Shown here: positions 1-64,000 of the stretch, piece by piece
Position numbering within the stretch: the first letter of the stretch is position 1
Layout: each line of letters starts with the position of its first letter
Assembly: GCA_964017185.1 (NCBI GenBank)
Contig: OZ024869.1
Coordinates: 332,501-396,500 of the forward strand
Source of the DNA: Rugalucina vietnamica
Taxonomy: Eukaryota > Mollusca > Bivalvia > Lucinida > Lucinidae
Length of the DNA: 64,000 bases
Reading direction: 5' to 3'
Made by a program: the position numbers and the translations under genes
Notes under the pieces: generated by a model
What the model was told of the DNA's origin: nothing
The model's database searches: none
What the model saw: the letters and a program-made list of their open reading frames with translations, nothing else

Positions 1-53
1 GTGTCCGTCCGTCCGTCTGTCCGTCTGTCCGTCCGTCTGTCCGTCCGTCCGTC
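1..53. repeat. (CCGT)n microsatellite, edge of a pearl-like element
   Basis: This is a run of GTCC/GTCT tetramers, (ACGG)n on the other strand. It abuts the 150-bp core-repeat array that follows. Pearl/CvA-type bivalve elements are known to pair ACGG-type microsatellites with about 160-bp core repeats, so this is probably the microsatellite part of the same element read in reverse. The array may continue upstream of the window. Confidence 0.85.
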
Positions 54-59
54 AGCGCT

Positions 60-890
60 TCGTTTCCGTGCTCTAACTTGAGCATTTATTGACCAATTTT
101 CTTCAAACTTTGTATAGGAGTTTATATCAGGAAGGAATGGTTTGGGATTGGAGATGGGCAAATTTCGTCAAATAAGTACAGAGTTATGGCCCTTGATTTA
201 CTTTAAAATTTCGTTTCCGTGCTCTATCTTGAGCATTTATTGACTAATTTTGTTCAAACTTTGTATAGGAGTTCATATTAAGAAGGAGTGGTTTGGGATT
301 GTAGATGGGTAAATTTCGTCAAATAAGTACAGAGTTATGGCCCTTGATTTACGTTAAAATTTCGTTTCTGGGCTCTATCTTCAGCATTTATTGACCAATT
401 TTCTTCAAACTTTGTATAGGAGCTAATATTAGGAAGGAGTGGTTTTGGATTGAAGATGGGTAATTTTGTTGAATAAGTACAGAGTTATGGCCCTTGACTT
501 ATATTAAAGTTTTGTTTCCGGCCTATATCTTGGGCATTTATAGACCAATTTTGTTCAAACTTTGTATAGGAGTTTATATTAGGAAGGAGTGGTTTGGGAT
601 TGAAGATGAGAAAATTTTGTCAAATAAGTACAGATTTATGGCCCTTGATTTACGTTAAAATTTCATTTTCGGGCTCTATATGGAGCATTTATTGACCAAT
701 TTTCTTCAAATTTTGTATAGGAGTTTATATCAGGAAGGAGTGGTTTGGGATTGAAGATTGGTAATTTTCGTCAATGGCCCTTGATTTATGTTACAATATT
801 GTTTTTAGGCCCTATCTTGAGCATCTGTGGACCAATTTGCTTCAAACTTTGTTAAGGAGTTCATATCTGGAAGATGTGGTTTGGTATTGT
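60..890 (-). repeat. Six tandem ~150-bp core repeats (pearl/CvA-like element)
   Basis: The phrase GAGCATTTATTGACC recurs near 80, 231, 383, 533, 683 and 819. That gives a period of 150-152 bp, with the last unit shortened by about 15 bp. Each unit also carries a CAGAGTTATGGCCCTTGAT block. Units differ by scattered substitutions, so the array is not freshly amplified. The orientation (microsatellite first on the plus strand) suggests the element lies on the minus strand. The short open frames here are by-products of the repeat. Confidence 0.85.
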
Positions 891-984
891 AGATTAATGC
901 TGTGCATTTGTACTAAATTAAATTTGCGTGGCGGGGTATCATGCATGCCTGCAGCGCTTTTATTTCGTAATGTAAAAATATGAA

Positions 985-1690
985 AATATTTATAGGCGCA
1001 AACAGCACAAAAATTTTAACACCTAGACATAAAACAGTAAGAACCACCACAGAAGTATCGCCTCGGAACGATCGGTAATATAAAATTACTGGCGGGCTTA
1101 AATCAATTTTACAGGTACCTAACCTCACCCTCAGCTTCTGCAGTGGTTCACAACATTTAACACACGGACATTGCGGGTGCATTTTAATGGGAAGGTGATG
1201 CTCACCCTTCGCGAACACCCGAGCGAACACCTAATCACACCTCCTGTTTTGTGGGATCCATGCCTGTATGACTACTTATCTCGTATTCGTCAATGTTATT
1301 ACGGATTTTTATGAGCTAGGATATACGATTTCGGTACCTTGACCCCTTTACTTTAGTTACGTCCTCACTAGTCAATGAATCATCAAGGACAAACAAATAA
1401 ATCATGATAACCACCATGATGAATCAAAAACGAGGACTCACAGACTGAGTAAGCTGCCCGATGATGGAGATCCCTGGGCGCAAATAGCTTACTAACTCCG
1501 GGGCAAAAGAAAAACACCAGTTGAACGCCGTTGGGCCGAGCAACAGGCAAGAAGCTCGGTCCCAACTAACTGAATAGCTAAAGTGGGGGCCATCAAAGAG
1601 TCTGACGCCCGACCCACCGGCGTGCAATTAAAGAAGGCAGCATAGAACTGAAAAGAAAAATCATTCCGTCTGATAAGTTTCTCAAATTTG
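985..1690 (+). repeat. Dispersed repeat family, copy A
   Basis: This stretch shares long, clearly related blocks with copies at 9.4, 15.1-15.8, 16.1-16.65 and 16.8-17.25 kb. Shared blocks include ATATAAAATTACTGG, CAGTGGTTCACAACATTTA, an AAATCATGATAACCACCATGATGAATCAAAAACG-like section and AAAGAAGGCAGCATAG. No transposase or reverse transcriptase is visible, and its open frames are short and repeat-derived. It lies upstream of the first visible GLA-like exon, in what should be an intron or 5' flank. Confidence 0.75.
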
Positions 1691-2015
1691 CAAACCAAGT
1701 CACCATAAAATTATGGTTCCGAAAGGCCATCGCGTAAAAGGGTCTTTCTTTAGCCAAACATTTGGAAATCCATTCATAGTTTATGCGATAAAAATTAAGA
1801 AAATGTTTTTTGTAGACAATAATTTCGTCTGATGGTACCGCTTGAACCGGCTTACTTGTTGCATTTTAGCAATAGGATCTGGGTAATTAAGTGGAAGGCT
1901 TGTCTACTTCGGGTGTCGCCAGTAGCACAAGTCGGCTTGATCACACAGTTCAAACCTTACGTCAGAGCAGTCATCATTTGGTCAATTAAAGAGAATCTAT
2001 ATGGCATGCTTTCAG

Positions 2016-2190
2016 TTACACGCAATGGGACTGAAGTTCGGTATTTACGAAGATTTTGGGACAAAGACCTGTGCCGGTTATCCTGGAAGTGAATTCTATA
2101 TGCAAACGGACGCACAGACGTTCGCAGACTGGGGCGTGGACTTACTGAAGTTCGATGGATGCAATTCCAATTTCAAAGATGACCCTTATG
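2016..2190 (+). CDS. GLA: GLA-like exon A (nucleophile exon)
   Basis: The acceptor follows GCTTTCAG and the donor is G|GTACGA, leaving phase 1. It encodes [31 protein letters not shown] and LLKFDGC, the last holding the catalytic nucleophile. An in-frame ATG at 2001 lies in the intron side of the acceptor and is not a start. Confidence 0.92.
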
Positions 2191-5100
2191 GTACGATCAC
2201 ATACACTCTAGTTTTGCATTACGAAAACATGCCCATGCAATATACAAAGAATTTTTTCAGCAGTAAAAATTGAAAATTTTGTTGGAAAAAATTTGATATT
2301 TTTCTTATTTTTGCTCAAAACATAGATTGTGGTTACACGTTAGAACCGCCTCGCCGAGAGATTGTGGGTACACGTTAGAACCGCCTCGCCGAGGCGGCTC
2401 TAACGAGTACCCACAATCTATGTTTTCGAGCAAAAATAAGAAAAATAGGTATACCCCTGCATACCCCAGTTTTACTATATAGAAGTGAAGTGGGGTTTAA
2501 GGGGGTTTTCAATACACGGACATGTTTTCCTGATGCACATACACTCCAATTTTGTAACGAGACAAATTTGTAACGATTGGATGTTTAAATGTTTTATTTG
2601 AAAATTCGGGGCACTGCCCTGGAAATAACATATGTGATTTTGATAAGGATTCCGAAATTAAGCAATATAGTACAATCCCTTCCTTCTAAATGTTTTCAGA
2701 GGATCAAACCTAAATATAATTATGTTTATTGTAGGTTATCCTACTATGGGTATGTACCTGAACAAAACTGGTAGACCTATTGTTTACTCGTGTGAGTGGC
2801 CATTACAGAACTGGATTCATAAGACGAAGGTACATATAACTGATGTGTATACATGTATATTGCGATTTGATGTGGTAAATAAGGTCTAAAACGAAAGCAA
2901 ATGATGTCCCCTTTTTATTACGTTACGGCTTCTTGTTCCCTCAACTTGAGGAACCAATGCTTCACCAATCTGACAGTTCATCGAAAAACAATATTTAAAC
3001 GCGTACGTGTATGAATATTTACAATTCTTTTGAAAAAAAAAAAGTATTTTATATGACAATGCGTTTGTATTTGTAGCCTGACTATAAAGCAGTGCGTGAG
3101 ACGTGTAATTTCTGGCGTAACTATGCCGACATCAATGATTCCTGGGATAGTATAAAGAACGTGATTCAATTCTATGGAACAGACTATGGTAACTTCAGTG
3201 CGATGGCGGGGCCGGGAGCATGGAATGACCCGGATATGGTAAGGGATTGCCGCTCTTTATGGGAACTTTGTTTATCTTTTCTAATTAATATTGGTCACTA
3301 TTTTTTTTAGTTTTGACTCGGAGTATGAGCTAAAGTATATTCTCTCGCTATCCCTGATTGCAAATGATATATGGAATGAAAATGCAACTTTGAAAATGTT
3401 GATGATATATGATATTAATATGCTACTAGACTCGGGCACTGAACAGTACTACATTTGCAATGGACAGTACTATATGTAAAATCTTATTTACTTACATGTA
3501 TTTCAAGTTTTAATTATGTTATGGCCATCTTACCGTTTCAGCTTGTGATTGGTAACTATGGCCTCAGCCCCACTCAGGAGCGGACGCAGATGGCTATGTG
3601 GGCGATATTTGCCGCTCCCCTGATAATGTCAGTAGATCTCCGGACCATACCCCAACAGTCTAGAGATGTATTGCTCAACGAACGGGTGATAGCTGTAAAT
3701 CAAGACAGCCTCGGAATGGCTGGTCGCAGAGTTATAAAGGTGAATTTTTTATTAATATTTTAATAAGACAATTTGGAATAGTACTTAATGAATAGACTTA
3801 TTGTGTGAAACGGGTCACTAAAATGAATAATGTTGTGCGGAGCGAGTGGAAAGGGCGCGTTGGGTCTTGGTTTTGGAAATTTCTCATCATTGTCTAAATA
3901 TAAATTACTTGTTATATACATTCGCATATATAATTTGTAGACTTTGTCTCAAGTTTGACGCATTTTTGACACACTGTACGACATTGCGTCTGATTTGGTC
4001 TTTCTTTCTTAAGATACTGAGTCGATCAATGTCTGACCATCACCTCAGGTGTGGGGTGGGTGGTTAAATTTTGAATTTAGCAAAATGGGGGAAACATTCG
4101 GGATGGGCCATTAAAACTATTTACAAGAAGCTAGACAGAGGTATACTAAAACGTATACATCTGGACCCTTGGTTCTAAATAAGAGCCTTGAATTCTTCCG
4201 TGGTCTTAGATGCGACCACTGAAGAAGGAAGACTATTCCACAATGGAATAGTCCTTGGGAAGAATGAATTCTTCAGAGCATCACTATAGGACATGTATCT
4301 TGTGTACTGTGAATCATGAGATACCCTTGTAGATCTTAATCTGGGTGCCGGTGTCAGATATTTATCTTTGTCAAAAGACACTGTACCGGAATGAATCTTG
4401 TAAAAGAAAGTTAAGGAAGACTTTAGCCTGCGGTCATCCAGGGATGGCCAGTCGAGATCATTAAGTATGTCATCGACGCTGCTGGTATTATGCCATCGCC
4501 CGCAGACCCACCTAGCTGCTGTCTTCTGCACGTTCTTCACCTTTTTCGTCTCAGTTTCATTTTAGGGATGCCAAATAGGAGATGCATACTCGAAATGAGG
4601 GCGAACCGATTTGGTATGCAACTTCCTTCGTATGCTGAGGTGCAAGTGCCAAATTGCGCCGAAGTAAACCCAAAGTCTTAGTTGCTTTAGAAGAAATTTC
4701 AGAAACATGTTGACCCCATTCCAAGTTGTCAGTAATAGTAATTCCAGGGTATTTGGCGGACTCAACCTCTTCCAATGTTTGTTGATGCAGCGAGTAGTTA
4801 AAAGTGTATTTGATTGCTAGGGAGGTGCCGAGCCACCCTCATTGAATGACATTTGGCAACATTCAATTTCATTTGCCAATCGGTCTCCCATTGTCCTAGG
4901 CTATTCAGGTCATCCTGTAATATCTGGCAATCTATGAGAGTTTTAATATTTTATTATCTTTGCAGGAAAAGAATTTAGAAGTCTGGTCTCGCCCAATTAC
5001 ACCGAAAGGCAGCAAAGCTGTTGTGTTCCTAAACTTAAACGAAGGTGGTGGCCCTACAAAAATGATAACATCTCTTCTGCAACTCGGCCTAGACAGCCAA

Positions 5101-5223
5101 AAGGGGTACAGATTTACCGAAACATTTGATGGGACTGATTTAGGTGTATATTATCCTCTGGATGTGTTCGTGTGTTCTGTTGATCCAACCGGAGTGTATA
5201 TGGTGACAGCTACCGCATTATGA
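2016..5223 (+). CDS. GLA: Alpha-galactosidase A-like glycosidase (GH27), 3' five exons
   Basis: This is a lysosomal-type retaining glycosidase that removes terminal alpha-galactose from glycolipids and glycoproteins. The exons are 2016-2190, 2735-2829, 3077-3238, 3542-3739 and 4966-5223. All have GT/AG borders and matching phases, giving 295 residues and a TGA stop. Visible landmarks, numbered in this fragment, are LLKFDGC with nucleophile Asp47 and the ADINDSW segment with acid/base Asp108. Four cysteines (19, 49, 78, 100) match the C142-C172 and C202-C223 disulfides of human GLA. A glycosylation site NKT is at residue 68 and an [11 protein letters not shown] loop follows. The specificity loop reads CEWPL, with the Glu/Leu pair typical of alpha-galactosidase; alpha-N-acetylgalactosaminidase has Ser/Ala there. 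The signal peptide and first roughly 100 residues are missing and presumably lie upstream of the window. Introns carry a MITE and an antisense LINE piece. The main alternative, NAGA, is disfavoured by CEWPL. Confidence 0.92.
2218..2535. mobile_element. Palindromic MITE family 1, copy 1 (GLA intron)
   Basis: It starts CATTACGAAAACATG and ends CATGTTTTCCTGATG, imperfect terminal inverted repeats. Inside are a GAACCGCCTCGCCGAGGCGG-type palindrome, a TTGCTC(A/G)AAAACAT segment and its inverse. It begins 27 bp after the 5' splice site of exon A. A roughly 20-bp sequence (CACATACACTC..TTTTG) flanks both ends as a direct repeat. Related copies lie near 6.2, 6.9 and 30.2 kb. It encodes nothing. Confidence 0.8.
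2735..2829 (+). CDS. GLA: GLA-like exon B (specificity loop exon)
   Basis: The acceptor is TTTATTGTAG and the donor AAG|GTACAT. The first two bases complete a glycine codon split with exon A. It encodes a glycosylation site (NKT) and YSCEWPL, the loop that discriminates galactose from N-acetylgalactosamine. Confidence 0.92.
3077..3238 (+). CDS. GLA: GLA-like exon C (acid/base exon)
   Basis: It is 54 codons in phase 0 between TTTGTAG and ATG|GTAAGG. It carries [15 protein letters not shown] with the proton donor Asp, then [11 protein letters not shown]. Both borders coincide with points where homology to vertebrate GLA starts and stops. Confidence 0.93.
3542..3739 (+). CDS. GLA: GLA-like exon D
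   Basis: It is 66 codons in phase 0 from CCGTTTCAG to AAG|GTGAAT. It encodes [31 protein letters not shown] and [10 protein letters not shown], the conserved end of the GH27 barrel. Confidence 0.93.
4165..4960 (-). mobile_element. Non-LTR retrotransposon 3' fragment (reverse transcriptase C-terminus)
   Basis: Read on the minus strand and allowing frameshifts, this gives the end of a LINE reverse transcriptase. Pieces seen are [73 protein letters not shown] and [17 protein letters not shown]. Pieces of this type are frequent in jockey/CR1-like elements of corals and molluscs. It is broken: a frameshift near 4550, a stop in the 4800 region, and no catalytic core. It sits antisense in the last GLA-like intron. 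Confidence 0.85.
4966..5223 (+). CDS. GLA: GLA-like last exon (C-terminal beta domain)
   Basis: The acceptor is TATCTTTGCAG and the stop is TGA at 5221-5223. It encodes [20 protein letters not shown] and a closing [13 protein letters not shown], matching the beta-sandwich domain that follows the barrel. The C378/C382 pair of human GLA is not present. I could not pick a convincing poly(A) signal just downstream. Confidence 0.9.
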   Translation, partial: EKNLEVWSRPITPKGSKAVVFLNLNEGGGPTKMITSLLQLGLDSQKGYRFTETFDGTDLGVYYPLDVFVCSVDPTGVYMVTATAL

Positions 5224-6140
5224 CAATGACATTCAGCTGCTTTTCAGTTAAAAAATTATGGATTGAGGGAAACAAACTTTTGGTTTTGACATGGTTTTGC
5301 TGCGACAGAGTTATTGCTACTTATATTTATGCATTATATCAACGGATATAAGCATTGAAGGGTTGTCACAAATGTTGCTAAAATGAATTTATCTTGAATA
5401 TTAACTAGTGCATGCTTTAGTGCAGTCTGTAGCAGCACATTGTGCTTACGTGTCCATCTCTTCAACTGCTGATATGTTAGAGTAGCTTGTGATATACTTA
5501 ATTTGATCATTTGTTGCAGATACTCTTTGTCAAGCTTCAAATGATAATACACCCAGAGGATAATATGGCTTAACGCGAACGATAAACCATATATCGAATG
5601 ACCAAGGGTACTTGCTATCTGCGTTATGATAATTTTAAAACAATAATTATGTTGGAGGCCTCAAGTCACTACAAATTATAATTTTGATGAATCTATTATG
5701 AGAAAATATTTATACTAAATGTTTTCAGAGAGAAGAAGAAGATATATTTCGGTACTGTTCATGTATTAAGTAACAACTGGGACAATTAACCTCAGTCAGC
5801 TAAGGGACGTTACCAAGGCGTTACCTGGAAAATTACCTATGCAGATCAAATTTCGATTATTTCCCCTAGATTGCGATGTGCGCGATGTCCTATTTTGACA
5901 CCTGAGGGACAATTACCAATATAGACCTGTGTTTTACAGGTAACTTGTGGCTAAGGCCTGGGATAGATTTATGAAATTTGTGTTATATAAAATTGAAAGA
6001 AAAAGAGCCCATCATAGTAAAAAGAAATGGATGTTTCTGAAAGGGCTCTGACCAGATTAGACGTATTCCGGCTGTGCAGTCAAAAATGCATCATTAAAAC
6101 ATGTAGATGCAATGAATACTCCCTTAAATCCAAAATTATT
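5224..6140. other. Gene-free stretch after the GLA-like gene
   Basis: This should hold the GLA-like 3' UTR. I see no gene, clear repeat or unambiguous poly(A) signal. Short open frames are random. Confidence 0.5.
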
Positions 6141-6318
6141 TAGTTAAACTGGTGTATACAGGGTAACCTATTTTTCATATTTTTGCTCCAAAGCGGTTCT
6201 AATGTGTTTCCTTATTCCATGTTTTGAGCAAAAATATGAAAAATATCAAATATTTCCAGTGAAAGGTCATTACCGCTGAAAAAATCTCTATATATTGCAC
6301 GAGCAAGTTTTCGTAATG
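6140..6318. mobile_element. MITE family 1, copy 2 (truncated)
   Basis: It ends TTGCACGAGCAAGTTTTCGTAATG, the reverse complement of the family's left terminus, and contains TTGCTCCAAAGCGGTTCTAA and ATGTTTTGAGCAAAAATATG. The other terminus is missing, so one end is deleted. Confidence 0.7.
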
Positions 6319-6477
6319 GGTTACTATATTTGAATTATTGAAATTAGAAAAGATAACAATTATTTTTCATAAAATTTACCACGCATGTGCATGCTCCTTA
6401 GAATTGCAGGAGCGGACTTTGCTGTCGGTCTGTGTGCTTTTCGGTAATTAAAATACAGTAGAAGGGAGCTTTTTCCT

Positions 6478-6600
6478 AGTGACATGGTGTCAGACTCCAT
6501 ATCGAGCGGTCCTGGGTTCGAAACCCTCATGGGGCACTGTGTTTTGTCCTTGATTCTCTAGAGTAACGTTGTATGCATGGGAAGAAAAAGAAAACAAAAC
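6478..6600 (+). repeat. tRNA-derived SINE-like fragment
   Basis: GGGTTCGAAACCC is a good pol III B box, followed by GGGGCACTGTGTTTTGTCCTTG, a string typical of tRNA-SINE bodies. The A-box side is degraded and no cloverleaf can be drawn. Confidence 0.5.
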
Positions 6601-6828
6601 ATGATGCAATTTATTTTATATGATCAGGCACGAATCGCACAATAGAGGTACAAATTGCCTGCGGGGATTCAGTGTGCAGGCTAAGCTTAAGAGTTCAGAG
6701 AGTGACTGATGGCTTATTGTCTTTAATTTTAGTTGTGAATTGTCACTTGACAAAAGCGTCTATCACCTCGATGCAGTTATTGACACAAATTTTGATTTGC
6801 ACAAACACAGTCTCATGTCTTAAAATGA

Positions 6829-7050
6829 CATTACGAAAACATGCCCGTGCAATATACAGAGATTTTTAAGGTTGTAAAAAATGAAAATTTTCAGTGGAAA
6901 GTTTTTGATATTTTTCTTATTTTTGCTCAAAACACTCTATGTTTTGCAGCAAAAATAAGAAAAAATAGATATACCCCTCCATATCCCAGTTTTGCTATAT
7001 GAAAGTGGGGTTTAAGGGGGTGTATATTGCACGGACATGTTTTCCTGATG
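6829..7050. mobile_element. MITE family 1, copy 3
   Basis: It is complete at both ends: CATTACGAAAACATGCCCGT on the left and ACGGACATGTTTTCCTGATG on the right. The central hairpin uses inverted TTTGCTCAAAACA / TGTTTTGCAGCAAAA. It is shorter than copy 1 because it lacks the CGAGGCGG palindrome. Confidence 0.8.
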
Positions 7051-7866
7051 AATTGGAAGTTAGACGCATTATTTTTCAGACTAAAATTTTTTTTTGTAAT
7101 AAAAAAGTATGTTTTTGTAGGTGACAATTAGCTTCCTTCGTTTTGCGCCTAGAAACAATGCTTTGTTATTTTTCCAATCTCGGAGACGCACAAATATGTA
7201 TGTACGTGTTTATGGAGCAGATATGGTGTGCAGGCTGATCGAATCATGTTTTCTTATCCATATACTCAGATCTATATCCAAAGTCCTGGGTGCATCTAGT
7301 TTCTGTACTTGCGTAGAATAAATAATGTTGGGCCTAGTCCTCTTTCACAGCGATTTTTTTTTCTAAATAGATCATTTATTTTACGAAGAAAAGCATACGC
7401 AACACTCTATTCAAAACGCTCAGTTTGTCAAAATCACCTATCGTCAAGGTAATACGGCCGCGGGCCCCAGCTTTTATTGCAGGGGATGTTTATTTAAGAC
7501 ACGTGCCACATGACAAACTGATTCAATGTGTGAACAATCAGTTTGGTCGCGACATGAAAAAAAATCTTGCTTAAGCTTTTCACCAGCCTGTCATCAAACC
7601 AGGCCGGTTTGTGACTACAGATGACAACGCTCTTACAAAACTCGGAGTTTGGGACAGGTATACTGTCTACATAGCAAAATCATGCACGCTGATTAAATAC
7701 ATGTTCAATTTTTCATCTATAAAAAGGTATCTAACATGTATTTCGCGTTAAAAGTTCTCATTTTATTTAAAAAAGATGCATTTAGTAAGTCAAAATCTTT
7801 AAATTCCACATTTCATAAAATAAGTTCTTTAATTAAACATGATTTGAACTTCATATTTTATTATCG
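7051..7866. other. Stretch without recognisable features
   Basis: No gene, repeat or RNA was recognised here. The open frames are short and have no conserved motifs. Confidence 0.4.
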
Positions 7867-7868
7867 TT

Positions 7869-7927
<59 letters not shown>

Positions 7928-7934
7928 CTTCTAT

Positions 7935-7981
<47 letters not shown>
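7867..7981. repeat. (CTTT)n microsatellite
   Basis: About 28 TTTC tetramers with one short interruption (CTCTTCTATTC). The FLSFFLSF open frame over it is an artefact of the simple repeat. Confidence 0.95.
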
Positions 7982-7982
<1 letters not shown>

Positions 7983-9035
7983 ATACTATGCATTCTTTCT
8001 ACGTTGCAAAAACACGCACTGATTAAATATATGTGCAATTTCCATGCAGTTGATTTCTACCTGTTAAAAGTTGTCTATCATGGTGTCAACATGTATGTCG
8101 CGGTATATTTAATGATTTAAAGTTCTCAGTTCCAGCTAAACTGCTGTTGAGTAAAACAAATCACTATAGCAGGTACAAACCTTTAATTTCTGCATTGAAT
8201 TCGACTCCTTTCATTAAAATAATTTCTTTAATTAAACATGATCTTTCACTCTTTCTTTATTGAATAACCGACTCAACTGGTTACGGTGGTAGCAACGCTG
8301 CTCCTCTTGGTTTGGACTTAGACATTTCATAGGGTAAGTCAGGATGGTAGTTGCGAAACGCGTAATTTTGCATCTTCTGAGTCAAATGGAAGAAATTTTG
8401 AAAATACTTATTTTATTATAAAACACATCAGATTAAAGCTTATAAAATTTTCTAAATGGTGATAACTTATAAAAAGTTCGCAAAAAAAAACAAATTTATG
8501 AAATTTAAGGCCAAAAATGGCTTCTAACACCTTTTCGCAAAATTCCTACTGAGTCTATGAGATTAATATGGACAAACTTTCGAATATGGAAGGATTTTTA
8601 ATCGCAAAAGGAAGAAACAAGGCAAATACTTATTTTGTATATTTTTATACCACATTTTATGGCATATTATAAACATTATGACCATAACTTATAAAATTTT
8701 GTCGTAAAACGGAAAAAGTGTCATTTTTAACATTTTATTTGGTTTTCCTATTCAATTGTGTACATCGCTCAACAGTAATTTCACAGGTAAGCGCTCGGGT
8801 ATTTCCGTAAATCCGATAATAGCCGATTGTGCTTGTGAAGACTATTGTTCCCTATGAAAGTAGCCGAGTCACCACCTTTGGGGAAACAGACTTCCTCATT
8901 GTATAACATGTATTATTCATTGCAATGTTTTCCATTCGAATGTTGGTTTCGAATGCAAAACGTTAGTTCTGATTGTGTATCGATTCCTGTCCATTACTTA
9001 TATCAAAGTTTTACAGCCTTGTAAATTACAATTGT
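7982..9035. other. Stretch without recognisable genes
   Basis: AT-rich noncoding DNA. Around 8.4-8.7 kb short phrases about aaaCTTATAAAATTTT recur loosely, suggesting an old repeat I cannot name. Confidence 0.4.
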
Positions 9036-9039
9036 TTTC

Positions 9040-9350
9040 GAAAGCCTAAACTTAAACATGGTGGGGCCCTAAATGATAAAACAATGTTAAATTTAGCAAT
9101 GGTCAGGATCGGGGGCAATCATATTAAAAACCAAGGTAGAGAAAAACTAAACTGACAGTCAGGTACTAAAGTCGCTTTGCAATTCGACTAAGACAGCTAA
9201 AAGAGATAGGGGCTTACCGAAACATCAAATAGGACTTAATCAGGTGTGTTATCCTCAAGATTTGTCCGTTATCCTCTGGATTTGTCCGTGTATTTTGTAG
9301 ATCCACCCGAGTGCTTACGCTACAGCAGCTACAGTTCTGTTAACATGAGT
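9040..9350 (+). pseudogene. Decayed copy of the GLA-like last exon
   Basis: Blocks align by eye with the functional last exon in the same order. They are CCTAAACTTAAAC, GGTGGGGCCCTAAATGATAA, GCAATTCGACTAAGACAGC, CTTACCGAAACAT, TTAATCAGGTGTGTTATCCTC, TTTGTCCGTGTATTTTGTAG and GATCCACCCGAGTG. It carries stops, indels and a local 20-bp duplication (TTATCCTC..GATTTGTCCG twice). About 70 bp of the dispersed repeat family (9099-9170) interrupts it. I found no matching copies of exons A-D nearby, so this is a partial duplication or the remnant of a second tandem gene. Confidence 0.75.
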
Positions 9351-9404
9351 GCTCAGTTTTGACAGAATGAATAATGATTATTTCGCATTTTGTCTTAGTG
9401 TTAT

Positions 9405-9742
9405 AAAGGTTCAAGTAGGCAACGATCAGGAAAAGGCGCAATCAGAAACAGATCTCTTCTCTAAAACCGAGGTGGGAAAAAACTAAATTAACAATCAGGT
9501 ACTTATACCATGAAAACATATCGTAAGCCGAATGAGCAGCTACTTTCCCAATAGCTGGCCACTTAACCATACATAAGGCACAATCAGCGCAAAAAGTTTT
9601 AACACTTTAAGACTTGTTCAGTTAGTTGTTAGGTCCTCGTGGTGAATCTCTAACTGGTCAAAGAATCATCTACGACAAACAAATAAATCATGATAACCAC
9701 CATGATTAATCAAAAACGAGGACTCACAGATTGAGTAAGTTT
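9405..9742 (+). repeat. Dispersed repeat family, copy B
   Basis: Its left part matches the AGTAGGCAA(C/T)GATCAGGAAA and GGCGCAATCAGA blocks of copy C. Its right part has AAATCATGATAACCACCATG and AAAAACGAGGACTCACAGA as in copy A. The middle is deleted relative to copy C. A small piece of the same family is inside the GLA pseudo-exon just upstream. Confidence 0.7.
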
Positions 9743-10201
9743 CATTTACTTCATTTACAAGCCTTCAAATAAAACTTCCCATCGTCGAAAGCAAATCGAA
9801 AGTACGAACGTGAATATTCTACAAAAACCACCGATCAGGGGTGTTTATTACATCATTTCATTACCTGACATTTAAAATCAATTCGTACGTTCTCGTAGAA
9901 ATAATAGATAATAAACAATTTTAAAAATTACTTAATACAGTAAAATCGATACTATGTGCGATTGATAATAGCGGAAATACGAAAGTTGAATGGTTTCCGT
10001 TCTTCCATTTGTATATACGTAAAATAATATATATCTCAGAAAACCAGGTAGTTATTTCCGTCACATCACATGTATTTATATCCTCGATAGACATGTCACA
10101 ACTGGAAACACCAATAGTTGGTTTTCAGCTTCTAATTATTTTCAGATAATTGCGTGTAAAGAAGTCGGCAAGCAGATTCTATTTTAAGACATTTTCTGTG
10201 C

Positions 10202-10211
10202 GATATAAAAG
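10202..10211 (+). promoter_or_regulatory. TATA box of the bZIP gene
   Basis: GATATAAAAG is a good TATA match. A likely noncoding first exon follows, from about 10235 to a strong donor AAAA|GTAAGA at 10275 (a weaker alternative, ACG|GTAATA, is at 10311). The next good acceptor in the same direction is at 11557, directly ahead of the bZIP coding exon. Confidence 0.55.
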
Positions 10212-10702
10212 CGACCTTGCGCAACGTGTGTCATTCGATTTGAAACCTTGTTAACCGACTGTCCTCATCGAAAAGTAAGAGAGATGAAGATTTGAGCAGA
10301 AGATAAAGACGGTAATATCATAATGCATCAAAATAATACTAACATAAACAAGATAATATATAGCCTCGGATGCATTTAACAACAACAGTTCGAAGTTAGA
10401 AAATGTTCCATTTCATTATTTTTGTTTATTTGATTTTGTTTAATTAATTCATATAATAATTAAAAAGGCTAAACTGACAAAGAATTTAGAGATATCTGTA
10501 AATAACATTTAGCATCATAATATTGTCCAAAAATATTCACCCGGTGTTGACCTTTATGCATTGCATAAATTAAATCGCTATGACGCTGTATAATAAATTC
10601 TCGATATTATCGTAATTGATTCGTGCACCGTCGGTAAGACTCGATTAAGTAAGCGATGACTGTGTACCCAATATATAAGCAGTTTGCTACATCGTGTATC
10701 AC

Positions 10703-10775
10703 AAGGACCATAGCTCAATGGTTAGGACACCGGATTTGTAACATGTGGATCCCTGGTTCGAGTCCCTTAGAAGAT
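10703..10775 (+). pseudogene. tRNA-like (Thr-TGT-like) pseudogene or SINE head
   Basis: GGACCATAGCTCAATGGTTAG is an A-box region with acceptor-like start, CCGGATTTGTAA gives an anticodon-loop-like TGT, and TGGTTCGAGTCC is a B box. The anticodon and T-stem 3' halves no longer pair, so it is not a working tRNA. It lies in the bZIP gene's intron. Confidence 0.55.
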
Positions 10776-11084
10776 GAGAAATATATTTTTCTTTTTTATT
10801 TTATTAAACAAAATGGTCACCACGTTTTATCAAAAGCAATCGCACGGAGAACATGATATTCTTGCTTTATTGCACTTTTCATGTATCATATCGAGCAACA
10901 TAAGGGTTTTCAAACACAACAATATCGACAATATGTCTAAGCAGAACTCAAACTCTTTCTTATCTTCTAAAGCCAAAGAAATTATTTTCAATGTTTCTGA
11001 AATTCAAAATATTTAATACGATTGAGAATACAAAATTGACCAAAAAACTTAAATTATTAAATACGATTAGAGAATGAATAGGGT

Positions 11085-11215
11085 ACATGTACATAAGAAA
11101 TAATAATAATAAAAAAAATGCGACCAATAGTGGGAATCGAACCGCTATCTGTAAAATGAAAAGTAAAGTCATTTTAATCTGCGTGCTCTACCATTTGAGC
11201 TATGCAGTGAGTCCT
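11085..11215 (-). repeat. tRNA-derived SINE-like element with (ATT)n tail
   Basis: On the minus strand it reads GCATAGCTCAAATGGTAGAG (A box), about 40 bp, GCGGTTCGATTCCC (B box), then GGTCGCATTTTTTTTATTATTATT. The T-stem has lost a base. The simple-repeat tail after the tRNA-like head is the mark of a SINE. It lies in the intron before the bZIP coding exon. Confidence 0.6.
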
Positions 11216-11580
11216 GACCAATTTCTTGGCATAGCAACCTTATATACCGATACACTTACCTTGCTTACAATCACGAAAAGTCACGATGATGTACGAGCAA
11301 TCACGAAGCAGTCCGAAGATATATTTAGAATAGCAACGAACTATAATTATATACTAATAGAGTTCACCCAACACCAGGTGAATATTTTTGGACAATACCT
11401 CCTGATTGTAGCCATTTACACGTAAAATAAGCTACATGTTCAATTCAAGCACTGTAGCTATGATACTGAATCACTCACTACGCCTTCCATTGAAGTATGC
11501 TGAGTCCTGAACTAATTCCATTTTATAACTTGATGTATTATGGTTATTTCATTACAGGTGGACATCGAAGACAGACGAGA

Positions 11581-12345
11581 ATGTACGAACGACAAGATTC
11601 AAAGCTTAACATATTTATACACATGGCTGTTCAAGATGACTCAGTTTATCCGTCTGTGTGTACATTTCCTTGCACAACAAACGCAGTAACGGGGATTTCA
11701 ACTTTCAGTTCAGTTATATGTGACCCTTTTCAAGAAAACGTAGTTTATGCGTCATCCTCGAATGATATCATACCTTATTCTACTATGGCAGACATTCGTG
11801 AAATAAACACCTCCGTAGATAGTGTGCTTCAGTCATGTGGTGCTGCTAACATTGACCATACAGACTGTGTTAAAAAGGATTTACTTTCTCCTGTGGAAAA
11901 TATTTATGCTGAAATGGACCTTAAACCGAAGGACGAAAAGATAGTTCAAGCAGTGAATGAAGCCCTCACAACAGGGTCTCTAACACCACTTGTGAAGGAA
12001 GAACTAAAATGTTCAATTCAGTCTAGGAGATTAAAAGAAGGTAAAAGTGAGCTAAAGGTGGCATTTACTGGACCTAAAACATACGAACTGACCCCAGATG
12101 AGGTTGTACGAGTTGAAAGTCGACGTGTGCAGAACAGAGTTGCGGCACAAAGATTTCGAGAAAGACAAAAACTCAAAGGAGAAGAACTACAAAGAAAGTG
12201 TCACAAACTTGAATCACTCAATACTCAGTTGAGACATGAGATGAGGAAACTTAGACAAGAAAAAGAGGAACTGAAGAAAACCTTAGAGGAACATTTAAAA
12301 GTGTGTCCATTTGTTTCACAGAAAGTATTCACTGCACCAAGATGA
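11581..12345 (+). CDS. BATF/Fos/ATF3-group bZIP transcription factor
   Basis: A 254-residue nuclear DNA-binding protein, expected to dimerise and bind AP-1 or CRE-like sites. The exon acceptor is TTTCATTACAG at 11557 and the first ATG after it is at 11581; an ATG at 11623 has good context and would give 240 residues. Residues about 1-170 are Ser/Thr-rich and acidic with no domain I recognise. The basic region is about 180-197, with NRVAAQRFRERQ. The zipper has perfect heptads L203, L210, L217, L224, L231 and then H238, followed by a VCPF end. The final His and Cys after five leucines are typical of BATF, Fos and ATF3/JDP2, and BATF3 is the closest match I recall. The Ser/Cys usual in the basic region is Phe here, closer to the aromatic residue in ATF4. 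The coding region has no intron. The exact paralogue is uncertain. Confidence 0.88.
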   Translation: MYERQDSKLNIFIHMAVQDDSVYPSVCTFPCTTNAVTGISTFSSVICDPFQENVVYASSSNDIIPYSTMADIREINTSVDSVLQSCGAANIDHTDCVKKDLLSPVENIYAEMDLKPKDEKIVQAVNEALTTGSLTPLVKEELKCSIQSRRLKEGKSELKVAFTGPKTYELTPDEVVRVESRRVQNRVAAQRFRERQKLKGEELQRKCHKLESLNTQLRHEMRKLRQEKEELKKTLEEHLKVCPFVSQKVFTAPR

Positions 12346-12596
12346 TATTAGACATTATCAAATGCATTTTATTATCTGGAGGGTAGCCATTAGCCGTAGT
12401 ATTGACCTCTCCATATGTTTTCAGTATTCTATCAATCATTTGACGTAATAAGGCTCCTTAGGGGTTTATGAAGGTGCATTTTCATTTCTGTTTCTATACA
12501 CGATATTGAATTCCCTTTCTTGGGCCTCACACTTCGAGGCTAGACTAGGCTAGTGTTTCTTTTGTCTTCCATTTTTTTGTCACTTTCACTTCGATA

Positions 12597-12602
12597 AATA
12601 AA
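12597..12602 (+). terminator. Poly(A) signal of the bZIP gene
   Basis: AATAAA lies about 250 bp after the stop codon and is the first canonical signal downstream, giving a plausible short 3' UTR. Confidence 0.5.
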
Positions 12603-12609
12603 TCTATTT

Positions 12610-14850
12610 TCTTCATGCTAACACGATCAGTACATACGATGCTTATGGTAAAATTTAACTGGAGATGGATTGTTTAATGATATTAACTAGGGTTGCTTAG
12701 TTTCAAATGTTTCTAAGTTATAAGATTTGGACGAACTCTCTTGTTGACCTATTTATCGGTTTTTATCGGAAAACGATCCATATGAAATTATGTTGATTCC
12801 AATACAGTGTTCTCTTTCACGTCCGCTGTACATAGATGATTGACATGCGGTATCGCGAATTACCGGATTGGACCGAAAGTGTCCGAAACGAACCGATACT
12901 GTCCGGAACGGACATAGACATGTACAAAGCTAATCATGGGTCACCACATAGTAGCATGTGAAAAATTTTATGTACACAACAATATTGTGATTTACTTAGA
13001 ACGCAAGAAAACCGTACTCCAACCGGATTTCTTACAGTACTGATTTATGCTACAAAAATTGAATGTATTGATATTGATCGAACTCTCAAAATGCTACCGT
13101 TTGTTATTTCAAGTGGTGAAAAAATATTTAAATTGCTGTAGTGCAAAAGTTCACAAAATATATATCAGATTTTAGGGGAAAAAATTGGGGAATTCGGAAA
13201 CTTTTGATTCATTTCTTTTCTGTTTCAACTATGTGACTTTTTTAAGTTTTGAAATTGAAATTATGTTCACAGAAAACGTCAACTTGAAATGTAACAGACA
13301 TGTATTATTTCACATTTTTGTCACGGAAAATAGAGTATATCTAGGTGAATGTCCGAGATATTTTGCCAGTGTTATTTACAAAACAAACAGCTAAGGCAAA
13401 GTCTGGATCACACTTCTCCTAACCAAGCCTCATGGATGAATATTTATGGGGTTTCAGTTTAACCTCACTTTTAAGATTATACCATTTGGGTCACGTGCTA
13501 GCAGATTTTGGCTTATGTCTTAGATTTAAATTATATTTATAGCTCAGGTTTATAAATTTCGAACCAAACTGGATTCACACTGTCCTTCAATTATGTGATA
13601 TTTAGTATTATTCTGATTGGCTCTAGCAAAATGAAACTTTCATCATGTATTTTAAATCTTTGTTATCTAATCAGGTTAGGCACAAGCACGCTATACAACT
13701 TTTGGTCACTCAGACAGCAAGAATACATGTTTGAAATTTTGAATAAAACTTCCTTTGCTGATGGAATTTTACATATGTTTGTTTGTTTCTTTTAAGTTTT
13801 AAAGGTCAAGTCAACAATTTTTCAGACGTGGTGATGAAACCATTTATGGTTTAACACAGTATCTGTTTTATTTTGTATCAAAATGCACTATACGTTACTA
13901 AAGGAATCATTCTTCTTGTCAGTGAAGACTTCTATCACAATCTCATATTATTTTAAACTTCCAATTTTCTATGAACCCCTCCATATAGCATGTTACTAAG
14001 AACATGCTACAATTGTCTTGTTTTTAATATTAATTTATATTTTAGAGTTTTATAGTATTCCTTACTGTTAATTGTCATAGATATATATAGAAAACGAATA
14101 AATTGATTAATAGTTTTCGATTCATACTTATACCGGCGAGAAATGCGATTCTGGATATTAAATTAATTTTAATATTACAAACAAATGTGAAACACAACTG
14201 CGTTTTCAAATCTGGATGACAGACGATTATTGTTTGTTCGAAACGACTTGAATGTTTTGTCAAACTTGAGGTCCAGAAGCAGACACACACAAAGTCAGTT
14301 GAGGTTATTATGTCCAGATATTTCTCCTGTATTTAGGATCAGATTTGAAGCCAAAGTCCCGTTTCTATTTGGCTTCAAGTCGATTGTGATAAGAACATGA
14401 AACCATAAAGCCTGCTGTTGCAAGGGCTGTTTGTGGAAAAGCAAAACACTTCATTAACAATACTTGGCTGAAAGGTGGACAACGTTGTGGTTACATGACG
14501 GGCTAGCTTTTACAGAAGAGCCTTAACCTCGTTTTGCCAACATAGAAAGATTGGTAAGTTATATCCCTTCAAATATTTAACACTGGCAAATAGTGAATAT
14601 GAATACTCGTAAATCTTGCAATCCATAATAAATTTACATCAGTTATGGCATTTTATATTTAGATTCTTTTAAAGTATTTGGTTTCATTGAACAATACCTG
14701 TATTTCTACAAACTTCAATTTGGAATTATGCACATTAACAGTTATTCTTACCAGGCGTACAGGGTTACTGATGAAACGAAACCATGTTATGGCATCTCGT
14801 CAATAGTTTGCTGCTCTAAAAGGAACTCAAGTTTTAAAGTTATCACAGCT
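12610..14850. other. Noncoding stretch
   Basis: No gene or named repeat recognised. Near 12.83-12.92 kb the motif TGTCCG(A/G)AACG with ACCGAT recurs several times on one strand, a small degenerate repeat. Confidence 0.4.
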
Positions 14851-14867
14851 CGTTATGGTATGGTGTA

Positions 14868-15812
14868 AAAGGAACAAGAAGAAAATGGTCAGCAAATGGC
14901 TCAATCAGAAAGAAAATCCCACTCTAAAAACCGAGGTGGAAGAAACTAAATTGACAATTAGGTACTTGTTTAACTTTCATCCATGGTGGCAATCTGGCAG
15001 TAAAGTCAGGACGAGTAGTTTATTTGTAAGAGCTGTTATAGTAATTTTGTTGTTTAAATTGTTTCCTATTGGGCGTTGTAGACCCGTTGAGGAAAAAAGT
15101 AAAAGTAGGCAATGATCAGGAAATGGCGCAATCAGATAGATATTCCTACTCCAAAAACCTAGGTTGGAAAAAACTATAAAATTGACAGTTAGGTATTTAT
15201 ACTAAAATTAAAGAAAACTTATTTGAAGCCGAGTGAGCAGCTATTAACCAATAGGCGACCACTCAGTTACCCAAACCTAACTAAAATATGAAAACGCACA
15301 CAAGGTACAAACAGTACAAAAATTCGACACCAAGACATAAAACAATTAGAACCACAACAGAAGTATCGCATTGGACCGATTAGTAATATAAAATTACTGG
15401 CTGGCTTAAACTAGTTTTACATGGCCATAACCTCAGCCTCAGTTTGTGCAGTGGTTCACAACATTTAGTTAGTTGTTCGGTCCTCGTAGTGAATCTCTTT
15501 AAGTAGTCGATGAATCATCAAGGACAAAAAATAAATCATGATAACCACTATGATGAATCAAAAACGATGACTCAGAAATTCAGTAAGCCTCCCAACGATG
15601 GAGGTCCCTGGGCGCCCAATAACTTACTGAAAATCCAGAGCAAAAGAAAAACACCAGTTGAAATCCGGTGGGCCATACAACAGACAAGAAGCTCTGGTCC
15701 CAACCAACTAAAATGAATAGCTTTACGTCGGCGTGCATTTAAAGAAGGCAGCATAGTTATCAACCATGGTTAAAAACCATGCATGTAAGCTGTCGCATAA
15801 CATTTAAGTTAT
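14868..15812 (+). repeat. Dispersed repeat family, copy C (left arm of inverted pair)
   Basis: This is the longest copy. It has GCAATGATCAGGAAATGGCG near 15111, then CACTATGATGAATCAAAAACG and AAAGAAGGCAGCATAGTTAT with an AACCATGGTTAAAAACCATG tail. A second partial start lies at 14868-14970. Copies D and E follow in the opposite orientation, so copy C forms a large foldback with them. Confidence 0.75.
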
Positions 15813-16069
15813 CCCGTTTCTTGGCAGCAGTTTAAATAATCACAATAAAGGCTGTACAAAGCTTATGTTAATTGTTGAATTATAAGCGACTTTAAATAAA
15901 AATTAGTATTATTTTTTATTATTATTATAATTATTATCATCATCACTCAGTTTAGTTATAACAAATAAGCAAGAAATTGAAGTTTCATTGAGTAAGACAA
16001 GCTGCTCGAATTGCAAAAATACATCATTGCTCACTTTTACCTTTTCACATAAATAAATTTAAATTTAGA

Positions 16070-16660
16070 CTTGGCCACCGGGATTCAACTGGCGTTTTTC
16101 ATTTGCTCCAGATTTTCAGTAATGTTGTTTGGCGCCCAAGTATCTCCATCGCCGGGCAGCTTATTATATCTGTGACTCCTCGTTTTTGATTCATCATGGT
16201 GTTTATTATGATTTGTTTGTCCTTGATTCATTGACTAGTTAAAGATTCACACGAGGACCGAACAACTAACTAAATGATGTGGATCACTGCAGAAGCTGAT
16301 GGTGAGGTTATGGCCATGTAAAAACTAATAAAGCGCGCCTGTAATTTTGTATTACTGATCGTTCCAATGCGATACTTCTGTTTTGGTTGTAAATGTTTTA
16401 TGTTTTGGTGTTGATTTTTGTGCTTTTTGCACCTTATGTTCGTTTTTATATATTTAGTGAAGTTCGGGTAGCTGAGTGGCCGCCTATTGGGAAACAGCTG
16501 CTCACTTGGATTTTAATATGTTCCCTTACGGTATAAATACCTAATTATCAATTTAATTTTCTCCAACCTCGGTTTTTGGTGTAGGAATATCTTTCTGATT
16601 GCGCCATTTCCTGATCATTGCCTACTTTTACCTGTTTTCCTCAACGGGTCTACGTATCAA
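16070..16660 (-). repeat. Dispersed repeat family, copy D (inverted)
   Basis: Read in reverse it follows copy C almost throughout, from CGTTGAGGAAAACAGG through GCAATGATCAGGAAATGGCG to a CAGTTGAATCCCGGTGGCC end. Divergence from copy C is moderate, with substitutions and small indels. Confidence 0.75.
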
Positions 16661-16796
16661 CAATTAACAACACCGATTAGGAAACAATAAAACAGCAATA
16701 TTACGATAACTGTAGATAAATTTAAGAAACTTATATGAAGTAATGATTTTTCTTTTCAGTTCAGAAAAATCATAACACGTTACAGACGTATAGGTT

Positions 16797-17245
16797 ATAA
16801 CTTGAATATTATGCGTCAGTCTGCATGCTTAGTTTTTAACCCAACCATGGTTGATAGCTATGCTGCCTTCTTTAATTGCACGCCGGTGGGTCGGGCGTCA
16901 GACTCTATGATGGCCCCGACTCAAAGCTATTCATTTTAGGCGGTTGGGATCGGAGCTTCTTGTCTGTTGCTTGGCCCACCGGGGTCCAACTGGTGGTTTT
17001 CTTTTGCTCCGGAGTTAGTAGGTTATTCGGCGCCCAGAGACCTCCATCGTCGGGCAGCTTACTCAATCTGTGAGTCCTGGTTTTTGATTCATCAGGATGT
17101 TTATCGTGATTTATTTGTTTATCGAGTTTGGTTTTTTCCAACCTCGGTTTTTGGAGTGGGAATCTTTTTCTGATTGCGCCTTTTCCTGATCTTTGCCTAC
17201 TTGTACCTTCGTACAAATACACTACTCGTCCTGACGTTGCTGCCT
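16797..17245 (-). repeat. Dispersed repeat family, copy E (inverted, partial)
   Basis: It matches the right end of copy C in reverse, including AACCATGGTTGATAGCTATG and CTGCCTTCTTTAATTGCACG. It then jumps to the GATCAGGAAAAGGCGCAATC block near 17.18 kb, so its middle is deleted. The 161-codon minus-strand frame across it is repeat-derived. Confidence 0.7.
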
Positions 17246-17415
17246 GCTTGCCACCCTGGATGGAAGTTAAATAACAATAATCTTCAGTTTCAACATGTTC
17301 AATGGCCTTTTGTACCGACAATGATCTAATAACCATCCGTTTTTGTTTTGTTTTTTTTTCTAATACGAAACAGGCTTCTGAAACACCCACGATTCAGCTA
17401 CTTGCATCCCATAGA

Positions 17416-17763
17416 CTATGTCATGGTTCGGACAATCAATAGATTTATCTGATCAGAGAGACGTATATAGATACTGTTTGACAGGCCATTGACTTTGAAG
17501 GAAGACTTACAGTCTATTAGGCAAGTCGGAGAAACGTGAAGAGTTTCAAACTCAGCTGCATGGTAGTTTGCGCATTCATCTTTTAAACACACAAAACTGC
17601 TTTGACGAAGAAGTGAAAAAGGTACAAGCAGGCAAAGAAATACTTCTTGAAGACAACCATTGCACAATGCGCACCTATGTGATACTAGATCAGTACCCAA
17701 AACGATGGTTACTGTATGTCGACTTTGAGCAGGAACACGAAAGATGAACGGTCTGATATTCAT
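17416..17763 (-). other. Open frame of 115 codons, unrecognised
   Basis: It starts MNIRPFIFRVPAQSR and has several cysteines (HRCALCNGC). I recognise no domain or splice context. It sits between repeats and may be part of a transposon or random. Confidence 0.2.
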
Positions 17764-17934
17764 ATCTGTTTATGACACACGGCTTGATGCACATGGAAAC
17801 ATTCCTTTCAAGAATGAATTATGTTTTAAGGAGGACAGGACGCCTTTGTTGGTTCAAAATACCCATCAGGTACCAAATCGTTGCAATCAATAAGACTTTC
17901 GCAAATTAGTGCATTGTTCTGCATAATATTTACT

Positions 17935-18240
17935 AGTCACCATAGAAACAAGACACAGATGTCACGAGGTTCGATCCCGGGCCGCGACATACCAAAGTCG
18001 TTAACAATGGTACTAGTTGCTCCCCGCCTGGCACTCGGATTTTCGGGGTAGGGCTAGGACTGGTCGCTCCGGTGTCAGTTTAATGTGACTGGAGGTGGTA
18101 TCAGGTAAAGTGTCTGGGATCTGATACCACAGTGAGGCAGCACTATAAAAGTGAGCATTGAGCTCCCTGTCACAACCAGACACCGTCTTGATATGACAGA
18201 TAATGTTGAAAGCAACCCGAACAAACAAACAAACAATAAG
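17935..18240 (+). repeat. SINE-like element with pol III B box
   Basis: GAGGTTCGATCCCGGGCCGCG is a B box, followed by a body whose minus strand translates to YSAASLWYQIPDTLPDTTSS. I have seen strings of this kind as a common artefact in bivalve gene models. The tRNA-like A box is not clear, so it is 5'-truncated. It ends in a CAAACAAACAAACAA tail. Confidence 0.55.
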
Positions 18241-18497
18241 ATGTCACGAGACTTGTCAGTTTAAGCTGATAGAGAGAACAGTGAACAATTAGCACGACGA
18301 GGCTCTGACGAAGGTGGAAATGCAAATAACCACACAGCATTATTTAGTTAGACATGCCTCAGTCTGCGACAAAACTGCTTGATGGGCAACCATTGAAGGG
18401 TGTTTGCTAATGCGAGAAAATTTTACAGGATTAGAATCGTCTTCACAGTGGCTATATATAAGAATATTTAAATGTAGCAAAAGTGAGCAAAACTCAC

Positions 18498-20515
18498 ATA
18501 CCCCCGGCGGTAGCCATCAGAGGTCATACCACTTTGAGACAAAAAGCAGATTACAGAAAAAGGTATACATCTAGTCTCATCAAAGGAATACCCAGGTGAA
18601 CTGTAAGCTACAAAGATAGAACATCAAGTTATCTTCTTCTGGTGTACATTTGTTTAAAATTTAAGAAAATTATAAAAACAAAGTTCTGAGACCTGAGCTG
18701 TATTATAGGAAAACCTGCTGGTTGCATATGTGAAAACAAAGATTTAGATCAGCTGCAAAATCAATCCCTCAACATTCTAAATCAGAAACTGCTAGTGTCT
18801 AACCATTTTGTGCTATATAGCCACATCTATCTCCAACCTCTTTGGAGATCCCAAAGAAAGGTTTTATCGTGGCATAGCTCACATGAAGTTACATCCAACA
18901 ACAACAACAAAAGAAACTTTTGGAGATAAAATATATTCATAAATAATTATATTCACAATGAAAGGCTTTGGGTTGAGTGACAGATGGAAAAACATAAGCA
19001 GGAGATAGCTGATTATTTCTTACACAACACAACTTATCATTCCCAATGTTTGTACTAAATTTCATCATCCTATGTCAAGCAGTTCCTGAGAAATTTCCCT
19101 ATTCATTGTACAGGAGTGACAGATGGAAAAACTACAAAGTGGAAAAAGAATGGAAAAACAAATACTAGCCATCTGATTTTCTCTTACACAATACACTTGG
19201 ACACTGTCTAAATATATACAAAATGTGAAGAAGCTGGCATAAATAGGAGCTGAGAAATCTGTGACGGAAATTTCAATCAGAGAAAAAGACGGATAAATAA
19301 AGTGACTGATAAGCAGGAGATGGCTGATTCTTTCTTACACAATACAACTTACCATACCCAATGTTTGTACCAAATTTCATCATCCTATGTCAAGCAGTTC
19401 CCGCGAAATTTTTAACAAAAATTTCCATATTCATTATACAGGAGTGACAGATGGAAAAACTACAAAGTGGAAAAAGAATGGAAAAACAAATACTGGCCAT
19501 CTGATTTTCTCGTACACACTACACTTGGACACTGTCTAGATGTATACAAACTTTGGAGAAGCTGGCATAAATAGGAGCTGAGAAATCTGTGACGGAAATT
19601 TCAATCAGAGAGAAAGTAAAATGGACAAGTAAAGGGACTGATAAACAGGAGATGGCTGATTCTTTCTTACACAATACAACTTACCATACCCAATGTTTGT
19701 ACCAAATTTCATCATCCTATGTCAAGCAGTTCCTGAGAAATGTTTGACAAAAATTTCCATATTCATTATATAGGAGTGACAGATGGAAAAACTACAATGT
19801 GGAAAAAGAATGGAAAAACAAATACTGGCCATCTGATTTTCTATTACACAATACACTTGGACACTGTCTACATGTATATAAAATTTGAAGAAGCTGGTAT
19901 AAATAGGAGCTGAGAAATCTGTGACAGAAATTTCAGAGAGAAAGAAAAATGGACAAATAAAGGGACTGATAAGCAGGAGATGGCTGATTCTTTCTTACAC
20001 AATACGACTTACCATACACAATGTTTGTACCAAATTTAAACATCCTATGTCAAGCAGTTCCTGAGAAATCTTTGACAGAAATTTCCATATTCATTATACA
20101 GGAGTGACAGATGGAAAAACTGTAAAGTGGAAAAAAGATGGAAAAACAAAATACTGGCCATCTAATTTTCTCTTACACAGTACACATGGACACTGTCTAC
20201 ATGTATATAAAATTTGAAGAAGCTGGCATAAATAGGAGCTGAAAAATCTGTGACAGAAATTTCAATCAGAGAGAAAGAAAAATGAATAAATAAAGGTACT
20301 GATAAGCAGGAGATGGCTGATTCTTTCTTACACAATACAACTTACCATACCCAATGTTTGTACCAAATTTCATCATCCTATGTCAAGCAGTTCCAGAGAA
20401 ATCTTTGACAGAAAAAAGTTTACACACACACACGCACACACGCACACAAACATCTTCACAGAAAAGACAAAAACTATATACCCCCTATATACTTCGTATA
20501 TGCCGGGGGTATAAC
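18498..20515. mobile_element. Pearl/Helitron-like element with five ~330-bp core repeats
   Basis: The phrase GCTGATTCTTTCTTACACAA recurs near 19323, 19653, 19983 and 20314, with a diverged unit at 19006, a period of about 330 bp. After the cores come a CACACACACGCACA microsatellite (20423-20450) and a terminal hairpin (ATACCCCC..TATATAC TTC GTATATGCCGGGGGTAT), then AACTAG. The left edge has ATACCCCCGGC. Core repeats, a microsatellite and a 3' hairpin ending in CTAG match non-autonomous Helitron-type elements described in bivalves. No coding capacity. Confidence 0.7.
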
Positions 20516-20529
20516 TAGAAAAAGTGTTT

Positions 20530-21598
20530 ATGAAACACAATGCCCCCAACTGGTGCGTCACTTTCAAGATGTGAAAATGACAAGTTCAACTTGCAAAAAA
20601 AAGATGCAAAAAATAATCTGAGAAGTATATCCCAACCCCATGCATATCTTGAAAGCATGGTCACAATATCCGTAAACTTTCAAAAGTATCGGTATTAAAC
20701 TGTAGGAGGAGTTGCGCATACAAGGTACCCTCTATCCATTCACTAAAATGCCAAAAATGACTTAAGTTCAAATTATGAAAAGAGATGACAAAAAATGATC
20801 CGAGGGTTATATCCAAACCATATGCATATCTTCAGACCATGTCCATAAAACATGTAAAGTTTTAAACGAATTGGCATGAAACTAGGAGTTGCGCACACAG
20901 TCACTTTCATTGTCAAAATGCCCGAAAAATGGCTAAGTTCAAATTGCGAAAAAAAGTGACAAAATTAATCTGAGGATAATATCCAAACCACATATTTTCA
21001 AAGCATGGTCACAACATCTGTAAAGTTTCTAGAGAATAAAAATAATTGTTAGATCCTTTGGAAGGAGTACAATACAAAGCTAGAAGATGTGCCATATTGT
21101 ACAATTTCGGGTAATGAACCTTCATCAGTGACCCTTTATAAAACTGGCAGCGAAAGCCAGACATTTTGCTGCAATTTCAAGAATTTACATCTGTGTAGTC
21201 TAAATCAAAGACTCAAATTCCCAAAGGGGCCAAATAATCAAAATACTGTTAAGAAGATGATCCTTAACATATAAAAATTTGAAATACTTCATATATATTC
21301 ACTGATCCCAAAGTATTAAACTGTAGGAGGAGTTGCGCACACAATGTACCCACTATCTATTCACTTTATCAAGAATTAAAAAGGGAAATAACTCACAGAA
21401 TGGGCCCTTAGCCCATTGAATTTATCTGAAAGAAAACAAATACGGGTCCTCTTAATGTTCATATACAAACTACATACCAAATTTCAAGATCTCCTGGCCG
21501 AGTGCTAAGCGTTATTCATGCACTGGACTGGATAGACGTACAGAGCCAAACCAATAATTATAATGCCCCTTCAACTTCTTCGAAGTTGGGGGCATATA
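20530..21598. mobile_element. Second pearl/Helitron-like element with ~170-bp core repeats
   Basis: The left edge is AATGCCCCCAACTGG and the right edge CGAAGTTGGGGGCATATA, again a C-run/G-run pair with a terminal TTCAACTTCTTCGAAGTTG hairpin. Inside, AGTTCAAATT and CATATCTT(C/G)A units repeat about three times from 20.59 to 21.0 kb, and GTAGGAGGAGTTGCGCA recurs at 20.70 and 21.32 kb. It follows directly on the element to its left. Confidence 0.65.
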
Positions 21599-21599
21599 A

Positions 21600-22970
21600 A
21601 GAACACAAAACTATCCTGAAAGATTCCAACAGCCATTGTTTGTTTGGAACATGCTGCACAGGATGATCCAGTGAAGTGACAAGATTTTTGGTGACTACTT
21701 CAACTGGCATATCTGCACTTGATGTGGTAATTTATAAATACTTAAGTTAGCACATTATTACATTGAATGAAGTTTAAATCTTCGGGATATCATCCGGCGC
21801 GGGGTGAAAGGTTGTAAATAATTTATAAGACATGTTCATTAGAAATGCATTTATTGCCTCTGTTCATGAACAAAATATGAACACAAAATATTTATTTCAG
21901 CAACAATATATATATAATTCAATTCATAAGGCAGAGTTTTGAGTCGCAACAGTGGCTAAAACGAACACAATGAGCCGACAACAAAGCAATTTGCAGATCA
22001 GACTGCCTGCGAGAAAGCTCCAGATAATGTCATATACCATACTGTTTCTTTTAAACAATAGCTTAAGGTACTCACAACAACTATACGGTGAGACTTTCCT
22101 CACAGTACATGTCTAAAAAGCTCACAAATACAAAAGCATCTGACAGTTGTTTTAGTCATAAATTTTAGTACGTATATGCAGTGTACATGTATGTCGCCAA
22201 AAAGTGAGAGTGTTAGATAGACTGTATATTTTCGTTTTGTTGACTGCGATTGTGATCGTTTTTCCAAAGTTGAGACTCAAAGCAGATTCAATGCAGATGA
22301 GCAGTTGTAATTCTAAAACATATACATAACCTGTTTCAGAAAAGAGTATCAGTAGCTAGTCATGGCTTCATTCCCAAATGAGCATGAAATTTTATTTGCT
22401 GAGAAATGTTGAAATAGCCAAAATTAATGGATTTTCATGAATAGATCACCAAAGTCATACTGCGATTGGTTAAGCACCCAAATCTTCTTTTTAATTTTAA
22501 GAATTTTAGCAAGATAAATTTTATGCTCAGTTTAAATACGTATGTATAGTATTGACTCCACAAAAGGTATGTCATGAGTGCTCAAAAGGGGTGATTCTGA
22601 TCACCTCCGACTATGAAAAAAATGGCAGGACATACATTATATTTTTTTTACAAACCTAACTGCCATGTGGTTGGATTTCATTTCAAAGCAAACATTTCAA
22701 ACATTTGCTCGCGTTTGATTTCTTATTTAGCACATAGTTGATATGGTAACAGATGCTACACCAAAATACACAAAAACAGTGGTAAAAGTTAACAGTATAA
22801 TGTAAGTTGCTAGGTTGAAAATACATAGCTAAGTGTTTAAATGTCATTCTTAGTGAAAGCTATGTGTTGAAATAAATTTGCTTTTGTTATACTTTAAAGA
22901 ATCACAAGCACAAAGTATTGTAACGAGACAATTTGTTGTTTTTTTTTGTTTGTTGTTTTGTTTTTTGCGG
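21600..22970. other. Noncoding flank downstream of the RhoGAP gene
   Basis: No gene or named repeat recognised. It may include the 3' UTR or 3' flank of the minus-strand RhoGAP gene; TTTATT (AATAAA on the minus strand) occurs near 22392 and 21892 but both are far from the stop codon. Confidence 0.35.
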
Positions 22971-22984
22971 GTAGAATTGTATCT

Positions 22985-23075
22985 CTAATTCATAATCCAT
23001 CATTGCAAAGCCCCTATCCATTGTTTTGGCTGTATATTCCGGTTTGTGTTGGACCTTGTCGGAAACCACAAAGGC
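22985..23075. mobile_element. Fragment of MITE family 2
   Basis: ATTCCGGTTTGTGTTGGACC and TGTCGGAAACCAC match the internal GGTCCGACACAAACCGG and GGAAACCAC blocks of the full copies at 26.7, 39.4 and 62.4 kb. Terminal repeats are absent. Confidence 0.55.
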
Positions 23076-23872
23076 AAATTTTGTCGTGACTCGGTTTATA
23101 TGTGTGGAGAAAAGATACAATTATCAAATAGTGTCCTTAAATGGTTTAAAAACCGTTTCTATAATACTTGCTATAGTTTTCGTTTTTGATAAATAAAGGG
23201 ACATTTACAAAGGTTTGGGTGAAAACACAAATTTATACATTACTTACAAGCCAGTCAGCTGGATTTCGGACATAATATGGTACAAGAATGATGAAAATAA
23301 ATGGAAATAATGTACAGCAATATAGTAGACCTAGATCTGACTGTGAGTATTTGTCATTTCCAGAATATTTGCAGTATTTAAACAAAATATACCCGTACAT
23401 AGAACGTCAGCAAGCAGCAAAACACATCGTAGAATGCATAAAATTCATATTCAAATCTTAAATCTAGTTTGCTTTAACACCTATTCAGTTGTTAACATTG
23501 CTTTGCAATGAATTTAAGCACATTGAAAATCGGTAAATAAATACTTTCTACAAAAAAGGACAATTGCGATATGCCGTCTATTTCATTTCGATTCTTGAGT
23601 AACCAGTCTGAACACTGCTACAAAGCAATAGCCTTGGAAACATTTGATTAGGCTCTGAACGTTACATGGCTGTAAATGCTGGGCTAACTTGGCAACACAA
23701 TGGTTCATAAATGCAATCACTGGCTTTTATAATATTATAAAACAGTAAAAGCCAACAAATTAGTCAACTACTTTGACCAAAACTGACTTTTCGATTTTGA
23801 TAAATAGTTTCTGAGCACTTGTATTTATATCAAAATATTTCATTTAACAAAACTATCCCATCTAAAATAGAA

Positions 23873-24644
23873 TCACACTAACGTCTCTTGTTCAAATCCC
23901 TCATTTGATTTATCAGCTGCAATGTTTTTCCACTGCCTCCAACCATCTGAAGGTTCGTTAGCACCACTAGATGGCGGTCGTTCTGTTCTCCGAATGTCTA
24001 GTGGCCGCTGTGCAGATGACGTAATCCGTGGTGAACTTGACCCTGCACGTGTTAACCCGGAACTTGAAGGTGACCTGGGAATCCCAGAATGTCCGAAACT
24101 GTCCGAACGCACAGGAGTATGTAACGAGGTATTTGATTTGCTGTCCAATGCAGGTGAATTGTATTGCCTCATATAATTGGGTGAGGGAATGGCAAGATTC
24201 TGTGGAGTTGTATTATAGAGTTCCGAATGAGGTCTCTCAACATGAACAGAATGCGGCCTCTGGGAAAAATCCGGATCTGAACTATCACGGTGGAGTTTTG
24301 TTTTCTGAGAACGAGAATTTCTCGGAGTCCGTTGCCCGACAGGTGAGCTTTCCTCTCCGTCAATGACTAAGTGAAATTTCGGTCTTTCCTGTGAGTCCTT
24401 GCGCGCATGCTCACGATTTTTACTATTCTTAGCACTTTCAGCGTCATTTAAAGGAGAAAAGAAAAATCGCCTCCTTGAGCTAGGTGTCAACATTTCTGCA
24501 CTTTTCGCCACCCTCAGAGGAGGGTGAGACATTACTGGAGTGTTTTTGAAGGAAATATTGCACTCGCTAGTTGGGGAGTGTGGCAAGGAGGCGTCGCTAT
24601 CCTCGTACAGGCTGCTTGTAGTCGTGTCCGGATCCGGTTCTATG
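23873..24644 (-). CDS. ARHGAP6: ARHGAP6-like last exon (disordered tail, PDZ ligand)
   Basis: The acceptor is TTTTGCAG. The tail is rich in Ser, Pro, Arg and Thr with no domain, which is likely disordered and phosphorylated. The end [19 protein letters not shown] aligns by eye with the W.IWELLS...PETLV end of vertebrate ARHGAP6. The TGA stop is at 23873-23875. Confidence 0.93.
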
Positions 24645-27600
24645 CTGCAAAACAAACCACAAAGGTAAGATTGTAGCAGTCAAGTATATGCAAATGCTTA
24701 CGTCGACTTACATAATATCTTATATGATTTTTTACCTGATGATGACTTATGTTCTGAATTTTGTAAAGCAATTAAGCTATCAATGTAAATTTGACTAATG
24801 CGGTTGTAGGAAAGACTTGTTTGACAATACAAGAATAGTCGAGTTGTTTCCCTTGGCCTACAGTTTACAACCATAATTCACGCATGCTCTCTGATACTGA
24901 GAAAACGTAGTTGCAGCTTACCACGGATCATTAGACAATCTCTTGAGTATTTGTTCAGTTGTTTCTGGGTCTGTCTCCAGTAACAACCGTAGAATCTCAT
25001 CATGGAGGCTGGCAGGAATCTGAAAGAGATGTTAAACATTTTAACTCACTAGAATAATTGTTTTCAAGTTTATACGGACATTTTTATGCAATAGCTAATT
25101 TCACTGGTGATCGAATTGGTTATTCTATTCTTGCACACCTTAAAATGTACGCATCGATGATAAAGGTCTACGATATTATTGACGTTCTACCGTTTCTACA
25201 TGAGCGACTCGGTATCTGTCCAGCGATAAGAAAGATAAATGTCAGCTCCTTTGACAGGCAAATATCAATGTTGAACATGCCTTACTCTTCCACAACAAGT
25301 AAAGCGGAAATACTGAAAATGTAAATGAATGATCTTGATCATTAATATGCTCACTGCTCTAAAGGTTCTCAGTTTTATTTTTATTTATTGTTAAAGCATA
25401 AGTACCTGAAACAGTTCATGATGATTAGTGATGATAGATTTGACCACGTCAATGACTTCCTTTCTCTCCTCAGCCCGGGCTACACTCTCCACCGTGAACT
25501 CTTTCTCTGTAGACTTGGCCTTGTGGAGGATGTTAGGACCGAACAGGGTTGCCAGATTGTGGGTATCCATCTTGTTACCAGGTAACTGAAAATAGAGAAC
25601 AAAACTATTTGAAAAGGTACATTTGAAATATTTGAAAAGGTCTGTTTGAAAACTATTTGAATAATTAAATCACATTAAGGCAAGCATTGTTTATACTGTG
25701 GATGATGAAAGTGTAATTCAATATAACTTTACATAATTTCACAGTAGTTTGCACGATAGGTTTGAAACGCTCAATCAAAATGCCGTTAATGGCAAAATGA
25801 TTTTTCGAAAATGTGTCTACATCTGCAGCCACTGAAGGGAATGCTTGACTTATAGCATGTACAGTCATGTTATATAGGCGGTTCATCTAGTCGTTTGTGT
25901 GAGTTATTGTGCTCAAGACCTTGTGTTATTTTCCTGTATTACAAACACGATGCACCCTGCCGAGAATATAATTAGGGGATAACTGTATTCAAATTTTTCA
26001 TTTGGGGCGGTATATCGTCGGATATACGGTCGGAAATTTTGTTTTACGGCGACGCGTTAGCGGAGCCGTAAAACATGATTTCCGACCGTATATTCGACGA
26101 TATACCACCCCAAATGAAAAATTTGAATATTGTTATCCCCATTCTAATGTACTTTTTAACTATAAACATCGAAAAATGCTTTGTTTTTCACGAAATGTGA
26201 GCGTGACGAGCGACGTATAACCACGACGTTAACCAATCAGAAGCGACGTTGCTCATGACGTTAGGTTTCCGACGGTACATCGCAGAATATACTGTCGCAA
26301 ATTTTTGACGTTATCCAATAAGACGTCGCGTAACATTCTCGAGTGCATTAGAATTGTAGTTCTAATGATATTTTTGCGCATCCGACACCTCAAAATAACT
26401 TCAAAAACGTTTCACAATACACCGTTTTTGAACAACAATTATCGTAATAAATTGTCAATATTTGGTTTTCAATTTGACGTCTTCATTTATCAATTAACTT
26501 TTAAACTCTGACAAAATAGACCCATAACTCTAAGAAGCCCAACATTTAATTCGACCTCACCAGAGCAAAACACGTTTAGGCCACCGATGAGAAAAGGATT
26601 TACTTTGATCATTGTAGAGATAGTGACGAATACGCTATGGGAAACATATGAGCCGCCTCGTGGGAAAACTCACAATGTGGTTTCCGAACAGGTCCGACAC
26701 AAACCGGCCTGTACAAGCACAGAAAAGAGCAAGAAGCTTGAAATTTCGGATTTAAGTAGAAGAGGAATTGTACTATCCGAGTAGCGAAAACAAAGGCGCT
26801 GATCAGCTTCGCGGTTACCGCGAAGCTGATCTGCGTCTTTGTTTTCGCCTATGTAGCTTGTTGGTTTTCCCATGAGGCGGCTCATATTTAAAATAACTAT
26901 CCTGTATAATTTTCGCTTTAATGGTTATGATCGTAATTAGGGCGGTATAGCGTGTCATTGGCCCATAACCATTAATTACATCAGAACTTCAGCTAAATCT
27001 GTGTATGCTTCAATGGTATTCTCTGTCGTGAAACTATCATTGTTGTCATAAACTACAGCTTTCCCTTTAATTTAGTAGATCACGGTGTGCTAGGCAGGAG
27101 GTTAAAGCCGTATATGGTTTGGGTCAAACAGCTCTACATTTTCTATAGTTGAAGCGTCAATACCACACATTCTATAGATGAAATACAGTCGTCGCATTAG
27201 TTTATGCAATGATACCTGGGTAAAACCTTTACAGCTTTACGAAATTTGTAATAACCAAAGGTAAAATCGGCGTTGGTTACGCCTGTTGTAAACCGCAGGC
27301 AAAGCAAGGGCAATCTAAATATGCATGAACATGATGAAATATGAACGCATTGTCGTGAATTGGCAAAGGTGGATGTTTGATTGCACTAATATTTGCTATA
27401 GTAAACAGACCCATCAGGTAGTTCCCTGCGTTGTGGTGTACCACAAGGAAAATAATGAGGGCGACTGCGTGTTGCTACTCATGGAACAAATATTCAGGAC
27501 AAAATTCATCCCGGTAGCAAACTTTTAAACACATAAAAAACGAGGAAATTATAGTTGTCTGTTTGACATAATAATGGGCTGAATTCATCTTTGGTTTCGA

Positions 27601-30600
27601 AACCGGGTGTTTTTATCATTCGAGTATTTTAGCTACGAAATCTTCAGTCATCCTTAACCCACAACAATAAAAGAGCCGTGGCAAAGAAAATTATACAAAG
27701 ACACGTTGCTTCAATGAAAATGCTAAACGCACATGGATTCGATCTTCTTTTCAAAGTGGACCTTAAAGATGCATTCCATAACCTTCCAGTTTGTAAACTG
27801 AACATGAGTGTGCAAGTTAGTTAATGTCCACCTGGCATTATGAGGCCGTGCGTAGCATCGGATTGGAAATAATCCAAAGCCTACATTGTTTCATACACTC
27901 GAGATAAGCCAATGGCGGGTATTGTACATTCTACACTTGGTACAGTGATAAGACAAAAACTGATTTTAAATATTAATTTGTAACAATAGAGTGGATTTGA
28001 TAAACATCTTTTGACCATTTATTGGAATGTTGCCATCCTGCATGATTTCAAATTGATCTAGATTCGTGATGTGTGTTACTCATGCGCCCTGTTGTATTGT
28101 AAAACGTGCTTCATCTAAACATTCCAGTTCCCACTCAGGTCACGAGTTTCAGCAACATATATGTGTTCAAACACGATAGATTTCAATTTATAACCCTTAT
28201 GAACAACACTTAGACTGAGGATGCACTAAATGAAGGAGTTTTCTCGTAACGTGTACGTTTTTCGAGATAAAGTAAAAATAACAATGATTAAATAATTATA
28301 CTCCATAGAACCTAGTTATATTTTACAAAACTGTAATTTTAATTAAACCAGCTGACATGACCCCATCACCAAGGTGTGACTTCTTACCGTTTGTCCGCTT
28401 TCATCGAGTGCGTCCGTGGAATGTTCGTTTACTTTGGACAGGAACTCAAGTAGCGCCCATAACGTGTCTCGATTTGGAACCGGAAGTAGTGATATCAACA
28501 ACCGGGTAGCTGACAACTGTTCATCTTCACGTGACAGTTCTGGAATTGGGAATAGATAAATATGGTATTATTAATGATAAACAAACAGATAAAACAAAAG
28601 CATTGCATTTGTATGCAGTAACTTTTCAAGTAAAGATCAAAATTTATATTTGTTTTCTGCCACGGTACTGCTAAAATGCCTATTCCGTATATGTTAGAGA
28701 CATTCGCTCATGGTAAACGCTGATTATGTCGGTCACAACTTTCATTTAACATTTACTGGACTTTATATCACTGAACTTTGTATATATAACGCTCTGCTGT
28801 CTGTTCTGTAGAAATGTTTGGCAAAATAATGACGCTACTATAAAAAACCTTTGCATAAGTCGGCACTCGTGCGACACAAAGTTCGACGCGTGCATTTCTA
28901 TTGCAGGATAAGATGTATAGTCTCTTATAAAAATAGTTTTGCGTCTGCTCTTAAACAGACTATATGTTGTAATTGATAATTGTAATTACCAGACACTTGT
29001 CTAATTAGCAAAATGGGATGCTTTAATTAAGTATGAGAGCATCATCACGAGACAAACTGCCATTTGGGTTTCACATTCAATCTAAAGTAGTGGTCCAACA
29101 ACTTTCAATATGTTTATAAAAATCGGTGTTTTTGGGCATCAAAACTAGACAGATCTTCAAGTACGCGTTCGAAAAAGTGTAAGGAACGACACACTCGTGC
29201 TCGCAATTCGAAACAGGCGATTTCTATGCGATACGGCCTATAGTATAACTAAAATTCTGGTCTATCTTAGTGTGGAAAGGGCAAATGTACACAACAAGAA
29301 TAGAAAAAAGCGATCTGAAAGTGAAAAAATCCTGCACTGAATTTGTGTGCCATAGTTTAATGTGGAAAACTATACCTGACTACTGCCTTTTAATAGAATC
29401 AATTTTCAACATTATACACCCATAAAGTTTAAGTTTCATCTAGAAGAAGCATGATACTTTCATTGTAGCATAGAAAGGAAAGTTTTCTATAACATTAAAT
29501 TATTATAATTACGCAAAATAGTTAATTGAAACTTTCTTTGGTGACATTATGAATATAGATGATGCGATAACATGTTACACAATGCATTCAACAGATAAAA
29601 ACAACCTGTAGATAGCGTTTTAGCTACGTTTAAAATGATAACAAAGGACATGCATTGATGTCAATTTTCTCTCAAATTAATTAAATGTTCGTAACTTGAA
29701 TACGCAATTGAAATGCACTTCTAAAAACATAATCTAGGTCTTCAGATACCGTATACACCCATTTTGGTAGATAAAATCGTCAAGAATAAAATATTACGTG
29801 TACTCTCGGTTATTGTAAACCAATTATATACTCACATTGGTCTAAACCTAACCAGAAAAAGTGGTTCAAGTCAAACCAACCATACATTTTAAGTATTTTT
29901 TTTTCAAGCATACTTTGGTGCTTTTGGTGTCATAACATCCTAATGATGGGTAGAAGTCCCATAAAATGGAGGCAACGTCTCGACATAACCATAGCAGTTG
30001 ACTCGGTAAGCCAAGACTCAAACAAACAACATCAGGAAAACATGTCCATGAAAAGTATACCCCCTTTAACCGCACTTTTATGTAGAAAAACTGGAGTTCG
30101 CAGGGGTACTTTTATTTTTCTTATTTTTGATCCAAAACATAGATTGTGGGAACTCGTAAGAACCGCCTCATCGAGGCGGTTCTAACGTGTACCCACAATC
30201 AATGTGTTTAGCAAAAATATTAAAAATATCAAAAATTTTCTAATGAAATTTTCAATTTTTACAGCTGAAAAAAATCTCTATATTGCACGGGCAAGTTTTC
30301 GTAAAGGAAACATTATTACAGTCATGCCAGATACAGTGTCTACAGGTGTACCTACCCCGAGTTGCTACCAGTGGAGAATATAGATCCCTCGTAAGCAAGG
30401 GTTCTGGTAGATCTCGGAAGTATTCTTTCAGCAGAGCACCAACTTCGTGAGGATTGTGTGTGTCGTTCAATTTCACATCTTTCCCAGAATCAAACTCATC
30501 CCGCAGCTGATTTGTTCTCTTCTTAGAAGCCCCAACTCTAAATATACCCAGTACCCGTAAACCTGGAAAATACAAAATGATCGATGTAATGTTTTGTGTG

Positions 30601-33600
30601 GAAATCGTAGTCAATTTTACAAAACATTTTATAGATGTGTTTCAGTTATCATTGTGCTATATACACAACACAGAATTTCACTGGTTGGATTAATGCAAGT
30701 TTACAAAAGAGACCTCGAAGACAAGTAAAACAAATGAGGGTGATTCTTAAAATAGTTTATAAGCAAGCAACCGATCCCCATGAAATGGCACCATAGCATA
30801 AACTACCTACGTCAAGGCATTTATGAGTACTATATAAAATGCTTACCATAAGTTTCTATATGTTGGACGCCAATTTTCACTCACATGACGCAATATCGTA
30901 AGCTACCAACTTCTACAGGGCAATTATGGGTACTATATAAAATGCTTACCATAAGTTTCTATATGTTGGACGCCAATTCGCACTCACATGACACAATATC
31001 GTAAGCTACCAACTTCTACAGGGCAACTATGGGTACTATATAAAATGCTTACCATAAGTTTCTATATGTTGGACGCCAATTCTCACTCACATGACACAAT
31101 ATCATAAGCTACCAACTTCTACTGGGCAATTATGGGTACCATATAAAATGCTTACCATAAGTTTCTATATGTTGGACGCCAATTCTCACTCACATGACGC
31201 AATATCGTAAGCTACCAACTTCTACAGGGCAATTATGGGTACCATATAAAATACTTACCATAAGTTTCTATATGTTGGAAACATAGTTTAACAATCTGTG
31301 GCACCTGTGGAGCACCCGTGGCATAGTTAGGGAGGTAATCAGGTTTGTGACCCTCTTGTCGTGCCGTGGACAGCGACAGAGCGTCTATTAGACTAGAACT
31401 AGTATTTCGGCTACTCTCCGATTCGGACAGGGAGTCGGAGCTGGCAGTACGCTGAAAATGATAGAGGCATCATATTATACCAAGAAGCGACTAGTGACAA
31501 AGATGTATCCATAACAAATATTCGTTGGATACTGCGGGCAAAAGGTACGTGGTTCTGTCCATTTGGTAAAGTAATCTACAGACTCGGATTTTGGGGCGGG
31601 GATTTCTTTCTGATTTCGTAATGGCTGACCAATGTCTACTTTTACTTTTAAAATGAAAAATGGTGACGTATGCAGCGGGCAATGTGCTTGCAAATCACAA
31701 GTTTTACTGAGACGGAGAACAATAGTACTTTCGGTTTTGAGATAAAAGTGCATAATTATATTGTGGCATAAGATATTCGATTTATAAAAGTGCCAATAGC
31801 AGTCCACTTCACCGAAGGCGGGCCTGGAATTTCGAATGTTGTATCGAAAACATTTCGAAACATCTATTCAAGATTCTGCTCGAAATATATCAATAATAAT
31901 GATAATGGGTAAACAATCTAATTATTTCAAATATAGTAAAGCAATGTCATTAAGTGAAACTCCGATCACATTCCTTAGTTTAAATGAAGTAAAGAAAATT
32001 GTATTTAATTTTTGTCCTTCCTTTTTAAAGTATTTTTATGTCGAACGCAAAAAAATGTACGTTTTATAGAAATTAAAAAAAGAAAACTATAAGATCCAGG
32101 GATATCTAAAAGACCCAGATGACTGTTTAGCACCCCAACCCCATTATGCACAGAATCGAAATCTTAACTTGCGACTTTTAAGTAAACGTTTTGTTAATGG
32201 CTTATCATTTTGTTCGAGGCAAATGTGTTTATGGGAGAGCTCTGGTTTCATCGATATAATATCAATAATAATTATGGCACTATCTATAAAAGGAGTGACA
32301 ATAATATTATTAATATTTCATTCTGCCCCAGGACCAAGAACATAAAAGTTCGATCATTCACAGATACAAAGTGGGTGTTTATTGCGGGGTTTGAACTCGG
32401 CTTGATACACAACGTTTTAGAAAACTAATAAACCAGCATGTGCCATTTCGTGGTGTTACTTACTTTTTGACTTTCATTTGACATATTACTTCCATTTTGA
32501 GTATAGTTTTCTTCCGACCCTTGCGATGAACTACTGGATTTTCTGAAAGTATATAGTTAGTTTTGCTTTATCCAACATCATTCACTAGTGAAATTTTAAT
32601 ATTAAATTCTGATTGTTCTGTTTTTACAGCATTCACTAGTGAAATTTTAATATTAAATTCTGATTGTTCTGTTTTTACAGCAGTCATGTTACTGACATTT
32701 TAAACAAATAATCTACTTTGATGAGGGTTGATAACCCGAAATTGTAAAATATGGCCCACCTTCTCCCAAAGAATGTTTTACTGCTTTCAACGGATCTAAA
32801 CGCATTTTATCATATATCCGTATATAATTATAGTTTCTAAGTTCTTCCACTGGATATTCTATATTACCTCGTCTGTTAACAACAATTTTATAAAAACTTA
32901 TTCGGTCTTCAATGGGTACAGATGAGCCATTACAATATATTTACCTGGGTCCTTGCCTATGGATGATGACGTCAGATTCTTTTCGTTCTCGGAGTGGATC
33001 GGCACTCCTCCGCCGCTGAATCTCCTGATCGTTGGCTACACACTTCGCCAGTGGAATTCCAAACACCATACCGGTAGGCTGCACCTCTGCATAATCAAAT
33101 AATGATAACAATATCAGATGTAGCCCCACCGATTCTAAAGGAGTGTGCGGTAAATTTAGATCAGTGTTTTTGGAATTAACTGATCATGCTGATCCTGAAT
33201 TCGGTTTGCATGAAAACGAATATTATGTTCTTGAGACAACATAACATTTCAAAAGGACGGCTATATGGATTAGATTATTGTTATGATATTATGTTGCTAT
33301 GGACACTGATCAGGAGGTGGATAGTGCAGTAAGTTAAATTGTATAGTGTGTTATATGCTCTAGGTTGCTCAAATGATTACAGTAAACTTGATGGTGGTAT
33401 GGAACCCTGCCACTTCAGAAGTATTATATCCTACCTTTGTCCACCTTTTCCCCCATCCCGTGTATAAGACCGCTGAGATTCGCTGATTTACTCCTCTTGA
33501 ATGACAACATGTGGCGTTTCCGTCTACCAGACTCATGGCGTTCTGTAAACAGAAAGTAAAGAGCAACTATAAATTATGTCTCTTGTCTGAAGCCAGTCAA

Positions 33601-36600
33601 CTACAAGTTAACTTGATGTTAACTTATTTAAGCCTGGTGTCCCTTTTATGGGACATAGGCAAACAGAATAGCCCCAGATGTGACGCCGCGTTCTGCGGCG
33701 TCCTATCTGGGGCTATTCTGTTTGCTTAAAGAATTTTCATTGAAAAATGGAATAAAATTTAAAAATCACACCTATATTTAAGAAATAGATCAGCTCTAGC
33801 AGTGAATTGTTGAGTAATAATTCACTGTTTGGAGGTCAGTTGTAAAGCAGATCAAATCACGAGCGCGCAGCGCGAGTGATTTATCTGCATACAACTGACC
33901 GACAAACAGTGAATTATTATTACTCAACAATTCACGTACTAGAGCTGATCTATTTCGATTCTAACACGCAATAAACGGGATAAAATCATTTTAAACCTGC
34001 AGTTTCTTTAACTTTTCCACCATTACACTGAAGAAATCCCGCCAAACGTTTGACTGTACCGCAAATGTTTACATACGTTTGTTACGTTTTAATGAGTTGA
34101 AATGACGTAACACCGTCTAACGCCAAGGTAACGTGACTTGTGGGATAGCTGACGTCAGAATTTAATCAAGATGGCGTCCAAACGGCGCAAAATAACGTCA
34201 CGCTTATTCGCCAAGTGAAATTATCGCACGATATAACACGTTTTTTAACCATTGGCTATATAGGCGAGGTGTGTTAGAATTCTTATTTTTATCTGTTTTT
34301 CTTATAATTCTATTTTATTTTCAGTTTATTATAATTAACACCAAGACACGAGAGAGACTTTTGACGTCGCGCTTAGACTTTTTAACTGGATAACACAGTG
34401 AGGTGACGTTCAGCAAGGTCATCTATAATTATGAGCATAGTGAGATGTGGCATTCAGTATCATGCCCATGTGCAGTATAGCATGTGCGGATGTTCAAATG
34501 AGAAAAGGGTACAAGTAGGCAATGATCAGGAAAAGTCAAAATCAGAAAGAAATTCCTATTCCAATCGCTTAAGAATTTCTGTAAAGCAATTTGCCTGAGG
34601 GGGATTGCATATCAAGTATTGTTTTCCCTTTCACGAAGACATACTTGAAGATTCGGTCTGCAAGTTGATCCGCTTGTGCATTAATATGGAAATGAGAAAG
34701 TATCGGATTTGTTTACTTGTCTGTGTGAAAAAGTCATACAAATAACATCCTTTATTTCAGAGATAATGCAAGTGCAAAGAGATTTGAATGACACGTTACT
34801 TGACAAGAAATAAGAGAAGCATATAATTTTGCTTATCATGTTACAAGTATAGTGGCATTAAATACTTCTTTCTTTGTTCAAAGCGTCAAGTAGCTTAATT
34901 CGGTCACTTAAACTTTTTAAAAAGCATGTTAAATTAGATTAAATTACATTACATAATTATATAAGTTATGTCACAAAAATTAAATCGCATTTTGAAACCT
35001 TTTCTACGGAACTAAATATGCATAAAGTGTTATAAAGTGTTTACCAGAACTTTTTTGAACAAAAATATTTTGTGCTTAATGAAAAGTACGTGTCATAGTC
35101 ACCTTTAGAAGAGAAGTAGGCTCCTAAAACCATTCGTTTATATGAGAACTGACAAAAAATAGAAAGCTGCCTGTTCACCAGTAATTACGATGCAGTAAGT
35201 CGGTTGATGAAACACCAAGACATGTATTATACTATAAAATGCATATACGCAACAACTCCAAGCCTACAGTGAATATGTGACCACCCAAATTTTAGTTTAA
35301 AAGACAAATTTAAGATGAAAAAGGCTATTTAAGTGATCTATGTGCCATCTAACTTGATTGAGAACTGATTAACAACGTCTATCTCTGTATTCTAAACATG
35401 ATGAATGACTTTCTATAAAACAACCAGAGGTTGCAATGCATTTGTTGAAGGTCAAATTATCTTTGCATAGGTTTGACCTCATACATCATATAAAGACTTC
35501 TTTTTGCATAGCTATAGACAAATTGCTTTATCAAATTGCAAGGGGCATTACTCTGAACTTTAACTGTGTAGATAATATGGTTATTTCCCTTGTGTCAAGA
35601 TATCCGTTATGCTTTTATTTGACATAGATGTTTCAGCCCATCACCCACTATCCTGCCAACAGTACCGGTAATAGCTACTTTATTTCTAACTGAATATTGC
35701 TATACGGATAAATCATGACGAAAACTCATTTTGCAGTAATTTTCGCTTTCGAACTAAAATAAAACGTTCAATAAACGTACGTCCGCAAGGGCGATAATAC
35801 TTTCTTGGCAATGAAACACTAAATTTATAGGCAACCAAGCTACGTTATTAGAAAATGCTTACGAATGGAATGCCTTGAAATACCAACTGGAATTTCAGGG
35901 ACATCGGTAAAGGTATTTGTCATTTGCGGTTATAACAAAGTGATAGAATTCAGATATATTCACACTGTTCAATCCCTTGTTGTGTTAAACGTTTAACTGT
36001 CTGGCGCCGTTAGCTTTATGATATCCAAATATTTCATTTTTCTTTTCAAGTAGACCAAACTAAGTACTATTAAAATTGATATTTCAATAACTGGGAGCAA
36101 GCGGATAGCCATAAGTTAATTCCCTGAGAAAATAATCAGCGAAATATTCCATTAATAGAATATGGAATAATTCTATGATTTTCTGGTCAATGAGCGCATA
36201 TAATATTCTGATCCATTGAAATTATGTACATACGCAAATGTGAGCCACCAAAGTTTGCGAAACATACAGTGCCTCTGTTTGAAGTCATATCATTTAAACT
36301 GTGCAACGGTATATATAGTATATACATGTAAGCTTGATTCTAAACTACGCAAAACAACAAATTATAATAGATGTTAATGTTAACGAAGGCCTACGTTATT
36401 CAATTTGTATGATGTTCTTCAATAACCATTTATGAAATTTCTCAAAAGTTTTGGCGCCAAAAGTTTGATAATAGTGTTATAAACACATTTGTGGTCAGGC
36501 TGGTAACATTTTCAATTAGAAAGTCGAATAACTGTTAAGTTTTATTATCTGATACTGGTCCCTCGGAATTCAGGGGAAATAGAGCACAGAATCCAGAGTG

Positions 36601-39600
36601 ACATTGGCTTCTTTGGTAAGATTGGGTCCTATGTCAAAAGAGGGTTGACATTGTACTTATTCCGGAATAAAATGTGCTACAGCAACGCGACATGAACGAG
36701 AAAGTACAATTAACCTGCACTATGATTTCTATTGTAGCCTGAAGATCGTATCTTAACTATTCCGTTAAAATAGTTAATTTTACATATAATCTGCATTAAC
36801 ATGTTTGATGTATACCAATATACCTAAAAGCATGGTATCCCATCAATCACCTTGGTTGGTGTATATGAGTTTTGTTAAAAGAAACCCTGTCTGAGTATTA
36901 AGAATCAAAATGGCTTACTGAGCCACGAAGACAACCAAGGGGGTACATCAAAGCAAAGCATTTATACCGAATCTGAACGTTTCGTGTTGATATTCGTTTG
37001 TTTTTAGAATCATGAAGCAACTTATGATAGGATTGCCTGCTGCACTGGTCGCCTTAAATGTTTTCAATATATTTTAGCTCTTTAGTTTAGCGACATTATT
37101 AACGATTAGTTTAGCGACATTATATCAGATTGGCTTAGTTTTGGCAAGCTGTCTGACATTGCGGAAGTGTAGTATGGTAATATGCTAAACATACATTTAC
37201 ATATAGAAGGGACATTCATATTCATAAATAAATCCGGCCGACACATAATCGAATAATTCTGACAGGAATAGCAGGTCATTCTGGTGCATTTTGCCCTTGG
37301 TTTAGGCACATTTTGAACAAATCGATGCATTGATTTAACTAACCAAGGCAACAGCAAATTAGAATACAAGGACATCTTAAATGTTCTACTGTTTGGGGTT
37401 GCTTGTCACTTGGAACTTGGAACTCAATTTTAATGAAGAATTGGCGCATTATATTACGTACCTTCTGGTACACAAACTGACTCCAAAGTACTGACGAACA
37501 GAAGGTCCAGGAATCAAAACATTGAAATTCAAAATCCCAATCTAGAAACTCAAGGCGGGAAAGAAAAACAATACAAGGCATTTGGACGGAAAATGTCAGT
37601 TAGGATACCCCAACCAAAGTTCTACGTACCACATCATGCCATTGAAATAAAGCTTGGGCCAGCTGAAGTATATTACAGACGATGTACAAATACTCTGCTG
37701 CTAAAACAATATAAAACTGTTATGGGATTTTGAAAATATTATTACCATGATTAAATATTTTCTTCGATCATTGACCCGAGTTAATGGAGATCGTATGATT
37801 GAAAACTTCCACATTTTATAATAGGATGAGCCTGTTGCCAAGTCGAGCAAGAAACACATTTTATCATATATAATATCCATAAACTTGTGAGAAAAATACA
37901 CAAAATTGCCCAAAAACATACTGATAGAATCAGGTGATCAGAGAAATCAGGTTTTTATCACTGGCGTGAAAGATACAACCTAAAGCAGTGTGTTACTGTT
38001 AAATGGTGCGAACAAGATTTGCTTTACATTTAAAACTGTTAACGACAGGAATAAGTTCGAGCATACATTTAGGATTTTGGCTGTCTGCAAAGCCATTGCT
38101 TCCAATCACGATTGTATGTGTAGCTACTTCTACAGCGTGAGAAGAGTTAATGTGGTCAAGGACTGCAACACAAACAACGAGTCATTTAATGGTCATTCAC
38201 TCTGACTAACCGTATGTGCAGAAGTTTACAACCAAAATAAATTAGATTTTAATGAAAAATGGTGCAAGTCGGGATTGGGGCGGAATAAGTTTATCAAAGC
38301 ATAATGGGAAATAATCTACAATTAACTTGAGAAGAAAAGAAAGAAAATAAACTAAAAGTGATTCATCGTAGTAAACCGCTAGAGGCAGAAAAACGAAAGT
38401 TTGCCAAAAATAACAAACTGTGTGTCGTCTAAACTCTGACCTTTTGTGTCAATAGGTCACTAGTCATGCGCCTTAAGGTTATTATATGTCTGTTTTGTAC
38501 AAATCTGTGAAATGACTTGTAACTGTATTAAGTTATAGCTACTGTCAGTGGCGAAAAATTATGATTTATGTTTCGAGTGACATATGTTTGTCATCGTAAT
38601 TAGTAGTAGTGAGCAATTAAAGGCTCACAAAACTATATGAGTGAGTCTCGCCTGTCTCGAAACAAACGTTACAAGTTATTCCAACTCGCAAACTTTCGAG
38701 GCTTTCAGTAAAGTACATGATTCGTGTTATGTTGTCATGGGTATCAGCAAACTAATTGTGTACACGAATGCAAAGAATAAATCAGTAAAGAGGGTTTCTG
38801 ATAAAACAAATCAGGAGTACAAGGACAGAAACCATCAGAGGGTCTTTTCACATCCCTTACGGCCCTATTGTCGGTTTTTAGAGCAACTCTGATCTCCAAA
38901 GTGCAAAGAACCCTAAAGCCCAAGAGATAAGTACATATAAACAACACCAAATCCGTAATAAGTGGATACAGACATTGCTACATGTGATGAATGGACAATG
39001 CAAATTTGTCAGAAGGAATTCCTTTTGAAGTAAAATATCCACAAATTCAAAATCAGACGAGAAAGCTTTGAATTAATGGTTAACCCAGTGCTGGACACAT
39101 GTCTGAATCTAAGCTATGAACACGGGGCTTGTCGTCAATACTGTCACCAGCTGCTGAGAACATACAAGTGTTAACGCACCCTGGTCATTGATAAAACTCG
39201 AAGTCAAGAGTAATCAGCCTCCTGGGCATTAAAATATACATTATGGCATATATAAATGAGCCGCCCCATGGGAAAACCAACAATCTGCATAGGCGAAAAC
39301 AAAGGCGCAGATCAGCTTCGCGGTAACCGCGAAGCTGATCAGCGCCTTTGTTTGCGCTACTCGGATAGTACAATTCTTCCTCTACTTATATCCCAAATTT
39401 CAAGCTTATAGCCTGTTTCTGTGACTGTACAGGTCGGTTTGTGTCGGACCTGTTCGGAAACCACATTGTTGGTTTTCCCACGAGGTGGCTCAAATGTAAC
39501 GGGCGGACTTGTCATTACAGAGGCATGAAGTATAACGGCCCAGTGGTCATTTATTATGACCAGGCGTTTGACCAGGCGCAGGCATCAGAGATAAATGGAG

Positions 39601-42600
39601 AATGTCCACGCCCGCAGGCGATAGGAGTGTTGATTTAACAGTCATTAAGTGATTAAGAGGCAGATAAAATCAAAATTGTATGATGACACATTTACTGTCA
39701 ACATGGTGAAGCACGCGATACTAAAATGGATCAATAAAGATGGTGTGCGGAGTGAACGTCTTCAGCATACCGAAGTTGTGTACCTCGAAATAGCTATTAC
39801 GGAACTGTAACTGGCGTGTTAGACAAAAATAGAGGAAAACACCAAACCTAGGCATAGCAACTGATAGAAACTAACTTAAGTAGCTTAGACAGACTTTTAA
39901 ACTGCATTTTCCACGCACCTGAGCAAGGTGCAATTAATGTGATTTCGTTTTTCGGCTACTTAAACACATTTCATGAGGGTGAACAAAAGTTTGTTATAGC
40001 AGTGTTACAAAGAGGCCAAAGTGTGTCAAATGGTCATTTTAATATTGGCGTCTCCATATTGACTGTAGGACAATCTACAACTGTTTACATTCACACAGTA
40101 TGTCCGCCCCCGAGTATTTACCGTGGACATTATAAAACCATTAGCTGGTAATGAAGTCAAGTTCGTTTTCCAATCAATTTAAGTCCAGATATGCAAATCT
40201 TGTCCTACTTAACATATTATATATAATTAATCATACTTATTGAAATTTGTTATAAAGTTGACATTTGACATAAATTGCGTTTTCGAATAGAATTATCTAA
40301 ATATATAATTAACATTATTGTAATGAATCATTGATAATAATTCTTCTCTGAACATTTAAAGTCACTTGGGGTAATGATCATCAATAATCGGAAAAGTTTC
40401 CGTAAATTGCTGTTGACAGAATCATGGGTATGATCCGTCTAAAGTGAGTATAACCAAAATGTCCTTCGTTCTGCAGTCAACTGTCTAAATATTCCAGACC
40501 TCAAGATGGTGGACCATTTGCAGAAATTATTGTTGTACTAAACATAGCAATTAGAAACAATATTGTATCTTTTTAAGCCAGATCGACCCATGAGAAAAAT
40601 AACAAAGCAGTTCTTGTTGAAGTGACTTGAAATCAATGAGATCTGAAACAATTCCATAATACAATATCAATATTTTCGCACCGAGGCCTCTGTATAAAGC
40701 AAGACAGCACGTTCTGATTCTGGATTCTTGCTTTTTGACGATGAAAAGCCGTTCTAAATTATTCTTGATTTCGCTATATTAAGGAGCATCCCCGGTCTTC
40801 TCATCAATGTGGTGGTTAATGTCGGCACCCCAGTCTGACCTCTCCACAAGTTCGATCTCAACCTTCTTAATTACACTTTAACCTGTGTACACAATAGCAG
40901 CCTCTCATTTACCGTTGCACTTAATTGATGGGTGCAACAGATTTCAACGGTCAGATCTCTTTTAGTTCCTACACGAGACTCTGCATGGTAAACCATGTAT
41001 TTCATATATGCAAAAAATGTCGATATTAAAGCTGCAATGTGACTGCATAGCTTCATCATTTTCAAAGAAAGTTCAATCCCTCGTCGCGTTAAATCCAAAA
41101 TTACAGTTCTCTAGCCATCTTATGTGACTGTACAGCCCGGGTTGTATCGGGCCTGGTTGCAAACCCCCAAAGACAGGTTTCTCCTTTGTCTCCACTACAC
41201 GGAGTAAATGGTGACGGAGTAAATGACAAAACCATAACTCGGAACGTATGACCAGGTGAACTTTGGAGTGAAAACATCTTGACTAGGGCTGACTAGACAA
41301 TAAGTGTCACCATTTAACCATCAAACACGACATTGTGAAAACCATTGATAACACAATATGATCTCATGCTGGATCTGTAGTATTCCGTAGTAGTACCGGA
41401 TTCTGAGGCCCGCATACAGTTGCGCTCGCGCAGCACTGTACATATCAGTAGCCTTGGAGTTAACAGTAATGGTGTGCTGAATGCGACCTCGACCGGCGGG
41501 CCGGTAACAAGTGTTCACATAATGTCATACAAGTTTGGAGATTTGATATTCGCTAGAAAACGCTTCACATACGTGAGTCTACTTCACATACGTGAGTCTA
41601 CTGTAAATAAATAAGTTTCCACTTTGTAGATGCTTTAGTTATATTATGCGTAGATAACTAACCCTAATCTTAACTAAAATGTCAGGCCGTTTTGAACGTG
41701 GTTTGGCGTCATTGTAGAAATGGTGAACCATTTTTTCTGTAGATGGTTGTGGAGAAGCGCATTTTTGATAGAAGCCATGATTGAGATGAAGCTGGACATT
41801 TTTATATCAATTTATCATAATAAGTAATGATTTATCAAGTAATGGTAAAATGTAAAACCAGAAACACATAGAACAATATTATTTTGGTCGGTAAAACCTA
41901 GCCAAACATAGGAGACACTGATTAGAGTGCAGACCATCATTAAACGGACATGAACAACCGGTGGAATGTAGTGGATCTGTACTATGCATTTTGCTTGCCA
42001 ACACTATTTTGTGTGGCGACAAGAGCATGCCAGAGTAGCCAACTGCCAAAGTTTATGTATCAGCTGGGAATTAGACATGACACCCATTAATGATAATGAT
42101 AAACAATCCGGACAGAACATTGTACTGAACGCTATTTTCAATTAGCATACTGAATGAAAGAATTTAAACCATATATAAAGGACACTGCTAAACTATATGC
42201 AGGAAACGAAACAAACATGGAGTAAGAACCGTTCTGATATACCCCCACCCCCGAACACTGGAAAATACTAACACTTCCCTCACACTATTAATATATTTAC
42301 ATAACAATTATACATAACTCTGTATCAAGGCTACTCACTTGTGTTGTTATTGTTTGCAGTATGCGTTGGAGAAGAGAAGCCAGTGCTTGCATTAAGCTGA
42401 CATATCTAGTGGATGCTTCCGACAATACCTCATATATATAATTTATATGAAGACATAAACCTACCTTTCGGTATTACCACTGGACATCCAAGGTCCATAG
42501 ACTGGAGTTTCTGAAGAGCAATTTTCTGTAGCACAAGCCTCTCTGCCTCCGACAGCTGTAAGATACTGATAGGCCGTAGGACTAGTTTCCGACCACTAAC

Positions 42601-45600
42601 ATTGCACCATGAACAGTTCCCCTACAACAGAAAACGAGTAACGTATTAAGTAAGATAAGCGAATAACGCGTGTAACATAAGCGAGTAACGTACGTAACAT
42701 ACGCACGTAAAGTTTGTGACATGTCATATGGCAAGCAGTTTTGTTACAAAACAGAATGTATAGCCAAAATCGTGCACTTACAAAACAAAATTGCATACAA
42801 TAAAGTGCATAAGAGGGTATGTTGCTACCAAGCAATGCTATGTTGCATGTGCTACCGCATTTAGAATCACAATTGACAGACACAATCAAATGCAACCTTG
42901 TTTTATTCTCATCCTTACATCACTAAATTGCATATCAACTTCAAACCAAAACAGATACAAGTAGTGACCGAAAAAAACGAAAGCCGACTCATCTTATGAA
43001 CTATTATTATTCTGGATCCAAAAATATCCATCGATGGTAAATTAAATCAAGAAAACATTCGGTATATAATTTATGACATTTCAAGATGGGGCGTCTGTTG
43101 TTTGAGTCGGTATGGGATATATAAACAGGCAGAGATGCTCAAGATTATATTGTTGAGGATTAAACAGTAAAGAATTCCTACATTTATTGAATGCACATAT
43201 GTTGCTCTTACTTTGGGTAGCCTGTTTACATCGAGTGAAAAGCAAAAACGCGCGATGCATGTTCTTCGTACTTAACAAGAAAACAGCATTAAACTGTAGC
43301 AAATTGCCTTGTCTGTTTGTTTTCGGACAACACATCTATTTGAATCACCTGACTCGGTACATTTACAATACATCACCAACAGATCGCGCATGTATCGTCA
43401 TATGGTGTTGGTATACAAATTGTTCTTTAAAGTCCTGAGATCCATTAATCGGATTTATTTTGCAAAAAACAATGCACATTCTATAAGAACTTGAAGCAAG
43501 AGAGGAGGTACTTTTACAATTGGAAGTGGACATAATGATAAGATTAAGTTTAAACTATCACACAATTACATGCTTAGTCCAAAACGCGTGTTTAATGGCG
43601 TAAACATAAGTGTTGGGTTTTATTTGACGATGCCGTATGTATTTTATGAACAAACCAATTCTAAGTAGCTCTTTTGTGCATAAAATCCTAGAAAATTGCA
43701 AAGATAACGACTGCACAAAAATTCACGTGAAGCGGAATACCACCTGCGAATAGCAGTTGCAGAGGTATTTTTCAGTAAACGAAAACCATTTTGCTTTAAT
43801 GCAAGTAATTAAGCATTGGTGCATAGGATAATTTTATTTCCAAACCTCCAACAGAAGCTTAAGGTCAGGCAGTATAATACCATTTCTTTCTAACTTTCTG
43901 TACGTGGGAGTATGGGTATTACCAAGAACGCAGGTTTAAATTTCTCAGACAAAACTTGTATTGTTCTTTGAATATATAAATTTACATGTTTTACATGTAC
44001 AATCTCGTGTTGATAAATATAAAACCACTTCAGATCTGCTTTAAAGTGAATCGCAAGTTCAACATATTTAGAATACAGGCCCGTTTCAAAAATAGCATAG
44101 CCCTGCAATATCGCAAAATATATTGACCCCTTCATCTGCACCGCATCGATTATTCATCAGACACAAAGGTAACATTTTATATTTTGTTAATCGGTTCATG
44201 TGTTCTCAAATTGTATTAAGATTTTATTGACTATGAGCCGTCCTGTCGGACTGGAACTCGTCTTTTGACGTATACAAAACGTTTGACAGATTTTAGTCAA
44301 CGCTTTGGTATACCCGAAAGCTGGCTTCTTGTCTCATCAAGTTGTTCATGAACAATAAAAGCTTAAATACCATTTCAACATACAGATACTATGCCAAAGT
44401 TTCATTCATGCTAGATTAATAGCTATCAAACAATGATGCAATGCAGATGAAGGGTCAATTCACTTTGCGAGGACAAGTTTTGTGAAACGGATCTGTATAG
44501 TACTGAAAATATGCTAATAATAATAAGTCTTTAGCATACTTCAAACATTTACTCAAGTCTTCCTTATTTATATTTTCTATTTAGTAGTATTATATTTTAC
44601 TACAACTATCATTAAAATATTAATTTCAACACAACATTCAATAATATCAGATGTATCTTAATCATAAAATGGCATTTACAAATTAAGAAAGTATAAGAAA
44701 CACTGCAGGGGTCCTTAAATTCTAGTATATAGCTGAAAATAGTAGTATAGTTTTTGCTTTTTCTAAATTTTGCTACAGTGCAAGTAGGTAGGTCTGCTTT
44801 GAAATCTTGCTAATGATAAAATATAACTGATAACATATATGTATATGCAATAAAACAACATTGCAGAATCATGTTGTTGTTGAACGCTACATGCAATAGA
44901 AGCATATGGGTCAATGAGTACATTTGTTTTCACCCTACATAATAATAATTATTGTTTCCTTGATCTGATCTGGAGGCCATTTCCCTTTAATTCTACGGAC
45001 AGACAATATTAACAGGTATAGCTAAAATATGGTGAATATACAATTAAAGATAACCTTTATCAATTACTGTCCAGACATGATTACGACACATTGTGCGAAA
45101 TAAACAAATAACCACGTGGATAGGTATGCACCAATGATAATTGATTCCGCAGGGAGTGAAACATGTGCAAATACCCGCAAAATCTTATGTTATTTAAAGA
45201 AAACAATCAAGTTTTAAAAGAGTAATACTAAGAATACACCAGTTTAAAAGTAAAGTGTAATAATCAGTCGCTGCATAAATAAATGTCTAGTGCACATATT
45301 ATTAGATAACAGAAATAATATGATAAATAGATACCACAATATATAGTAATCTAATTATCAAGAGAATGTAAACAATTTACTATTTATAGCACATCGTACG
45401 TCAAGGAAGGAAATTCCGCATCGGACCTTGGAGAAAGCACTAATCAGTAACAGACAAAGTTATGTGGAATCCGTGAGAAATTTGTAACTAAATGGCGATT
45501 AATTTGTTGGCAACCTTGAAAATTCCTTCATTATCCGTCTACATCATGCGCAGATGATGGTAACAGACAAAATTAATAAGCGTTCATCATAAAAACATGG

Positions 45601-45732
45601 TGCTGGCTGGATAATGCATTTTGCATTCAATTATATTAAAGGTTTTGTTACCTGAAAATGCTTCACGTGGAGGTTGAATATAACTGGTTTTGAATGTCGA
45701 ACAACGGACCCGCAGATGACGAGATGAAACAT
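23873..45732 (-). CDS. ARHGAP6: ARHGAP6/36-type Rho GTPase-activating protein
   Basis: A cytoplasmic, cytoskeleton-associated GAP that should speed GTP hydrolysis on Rho-family GTPases. Eleven minus-strand exons join with every phase matching into 2169 nt, 722 residues: 45732-45652, 42621-42465, 33542-33435, 33086-32945, 32542-32464, 31451-31259, 30562-30356, 28539-28388, 25585-25406, 25019-24922 and 24644-23873. The N-terminal part has the family signatures [17 protein letters not shown] and [13 protein letters not shown]. The RhoGAP domain is about residues 235-433: GIFRVG with arginine finger R262, [14 protein letters not shown], and [10 protein letters not shown] Ser/Pro-rich tail of about 255 residues ends in ETLV, a class I PDZ ligand also found at the end of vertebrate ARHGAP6. 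ARHGAP36 lacks that tail and the finger, so ARHGAP6 is the better name; the gene may equal the ancestor of both. The first exon is the least certain. Confidence 0.9.
24922..25019 (-). CDS. ARHGAP6: ARHGAP6-like exon 10
   Basis: It encodes [20 protein letters not shown], matching the (L/V)P..L..E.L..LLETDP segment that follows the GAP domain in vertebrate ARHGAP6. It ends GTG|GTAAGC in phase 2. Confidence 0.92.
25406..25585 (-). CDS. ARHGAP6: ARHGAP6-like exon 9
   Basis: Sixty codons in phase 0: [20 protein letters not shown] (third RhoGAP box with conserved Asn), then [16 protein letters not shown] and the closing helix ending NHHELFQ. Confidence 0.94.
25971..26148. mobile_element. Palindromic element (MITE-like)
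   Basis: A near-perfect inverted repeat: ATTAGGGGATAACTGTATTC on the left mirrors GAATATTGTTATCCCCATTC..TAAT on the right, with a centre around GGCGACGCGTTAGCGGAGCC. It lies in a RhoGAP intron and is followed by an ACGT-rich tail to about 26340. Confidence 0.8.
26190..26345. promoter_or_regulatory. ACGT/CRE-like motif cluster 1
   Basis: GCGACGT, CGACGTT (twice), TGACGTTAGG, TGACGTTATC and GACGTCGCG occur in 150 bp, with CCAATCAG and CCAATAAG nearby. These resemble half-sites for CREB/ATF-type bZIP proteins. Probably part of the transposable element to its left. Confidence 0.4.
26646..26887. mobile_element. MITE family 2, copy 1
   Basis: Terminal inverted repeats ATATGAGCCGCCTCGTGGGA / CCCATGAGGCGGCTCATAT. 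Off-centre is a strong hairpin (GATCAGCTTCGCGGTTACCG mirrored by CGCGAAGCTGATC). Its minus strand translates to [20 protein letters not shown], a string frequent in bivalve gene models, which reflects repeat abundance and not a gene. Confidence 0.85.
26890..27670. other. RhoGAP intron without recognised features
   Basis: Noncoding. I see no exon with the phase needed between 25585 and 28388 and no named repeat. Confidence 0.4.
27680..27832 (+). mobile_element. Reverse transcriptase remnant
   Basis: A single frame reads [20 protein letters not shown] before a stop. K(V/I)DLKDAF..(I/L)P is the usual start of the catalytic region of LTR/DIRS-type reverse transcriptases. Only this piece remains, antisense in a RhoGAP intron. 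Confidence 0.4.
28388..28539 (-). CDS. ARHGAP6: ARHGAP6-like exon 8
   Basis: It encodes [20 protein letters not shown] and [16 protein letters not shown], the mid-domain helices, ending at ACG|GTAAGA in phase 0. Confidence 0.92.
28545..30025. other. RhoGAP intron without recognised features
   Basis: AT-rich noncoding DNA between exons 7 and 8. No repeat family or RNA recognised. Confidence 0.4.
30030..30306. mobile_element. MITE family 1, copy 4 (RhoGAP intron)
   Basis: Left end CATCAGGAAAACATGTCCAT, right end TTGCACGGGCAAGTTTTCGT, with the same GAACCGCCTCATCGAGGCGG palindrome as copy 1. It lies just downstream of the splice donor of exon 7. Confidence 0.8.
30356..30562 (-). CDS. ARHGAP6: ARHGAP6-like exon 7 (arginine finger)
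   Basis: It encodes [38 protein letters not shown] and TRDLYSPL. The Arg of GIFR is the catalytic finger; LK.ffR.LPePL is the second RhoGAP box. A MITE begins 50 bp beyond its donor. Confidence 0.95.
30787..31279. repeat. 103-bp tandem array containing a splice donor, five copies
   Basis: GCTTACCATAAGTTTCTATA recurs at 30841, 30944, 31047 and 31150, and as ACTTACC.. at 31253: spacing is exactly 103 bp every time. The member at 31253 spans the true end of exon 6 and its donor; the other four are intronic copies, each with 21 bases of exon sequence plus GTAAGC. The leftmost unit is diverged upstream of 30830. The others are nearly identical, so expansion is recent. Confidence 0.95.
31259..31451 (-). 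CDS. ARHGAP6: ARHGAP6-like exon 6 (start of RhoGAP domain)
   Basis: It encodes [28 protein letters not shown] and [16 protein letters not shown], the entry helix of the RhoGAP fold. Its donor (TATG|GTAAGT) is the last member of a 103-bp tandem array that repeats the donor and the exon's last 21 bases in the downstream intron. Confidence 0.9.
31530..31680 (-). repeat. Fragment of the dispersed repeat family
   Basis: GATTTCTTTCTGATTTCGTA and CCAATGTCTACTTTTACTTT match the reverse of the GGCGCAATCAGAAAGA and AAGTAGGCAATG blocks of copies B-E. Only the left block is present. Confidence 0.45.
32464..32542 (-). CDS. ARHGAP6: ARHGAP6-like exon 5
   Basis: A short Ser-rich linker exon ([13 protein letters not shown]) from TACTTTCAG to AAAAA|GTAAGT, phase 2 to 0. 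A perfect 51-bp duplication lies 37 bp upstream of its acceptor. Confidence 0.82.
32579..32680. repeat. Perfect 51-bp tandem duplication
   Basis: Two identical units (CATTCACTAGTGAAATTTTA ... CTGTTTTTACAG) back to back. They lie just upstream of the acceptor of exon 5, in the region where the branch point would be. Confidence 0.95.
32945..33086 (-). CDS. ARHGAP6: ARHGAP6-like exon 4
   Basis: The acceptor is TTATGCAG and the donor CCAG|GTAAAT. It encodes [20 protein letters not shown], the F-G-x-P-L...VAND signature of the family, then [13 protein letters not shown]. Confidence 0.88.
33435..33542 (-). CDS. ARHGAP6: ARHGAP6-like exon 3
   Basis: It runs from GTTTACAG to AAAG|GTAGGA. It encodes a basic stretch, [19 protein letters not shown], possibly a nuclear-localisation or membrane-binding patch. 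Phases fit both neighbours. Confidence 0.85.
33627..33732. mobile_element. Short foldback element
   Basis: GCAAACAGAATAGCCCCAGA pairs with TCTGGGGCTATTCTGTTTGC around a GACGCCGC GTTCT GCGGCGTC hairpin; outer TTTAAGC / GCTTAAA also pair. It lies about 90 bp upstream (in transcript sense) of RhoGAP exon 3. It could be a very short MITE or a hairpin precursor. Confidence 0.75.
33783..33955. mobile_element. Palindromic element (MITE-like)
   Basis: AAATAGATCAGCTCTAG mirrors CTAGAGCTGATCTATTT, and inner arms GTGAATTGTTGAGTAATAAT and GGTCAGTTGTA also mirror, around CGAGCGCGCAGCGCGAGTG. The GTGATTTATCTGC centre is strongly GC-rich compared with the flanks. Confidence 0.8.
34090..34412. promoter_or_regulatory. 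ACGT/CRE-like motif cluster 2
   Basis: ATGACGTAAC, TAACGTGAC, CTGACGTCAG (a full CRE palindrome), TAACGTCACG, TTGACGTCGCG and GTGACGTTC occur within about 320 bp, next to the palindrome at 33.8 kb. It is in the large RhoGAP intron. Function is unknown; it is probably transposon-derived. Confidence 0.4.
34505..34565 (+). repeat. Fragment of the dispersed repeat family
   Basis: ACAAGTAGGCAATGATCAGG and CAATCAGAAAGAAATTCCTA match the left block of copies B-D. Only about 60 bp remain. Confidence 0.6.
34570..39250. other. Large RhoGAP intron, first part
   Basis: I see no further exon with the phase required between exons 2 and 3, no RNA gene and no named repeat. Base composition is uniformly AT-rich. 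Confidence 0.4.
39254..39494. mobile_element. MITE family 2, copy 2
   Basis: AAATGAGCCGCCCCATGGGA / CCCACGAGGTGGCTCAAAT termini and the AGATCAGCTTCGCGGTAACC hairpin. It is in the opposite orientation to copy 1 at 26.7 kb. Confidence 0.85.
39500..42460. other. Large RhoGAP intron, second part
   Basis: No exon recognised. A small tandem duplication (TTCACATACGTGAGTCTAC twice) lies near 41.56-41.60 kb, and a diverged piece of MITE family 2 (GACTGTACAGCCCGGGTTGT) near 41.13 kb. Confidence 0.4.
42465..42621 (-). CDS. ARHGAP6: ARHGAP6-like exon 2
   Basis: It runs from TCTGTTGTAG to AAAG|GTAGGT, phase 0 to 1. It encodes [20 protein letters not shown], then [12 protein letters not shown] and GCPVVIPK, matching the LSE.ER..LQ.vA block upstream of the GAP domain in vertebrate ARHGAP6. 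Confidence 0.88.
42625..45650. other. First RhoGAP intron
   Basis: Noncoding and AT-rich. Next to exon 2, at 42.64-42.71 kb, a degenerate repeat of AGTAACGTA/CGTAACATA units occurs. Nothing else recognised. Confidence 0.4.
45652..45732 (-). CDS. ARHGAP6: ARHGAP6-like first coding exon (candidate)
   Basis: ATG opens 27 codons ending HVKHFQ at a CAG|GTAACA donor, phase 0, which fits the phase-0 acceptor of the next exon. An in-frame TGA lies 12 nt upstream, but that stop is created at the junction with the adjacent transposable element. I do not recognise the peptide, so assignment rests on phase, strand and position. Other start exons may exist upstream. Confidence 0.55.
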
Positions 45733-45743
45733 TGTAAAGGTTC

Positions 45744-46691
45744 AAGGATGTTCGCTGCTAACATTTGACATTTCGGAACTTCCGTTTTTTCTTTTGTTGA
45801 ATATCTCGTAAACGGTTGCAGATATTTTCCTGATATTTTATATGTGGATACATATTGATGATATGCATTGAATGAGACATGAAAATTGTCAATCTAAGGA
45901 ATTTCATTTTTTCACCCCATTTTCTGCAACTTTTCAGAAATGTTAAGTTGTCACTAAAATTTAGGGGGTAGGGTAGATTAAACTTGAATATTACACATCT
46001 TCAAATTAATTGCACTGGTTTGATGTTTATTTTAGCAGCAGTATATGTTAACATGCTGTTCTAAGTCAGTCTTTCTGTCTTTGGTGTGCTAGTTTTAAAA
46101 TTTTGGGTGGTTTTATAAGATGGGCTCTAAGAAACAAAACAGCCGAAAAAAGGCTTAAAGTGGCGATTTTCAAGTTATTAGTTCTCTCTTATATGCACAC
46201 TACCCTATATTTTTCTCTCTTTTATTCGAACAATATTACAAAGCTCTATGTTGTGTGAAAATACAAGAAAAAGTTTGAATCTACAAATATGGGTTTGGCA
46301 CATTTCAAAATACTAATTTTTTCCGACTTTTCAAGTATGGGGGTAGGGTTGGAAAATGTCTCGTAAAATTTTGTCATCCACTTCAAGTTGCAATTTTTTC
46401 TATGCGTTTGGTCCAAAATAGTTTGTTTTACGTAAATATTATGACTTTTGAAAGCATTCTAGGTGAACTTTTGTTCGAGACAGGTATGTTTCAAAGAATT
46501 AAAAATTAAAATAATTTTACTAAATTTAAAACATGGCGTTCAGAGGTCTCATTCAGAGGCCTGTAGCTTGAAAAAATGCACACTACCCTATACTTATTTT
46601 GTTTCCAAATGTCTGGTGTTGTATTTTGGAATCAAAAAAGTATGGTTAGAAAAAAAGTTTGAATACTTTTTCATTGGCAGCGAACATCCTT
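45744..46691. mobile_element. 948-bp non-autonomous DNA transposon with 15-bp inverted repeats
   Basis: It starts AAGGATGTTCGCTGC and ends GCAGCGAACATCCTT, exact inverses. The flanks AAAGGTTC (45736-45743) and AAAGGTAC (46692-46699) agree at 7 of 8 bases, as expected for an 8-bp target duplication of the hAT type. No transposase frame is present; internal sequence includes two GGGGGTAGGGT blocks. It sits 11 bp from the predicted RhoGAP start codon. Confidence 0.8.
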
Positions 46692-46699
46692 AAAGGTAC

Positions 46700-49360
46700 A
46701 TTCATGTCAGAACATTCATGTCAGAACACTGTGGAAAATTCTTCAACTGTCAATTAAATGTTCATTTACAAGGACACCGTAACCTACTTCCCACTACTAC
46801 GTCCATGATTGGCATACAACTCTCAGACCTATGATCAAAGATCAGCGTAAAGACGAAAACTTCTAATAGAAATTCCAAAGCCAAAAAACACGCAAAATTC
46901 CTAATTACAGATGTAGGGTAACGAGTGGCACACCAGGGAAGACCGTGCAGATTTCACAAAAACATATATATTTCAATTTAATTTGCAGTTCACCGTGACA
47001 GACGCTTTTTGGTGATTCTTGTCAATGAATTGAACATTCTTATTGATATTAAGACCAAGCCATGTTTCCTTAGTATCATCTTTAATAATGTAATGTTTTC
47101 TTACGATATTTCTCCACAGCAATAAGCTTGTAAAACATAAAAACATATCATAACCCCATGTAGGTCACTGGAGCAGATTTTTACACCTGTCTAAAGATCA
47201 GAAAGTCTTTGAAAATGCGGTAATTTTAGCTGACTTGCCAAGGTGAAATGTTAATTAATAACGTAAGAAAATATTGGCATCCGTCTTGATGAACTTCTCC
47301 ATGTTTTTCACACATACATTTTAACCCTATGAACAATAGCAATAATCTTGTCAGAGTAACTGAACATTGCGATAACGCTTAGCTACAGTACCGTTGTGCC
47401 CTTCTTACCCAACTAGTGTACGGGCAGACCATTCCGAATAATCAAACTAGTCAATATTAACCTTTTGTTACTTCAATGACTCTAGTAAGAGAAAAAAGAT
47501 ACATTTCATCTGTAACCTCAAGTGTCGTATATGTATATAAAGCTGATCATAGGTTATATGCTAGTATTTGCGTATTTAATATATGAATAAATAACGTTTT
47601 AAATACAGTGAATTCTTGTCCGCAATTGCTCCAAGGAGAAGCTGGATATGCTAGATATTTATCTTAAATTTATGACACATAAAATAAGTTGGTTTATAGC
47701 TGAATATATGAAGATCTAAATTAAAATCTAATACATGTAATAAACATCTAATTAATAGGCCATGATTAGTATATGGAGACAGTTACATTTTAAGTAGCTA
47801 CGTATAAGAGTAAACTTTCTATCTGAGAATTTATGCATGTGTGTATCAGTAGAATTGCTTTCAATTACGTGAAATTCAAAAACATGTTTCTGTATACGGC
47901 TCACACACGCAGACAAAATGATATACAAAACACAATTTCATTTGCTCTTTAAAGTTAACTGAACAGATAGGTCTTAATTACGAAGACATAATATTGCTTA
48001 CTTACTTATGTTGCAGCTATGAGTCAGTCTGCTGTTGCCAGAAACTACTTGCTGACAGATGCAATTTCTTTGCAAGTTTCAGCAACTAGGTAAGAAAGAT
48101 GACTGCATTCAATCTTGAAACAACCTTCAATAAAGTCTAGACAATATATATCACAAGTTCTAGAACGATTTTATAAGTGTACAAAAGGGTTCCTTTAAAA
48201 CGGAAATCAATCAAACAAGAAAGCATTTACCAGTGCACAAAAACAATTTCATAAGTGGTCAAAACATTTTAGTTTAAAATAATTCTGATAAGCGAAACAT
48301 GGCAGACCGAATCATGTTTTCTGAAACGATCCCACGTAAGACTCTCACACAAAACATGTTTCAGCCAGTGGTATTTACAGGTTATCATGAAACACTGCAA
48401 GAGTTTCCCTGCACACATTCAAGATTCAAGGAAATGCACAATACTTCACCAGTTGCTGTTCAAGCATCACAGGCAGGTGTGGAACATTCCTTCAATAAAT
48501 GCCAGCTATTGTTTAGACTCTGGCTCTAATAAAGACATTAGAATGGAATGTTTGACTACTTATTGATGTGTGGTTTTGATGTAGGTCAAATTGTTCTACA
48601 TGCATCACCTGTTTTAAACTTGAAACGCTCACAAGTAACAGACCCAGCTGCTTGGTTTGAATTCCTCATAATTCGAGTTTTATAAAAGTATTCAAGTAAA
48701 CACTAATACCGGATTAATATGACGGCATAATTTCAGATTTGCTTTTCCTTGATAAAAGAAACCAGGAACTGGCACACTCAGAACAAAACTCTTGCCCTCG
48801 AAACCCCAGTTGTCATCATATAACGATATTATATGGTATACTGAGAAACGGTTATTTCCCGAAATGTGTACATGCCAACTAAGCTATGTTAAGCGATGAG
48901 CTTTCTGTGAAAGCTTAGCTTCTTGAAAACTAAACAATATTATATTGTATATTAGATCTAATAAATAATCATTCTAATATGTAAAAATACAAAAACAGAG
49001 TGTGAATGGGAGGATATCATTAAAAGAAAACAAACCGGTATCATTCTAAAATATAAGAAATGATTTGTTATGAAAAATATTATAATTATTGTTGGGAGTA
49101 TAAAATCTTAGCATGGGTCTTCCATTCATATATTTGTTGTCATAGGTCATAGTTTACTAAATTGTAGAATTTGGTGCCCATTTTGTATTGAATAGAACAT
49201 AAGAATGATAGAAATGTTTGAGTCATGAATTTTTGTGTCATGTCCAACATAACTTTATAATAACTGAAATACTTAAAAATGAATACATTTTCATACTTTT
49301 ATGATAATGATAACTTCAGAATACGGTCGTGTGAAAGCCAGGAACGGTTTGGTATTGACA
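46700..49360. other. Upstream flank or first intron of the RhoGAP gene
   Basis: No coding exon recognised. A small direct repeat (ATTCATGTCAGAAC twice) follows the transposon at 46.70 kb. An exon-like segment with good splice borders on both strands is at 48.0 kb (see findings). Confidence 0.4.
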
Positions 49361-49362
49361 AA

Positions 49363-49434
49363 TATTATCAATACTCGCAGGGAATATATTATCAGTACTC
49401 GCAGGGAACATATTATCAGTACTCGCAGGGAACA
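49363..49434 (+). repeat. 24-bp tandem repeat, three copies
   Basis: TATTATCAGTACTCGCAGGG plus AACA, three times with two substitutions in the first unit. In one frame it reads YYQYSQGT three times within a 63-codon frame (49279-49470), but nothing else supports a gene. Confidence 0.85.
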
Positions 49435-49847
49435 TACGGAGCCCATGTCTATGTCCTAACAGTCAAATGAGAAATTACTGAAACATTACCAAGAAGACAG
49501 CGAGGGAGTATCCTTACGTGGAACGACTCATTCCCCAAGAAGACGGTCTGCACTGAAAATCAATGAAATGCTTTCTACACTCAGAAAAATTCGAGGAGAA
49601 AAATCAAACTTTTGAATCCATAACAGACGATCGAAAGAACCAAATAACAATTACTGCCCTCAAATGTTCATCTAAACAATTGGGTGGTTAGAGCAGAACA
49701 TACTCAGTATATTTGCAAAGGAATTTATAAAAGCCAGCTCCATCAAATTGTTACTGTATTTCACAATATTTACATTTTTATTGCAATCGCCCTAGATGAA
49801 AGTATTTTTCTTGATGTTCTTCATTTCCCAATGAAAAACATTATGTC

Positions 49848-49985
49848 ACGTGATCTAGAGGCCACGCCTATGGGCGAGGCGACGTCAAAAGCCGCCCAGT
49901 GACGTTGTTTGTTTACTCTTGTTGTTGTGACGTTGGTCGCGTATCGCCATGACGTTAGGCGCGAAAATTTGACGTTTTTGGCTGT
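49848..49985. promoter_or_regulatory. ACGT/CRE-like motif cluster 3
   Basis: GCGACGTCAA, GTGACGTTG (twice), ATGACGTTAGG and TTGACGTTTT plus a CACGTGAT E-box occur in about 140 bp, with a palindrome 110 bp away. The CATGACGTTAGG phrase is shared with cluster 1. Confidence 0.4.
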
Positions 49986-50094
49986 TCCAAAATTGCGTTA
50001 AGTCGGATTTAATGTCAAATAACATGAAAATGAACGGTGATATGCGCAATTAAAAATCTGATACATGATTGATAATATAAAATGTAAATATAAG

Positions 50095-50240
50095 TATTGA
50101 AATTCAGATTTTAGCTTTCACTGGATGATGAAAAAAATTAGCTGTTTTAATGTCTCCGAGAAGCCCTTCGGGCTTCACAGACATTAAAACAGCCTAATGT
50201 TTTTCATCATTCAGTGAAAGCTAAAATCTGAATTTCAATC
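50095..50240. mobile_element. Palindromic element (MITE-like)
   Basis: TATTGAAATTCAGATTTTAG mirrors CTAAAATCTGAATTTCAAT, with long arms through CATTAAAACAG / CTGTTTTAATG and an AGCCCTTCGGGCT centre. About 65-bp arms, nearly perfect. Confidence 0.85.
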
Positions 50241-50244
50241 CTTA

Positions 50245-53200
50245 AATGATACCATACTCCACAGCAAAACAGAAACGGGAAGAGTTCACGACCTTGCCAA
50301 AAGCCATAATATGCATGCGCAAAGAGGAAACAATTTGGCAAGTTTGACCAAGTTATAATGAAGACTTTTGAAGAAAAGCCAAATCATTGTCAAATAATAT
50401 ATCTGCTATTTTTGGCTCGCTTTTGAATTGCTGGCATATAGATCAGTGGTGTAAAAAAGAGAAGCAATAGGTTCAAATCTATTAAAATTGTTTGAAGGTA
50501 ACAGATTTCAAACAAAGACATCCAAAGTAGAATCTGCCCACACAATTTGTTTGGGGTACAACTTTACCCTAATATAAAACATACATGTACTACAAAACTG
50601 ACACTGAAACGTTTAAACAACAGCAGACTGGTGTTTGCAAGACGTCACACCCATCTAGTTATGTCAACCAAATGGACCCTGTTGTTAACAAAATTGAAGC
50701 ATAGGCAGTCGAAACAAGAAATGATATTTTGATGTACGATAACCCATCAGTAGCTTAAACTGTTGAGGTGAAAGTCATATGTAAACAAGACAAAACTGTG
50801 GTTCGGCAAGAATTTGATACCAACGATATTGTTAGACTACGTCTTGGCAAAATCAGTGCTCAAGCCCGACAGAAATATAATGGTACACCTAAATTGGGAG
50901 AAGATTCTTCGGCCGACCTGGCCTTTCATCCAGTTAACTCAGAAAGTTTATAGAACGACATGGCCGTTTGCACTAAAAGCTGCTTTTGAAAATCAATACA
51001 GTAGATTGCACGGTCATCGGTCAGTCAGATGTTATCTCTACAACAATCTTAATTGATATTGATGTGTTTACTAGGAGTGAAAGTGAAACTTTACTAAACA
51101 AGTTTCTACAACTCTTTGAAGCAGAGTGAAGTGATATATTAACTGACATTTCCCATTTACAGTTATTTATTATTGTTATTTGCTAAAACATATATTTTGC
51201 CTCTTTGAACTTGGACAGGTGGTGAAGGTAGATGACTTGATGAAAGATGCAGTAGTTTATAGTACAAGAAGTTGTTAATGCGGAAGGTGTAAAAAAAAAG
51301 GTGTTTGTAAAACATGGTACGAACATTGGTGCAATTACGTCTAGGGTACCATAGTTTGAGGCAATATAGAGATTCAGAAACCCAGAAATAATGAGATAAA
51401 GAAGTAAAATGAAGAATCAACGAAACGACCAAACTTACCAAAGAATCGATACTTTTGCAGATTACACAAAAAGAGGTTTGTATCAATTAAATACTGGTGG
51501 CAACATGGTACATTTATAATATAATTGTAGAATGAAGCATAAAACCAACATGCCCAGAATAGAATGTCTCTATTCATACAGAACACTGCTGTTATATAAT
51601 ATTCAGTACAGCAAGCATTAAGAAACAAAAACAGTCTATGCCTCCCAGCCTTTCATCCCATTCAAAGATTCAAACCACATTTGAAGTTAAAGACAATATT
51701 CATTAAATTTGTGTAGTGAAATGTTATGTACGAGGCTCGTTGCCAAGTTTGTGGTATATTGGCTTAAGCTTGTGCCAAGAACAGCCCACTAGGCCGCAAA
51801 ACAACAGTGTATTACTGAGATAACAATCATAGGAGATATTGTCGTGTCTTTTAGTGCTTCTAGTGGCGCGAGCCAAGTGTCAGAATATGACAAGGTTTAT
51901 TAATAACAAACATTGACCTGAATGAATAAATGCACAATGGTTACTTGGGGTTGATTCCAAACTGCCATTGAGTGGTCAAATCTGTCGATATAGATATATA
52001 ATAATAATAACACTGGCATGCCTGTGTTCGTATCAGGAATTTTCTGGACATACACATGACGCTTAACAAAATTTATTTAAGTTCAAAGGCACCGAATGTG
52101 TTTTTGTATGCAGATGACCCAACCGAATTTAATTTCTTTTAAATAACGCTGTTGACATTGAAAACATTGGTGTTTATGTTGTCATTTCTTGTCGAAATGA
52201 TGTCCTTTGTTTAATGTTTACTCTTTCATTTCTGATGTGTCCATTCATTCCAATACCGTGTATAACATGATGTAACACTGACCCCAAATAGTATGAACTA
52301 TTGTATCAGAAGTGTGTTTCGGTATTGTATATCACATTGTTGCAGTTTAGTATTTGCCTTAGAAGGTCATTGACAAGTGCCGTAAAGTCGTAAATACTTT
52401 CACACTTTCGACAATACACAACACCCTTATGTCTTATCTCAAGTGTTTTCAAACCATTTTAAGACTTTCAGTAGATTTATAGGTATATAGCATGTAAGTA
52501 CAATATTCGAGGACAGGGTTACCGGGTCATTGCAGTTGATGAAAGAGTGGACATAGAGTTTGACGGTTTTGCTGTCGTTAAAACTAATGTTAAATGTACG
52601 TTGCAAGAGAGCGGTAATACATAATGTCTTACGGGTGCATTCACAGCTATGAGTAACGGTGCTGAACACATGACCAGTAACTTCTACAACAGAAACAACT
52701 TATACCACACATGTAAACAAAGTACTCCTGAACACAGCTGTCAACCATAAAGTGGAGAGTATGACACTTGATTATAAAAGTAATAGATATAAACATTAAA
52801 CACTAACCCACGAAGTTACACTGACTAAAGAAGAGGTTGTGTAAGATTATCGTTTATTGTTAACTGTGTTTTAAGTGGTTTCATAATTACAGAACGTTGA
52901 ACTGAAGTTATTGGTGAGTGGGAAAATGATGATTCACTTAGAGTATAAAGTAAAATGAAAAATGATAAAACATTAAATATATTGGCAGTGAAACATCATA
53001 GTTGTACTTGTTATGTTTATTTATTGCAGGCATTTCTTGAAGCAGTGGTAATTTGTCTTGAAGTTGGTTTGCTAGAAACAACTATGGACGATGTTTACGC
53101 TGTGTAATGATTCAGAAGAAACCCTATCTTATAGCTCTGGCCATACGAAAACCGTGGTTGTTCTGAAATCATACCGAACGTCAACCTCTTGATCAATTGC

Positions 53201-56200
53201 TACTGTTAATGGCTTCCATGAATTTGTCATTGATTTTGATTTAGCCTACTTTGGGTAGAATTGCAACACAGTTTAAACAGGCCGGAAAATAATAACAACA
53301 TGCGTTTAAAGGCCGGAAATATGATGCTACAATGATCTGCAATTTATATAAAATCAATTCAAATTTATGAAGATAATTTACTGAAGCGGTAAACCTGACC
53401 CGAGGTTAATGTATCACACTTCATAAACATAATTTCATTCAATATTTCTTAAATCACCCGGAAACTAGCAACGTGTCATCTTTCATGCAATCACTGTCAT
53501 GAACTTAAATAAGTTGACAAATTCTTGGTGGGCCAATAGTAGTTCATACCCTTTAAGCTTGCTCTCTGAGCAATGCATGTATGTCTTCGTCGGCAAGTGT
53601 GTTATCCCACTGAGAGCTTAAAGTGTCAAGTTCTACTGATTTTTCTTGAAAGTTTTCAAGATAGCTCCTAAATTGTTCTTACTAAGAAAAAAATGACAAA
53701 ATGCAAGGCTGATGTAACAATACTCTTGATGCATACCTAGATACGATATCGCCTTGACCTACTTTCAAATACTAATAGCAATAATCCAATGAGTATACGT
53801 TGAAATATTCCCGGATGCCCCAACCTTCGGATGAAAAGATTACAACAAGGCCAGTAGGCCTATATAGTGAATTATAACGACCAAGAAAATGGCACATTCT
53901 TGACATTGCAAATGAGAATATTACGCGTAAAATGAGAAACTGTCTTAAAATGTGCGGACGTTTAGATTAAATGGTGGTCAAACTACGGGCTTGAACTTTA
54001 TTCGGACTATCAAATTCTGCCCCAATGCTTTAACCTCAAGTCGATGACATTTGACAAATTTGTAATGCCATAAACGTGTATACAATCGTAAATTAAGCAA
54101 AAAGTGTTACACTGTATAATAAATAAGTCATGAAAGGACAACAGAACGTCAACGTTGAGCTACGTACGTGTTACTTTGATATACAGGCGTTGTTCTACTG
54201 TGTAAAGCGGTCACGCGCGGCTCTCGAGAGCGATTTTTTTTTAAATTCTCTCCATACATTCACGGAAACAAATATCTCGTGTCTTCGACATATCGTGCCA
54301 TGGACAGACAGTAAAACATATATCCTACTATACAGAGACAATGATAATCAAAGATCATGAGATAAGCAGAATTGATAAACTGATAATCAATACCATTATC
54401 TGAATAATCTGGACCAAAATCTTACGTGATTCTACAAATTGTTGTTGAAAAAAATCGGTAAATTATTAGAGCGAGCTTGATACAACAAACCGTCGAAGGA
54501 TATAGTTGCCTGATAACAATGTTGATCGTGGGACAGTTAACCATAACATGGTTTCGATTTCTGAAGATAGAACCTATCATTCAGATATGCATCCGCGTGA
54601 AATATAATCCCATGTCTTTCTTCTGACAGATACGGAGCATTGTTTTAGCGTGTGGAAGATGTATCTAAGCACACACCCTTCTGTAGATCATGACAATGGA
54701 CATGGTACATATTTGGTTATTTTCATTCGCATTGTCATCGTTTTGTGTTAAAGTAAGGAATCACATTACAAGCAAGACCTAGCCTTTGTATAAATTGCTG
54801 ATTTATGTGTTTGGGTCACGAAATATACAGTAATTATAATATTTTGCATTGTCCCAAACCTGCTATGCATTTTTTGTGCTTTAATTGTAAATAATAAGCA
54901 GTAACAGGTCATGTGTGTTGATATGTATAATAAATTATACATAAATACATCGTAACAAACGAAATAAAGAATATAGCAAAACGAAATTTTCAAATTGCCT
55001 TTCATATCCGTATTAACAAAAGGTTCAAAAAGCGTCATTTAAAAACAGTAAATTCATTCCTTGTTAACCGACTTCATGGTTTTATAGCAATCTTTAAATA
55101 ACGTGTTCAAATTGCAGTAATTACGCAAATTATGAGCAATAAAATATTAGAAGGGTTAAGTAATAACTTGCGTTTTTCAAGAAATTAAGGCAAATATGAA
55201 AAAGTATATCAAAGTAGGTACAATGACTGAAGGTAAATTAGTAAACGAAGAAAAATAAATTGCAACCAATGTTTCTCTGTATGATCTACTGGATCAGGCC
55301 AGTTTATCCCAGCAGCAGGGAAAGTAAATGATCAGATTGACCAAGTAGCACTTGATGATACATACAAAGAACAACACTATATCTTGCAATTAAGCAACAT
55401 AAGTTGCTCATAAAATCCAGTCAGTTGCTGTCAGATTTTCAGTCCCCTTACCTTAGTGGGATTATGTTGGAATTAGGAAATACTACTATTTATGATAATG
55501 TTACAAAGGTTAAGGCAATTTAGGGAACGATAGAAAATGAGATTTTCATTCCTGTGGTTAGATATATCTTTGAGTATTTGAAGAATTTGACAATGTAGGA
55601 GTCAACAACTGAATCCCTAACAAAAATAAACACTTGTCAATGTTATGGATAACAAAAATAGATTTTATATTGGTATATTTATTGTCTTGTGGTCAAGTCG
55701 ATGGAACATGTAGAGGTTGAAAAAACTAGAAACATTAACATGTTGACACTAAGAGGAAGAACAATTAATAGTTTAGCAATGTTACATTAAAACTTTAGAT
55801 AATGACATACTGAAAGAAAGAACACTGCAAGTACCTTGAATACTAGACTGGAAATGGTTAAAGCTTGACGTAGAAGCCAAAATATACATAAGCACAATAC
55901 GAAAGAAGTTGTCTAGAGTTACCAGGATCAAGGAAGTCATTGACTTTATGGACCAATTCAACTTCAGAACGGTCAATTAATTGATGGTCTGGCTCAATTC
56001 ACCTTTTTAGTAGTGCGCTCGGGCTGCAAGGCCACTTGTTGGCAATTACTTCTTTGTGCTACATGAGGATTCATTTCAGCTTTAATGGTTTGTAACCGGT
56101 GATTCGATGTGTTACTGCGTTGAGAACATTGGAAAGAGCAATAAACATTAGGTGATTTGGATGACACTGACATATAACACCAAGAAAATTAACTCGATTT

Positions 56201-59200
56201 CACGCGTATTAACTGATGTAGTTTGACTCATAGAAGGTTGTGGTAGAACCTGTGACAGAGTAAATGGTCTCTGACACGAAACTAAACTACATGTACGGCA
56301 TGGCAAAACAGTCAAGCCAAACAGCGAAACAATTCATCTAAATCCGTGTTTGAAAGTTTAAATCATTCTATAATTTAGGATTTTATAAAGGATTTATATC
56401 TATCATCAAATTTCAAACGACTGGTACGGGTAGCGACCATTTTGACCACGGTCAAGAAACCGTTAAAGCAAACCGGTCAATAGTCATTAAGGGCAGGTGC
56501 AAATGCTCATAAATGATTGGTCTTGGATTTCATATGATAATAATTTGATTTTTAAAATTCTTAAATGTTTTTATTGTGAAATTCTATCCTAGACTCTCGG
56601 ATTGAGAATAAAATATACCGCTATCTGTATAATAAAACTGAAACAGCAGATCTGTATTATAAAACCGAAGAAGCTGTCGACACTGTCGAAGACAACTACA
56701 TTTTGTGACTGACATATCATCTGCAAAGTTCACTGATACAAATATTTTATAAGCTAAAAGATATTCGAATACAGTGTTCGTGAACATTTTTCGTTATACA
56801 TTAGAGCAAACCACAACCTTGAGAATGAATATGATGAATAATTCAGTCATTCAGATCAGGTTTTCATCACCTTTCTATTCGGGAACATCAGCATGCGACC
56901 ACAATCTTTTGTTTTAATGTAAAGATATTGACTTATTATATCTCCCTGTCACACACCTTTGGTAAAAACAATGATTGACATTATCGCGATTAAACGTAAA
57001 GAAGTAAAGAATTTATTGGTGTTTGTCTTCCCCAACCTTTGCCCAGCGATGTCTAGATCTTAGGGCTGATTGAGGAGCAGAAAAATGTAACTGACAATGT
57101 AATATCAGCTAAACCGTTCAAGATATTATCTGAAGTTCATAAATAGATACATAGTGATGGTATCGCGATCATTACGTCTAAGCATGTACACAGAATCGAT
57201 GTTTTACAAATTATATTATCACCTTCAACGAGTTTAGATGGTGTAGCTTAACTAAGGTTTGTTGGTAAGAGTCTGCACCTTGCGTCAAAAACAATACTCT
57301 ACAACGGATGAACCGTCACCGTATTACTTAATAGAATCTCAGGCGATTATCAAATCTGCTAGAAACAAGCTGCCTAGTAACAAAGAAAATTCAAACGACG
57401 GAACCTGCTTATATGTTGTCTAAACCAGTTCAACAGATTAGATGCAAATTGTTGTTAAACACTTTTTCATGAAATCTGAAACTCTCAGTGAAACCCGAGT
57501 AACGAATATATGGAAAAGACGTATAAGGATTATATGACCTACATAGATGTTATCGTTGAAATTGGATCTCGGATACTATCCCCAGCTAGGGTCACCCTAA
57601 AATTAAACGTCGTATTATAAAAGTAACCACGAAACAAATCTAGGCATAAAATGGCTCAAAATACCCATGGACAACAAACAACTAGTAGTACATGTACATG
57701 TACTCAAGCCCTCGTCGTACAAGATGGCAAGGGCTTGAGGGTCAGGGACTATCATGTAAAGAACAAACTATTCAAAGATGACCATAAGGGTATATCGACT
57801 GAAGTAAACGATGCAATGCTAATGCTATATACAGTGTACATGTACAGTATTTCACACAGGGTTAGCGACTGATACTATTTATACAGCAGAATTTCCTTAT
57901 TTAACTAACTGTATGCTAATTGCATTTTTATAAATGCATCTGACATCTTGCTATGCCTTATGTCATCAACAACATCCGTCATTTGGCAAGCAAACTAGGA
58001 AGTATTTAAAAAGATATGCAAGACTCATTTGAAGAAAATATCATCCGACATTAAATGTATATCACATTACCATATGTCTACTTTGTCGTTGGTTAAAAAT
58101 ACAAAAATTAATTCAATCTAAAACTGTAGCCTTAATTATGTTGCATACGGAATGCACAATTTCATGACATAAACTTTAATTAATTCTATTGAGCAGCATA
58201 AAGCTTGACAATTTGACAGCAGACTAAATAGGATGGCATTTGGTGCTCATAAAAAAAAAAGATGTATTTGTGTGTTTCCTTGTACAACAAGTATAAAATT
58301 TTGATGTCGGTTTCCTCGATTGGGCTCTCAAATAAACCCCATTAGATTGTGTTCCCAATGAAAAACTTTCAACCCAGCGAGGAAAACTGTCGACAACGAC
58401 AAGTATAAAAGAGGACAAAGACAGTCCAAATCTGTATTTTTATAAACTACCTGTAGGAACCAGTTTACAGATATCTCATGGATAAAGATATGAAAATGAA
58501 GAAGGTAATCGAATAATCTGATAGATGGATTGTCATTCCTGACATAACATACAGTGCAGTATATTACCTCAACAGAATAATGCATTTGCTGACAGGTTTC
58601 TCACTGCTGCAACACTATACTAAAATGTGCCGGTCTATTAAAGCGTGCAGAATATTTTGTGTGCAGGTGCAAGTATTTTGATACTTTCAACACCAAATAT
58701 GTCGTCTACTTTAAGGTAACAAATTTCACAACAATGAACTTTGAAACGTAGAAGGTCAATTTAAAAAGGGCACACTGTACTCTTACCTTATGTGCTTCTG
58801 GAATGGGTCATATACTTTAAATCTCGCTTCAGAATGGAAAGACAATCATATTTTAGAAGAAAAAATGTTAAACGGGGTATGATGATGACAATGATGCAAT
58901 TCCAAAGTAAACTACCAGATCAGCACTGATTAGAAATCAATTTCATTTTGTGCATAAATAAAGAAATAACCACTGTATTTGTGATTATGTATAAGAAAAC
59001 CCTACAATATAATGATATATTCTAGGCTAACAATAGAAAATATATTGTTTCATGTAATGAATAACAAATACTTTCAACCAGAACAGGTGGTATAGTCGTT
59101 TGGAATGAGAGAAAACAAAACGCAACTGTTGAAATATAAACCATTAGCTGCAAAAAGAGATGATTTATTATTATGATGGCCGGTGTTTATGTATTTACAA

Positions 59201-59800
59201 TATATAAGAACAAAAGAATATAATTGTGGGTGGTGTTTTTGCGAAGCTTTGTCGATAAACAACATTTAAAGCAATCGTAGACAGTTCAACACCACTACAA
59301 GCCTGAAAGCTACTTTCCGTAGAACCCGCTTTGAACCCCTTTTTGCCACCAACCCCATTCTGCACGAATCCAAAGGACCACAGCCATCTGGCAATATGAT
59401 TTATACATTGTCCATCTGGATTGTCAGTCCCTTCTCATACACAAGTGTCACTATCATAGAAATGTAAAATAGCGGGACTGTAACTTATGAATAGGCATCG
59501 TCATCGTTATCTCACATTCATTTCGCTGATCTTATGACATTGTCTAAAGCTGGACATGCTGTGTATATTTTTTGTGCCATCGACGCTCAAAATGAGTTTT
59601 GATTCGATTTTATGTCAATGAGCAAATCTTTAATACTCATCTCTATTTCAAAGGTGAAAGGAATTAGATTGCGCTGCTGATACTCGGTAACAAAGAAATG
59701 TTTGAAATAAAAACGGAAAATTTGAAATCAAAACTTCGGATTTAAACACATGATGTTGTTTATACAGTCAATTCCAGATAAGATCACCAGCTGCTGTGAT
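50245..59800. other. Long stretch without recognisable genes
   Basis: About 9.5 kb of AT-rich DNA. Open frames are all under 110 codons with no motifs I recognise. One small hairpin (CTCAAGCCCT / AGGGCTTGAG) is at 57.70-57.74 kb. No RNA gene seen. Confidence 0.4.
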
Positions 59801-59892
59801 GGTTGATGCTGAAGCATTATATACAGACAGGACAGACAAAGAGGCTCCATTAGCTGCGGTTTCGCTTGAGGATCTCGATTTCCATTAGCTTG

Positions 59893-61245
59893 TCTACAAT
59901 TGATGTTGCTTCCAAGACACTTTTAGCTATGATTGCAGAATTGTCTACAACTGATGTTGCTTCCAAGACACTTTTAGCTATGATCGCAGAATTGTCTACA
60001 AATGATGTTGCTTCCAAGACACTTTTAGCTACATGTATGATCGCAGAATTGTCTGCAAATGATGTTGCTTCCAAGACCCTTTTAGCTATGATCGCAGAAT
60101 TGTCTACAACTGATGTTGCTTCCAAGACACTTTTAGCTATGATCGCAGAATTGTCTGCAAATGATGTTGCTTCCAAGACACTTTTAGCTATGATCGCAGA
60201 ATTGTCTACAAATGATGCTGCTTCCAAGACACTTTTAGCTATGATTGCAGAATTGTCTACAACTGATGTTGCTTCCAAGACACTTTTAGCTATGATCGCA
60301 GAATTGTCTACAAATGATGTTGCTTCCAAGACACTTTTAGCTACATGTATGATCGCAGAATTGTCTGCAAATGATGTTGCTTCCAAGACCCTTTTAGCTA
60401 TGATCGCAGAATTGTCTACAAATGATGTTGCTTCCAAGACACTTTTAGCTATGATCGCAGAATTGTCTACAAATGATGTTGCTTCCAAGACCCTTTTAGC
60501 TATGATCGCAGAATTGTCTACAAATGATGTTGCTTCCAAGACACTTTTAGCTACATGTATGATCGCAGAATTGTCTGCAAATGATGTTGCTTCCAAGACA
60601 CTTTTAGCTATGATCGCAGAATTGTCTACAAATGATGCTGCTTCCAAGACACTTTTAGCTATGATCGCAGAATTGTCTACAAATGATGCTGCTTCCAAGA
60701 CACTTTTAGCTATGATCGCAGAATTGTCTACAAATGATGTTGCTTCCAAGACACTTTTAGCTATGATCGCAGAATTGTCTACAAATGATGCTGCTTCCAA
60801 GACACTTTTAGCTATGATCGCAGAATTGTCTACAAATGATGCTGCTTCCAAGACACTTTTAGCTATGATCGCAGAATTGTCTACAAATGATGTTGCTTCC
60901 AAGACACTTTTAGCTATGATCGCAGAATTGTCTACAAATGATGCTGCTTCCAAGACACTTTTAGCTATGATCGCAGAATTGTCTACAAATGATGCTGCTT
61001 CCAAGACACTTTTAGCTATGATCGCAGAATTGTCTACAAATGATGCTGCTTCCAAGACACTTTTAGCTATGATCGCAGAACTGTCTACAAATGATGCTGC
61101 TTCCAAGACACTTGTAGCTATGATCGCAGAATTGTCTACAAATGATGCTGCTTCCAAGACACTTTTAGCTATAATCGCAGAATTGTCTACAAATGATGCT
61201 GCTTCCAAGACACTTTTAGCTATAATCGCAGAATTGCCATGCCAT
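59893..61245. repeat. 51-bp minisatellite, 26 copies, open on both strands
   Basis: The unit runs GATGCTGCTTCCAAGACACT..TTAGCTATGATCGCAGAATTG..TCTACAAAT. Twenty-three units are 51 bp and three (units 3, 9 and 13) are 57 bp through the same ACATGT insertion, so the frame is kept. The plus frame reads (T/A)(N/T)D(V/A)ASKTLLAMIAELS per unit; the minus frame reads VLEA(A/T)SFVDNSAIIAKS. The plus frame has an ATG in most units but not at its head; the minus frame has no ATG start. The V/A variant shifts from mainly V in the left half to mainly A in the right half. A protein-coding role is possible but unsupported by splice sites or homology. Confidence 0.95.
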
Positions 61246-61254
61246 TCATAAATT

Positions 61255-62325
61255 CAGGAAGTCGATAACTGTATGAGGGTCTGATAGCGTTCTTGTTGTT
61301 CAGAATAAAACATGAACTGACACCATCACCAACAAACGTATGTCCTTGAAAGCAGAGCGGGAAATAACTATTTCTTTCTCCGGTTTAGTGTCAACTAAAT
61401 ACAATCACATCGTAACCATTAATTTGATTTCTGATTAACTTCTCTTTCTATGCATCTTTAATCTATTTCCCATTTGTAATTGAATTTTGAAGTTTAAAAT
61501 AGGGTATGGGAAATTAAGATGGGCGTGTCAGAGAATAGAGGTTTTAATCTGTAAACGTAATTTTGTTTACAAGAAATAGAATACCCCTTATTAGAACCGG
61601 GGCACCTGAAATAATGTTATGCAACCATAAAAGAATGGGTGTACATAATATATGATGGGACCGAACCTTCTCGAAGCGAAATGATTATTTTGGCATTGAA
61701 AAACATTATTTGTCATGAGGAAAAACTTGTGGAATGCTTCTGTGGCATTAGTTGGGTCGTTTCATAGGATAATAAGCAACTAAGCAGCTTTCTGGATCAG
61801 ATCTTGTGAGAATAAATTGATGTACCAATTAGATCGCAATTGCAAAATGCATTTTGGAAGCATAACTAATATCTGCACATACGTCTCAAAGAACAGCATG
61901 AACTGAAATTTGGCAGGCAACTTCTGATAACTCGTAGTTCTGTGCCTAGGTTAGTAGGTTTCTGGGGCTACATTCAATACACTGTGTGTTCCATCAAAAT
62001 TCACAACATCATTATAATCTTTCAAAATGTTAATTTGTGTCCCAGAATAGCTCTGTCTGAATATGACTGTCATGGGTGTAATATTCGTAAAATATATAAG
62101 ATGTATTTCTTTTCAAGATTTTGACATTTTCATATGCAGTTTCTTTTTATCATTTGAATCTTAACAGTTTATGAAAATGATTCTGAAATTTCTCATATCT
62201 TATTACGCAAATCATCTTTTCAAAATTGTCTGTCTGCATCCTTGATTTATGCAACATTTCGTTACAGAAGAATGTCGTATCTCTCTAACAACCAGTTTTA
62301 CAACTTATCCTGCTTCACCTTATAT
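61255..62325. other. Stretch without recognisable features
   Basis: AT-rich, no gene or named repeat seen. Confidence 0.4.
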
Positions 62326-62331
62326 GAGCCT

Positions 62332-62564
62332 CGACGCGAGAAAACCGGTCTTCGGGGTTTCCGACCAGGTCCGACACAAACCGGCTTGTACAAGCTCAGA
62401 AAAGAGCTAGAAGCTTGAAATTTCGGATTTAAGTAGAAGAGGAATTGTACTATCCGAGTAGCGAAAACAAAGGCGCTGATCAGCTTCGCGGTTACCGCGA
62501 AGCTGATCTGCGCCTTTGTTTTCGCCTAGGCAAAAATCCGGTTTTCTCACGATGCGGCTCATAT
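62332..62564. mobile_element. MITE family 2, copy 3
   Basis: ATATGAGCCTCGACGCGAGA / TCTCACGATGCGGCTCATAT termini and the full GATCAGCTTCGCGGTTACCG hairpin; internal sequence is nearly the same as copy 1, including AGTAGAAGAGGAATTGTACT. Same orientation as copy 1. Confidence 0.85.
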
Positions 62565-62569
62565 GGAAA

Positions 62570-64000
62570 CGATTTGAAATTGCACGAGTTGAGTTCATGA
62601 ACTGGGACACAAAAGTACAAATGCTGTATTTAAAGAATGTTACAGTACCGTTTCCACTGTGCTTGCAATGGACTACTTTGACTGCGGGTAGTTACAGGTC
62701 CGTTTGATTGGTCTCAAGAAGTACGATGACCAAAGGACAGCTTTGGAATCGATATTAAACCGAAAAAATGAATTCGATGGGCGACAACAGAAGAATACAG
62801 TAGTAGCTCTCGATCAGTTGGCTAGCCTTCACTCCGCTCCACTTCGATACCTCGTTCCACTTTCGCTAGTGGTGTGTAGGTATAACAAAGCACAGATGGG
62901 AATATCCCGTCTATAATAGCACTTGACCATTGGAACTGGCCGCCAGCCACTGCTTCAGTAGGAGAGCGATTATGCAAATTGTATTTTACTACATTTGTAT
63001 GTGTAAAGTAAGTCTCTTGTATGTTCTTTAAATGGGACAAACCGGCAACTCATTTTTCATTTTTGTGAGTTTAGAAATTACATACGATGTCGTGTTAGAT
63101 TTCAAGTACCTTGACAGAAAATAAAACTTAATTATCAGATCAGATTTCGAAAAATAGTTTAAAAAGTATAATATCCTTGGAGTTATCAGTTTAAATGAAA
63201 TTTAAACATTGAGTTTTTTAATCTTTTAGGCGATGCGTTTGTCGTTCCACCTGTTTTAAACTGTTGTTATAGAGGTTGGCTATCCGAATATGATTGTATA
63301 CTGAATCACTTCCATTATTTTCTACACCTTCAGGCCCCTTGAGTACATGTATGTGACTCGTGTATTTGAACGAATTGCATCATCAAAATAATATTGAACG
63401 AAACATTCATTGTTCGAAACTCCAAAATCGTTGATTTGCTACTTTCTGAACGTACTAACTGATAATGTGCAAATACACAAATATATGCTTGATCGACTGT
63501 TTTCACTGCTAGACAGTAATAAAATCAAACAAGAAGTTTAGCGGCAACTTTGATAATTGATAAAATTTAAAATTGTGTCACTTTGTGACTGAGGTTAACT
63601 TGATGCACTGAACGGGCGAACAAGTGCGAGGGCTTTCAAGTAAATGAGTTCGAACTTTTTACGTGAATTACAAGTATGGTATCATGTAACTGACATCAAA
63701 CGAGAGCATCCTCGATCCCATCCAATAAATCACATTTTTTGTTATCTATCATTTTGAACAGCATCATAAAAATGTTTATGTCATAGCTCAGTAGCAAAGG
63801 TGAAAACAGTCCTGCGCATCGGGCATGCGCTTTTTGCGATTTTCGTCCAAAGTATATATACCAAGCATTGTAGCGCCTTTCATTCTGACCACAAGAAGAT
63901 GTAGCTCGGAATGGTAGCGTTAGTTCCAGCATTGAGAGAAAAGTACAAATGATGAATACAGGCATTATCATGTCGAGGCTTACTTTTTTTCCTGATTGAC
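62570..64000. other. Right end of the window, no gene recognised
   Basis: A short inverted pattern (CACTCCGCTCCACTTCGATA near 62.83 kb with GAACGAGG-type partners) suggests another repeat. A 91-codon minus-strand frame at 63.7-63.97 kb has no motif I recognise. Confidence 0.3.

Follow-up and report, generated by a model that had tools for sequence, protein, structure and literature searches.

How a coding exon comes to have its 5' splice site repeated five times in tandem, and whether the repeats influence splicing of the host gene, are the questions raised by a RhoGAP locus of Rugalucina vietnamica. The window, i.e., the whole 64,000-nucleotide stretch of DNA analysed here, corresponds to positions 332501-396500 of a 102-Mb contig and lies close to the contig start; positions below are those of the window unless stated otherwise. 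Exon edges were placed using AG/GT splice signals together with the reading frame. On this basis, the exon upstream of the array, which contains the start of the RhoGAP domain, would occupy 31259..31451 on the minus strand (193 bases, with a putative acceptor CAG), and the next exon, likewise with putative edges, would continue the domain in frame at 30356..30562 on the same strand. With predicted splicing between the donor at 31258 and the acceptor preceding 30562, the frame is preserved, a Gly codon is split as G/GT and a 133-residue stretch results, residues 51-131 of which match positions 1-82 of the Pfam RhoGAP profile (E = 1.4e-23). A sequence search of the PDB yielded 32 distinct sequences, most of which are named as Rho GTPase-activating proteins, and the best match was RalA-binding protein 1 (2.2e-13). 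The spliced stretch presumably resembles ARHGAP6.

We found that the last 21 bases of the upstream exon, TCCAACATATAGAAACTTATG, occur in five copies on the minus strand, starting at 31279, 31176, 31073, 30970 and 30867 and therefore spaced by exactly 103 bp, and that each copy is followed by GTAAGT or GTAAGC (GT starts at 31258, 31155, 31052, 30949 and 30846). Unit 1 (31177..31279) consists of the last 21 exon bases and 82 intron bases and contains the putative real donor, GTAAGT at 31258. It is followed by unit 2 (31074..31176), unit 3 (30971..31073), unit 4 (30868..30970) and unit 5 (30765..30867), which carry GTAAGC donor copies at 31155, 31052, 30949 and 30846, respectively; unit 5 is diverged past about 46 bases and its far end is nominal, the blastn alignment of this unit reaching 30785. 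Thus, the locus shows the head-to-tail units and constant period of a minisatellite or tandem repeat, with 103 recurring four times, as well as the donor-like sequence at every site that characterizes alternative 5' splice sites (GTAAGT once and GTAAGC four times). Tandem Repeats Finder independently reported an array at 30816-31279 (period 103, 4.5 copies, 95% matches). Moreover, a degenerate 18-base junction pattern, written from the array units themselves, had five matches in the window at up to two mismatches, all five inside the array, compared with a mean of 0.30 in shuffled sequences, none of which reached five (0/100). These results bear out the original prediction in the positions of the exon-end copies and of the donors, in the GTAAGC sequence of the four downstream copies (the putative true donor differing as GTAAGT), and in the anatomy of an array built from an exon/intron junction, 21 exon bases plus a donor making up part of every unit. 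The placement of the true donor in the last unit has to be reversed, as transcript order puts it in the first.

The array had also been described as an exact 103-bp repeat, which holds for the period but not for the sequence. Any two of units 1-4 share 98-100 of 103 positions, with 8 of 103 columns variable, whereas unit 5 matches them at only 66-68 of 103 when compared without gaps. The first ~46 bases of unit 5 are nearly identical to those of the other units, and the remainder has drifted with a 3-base shift. When this tail was compared in register (offset -3), 29 of 51 bases agreed, a level that none of 42,087 overlapping placements in other parts of the window attained (best, 27). A free local alignment of the tail without anchoring was weakly significant, its score being reached by 96 of 2,000 shuffles, and because this unanchored similarity is weak, any age for the first duplication is tentative. 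The pattern probably reflects a duplication of some age, after which the inner units were recently homogenised. We also considered special conservation of the exon copies, given that none of the eight variable columns among units 1-4 falls within the 21 exon columns. This candidate was rejected: such an outcome is expected by chance (P = 0.15), so that finding the exon copies identical is no evidence of selection.

Translation of all four extended exons led to the same TAA, located within the intron part of unit 1 (31177..31279, minus strand) and eight codons beyond the last whole exon codon, so that each extension contains the premature stop typical of unproductive splicing. The truncated product had no Pfam match at E 0.001. 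Early truncation within the RhoGAP domain is thus upheld, and the in-frame TAA proposed for a 103-nt extension is indeed present as an early stop. The role originally given to the frame shift does not stand, because every downstream donor meets the TAA in unit 1, which makes both the 103-nt shift and the number of added units irrelevant. Since all extended isoforms keep this stop, the downstream donors cannot productively replace the first donor, and the suggestion that the array buffers splicing is contradicted for this allele. Non-productive isoforms are the possible products predicted from the downstream donors.

We further compared the predicted strength of the five donors. Using a U1 5' end sequence, the first donor was predicted to pair with U1 at -11.0 kcal/mol and each of the four copies at -8.0 kcal/mol, against -14.0 kcal/mol for a consensus donor. 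This difference comes from position +6, where unit 1 has T and all four copies have C; among units 1-4, no other change is private to unit 1. The T at this position would fit selection on the real donor, one base being little evidence. The 9-nt unpaired probability was 0.002-0.005 at all five donors, i.e., they are predicted to be rather closed; across 923 positions of the region the median was 0.0145 and the lower quartile 0.0031, with three of the five donors beneath this quartile. Hiding of donors by RNA structure was rejected as a candidate, because predicted closure does not set the true donor apart from its copies. Segments of 134 nt from the five units did not fold more stably than shuffles (z = 0.19, 0.13, -0.38, 0.48 and -0.22), and for a 753-nt stretch the shuffles were the more stable (z = 1.50; 19 of 20 folded at least as well). 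A ten-base near-complement of the donor GTAAGC (a GCTTAC stretch with at most one mismatch) occurs in units 1, 3 and 4, at 31212, 31006 and 30903 on the minus strand, and has been lost from unit 2 through one further change. A loose match to it is also present at four other minus-strand places in the window and at five plus-strand places besides the donors, and these near-complements do not distinguish the first donor from the copies.

A genome search (1.09 Gb, 47 contigs), in which very common words were skipped and the best candidates alone were scored, placed the array at one location only (contig C1, 363316-363779). Within the window, blastn outside the array returned a single 26-base place (E = 0.43), and viral contigs contained no exact match to a 26-base junction pattern. 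Arrays with a period of at least 30 are common in this genome: 28 were detected in 20 sampled 10-kb stretches from ten contigs (12,977 of 200,000 bases), five of them with at least four copies, and the window holds six (4,255 of 64,000 bases). Extrapolation to the whole genome gives roughly 150,000 such arrays as an order of magnitude, some of which should coincide with exon edges. Among 40 kinase-exon matches, hand-picked as short and free of internal stops from 136 that were counted, none overlapped an array of this kind and two had one in their 500-base flanks, the edges of profile matches being not exact exon edges. The lack of overlap in this sample (0/40) therefore suggests that arrays at exons are uncommon.

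Overall, we consider it likely that the locus is a local minisatellite that grew from tandem duplication straddling an exon/intron junction and is tolerated since the first donor is intact. The starting event would have been a tandem duplication of a 103-bp segment that included the junction by chance; unequal crossing-over, slippage or gene conversion would later have expanded it to about five units and made units 1-4 alike. All sequence past the first donor would be spliced out as intron, and the downstream donors would be pseudo-sites whose low-level use yields a truncated message expected to undergo nonsense-mediated decay. Tolerance of the array would follow from its 5' end, where the exon body and the donor predicted to pair best with U1 are kept. 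The minisatellite reading is supported by the exact spacing of the five units, the single genomic place found and the abundance of such arrays, and the combination of a diverged unit 5 with closely similar units 1-4 is the edge pattern expected with interior homogenisation. The in-register match of the unit 5 tail, the +6 base private to unit 1 that adds predicted U1 pairing and the unremarkable folds of the unit segments speak for it as well. The kinase-exon sample counts against regarding such an array as commonplace. The array is most likely an ordinary kind of repeat in an uncommon placement, not a demonstrated splicing switch. Tandem copies would also result if an artefact of assembly or sequencing had multiplied a single unit, and a single assembly is the source of the data; this is very unlikely in light of the eight columns that differ among units 1-4, the clear divergence of unit 5 and the chromosome-sized (102-Mb) contig. 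In addition, 464 bp is a short distance for long reads to span, which argues against an artefact if the assembly used them.

Functional explanations start from the intact donors. Regulated unproductive splicing, in which the extra donors compete for U1, the early-stop message lowers RhoGAP output and copy number tunes the effect, would draw on the GTAAGC retained with a predicted U1 match in 4/4 copies, on the shared early TAA and on the truncated product devoid of a Pfam match at the E 0.001 threshold; with all five donors predicted to be rather closed, access could also be limiting. We nevertheless regard it as unlikely, given that the predicted U1 match of the copies is weaker than that of the first donor, that the unchanged 21 exon columns are expected by chance and that the RNA folds are not unusually stable. 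A more specific form, in which a copy-number-variable donor array sets the unproductive RhoGAP fraction through competing U1 sites and so acts as a heritable splicing 'dial', is a long shot. The copies do carry the exon end and a donor, as a splicing buffer would need for downstream donors to substitute upon failure of the first; such transcripts retain the unit 1 TAA, eight codons after the exon's last complete codon, and cannot encode the protein, which leaves this explanation next to no chance here, and it could hold for alleles without the unit 1 stop alone.

Compared with known systems, the minisatellite that we favour shares with intronic minisatellites or VNTRs a period of about 100 bp, a head-to-tail arrangement, a homogenised interior and a diverged edge unit, and differs from them in that the coding exon itself forms one end of the array and the splice donor lies within the unit. 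Similarly, it resembles alternative 5' splice sites coupled to nonsense-mediated decay in that use of a downstream donor would lead to an early stop; unlike them, its donors are repeated in a five-unit array and are predicted from sequence. The closest known case that we found is the potato RdRp gene, in which a tandem genomic duplication extends across an intron/exon boundary and a single added copy that includes the 3' splice site gave rise to a new intron, with RNA-seq support (Ma, Lan and Niu 2016, PMC4974935). Both duplications span a splice junction and copy splicing signals, with copies that differ by point changes; the potato case concerns a 3' splice site and one extra copy (PMC4974935), whereas the present array places five units over a 5' splice site and is described from its sequence. 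An array of repeated 5' splice sites was not described in the open-licence literature searched. With five almost identical and equally spaced donors, the first of which differs at +6, the array represents a natural competition experiment that bears on which of several repeated donors the spliceosome selects, and on how far tandem repeats can grow across a coding junction before the gene is harmed.

The window also contains other repeats. Long tandem arrays are located at 59-898 (151-bp unit, 4.7 copies) and 18994-20415 (328-bp unit, 4.3 copies), and a 51-bp repeat of about 26 copies spans 59850-61253; the unit of the latter is a multiple of 3, and it is open throughout on both strands (467 aa on the minus and 465 aa on the plus strand). 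Similar conceptual peptides (ADQLRG.READ.RLC.R) were found on both strands, at 26670-26924 (minus), 39185-39385 (minus) and 39256-39411 (plus), and their recurrence suggests a dispersed repeat element.
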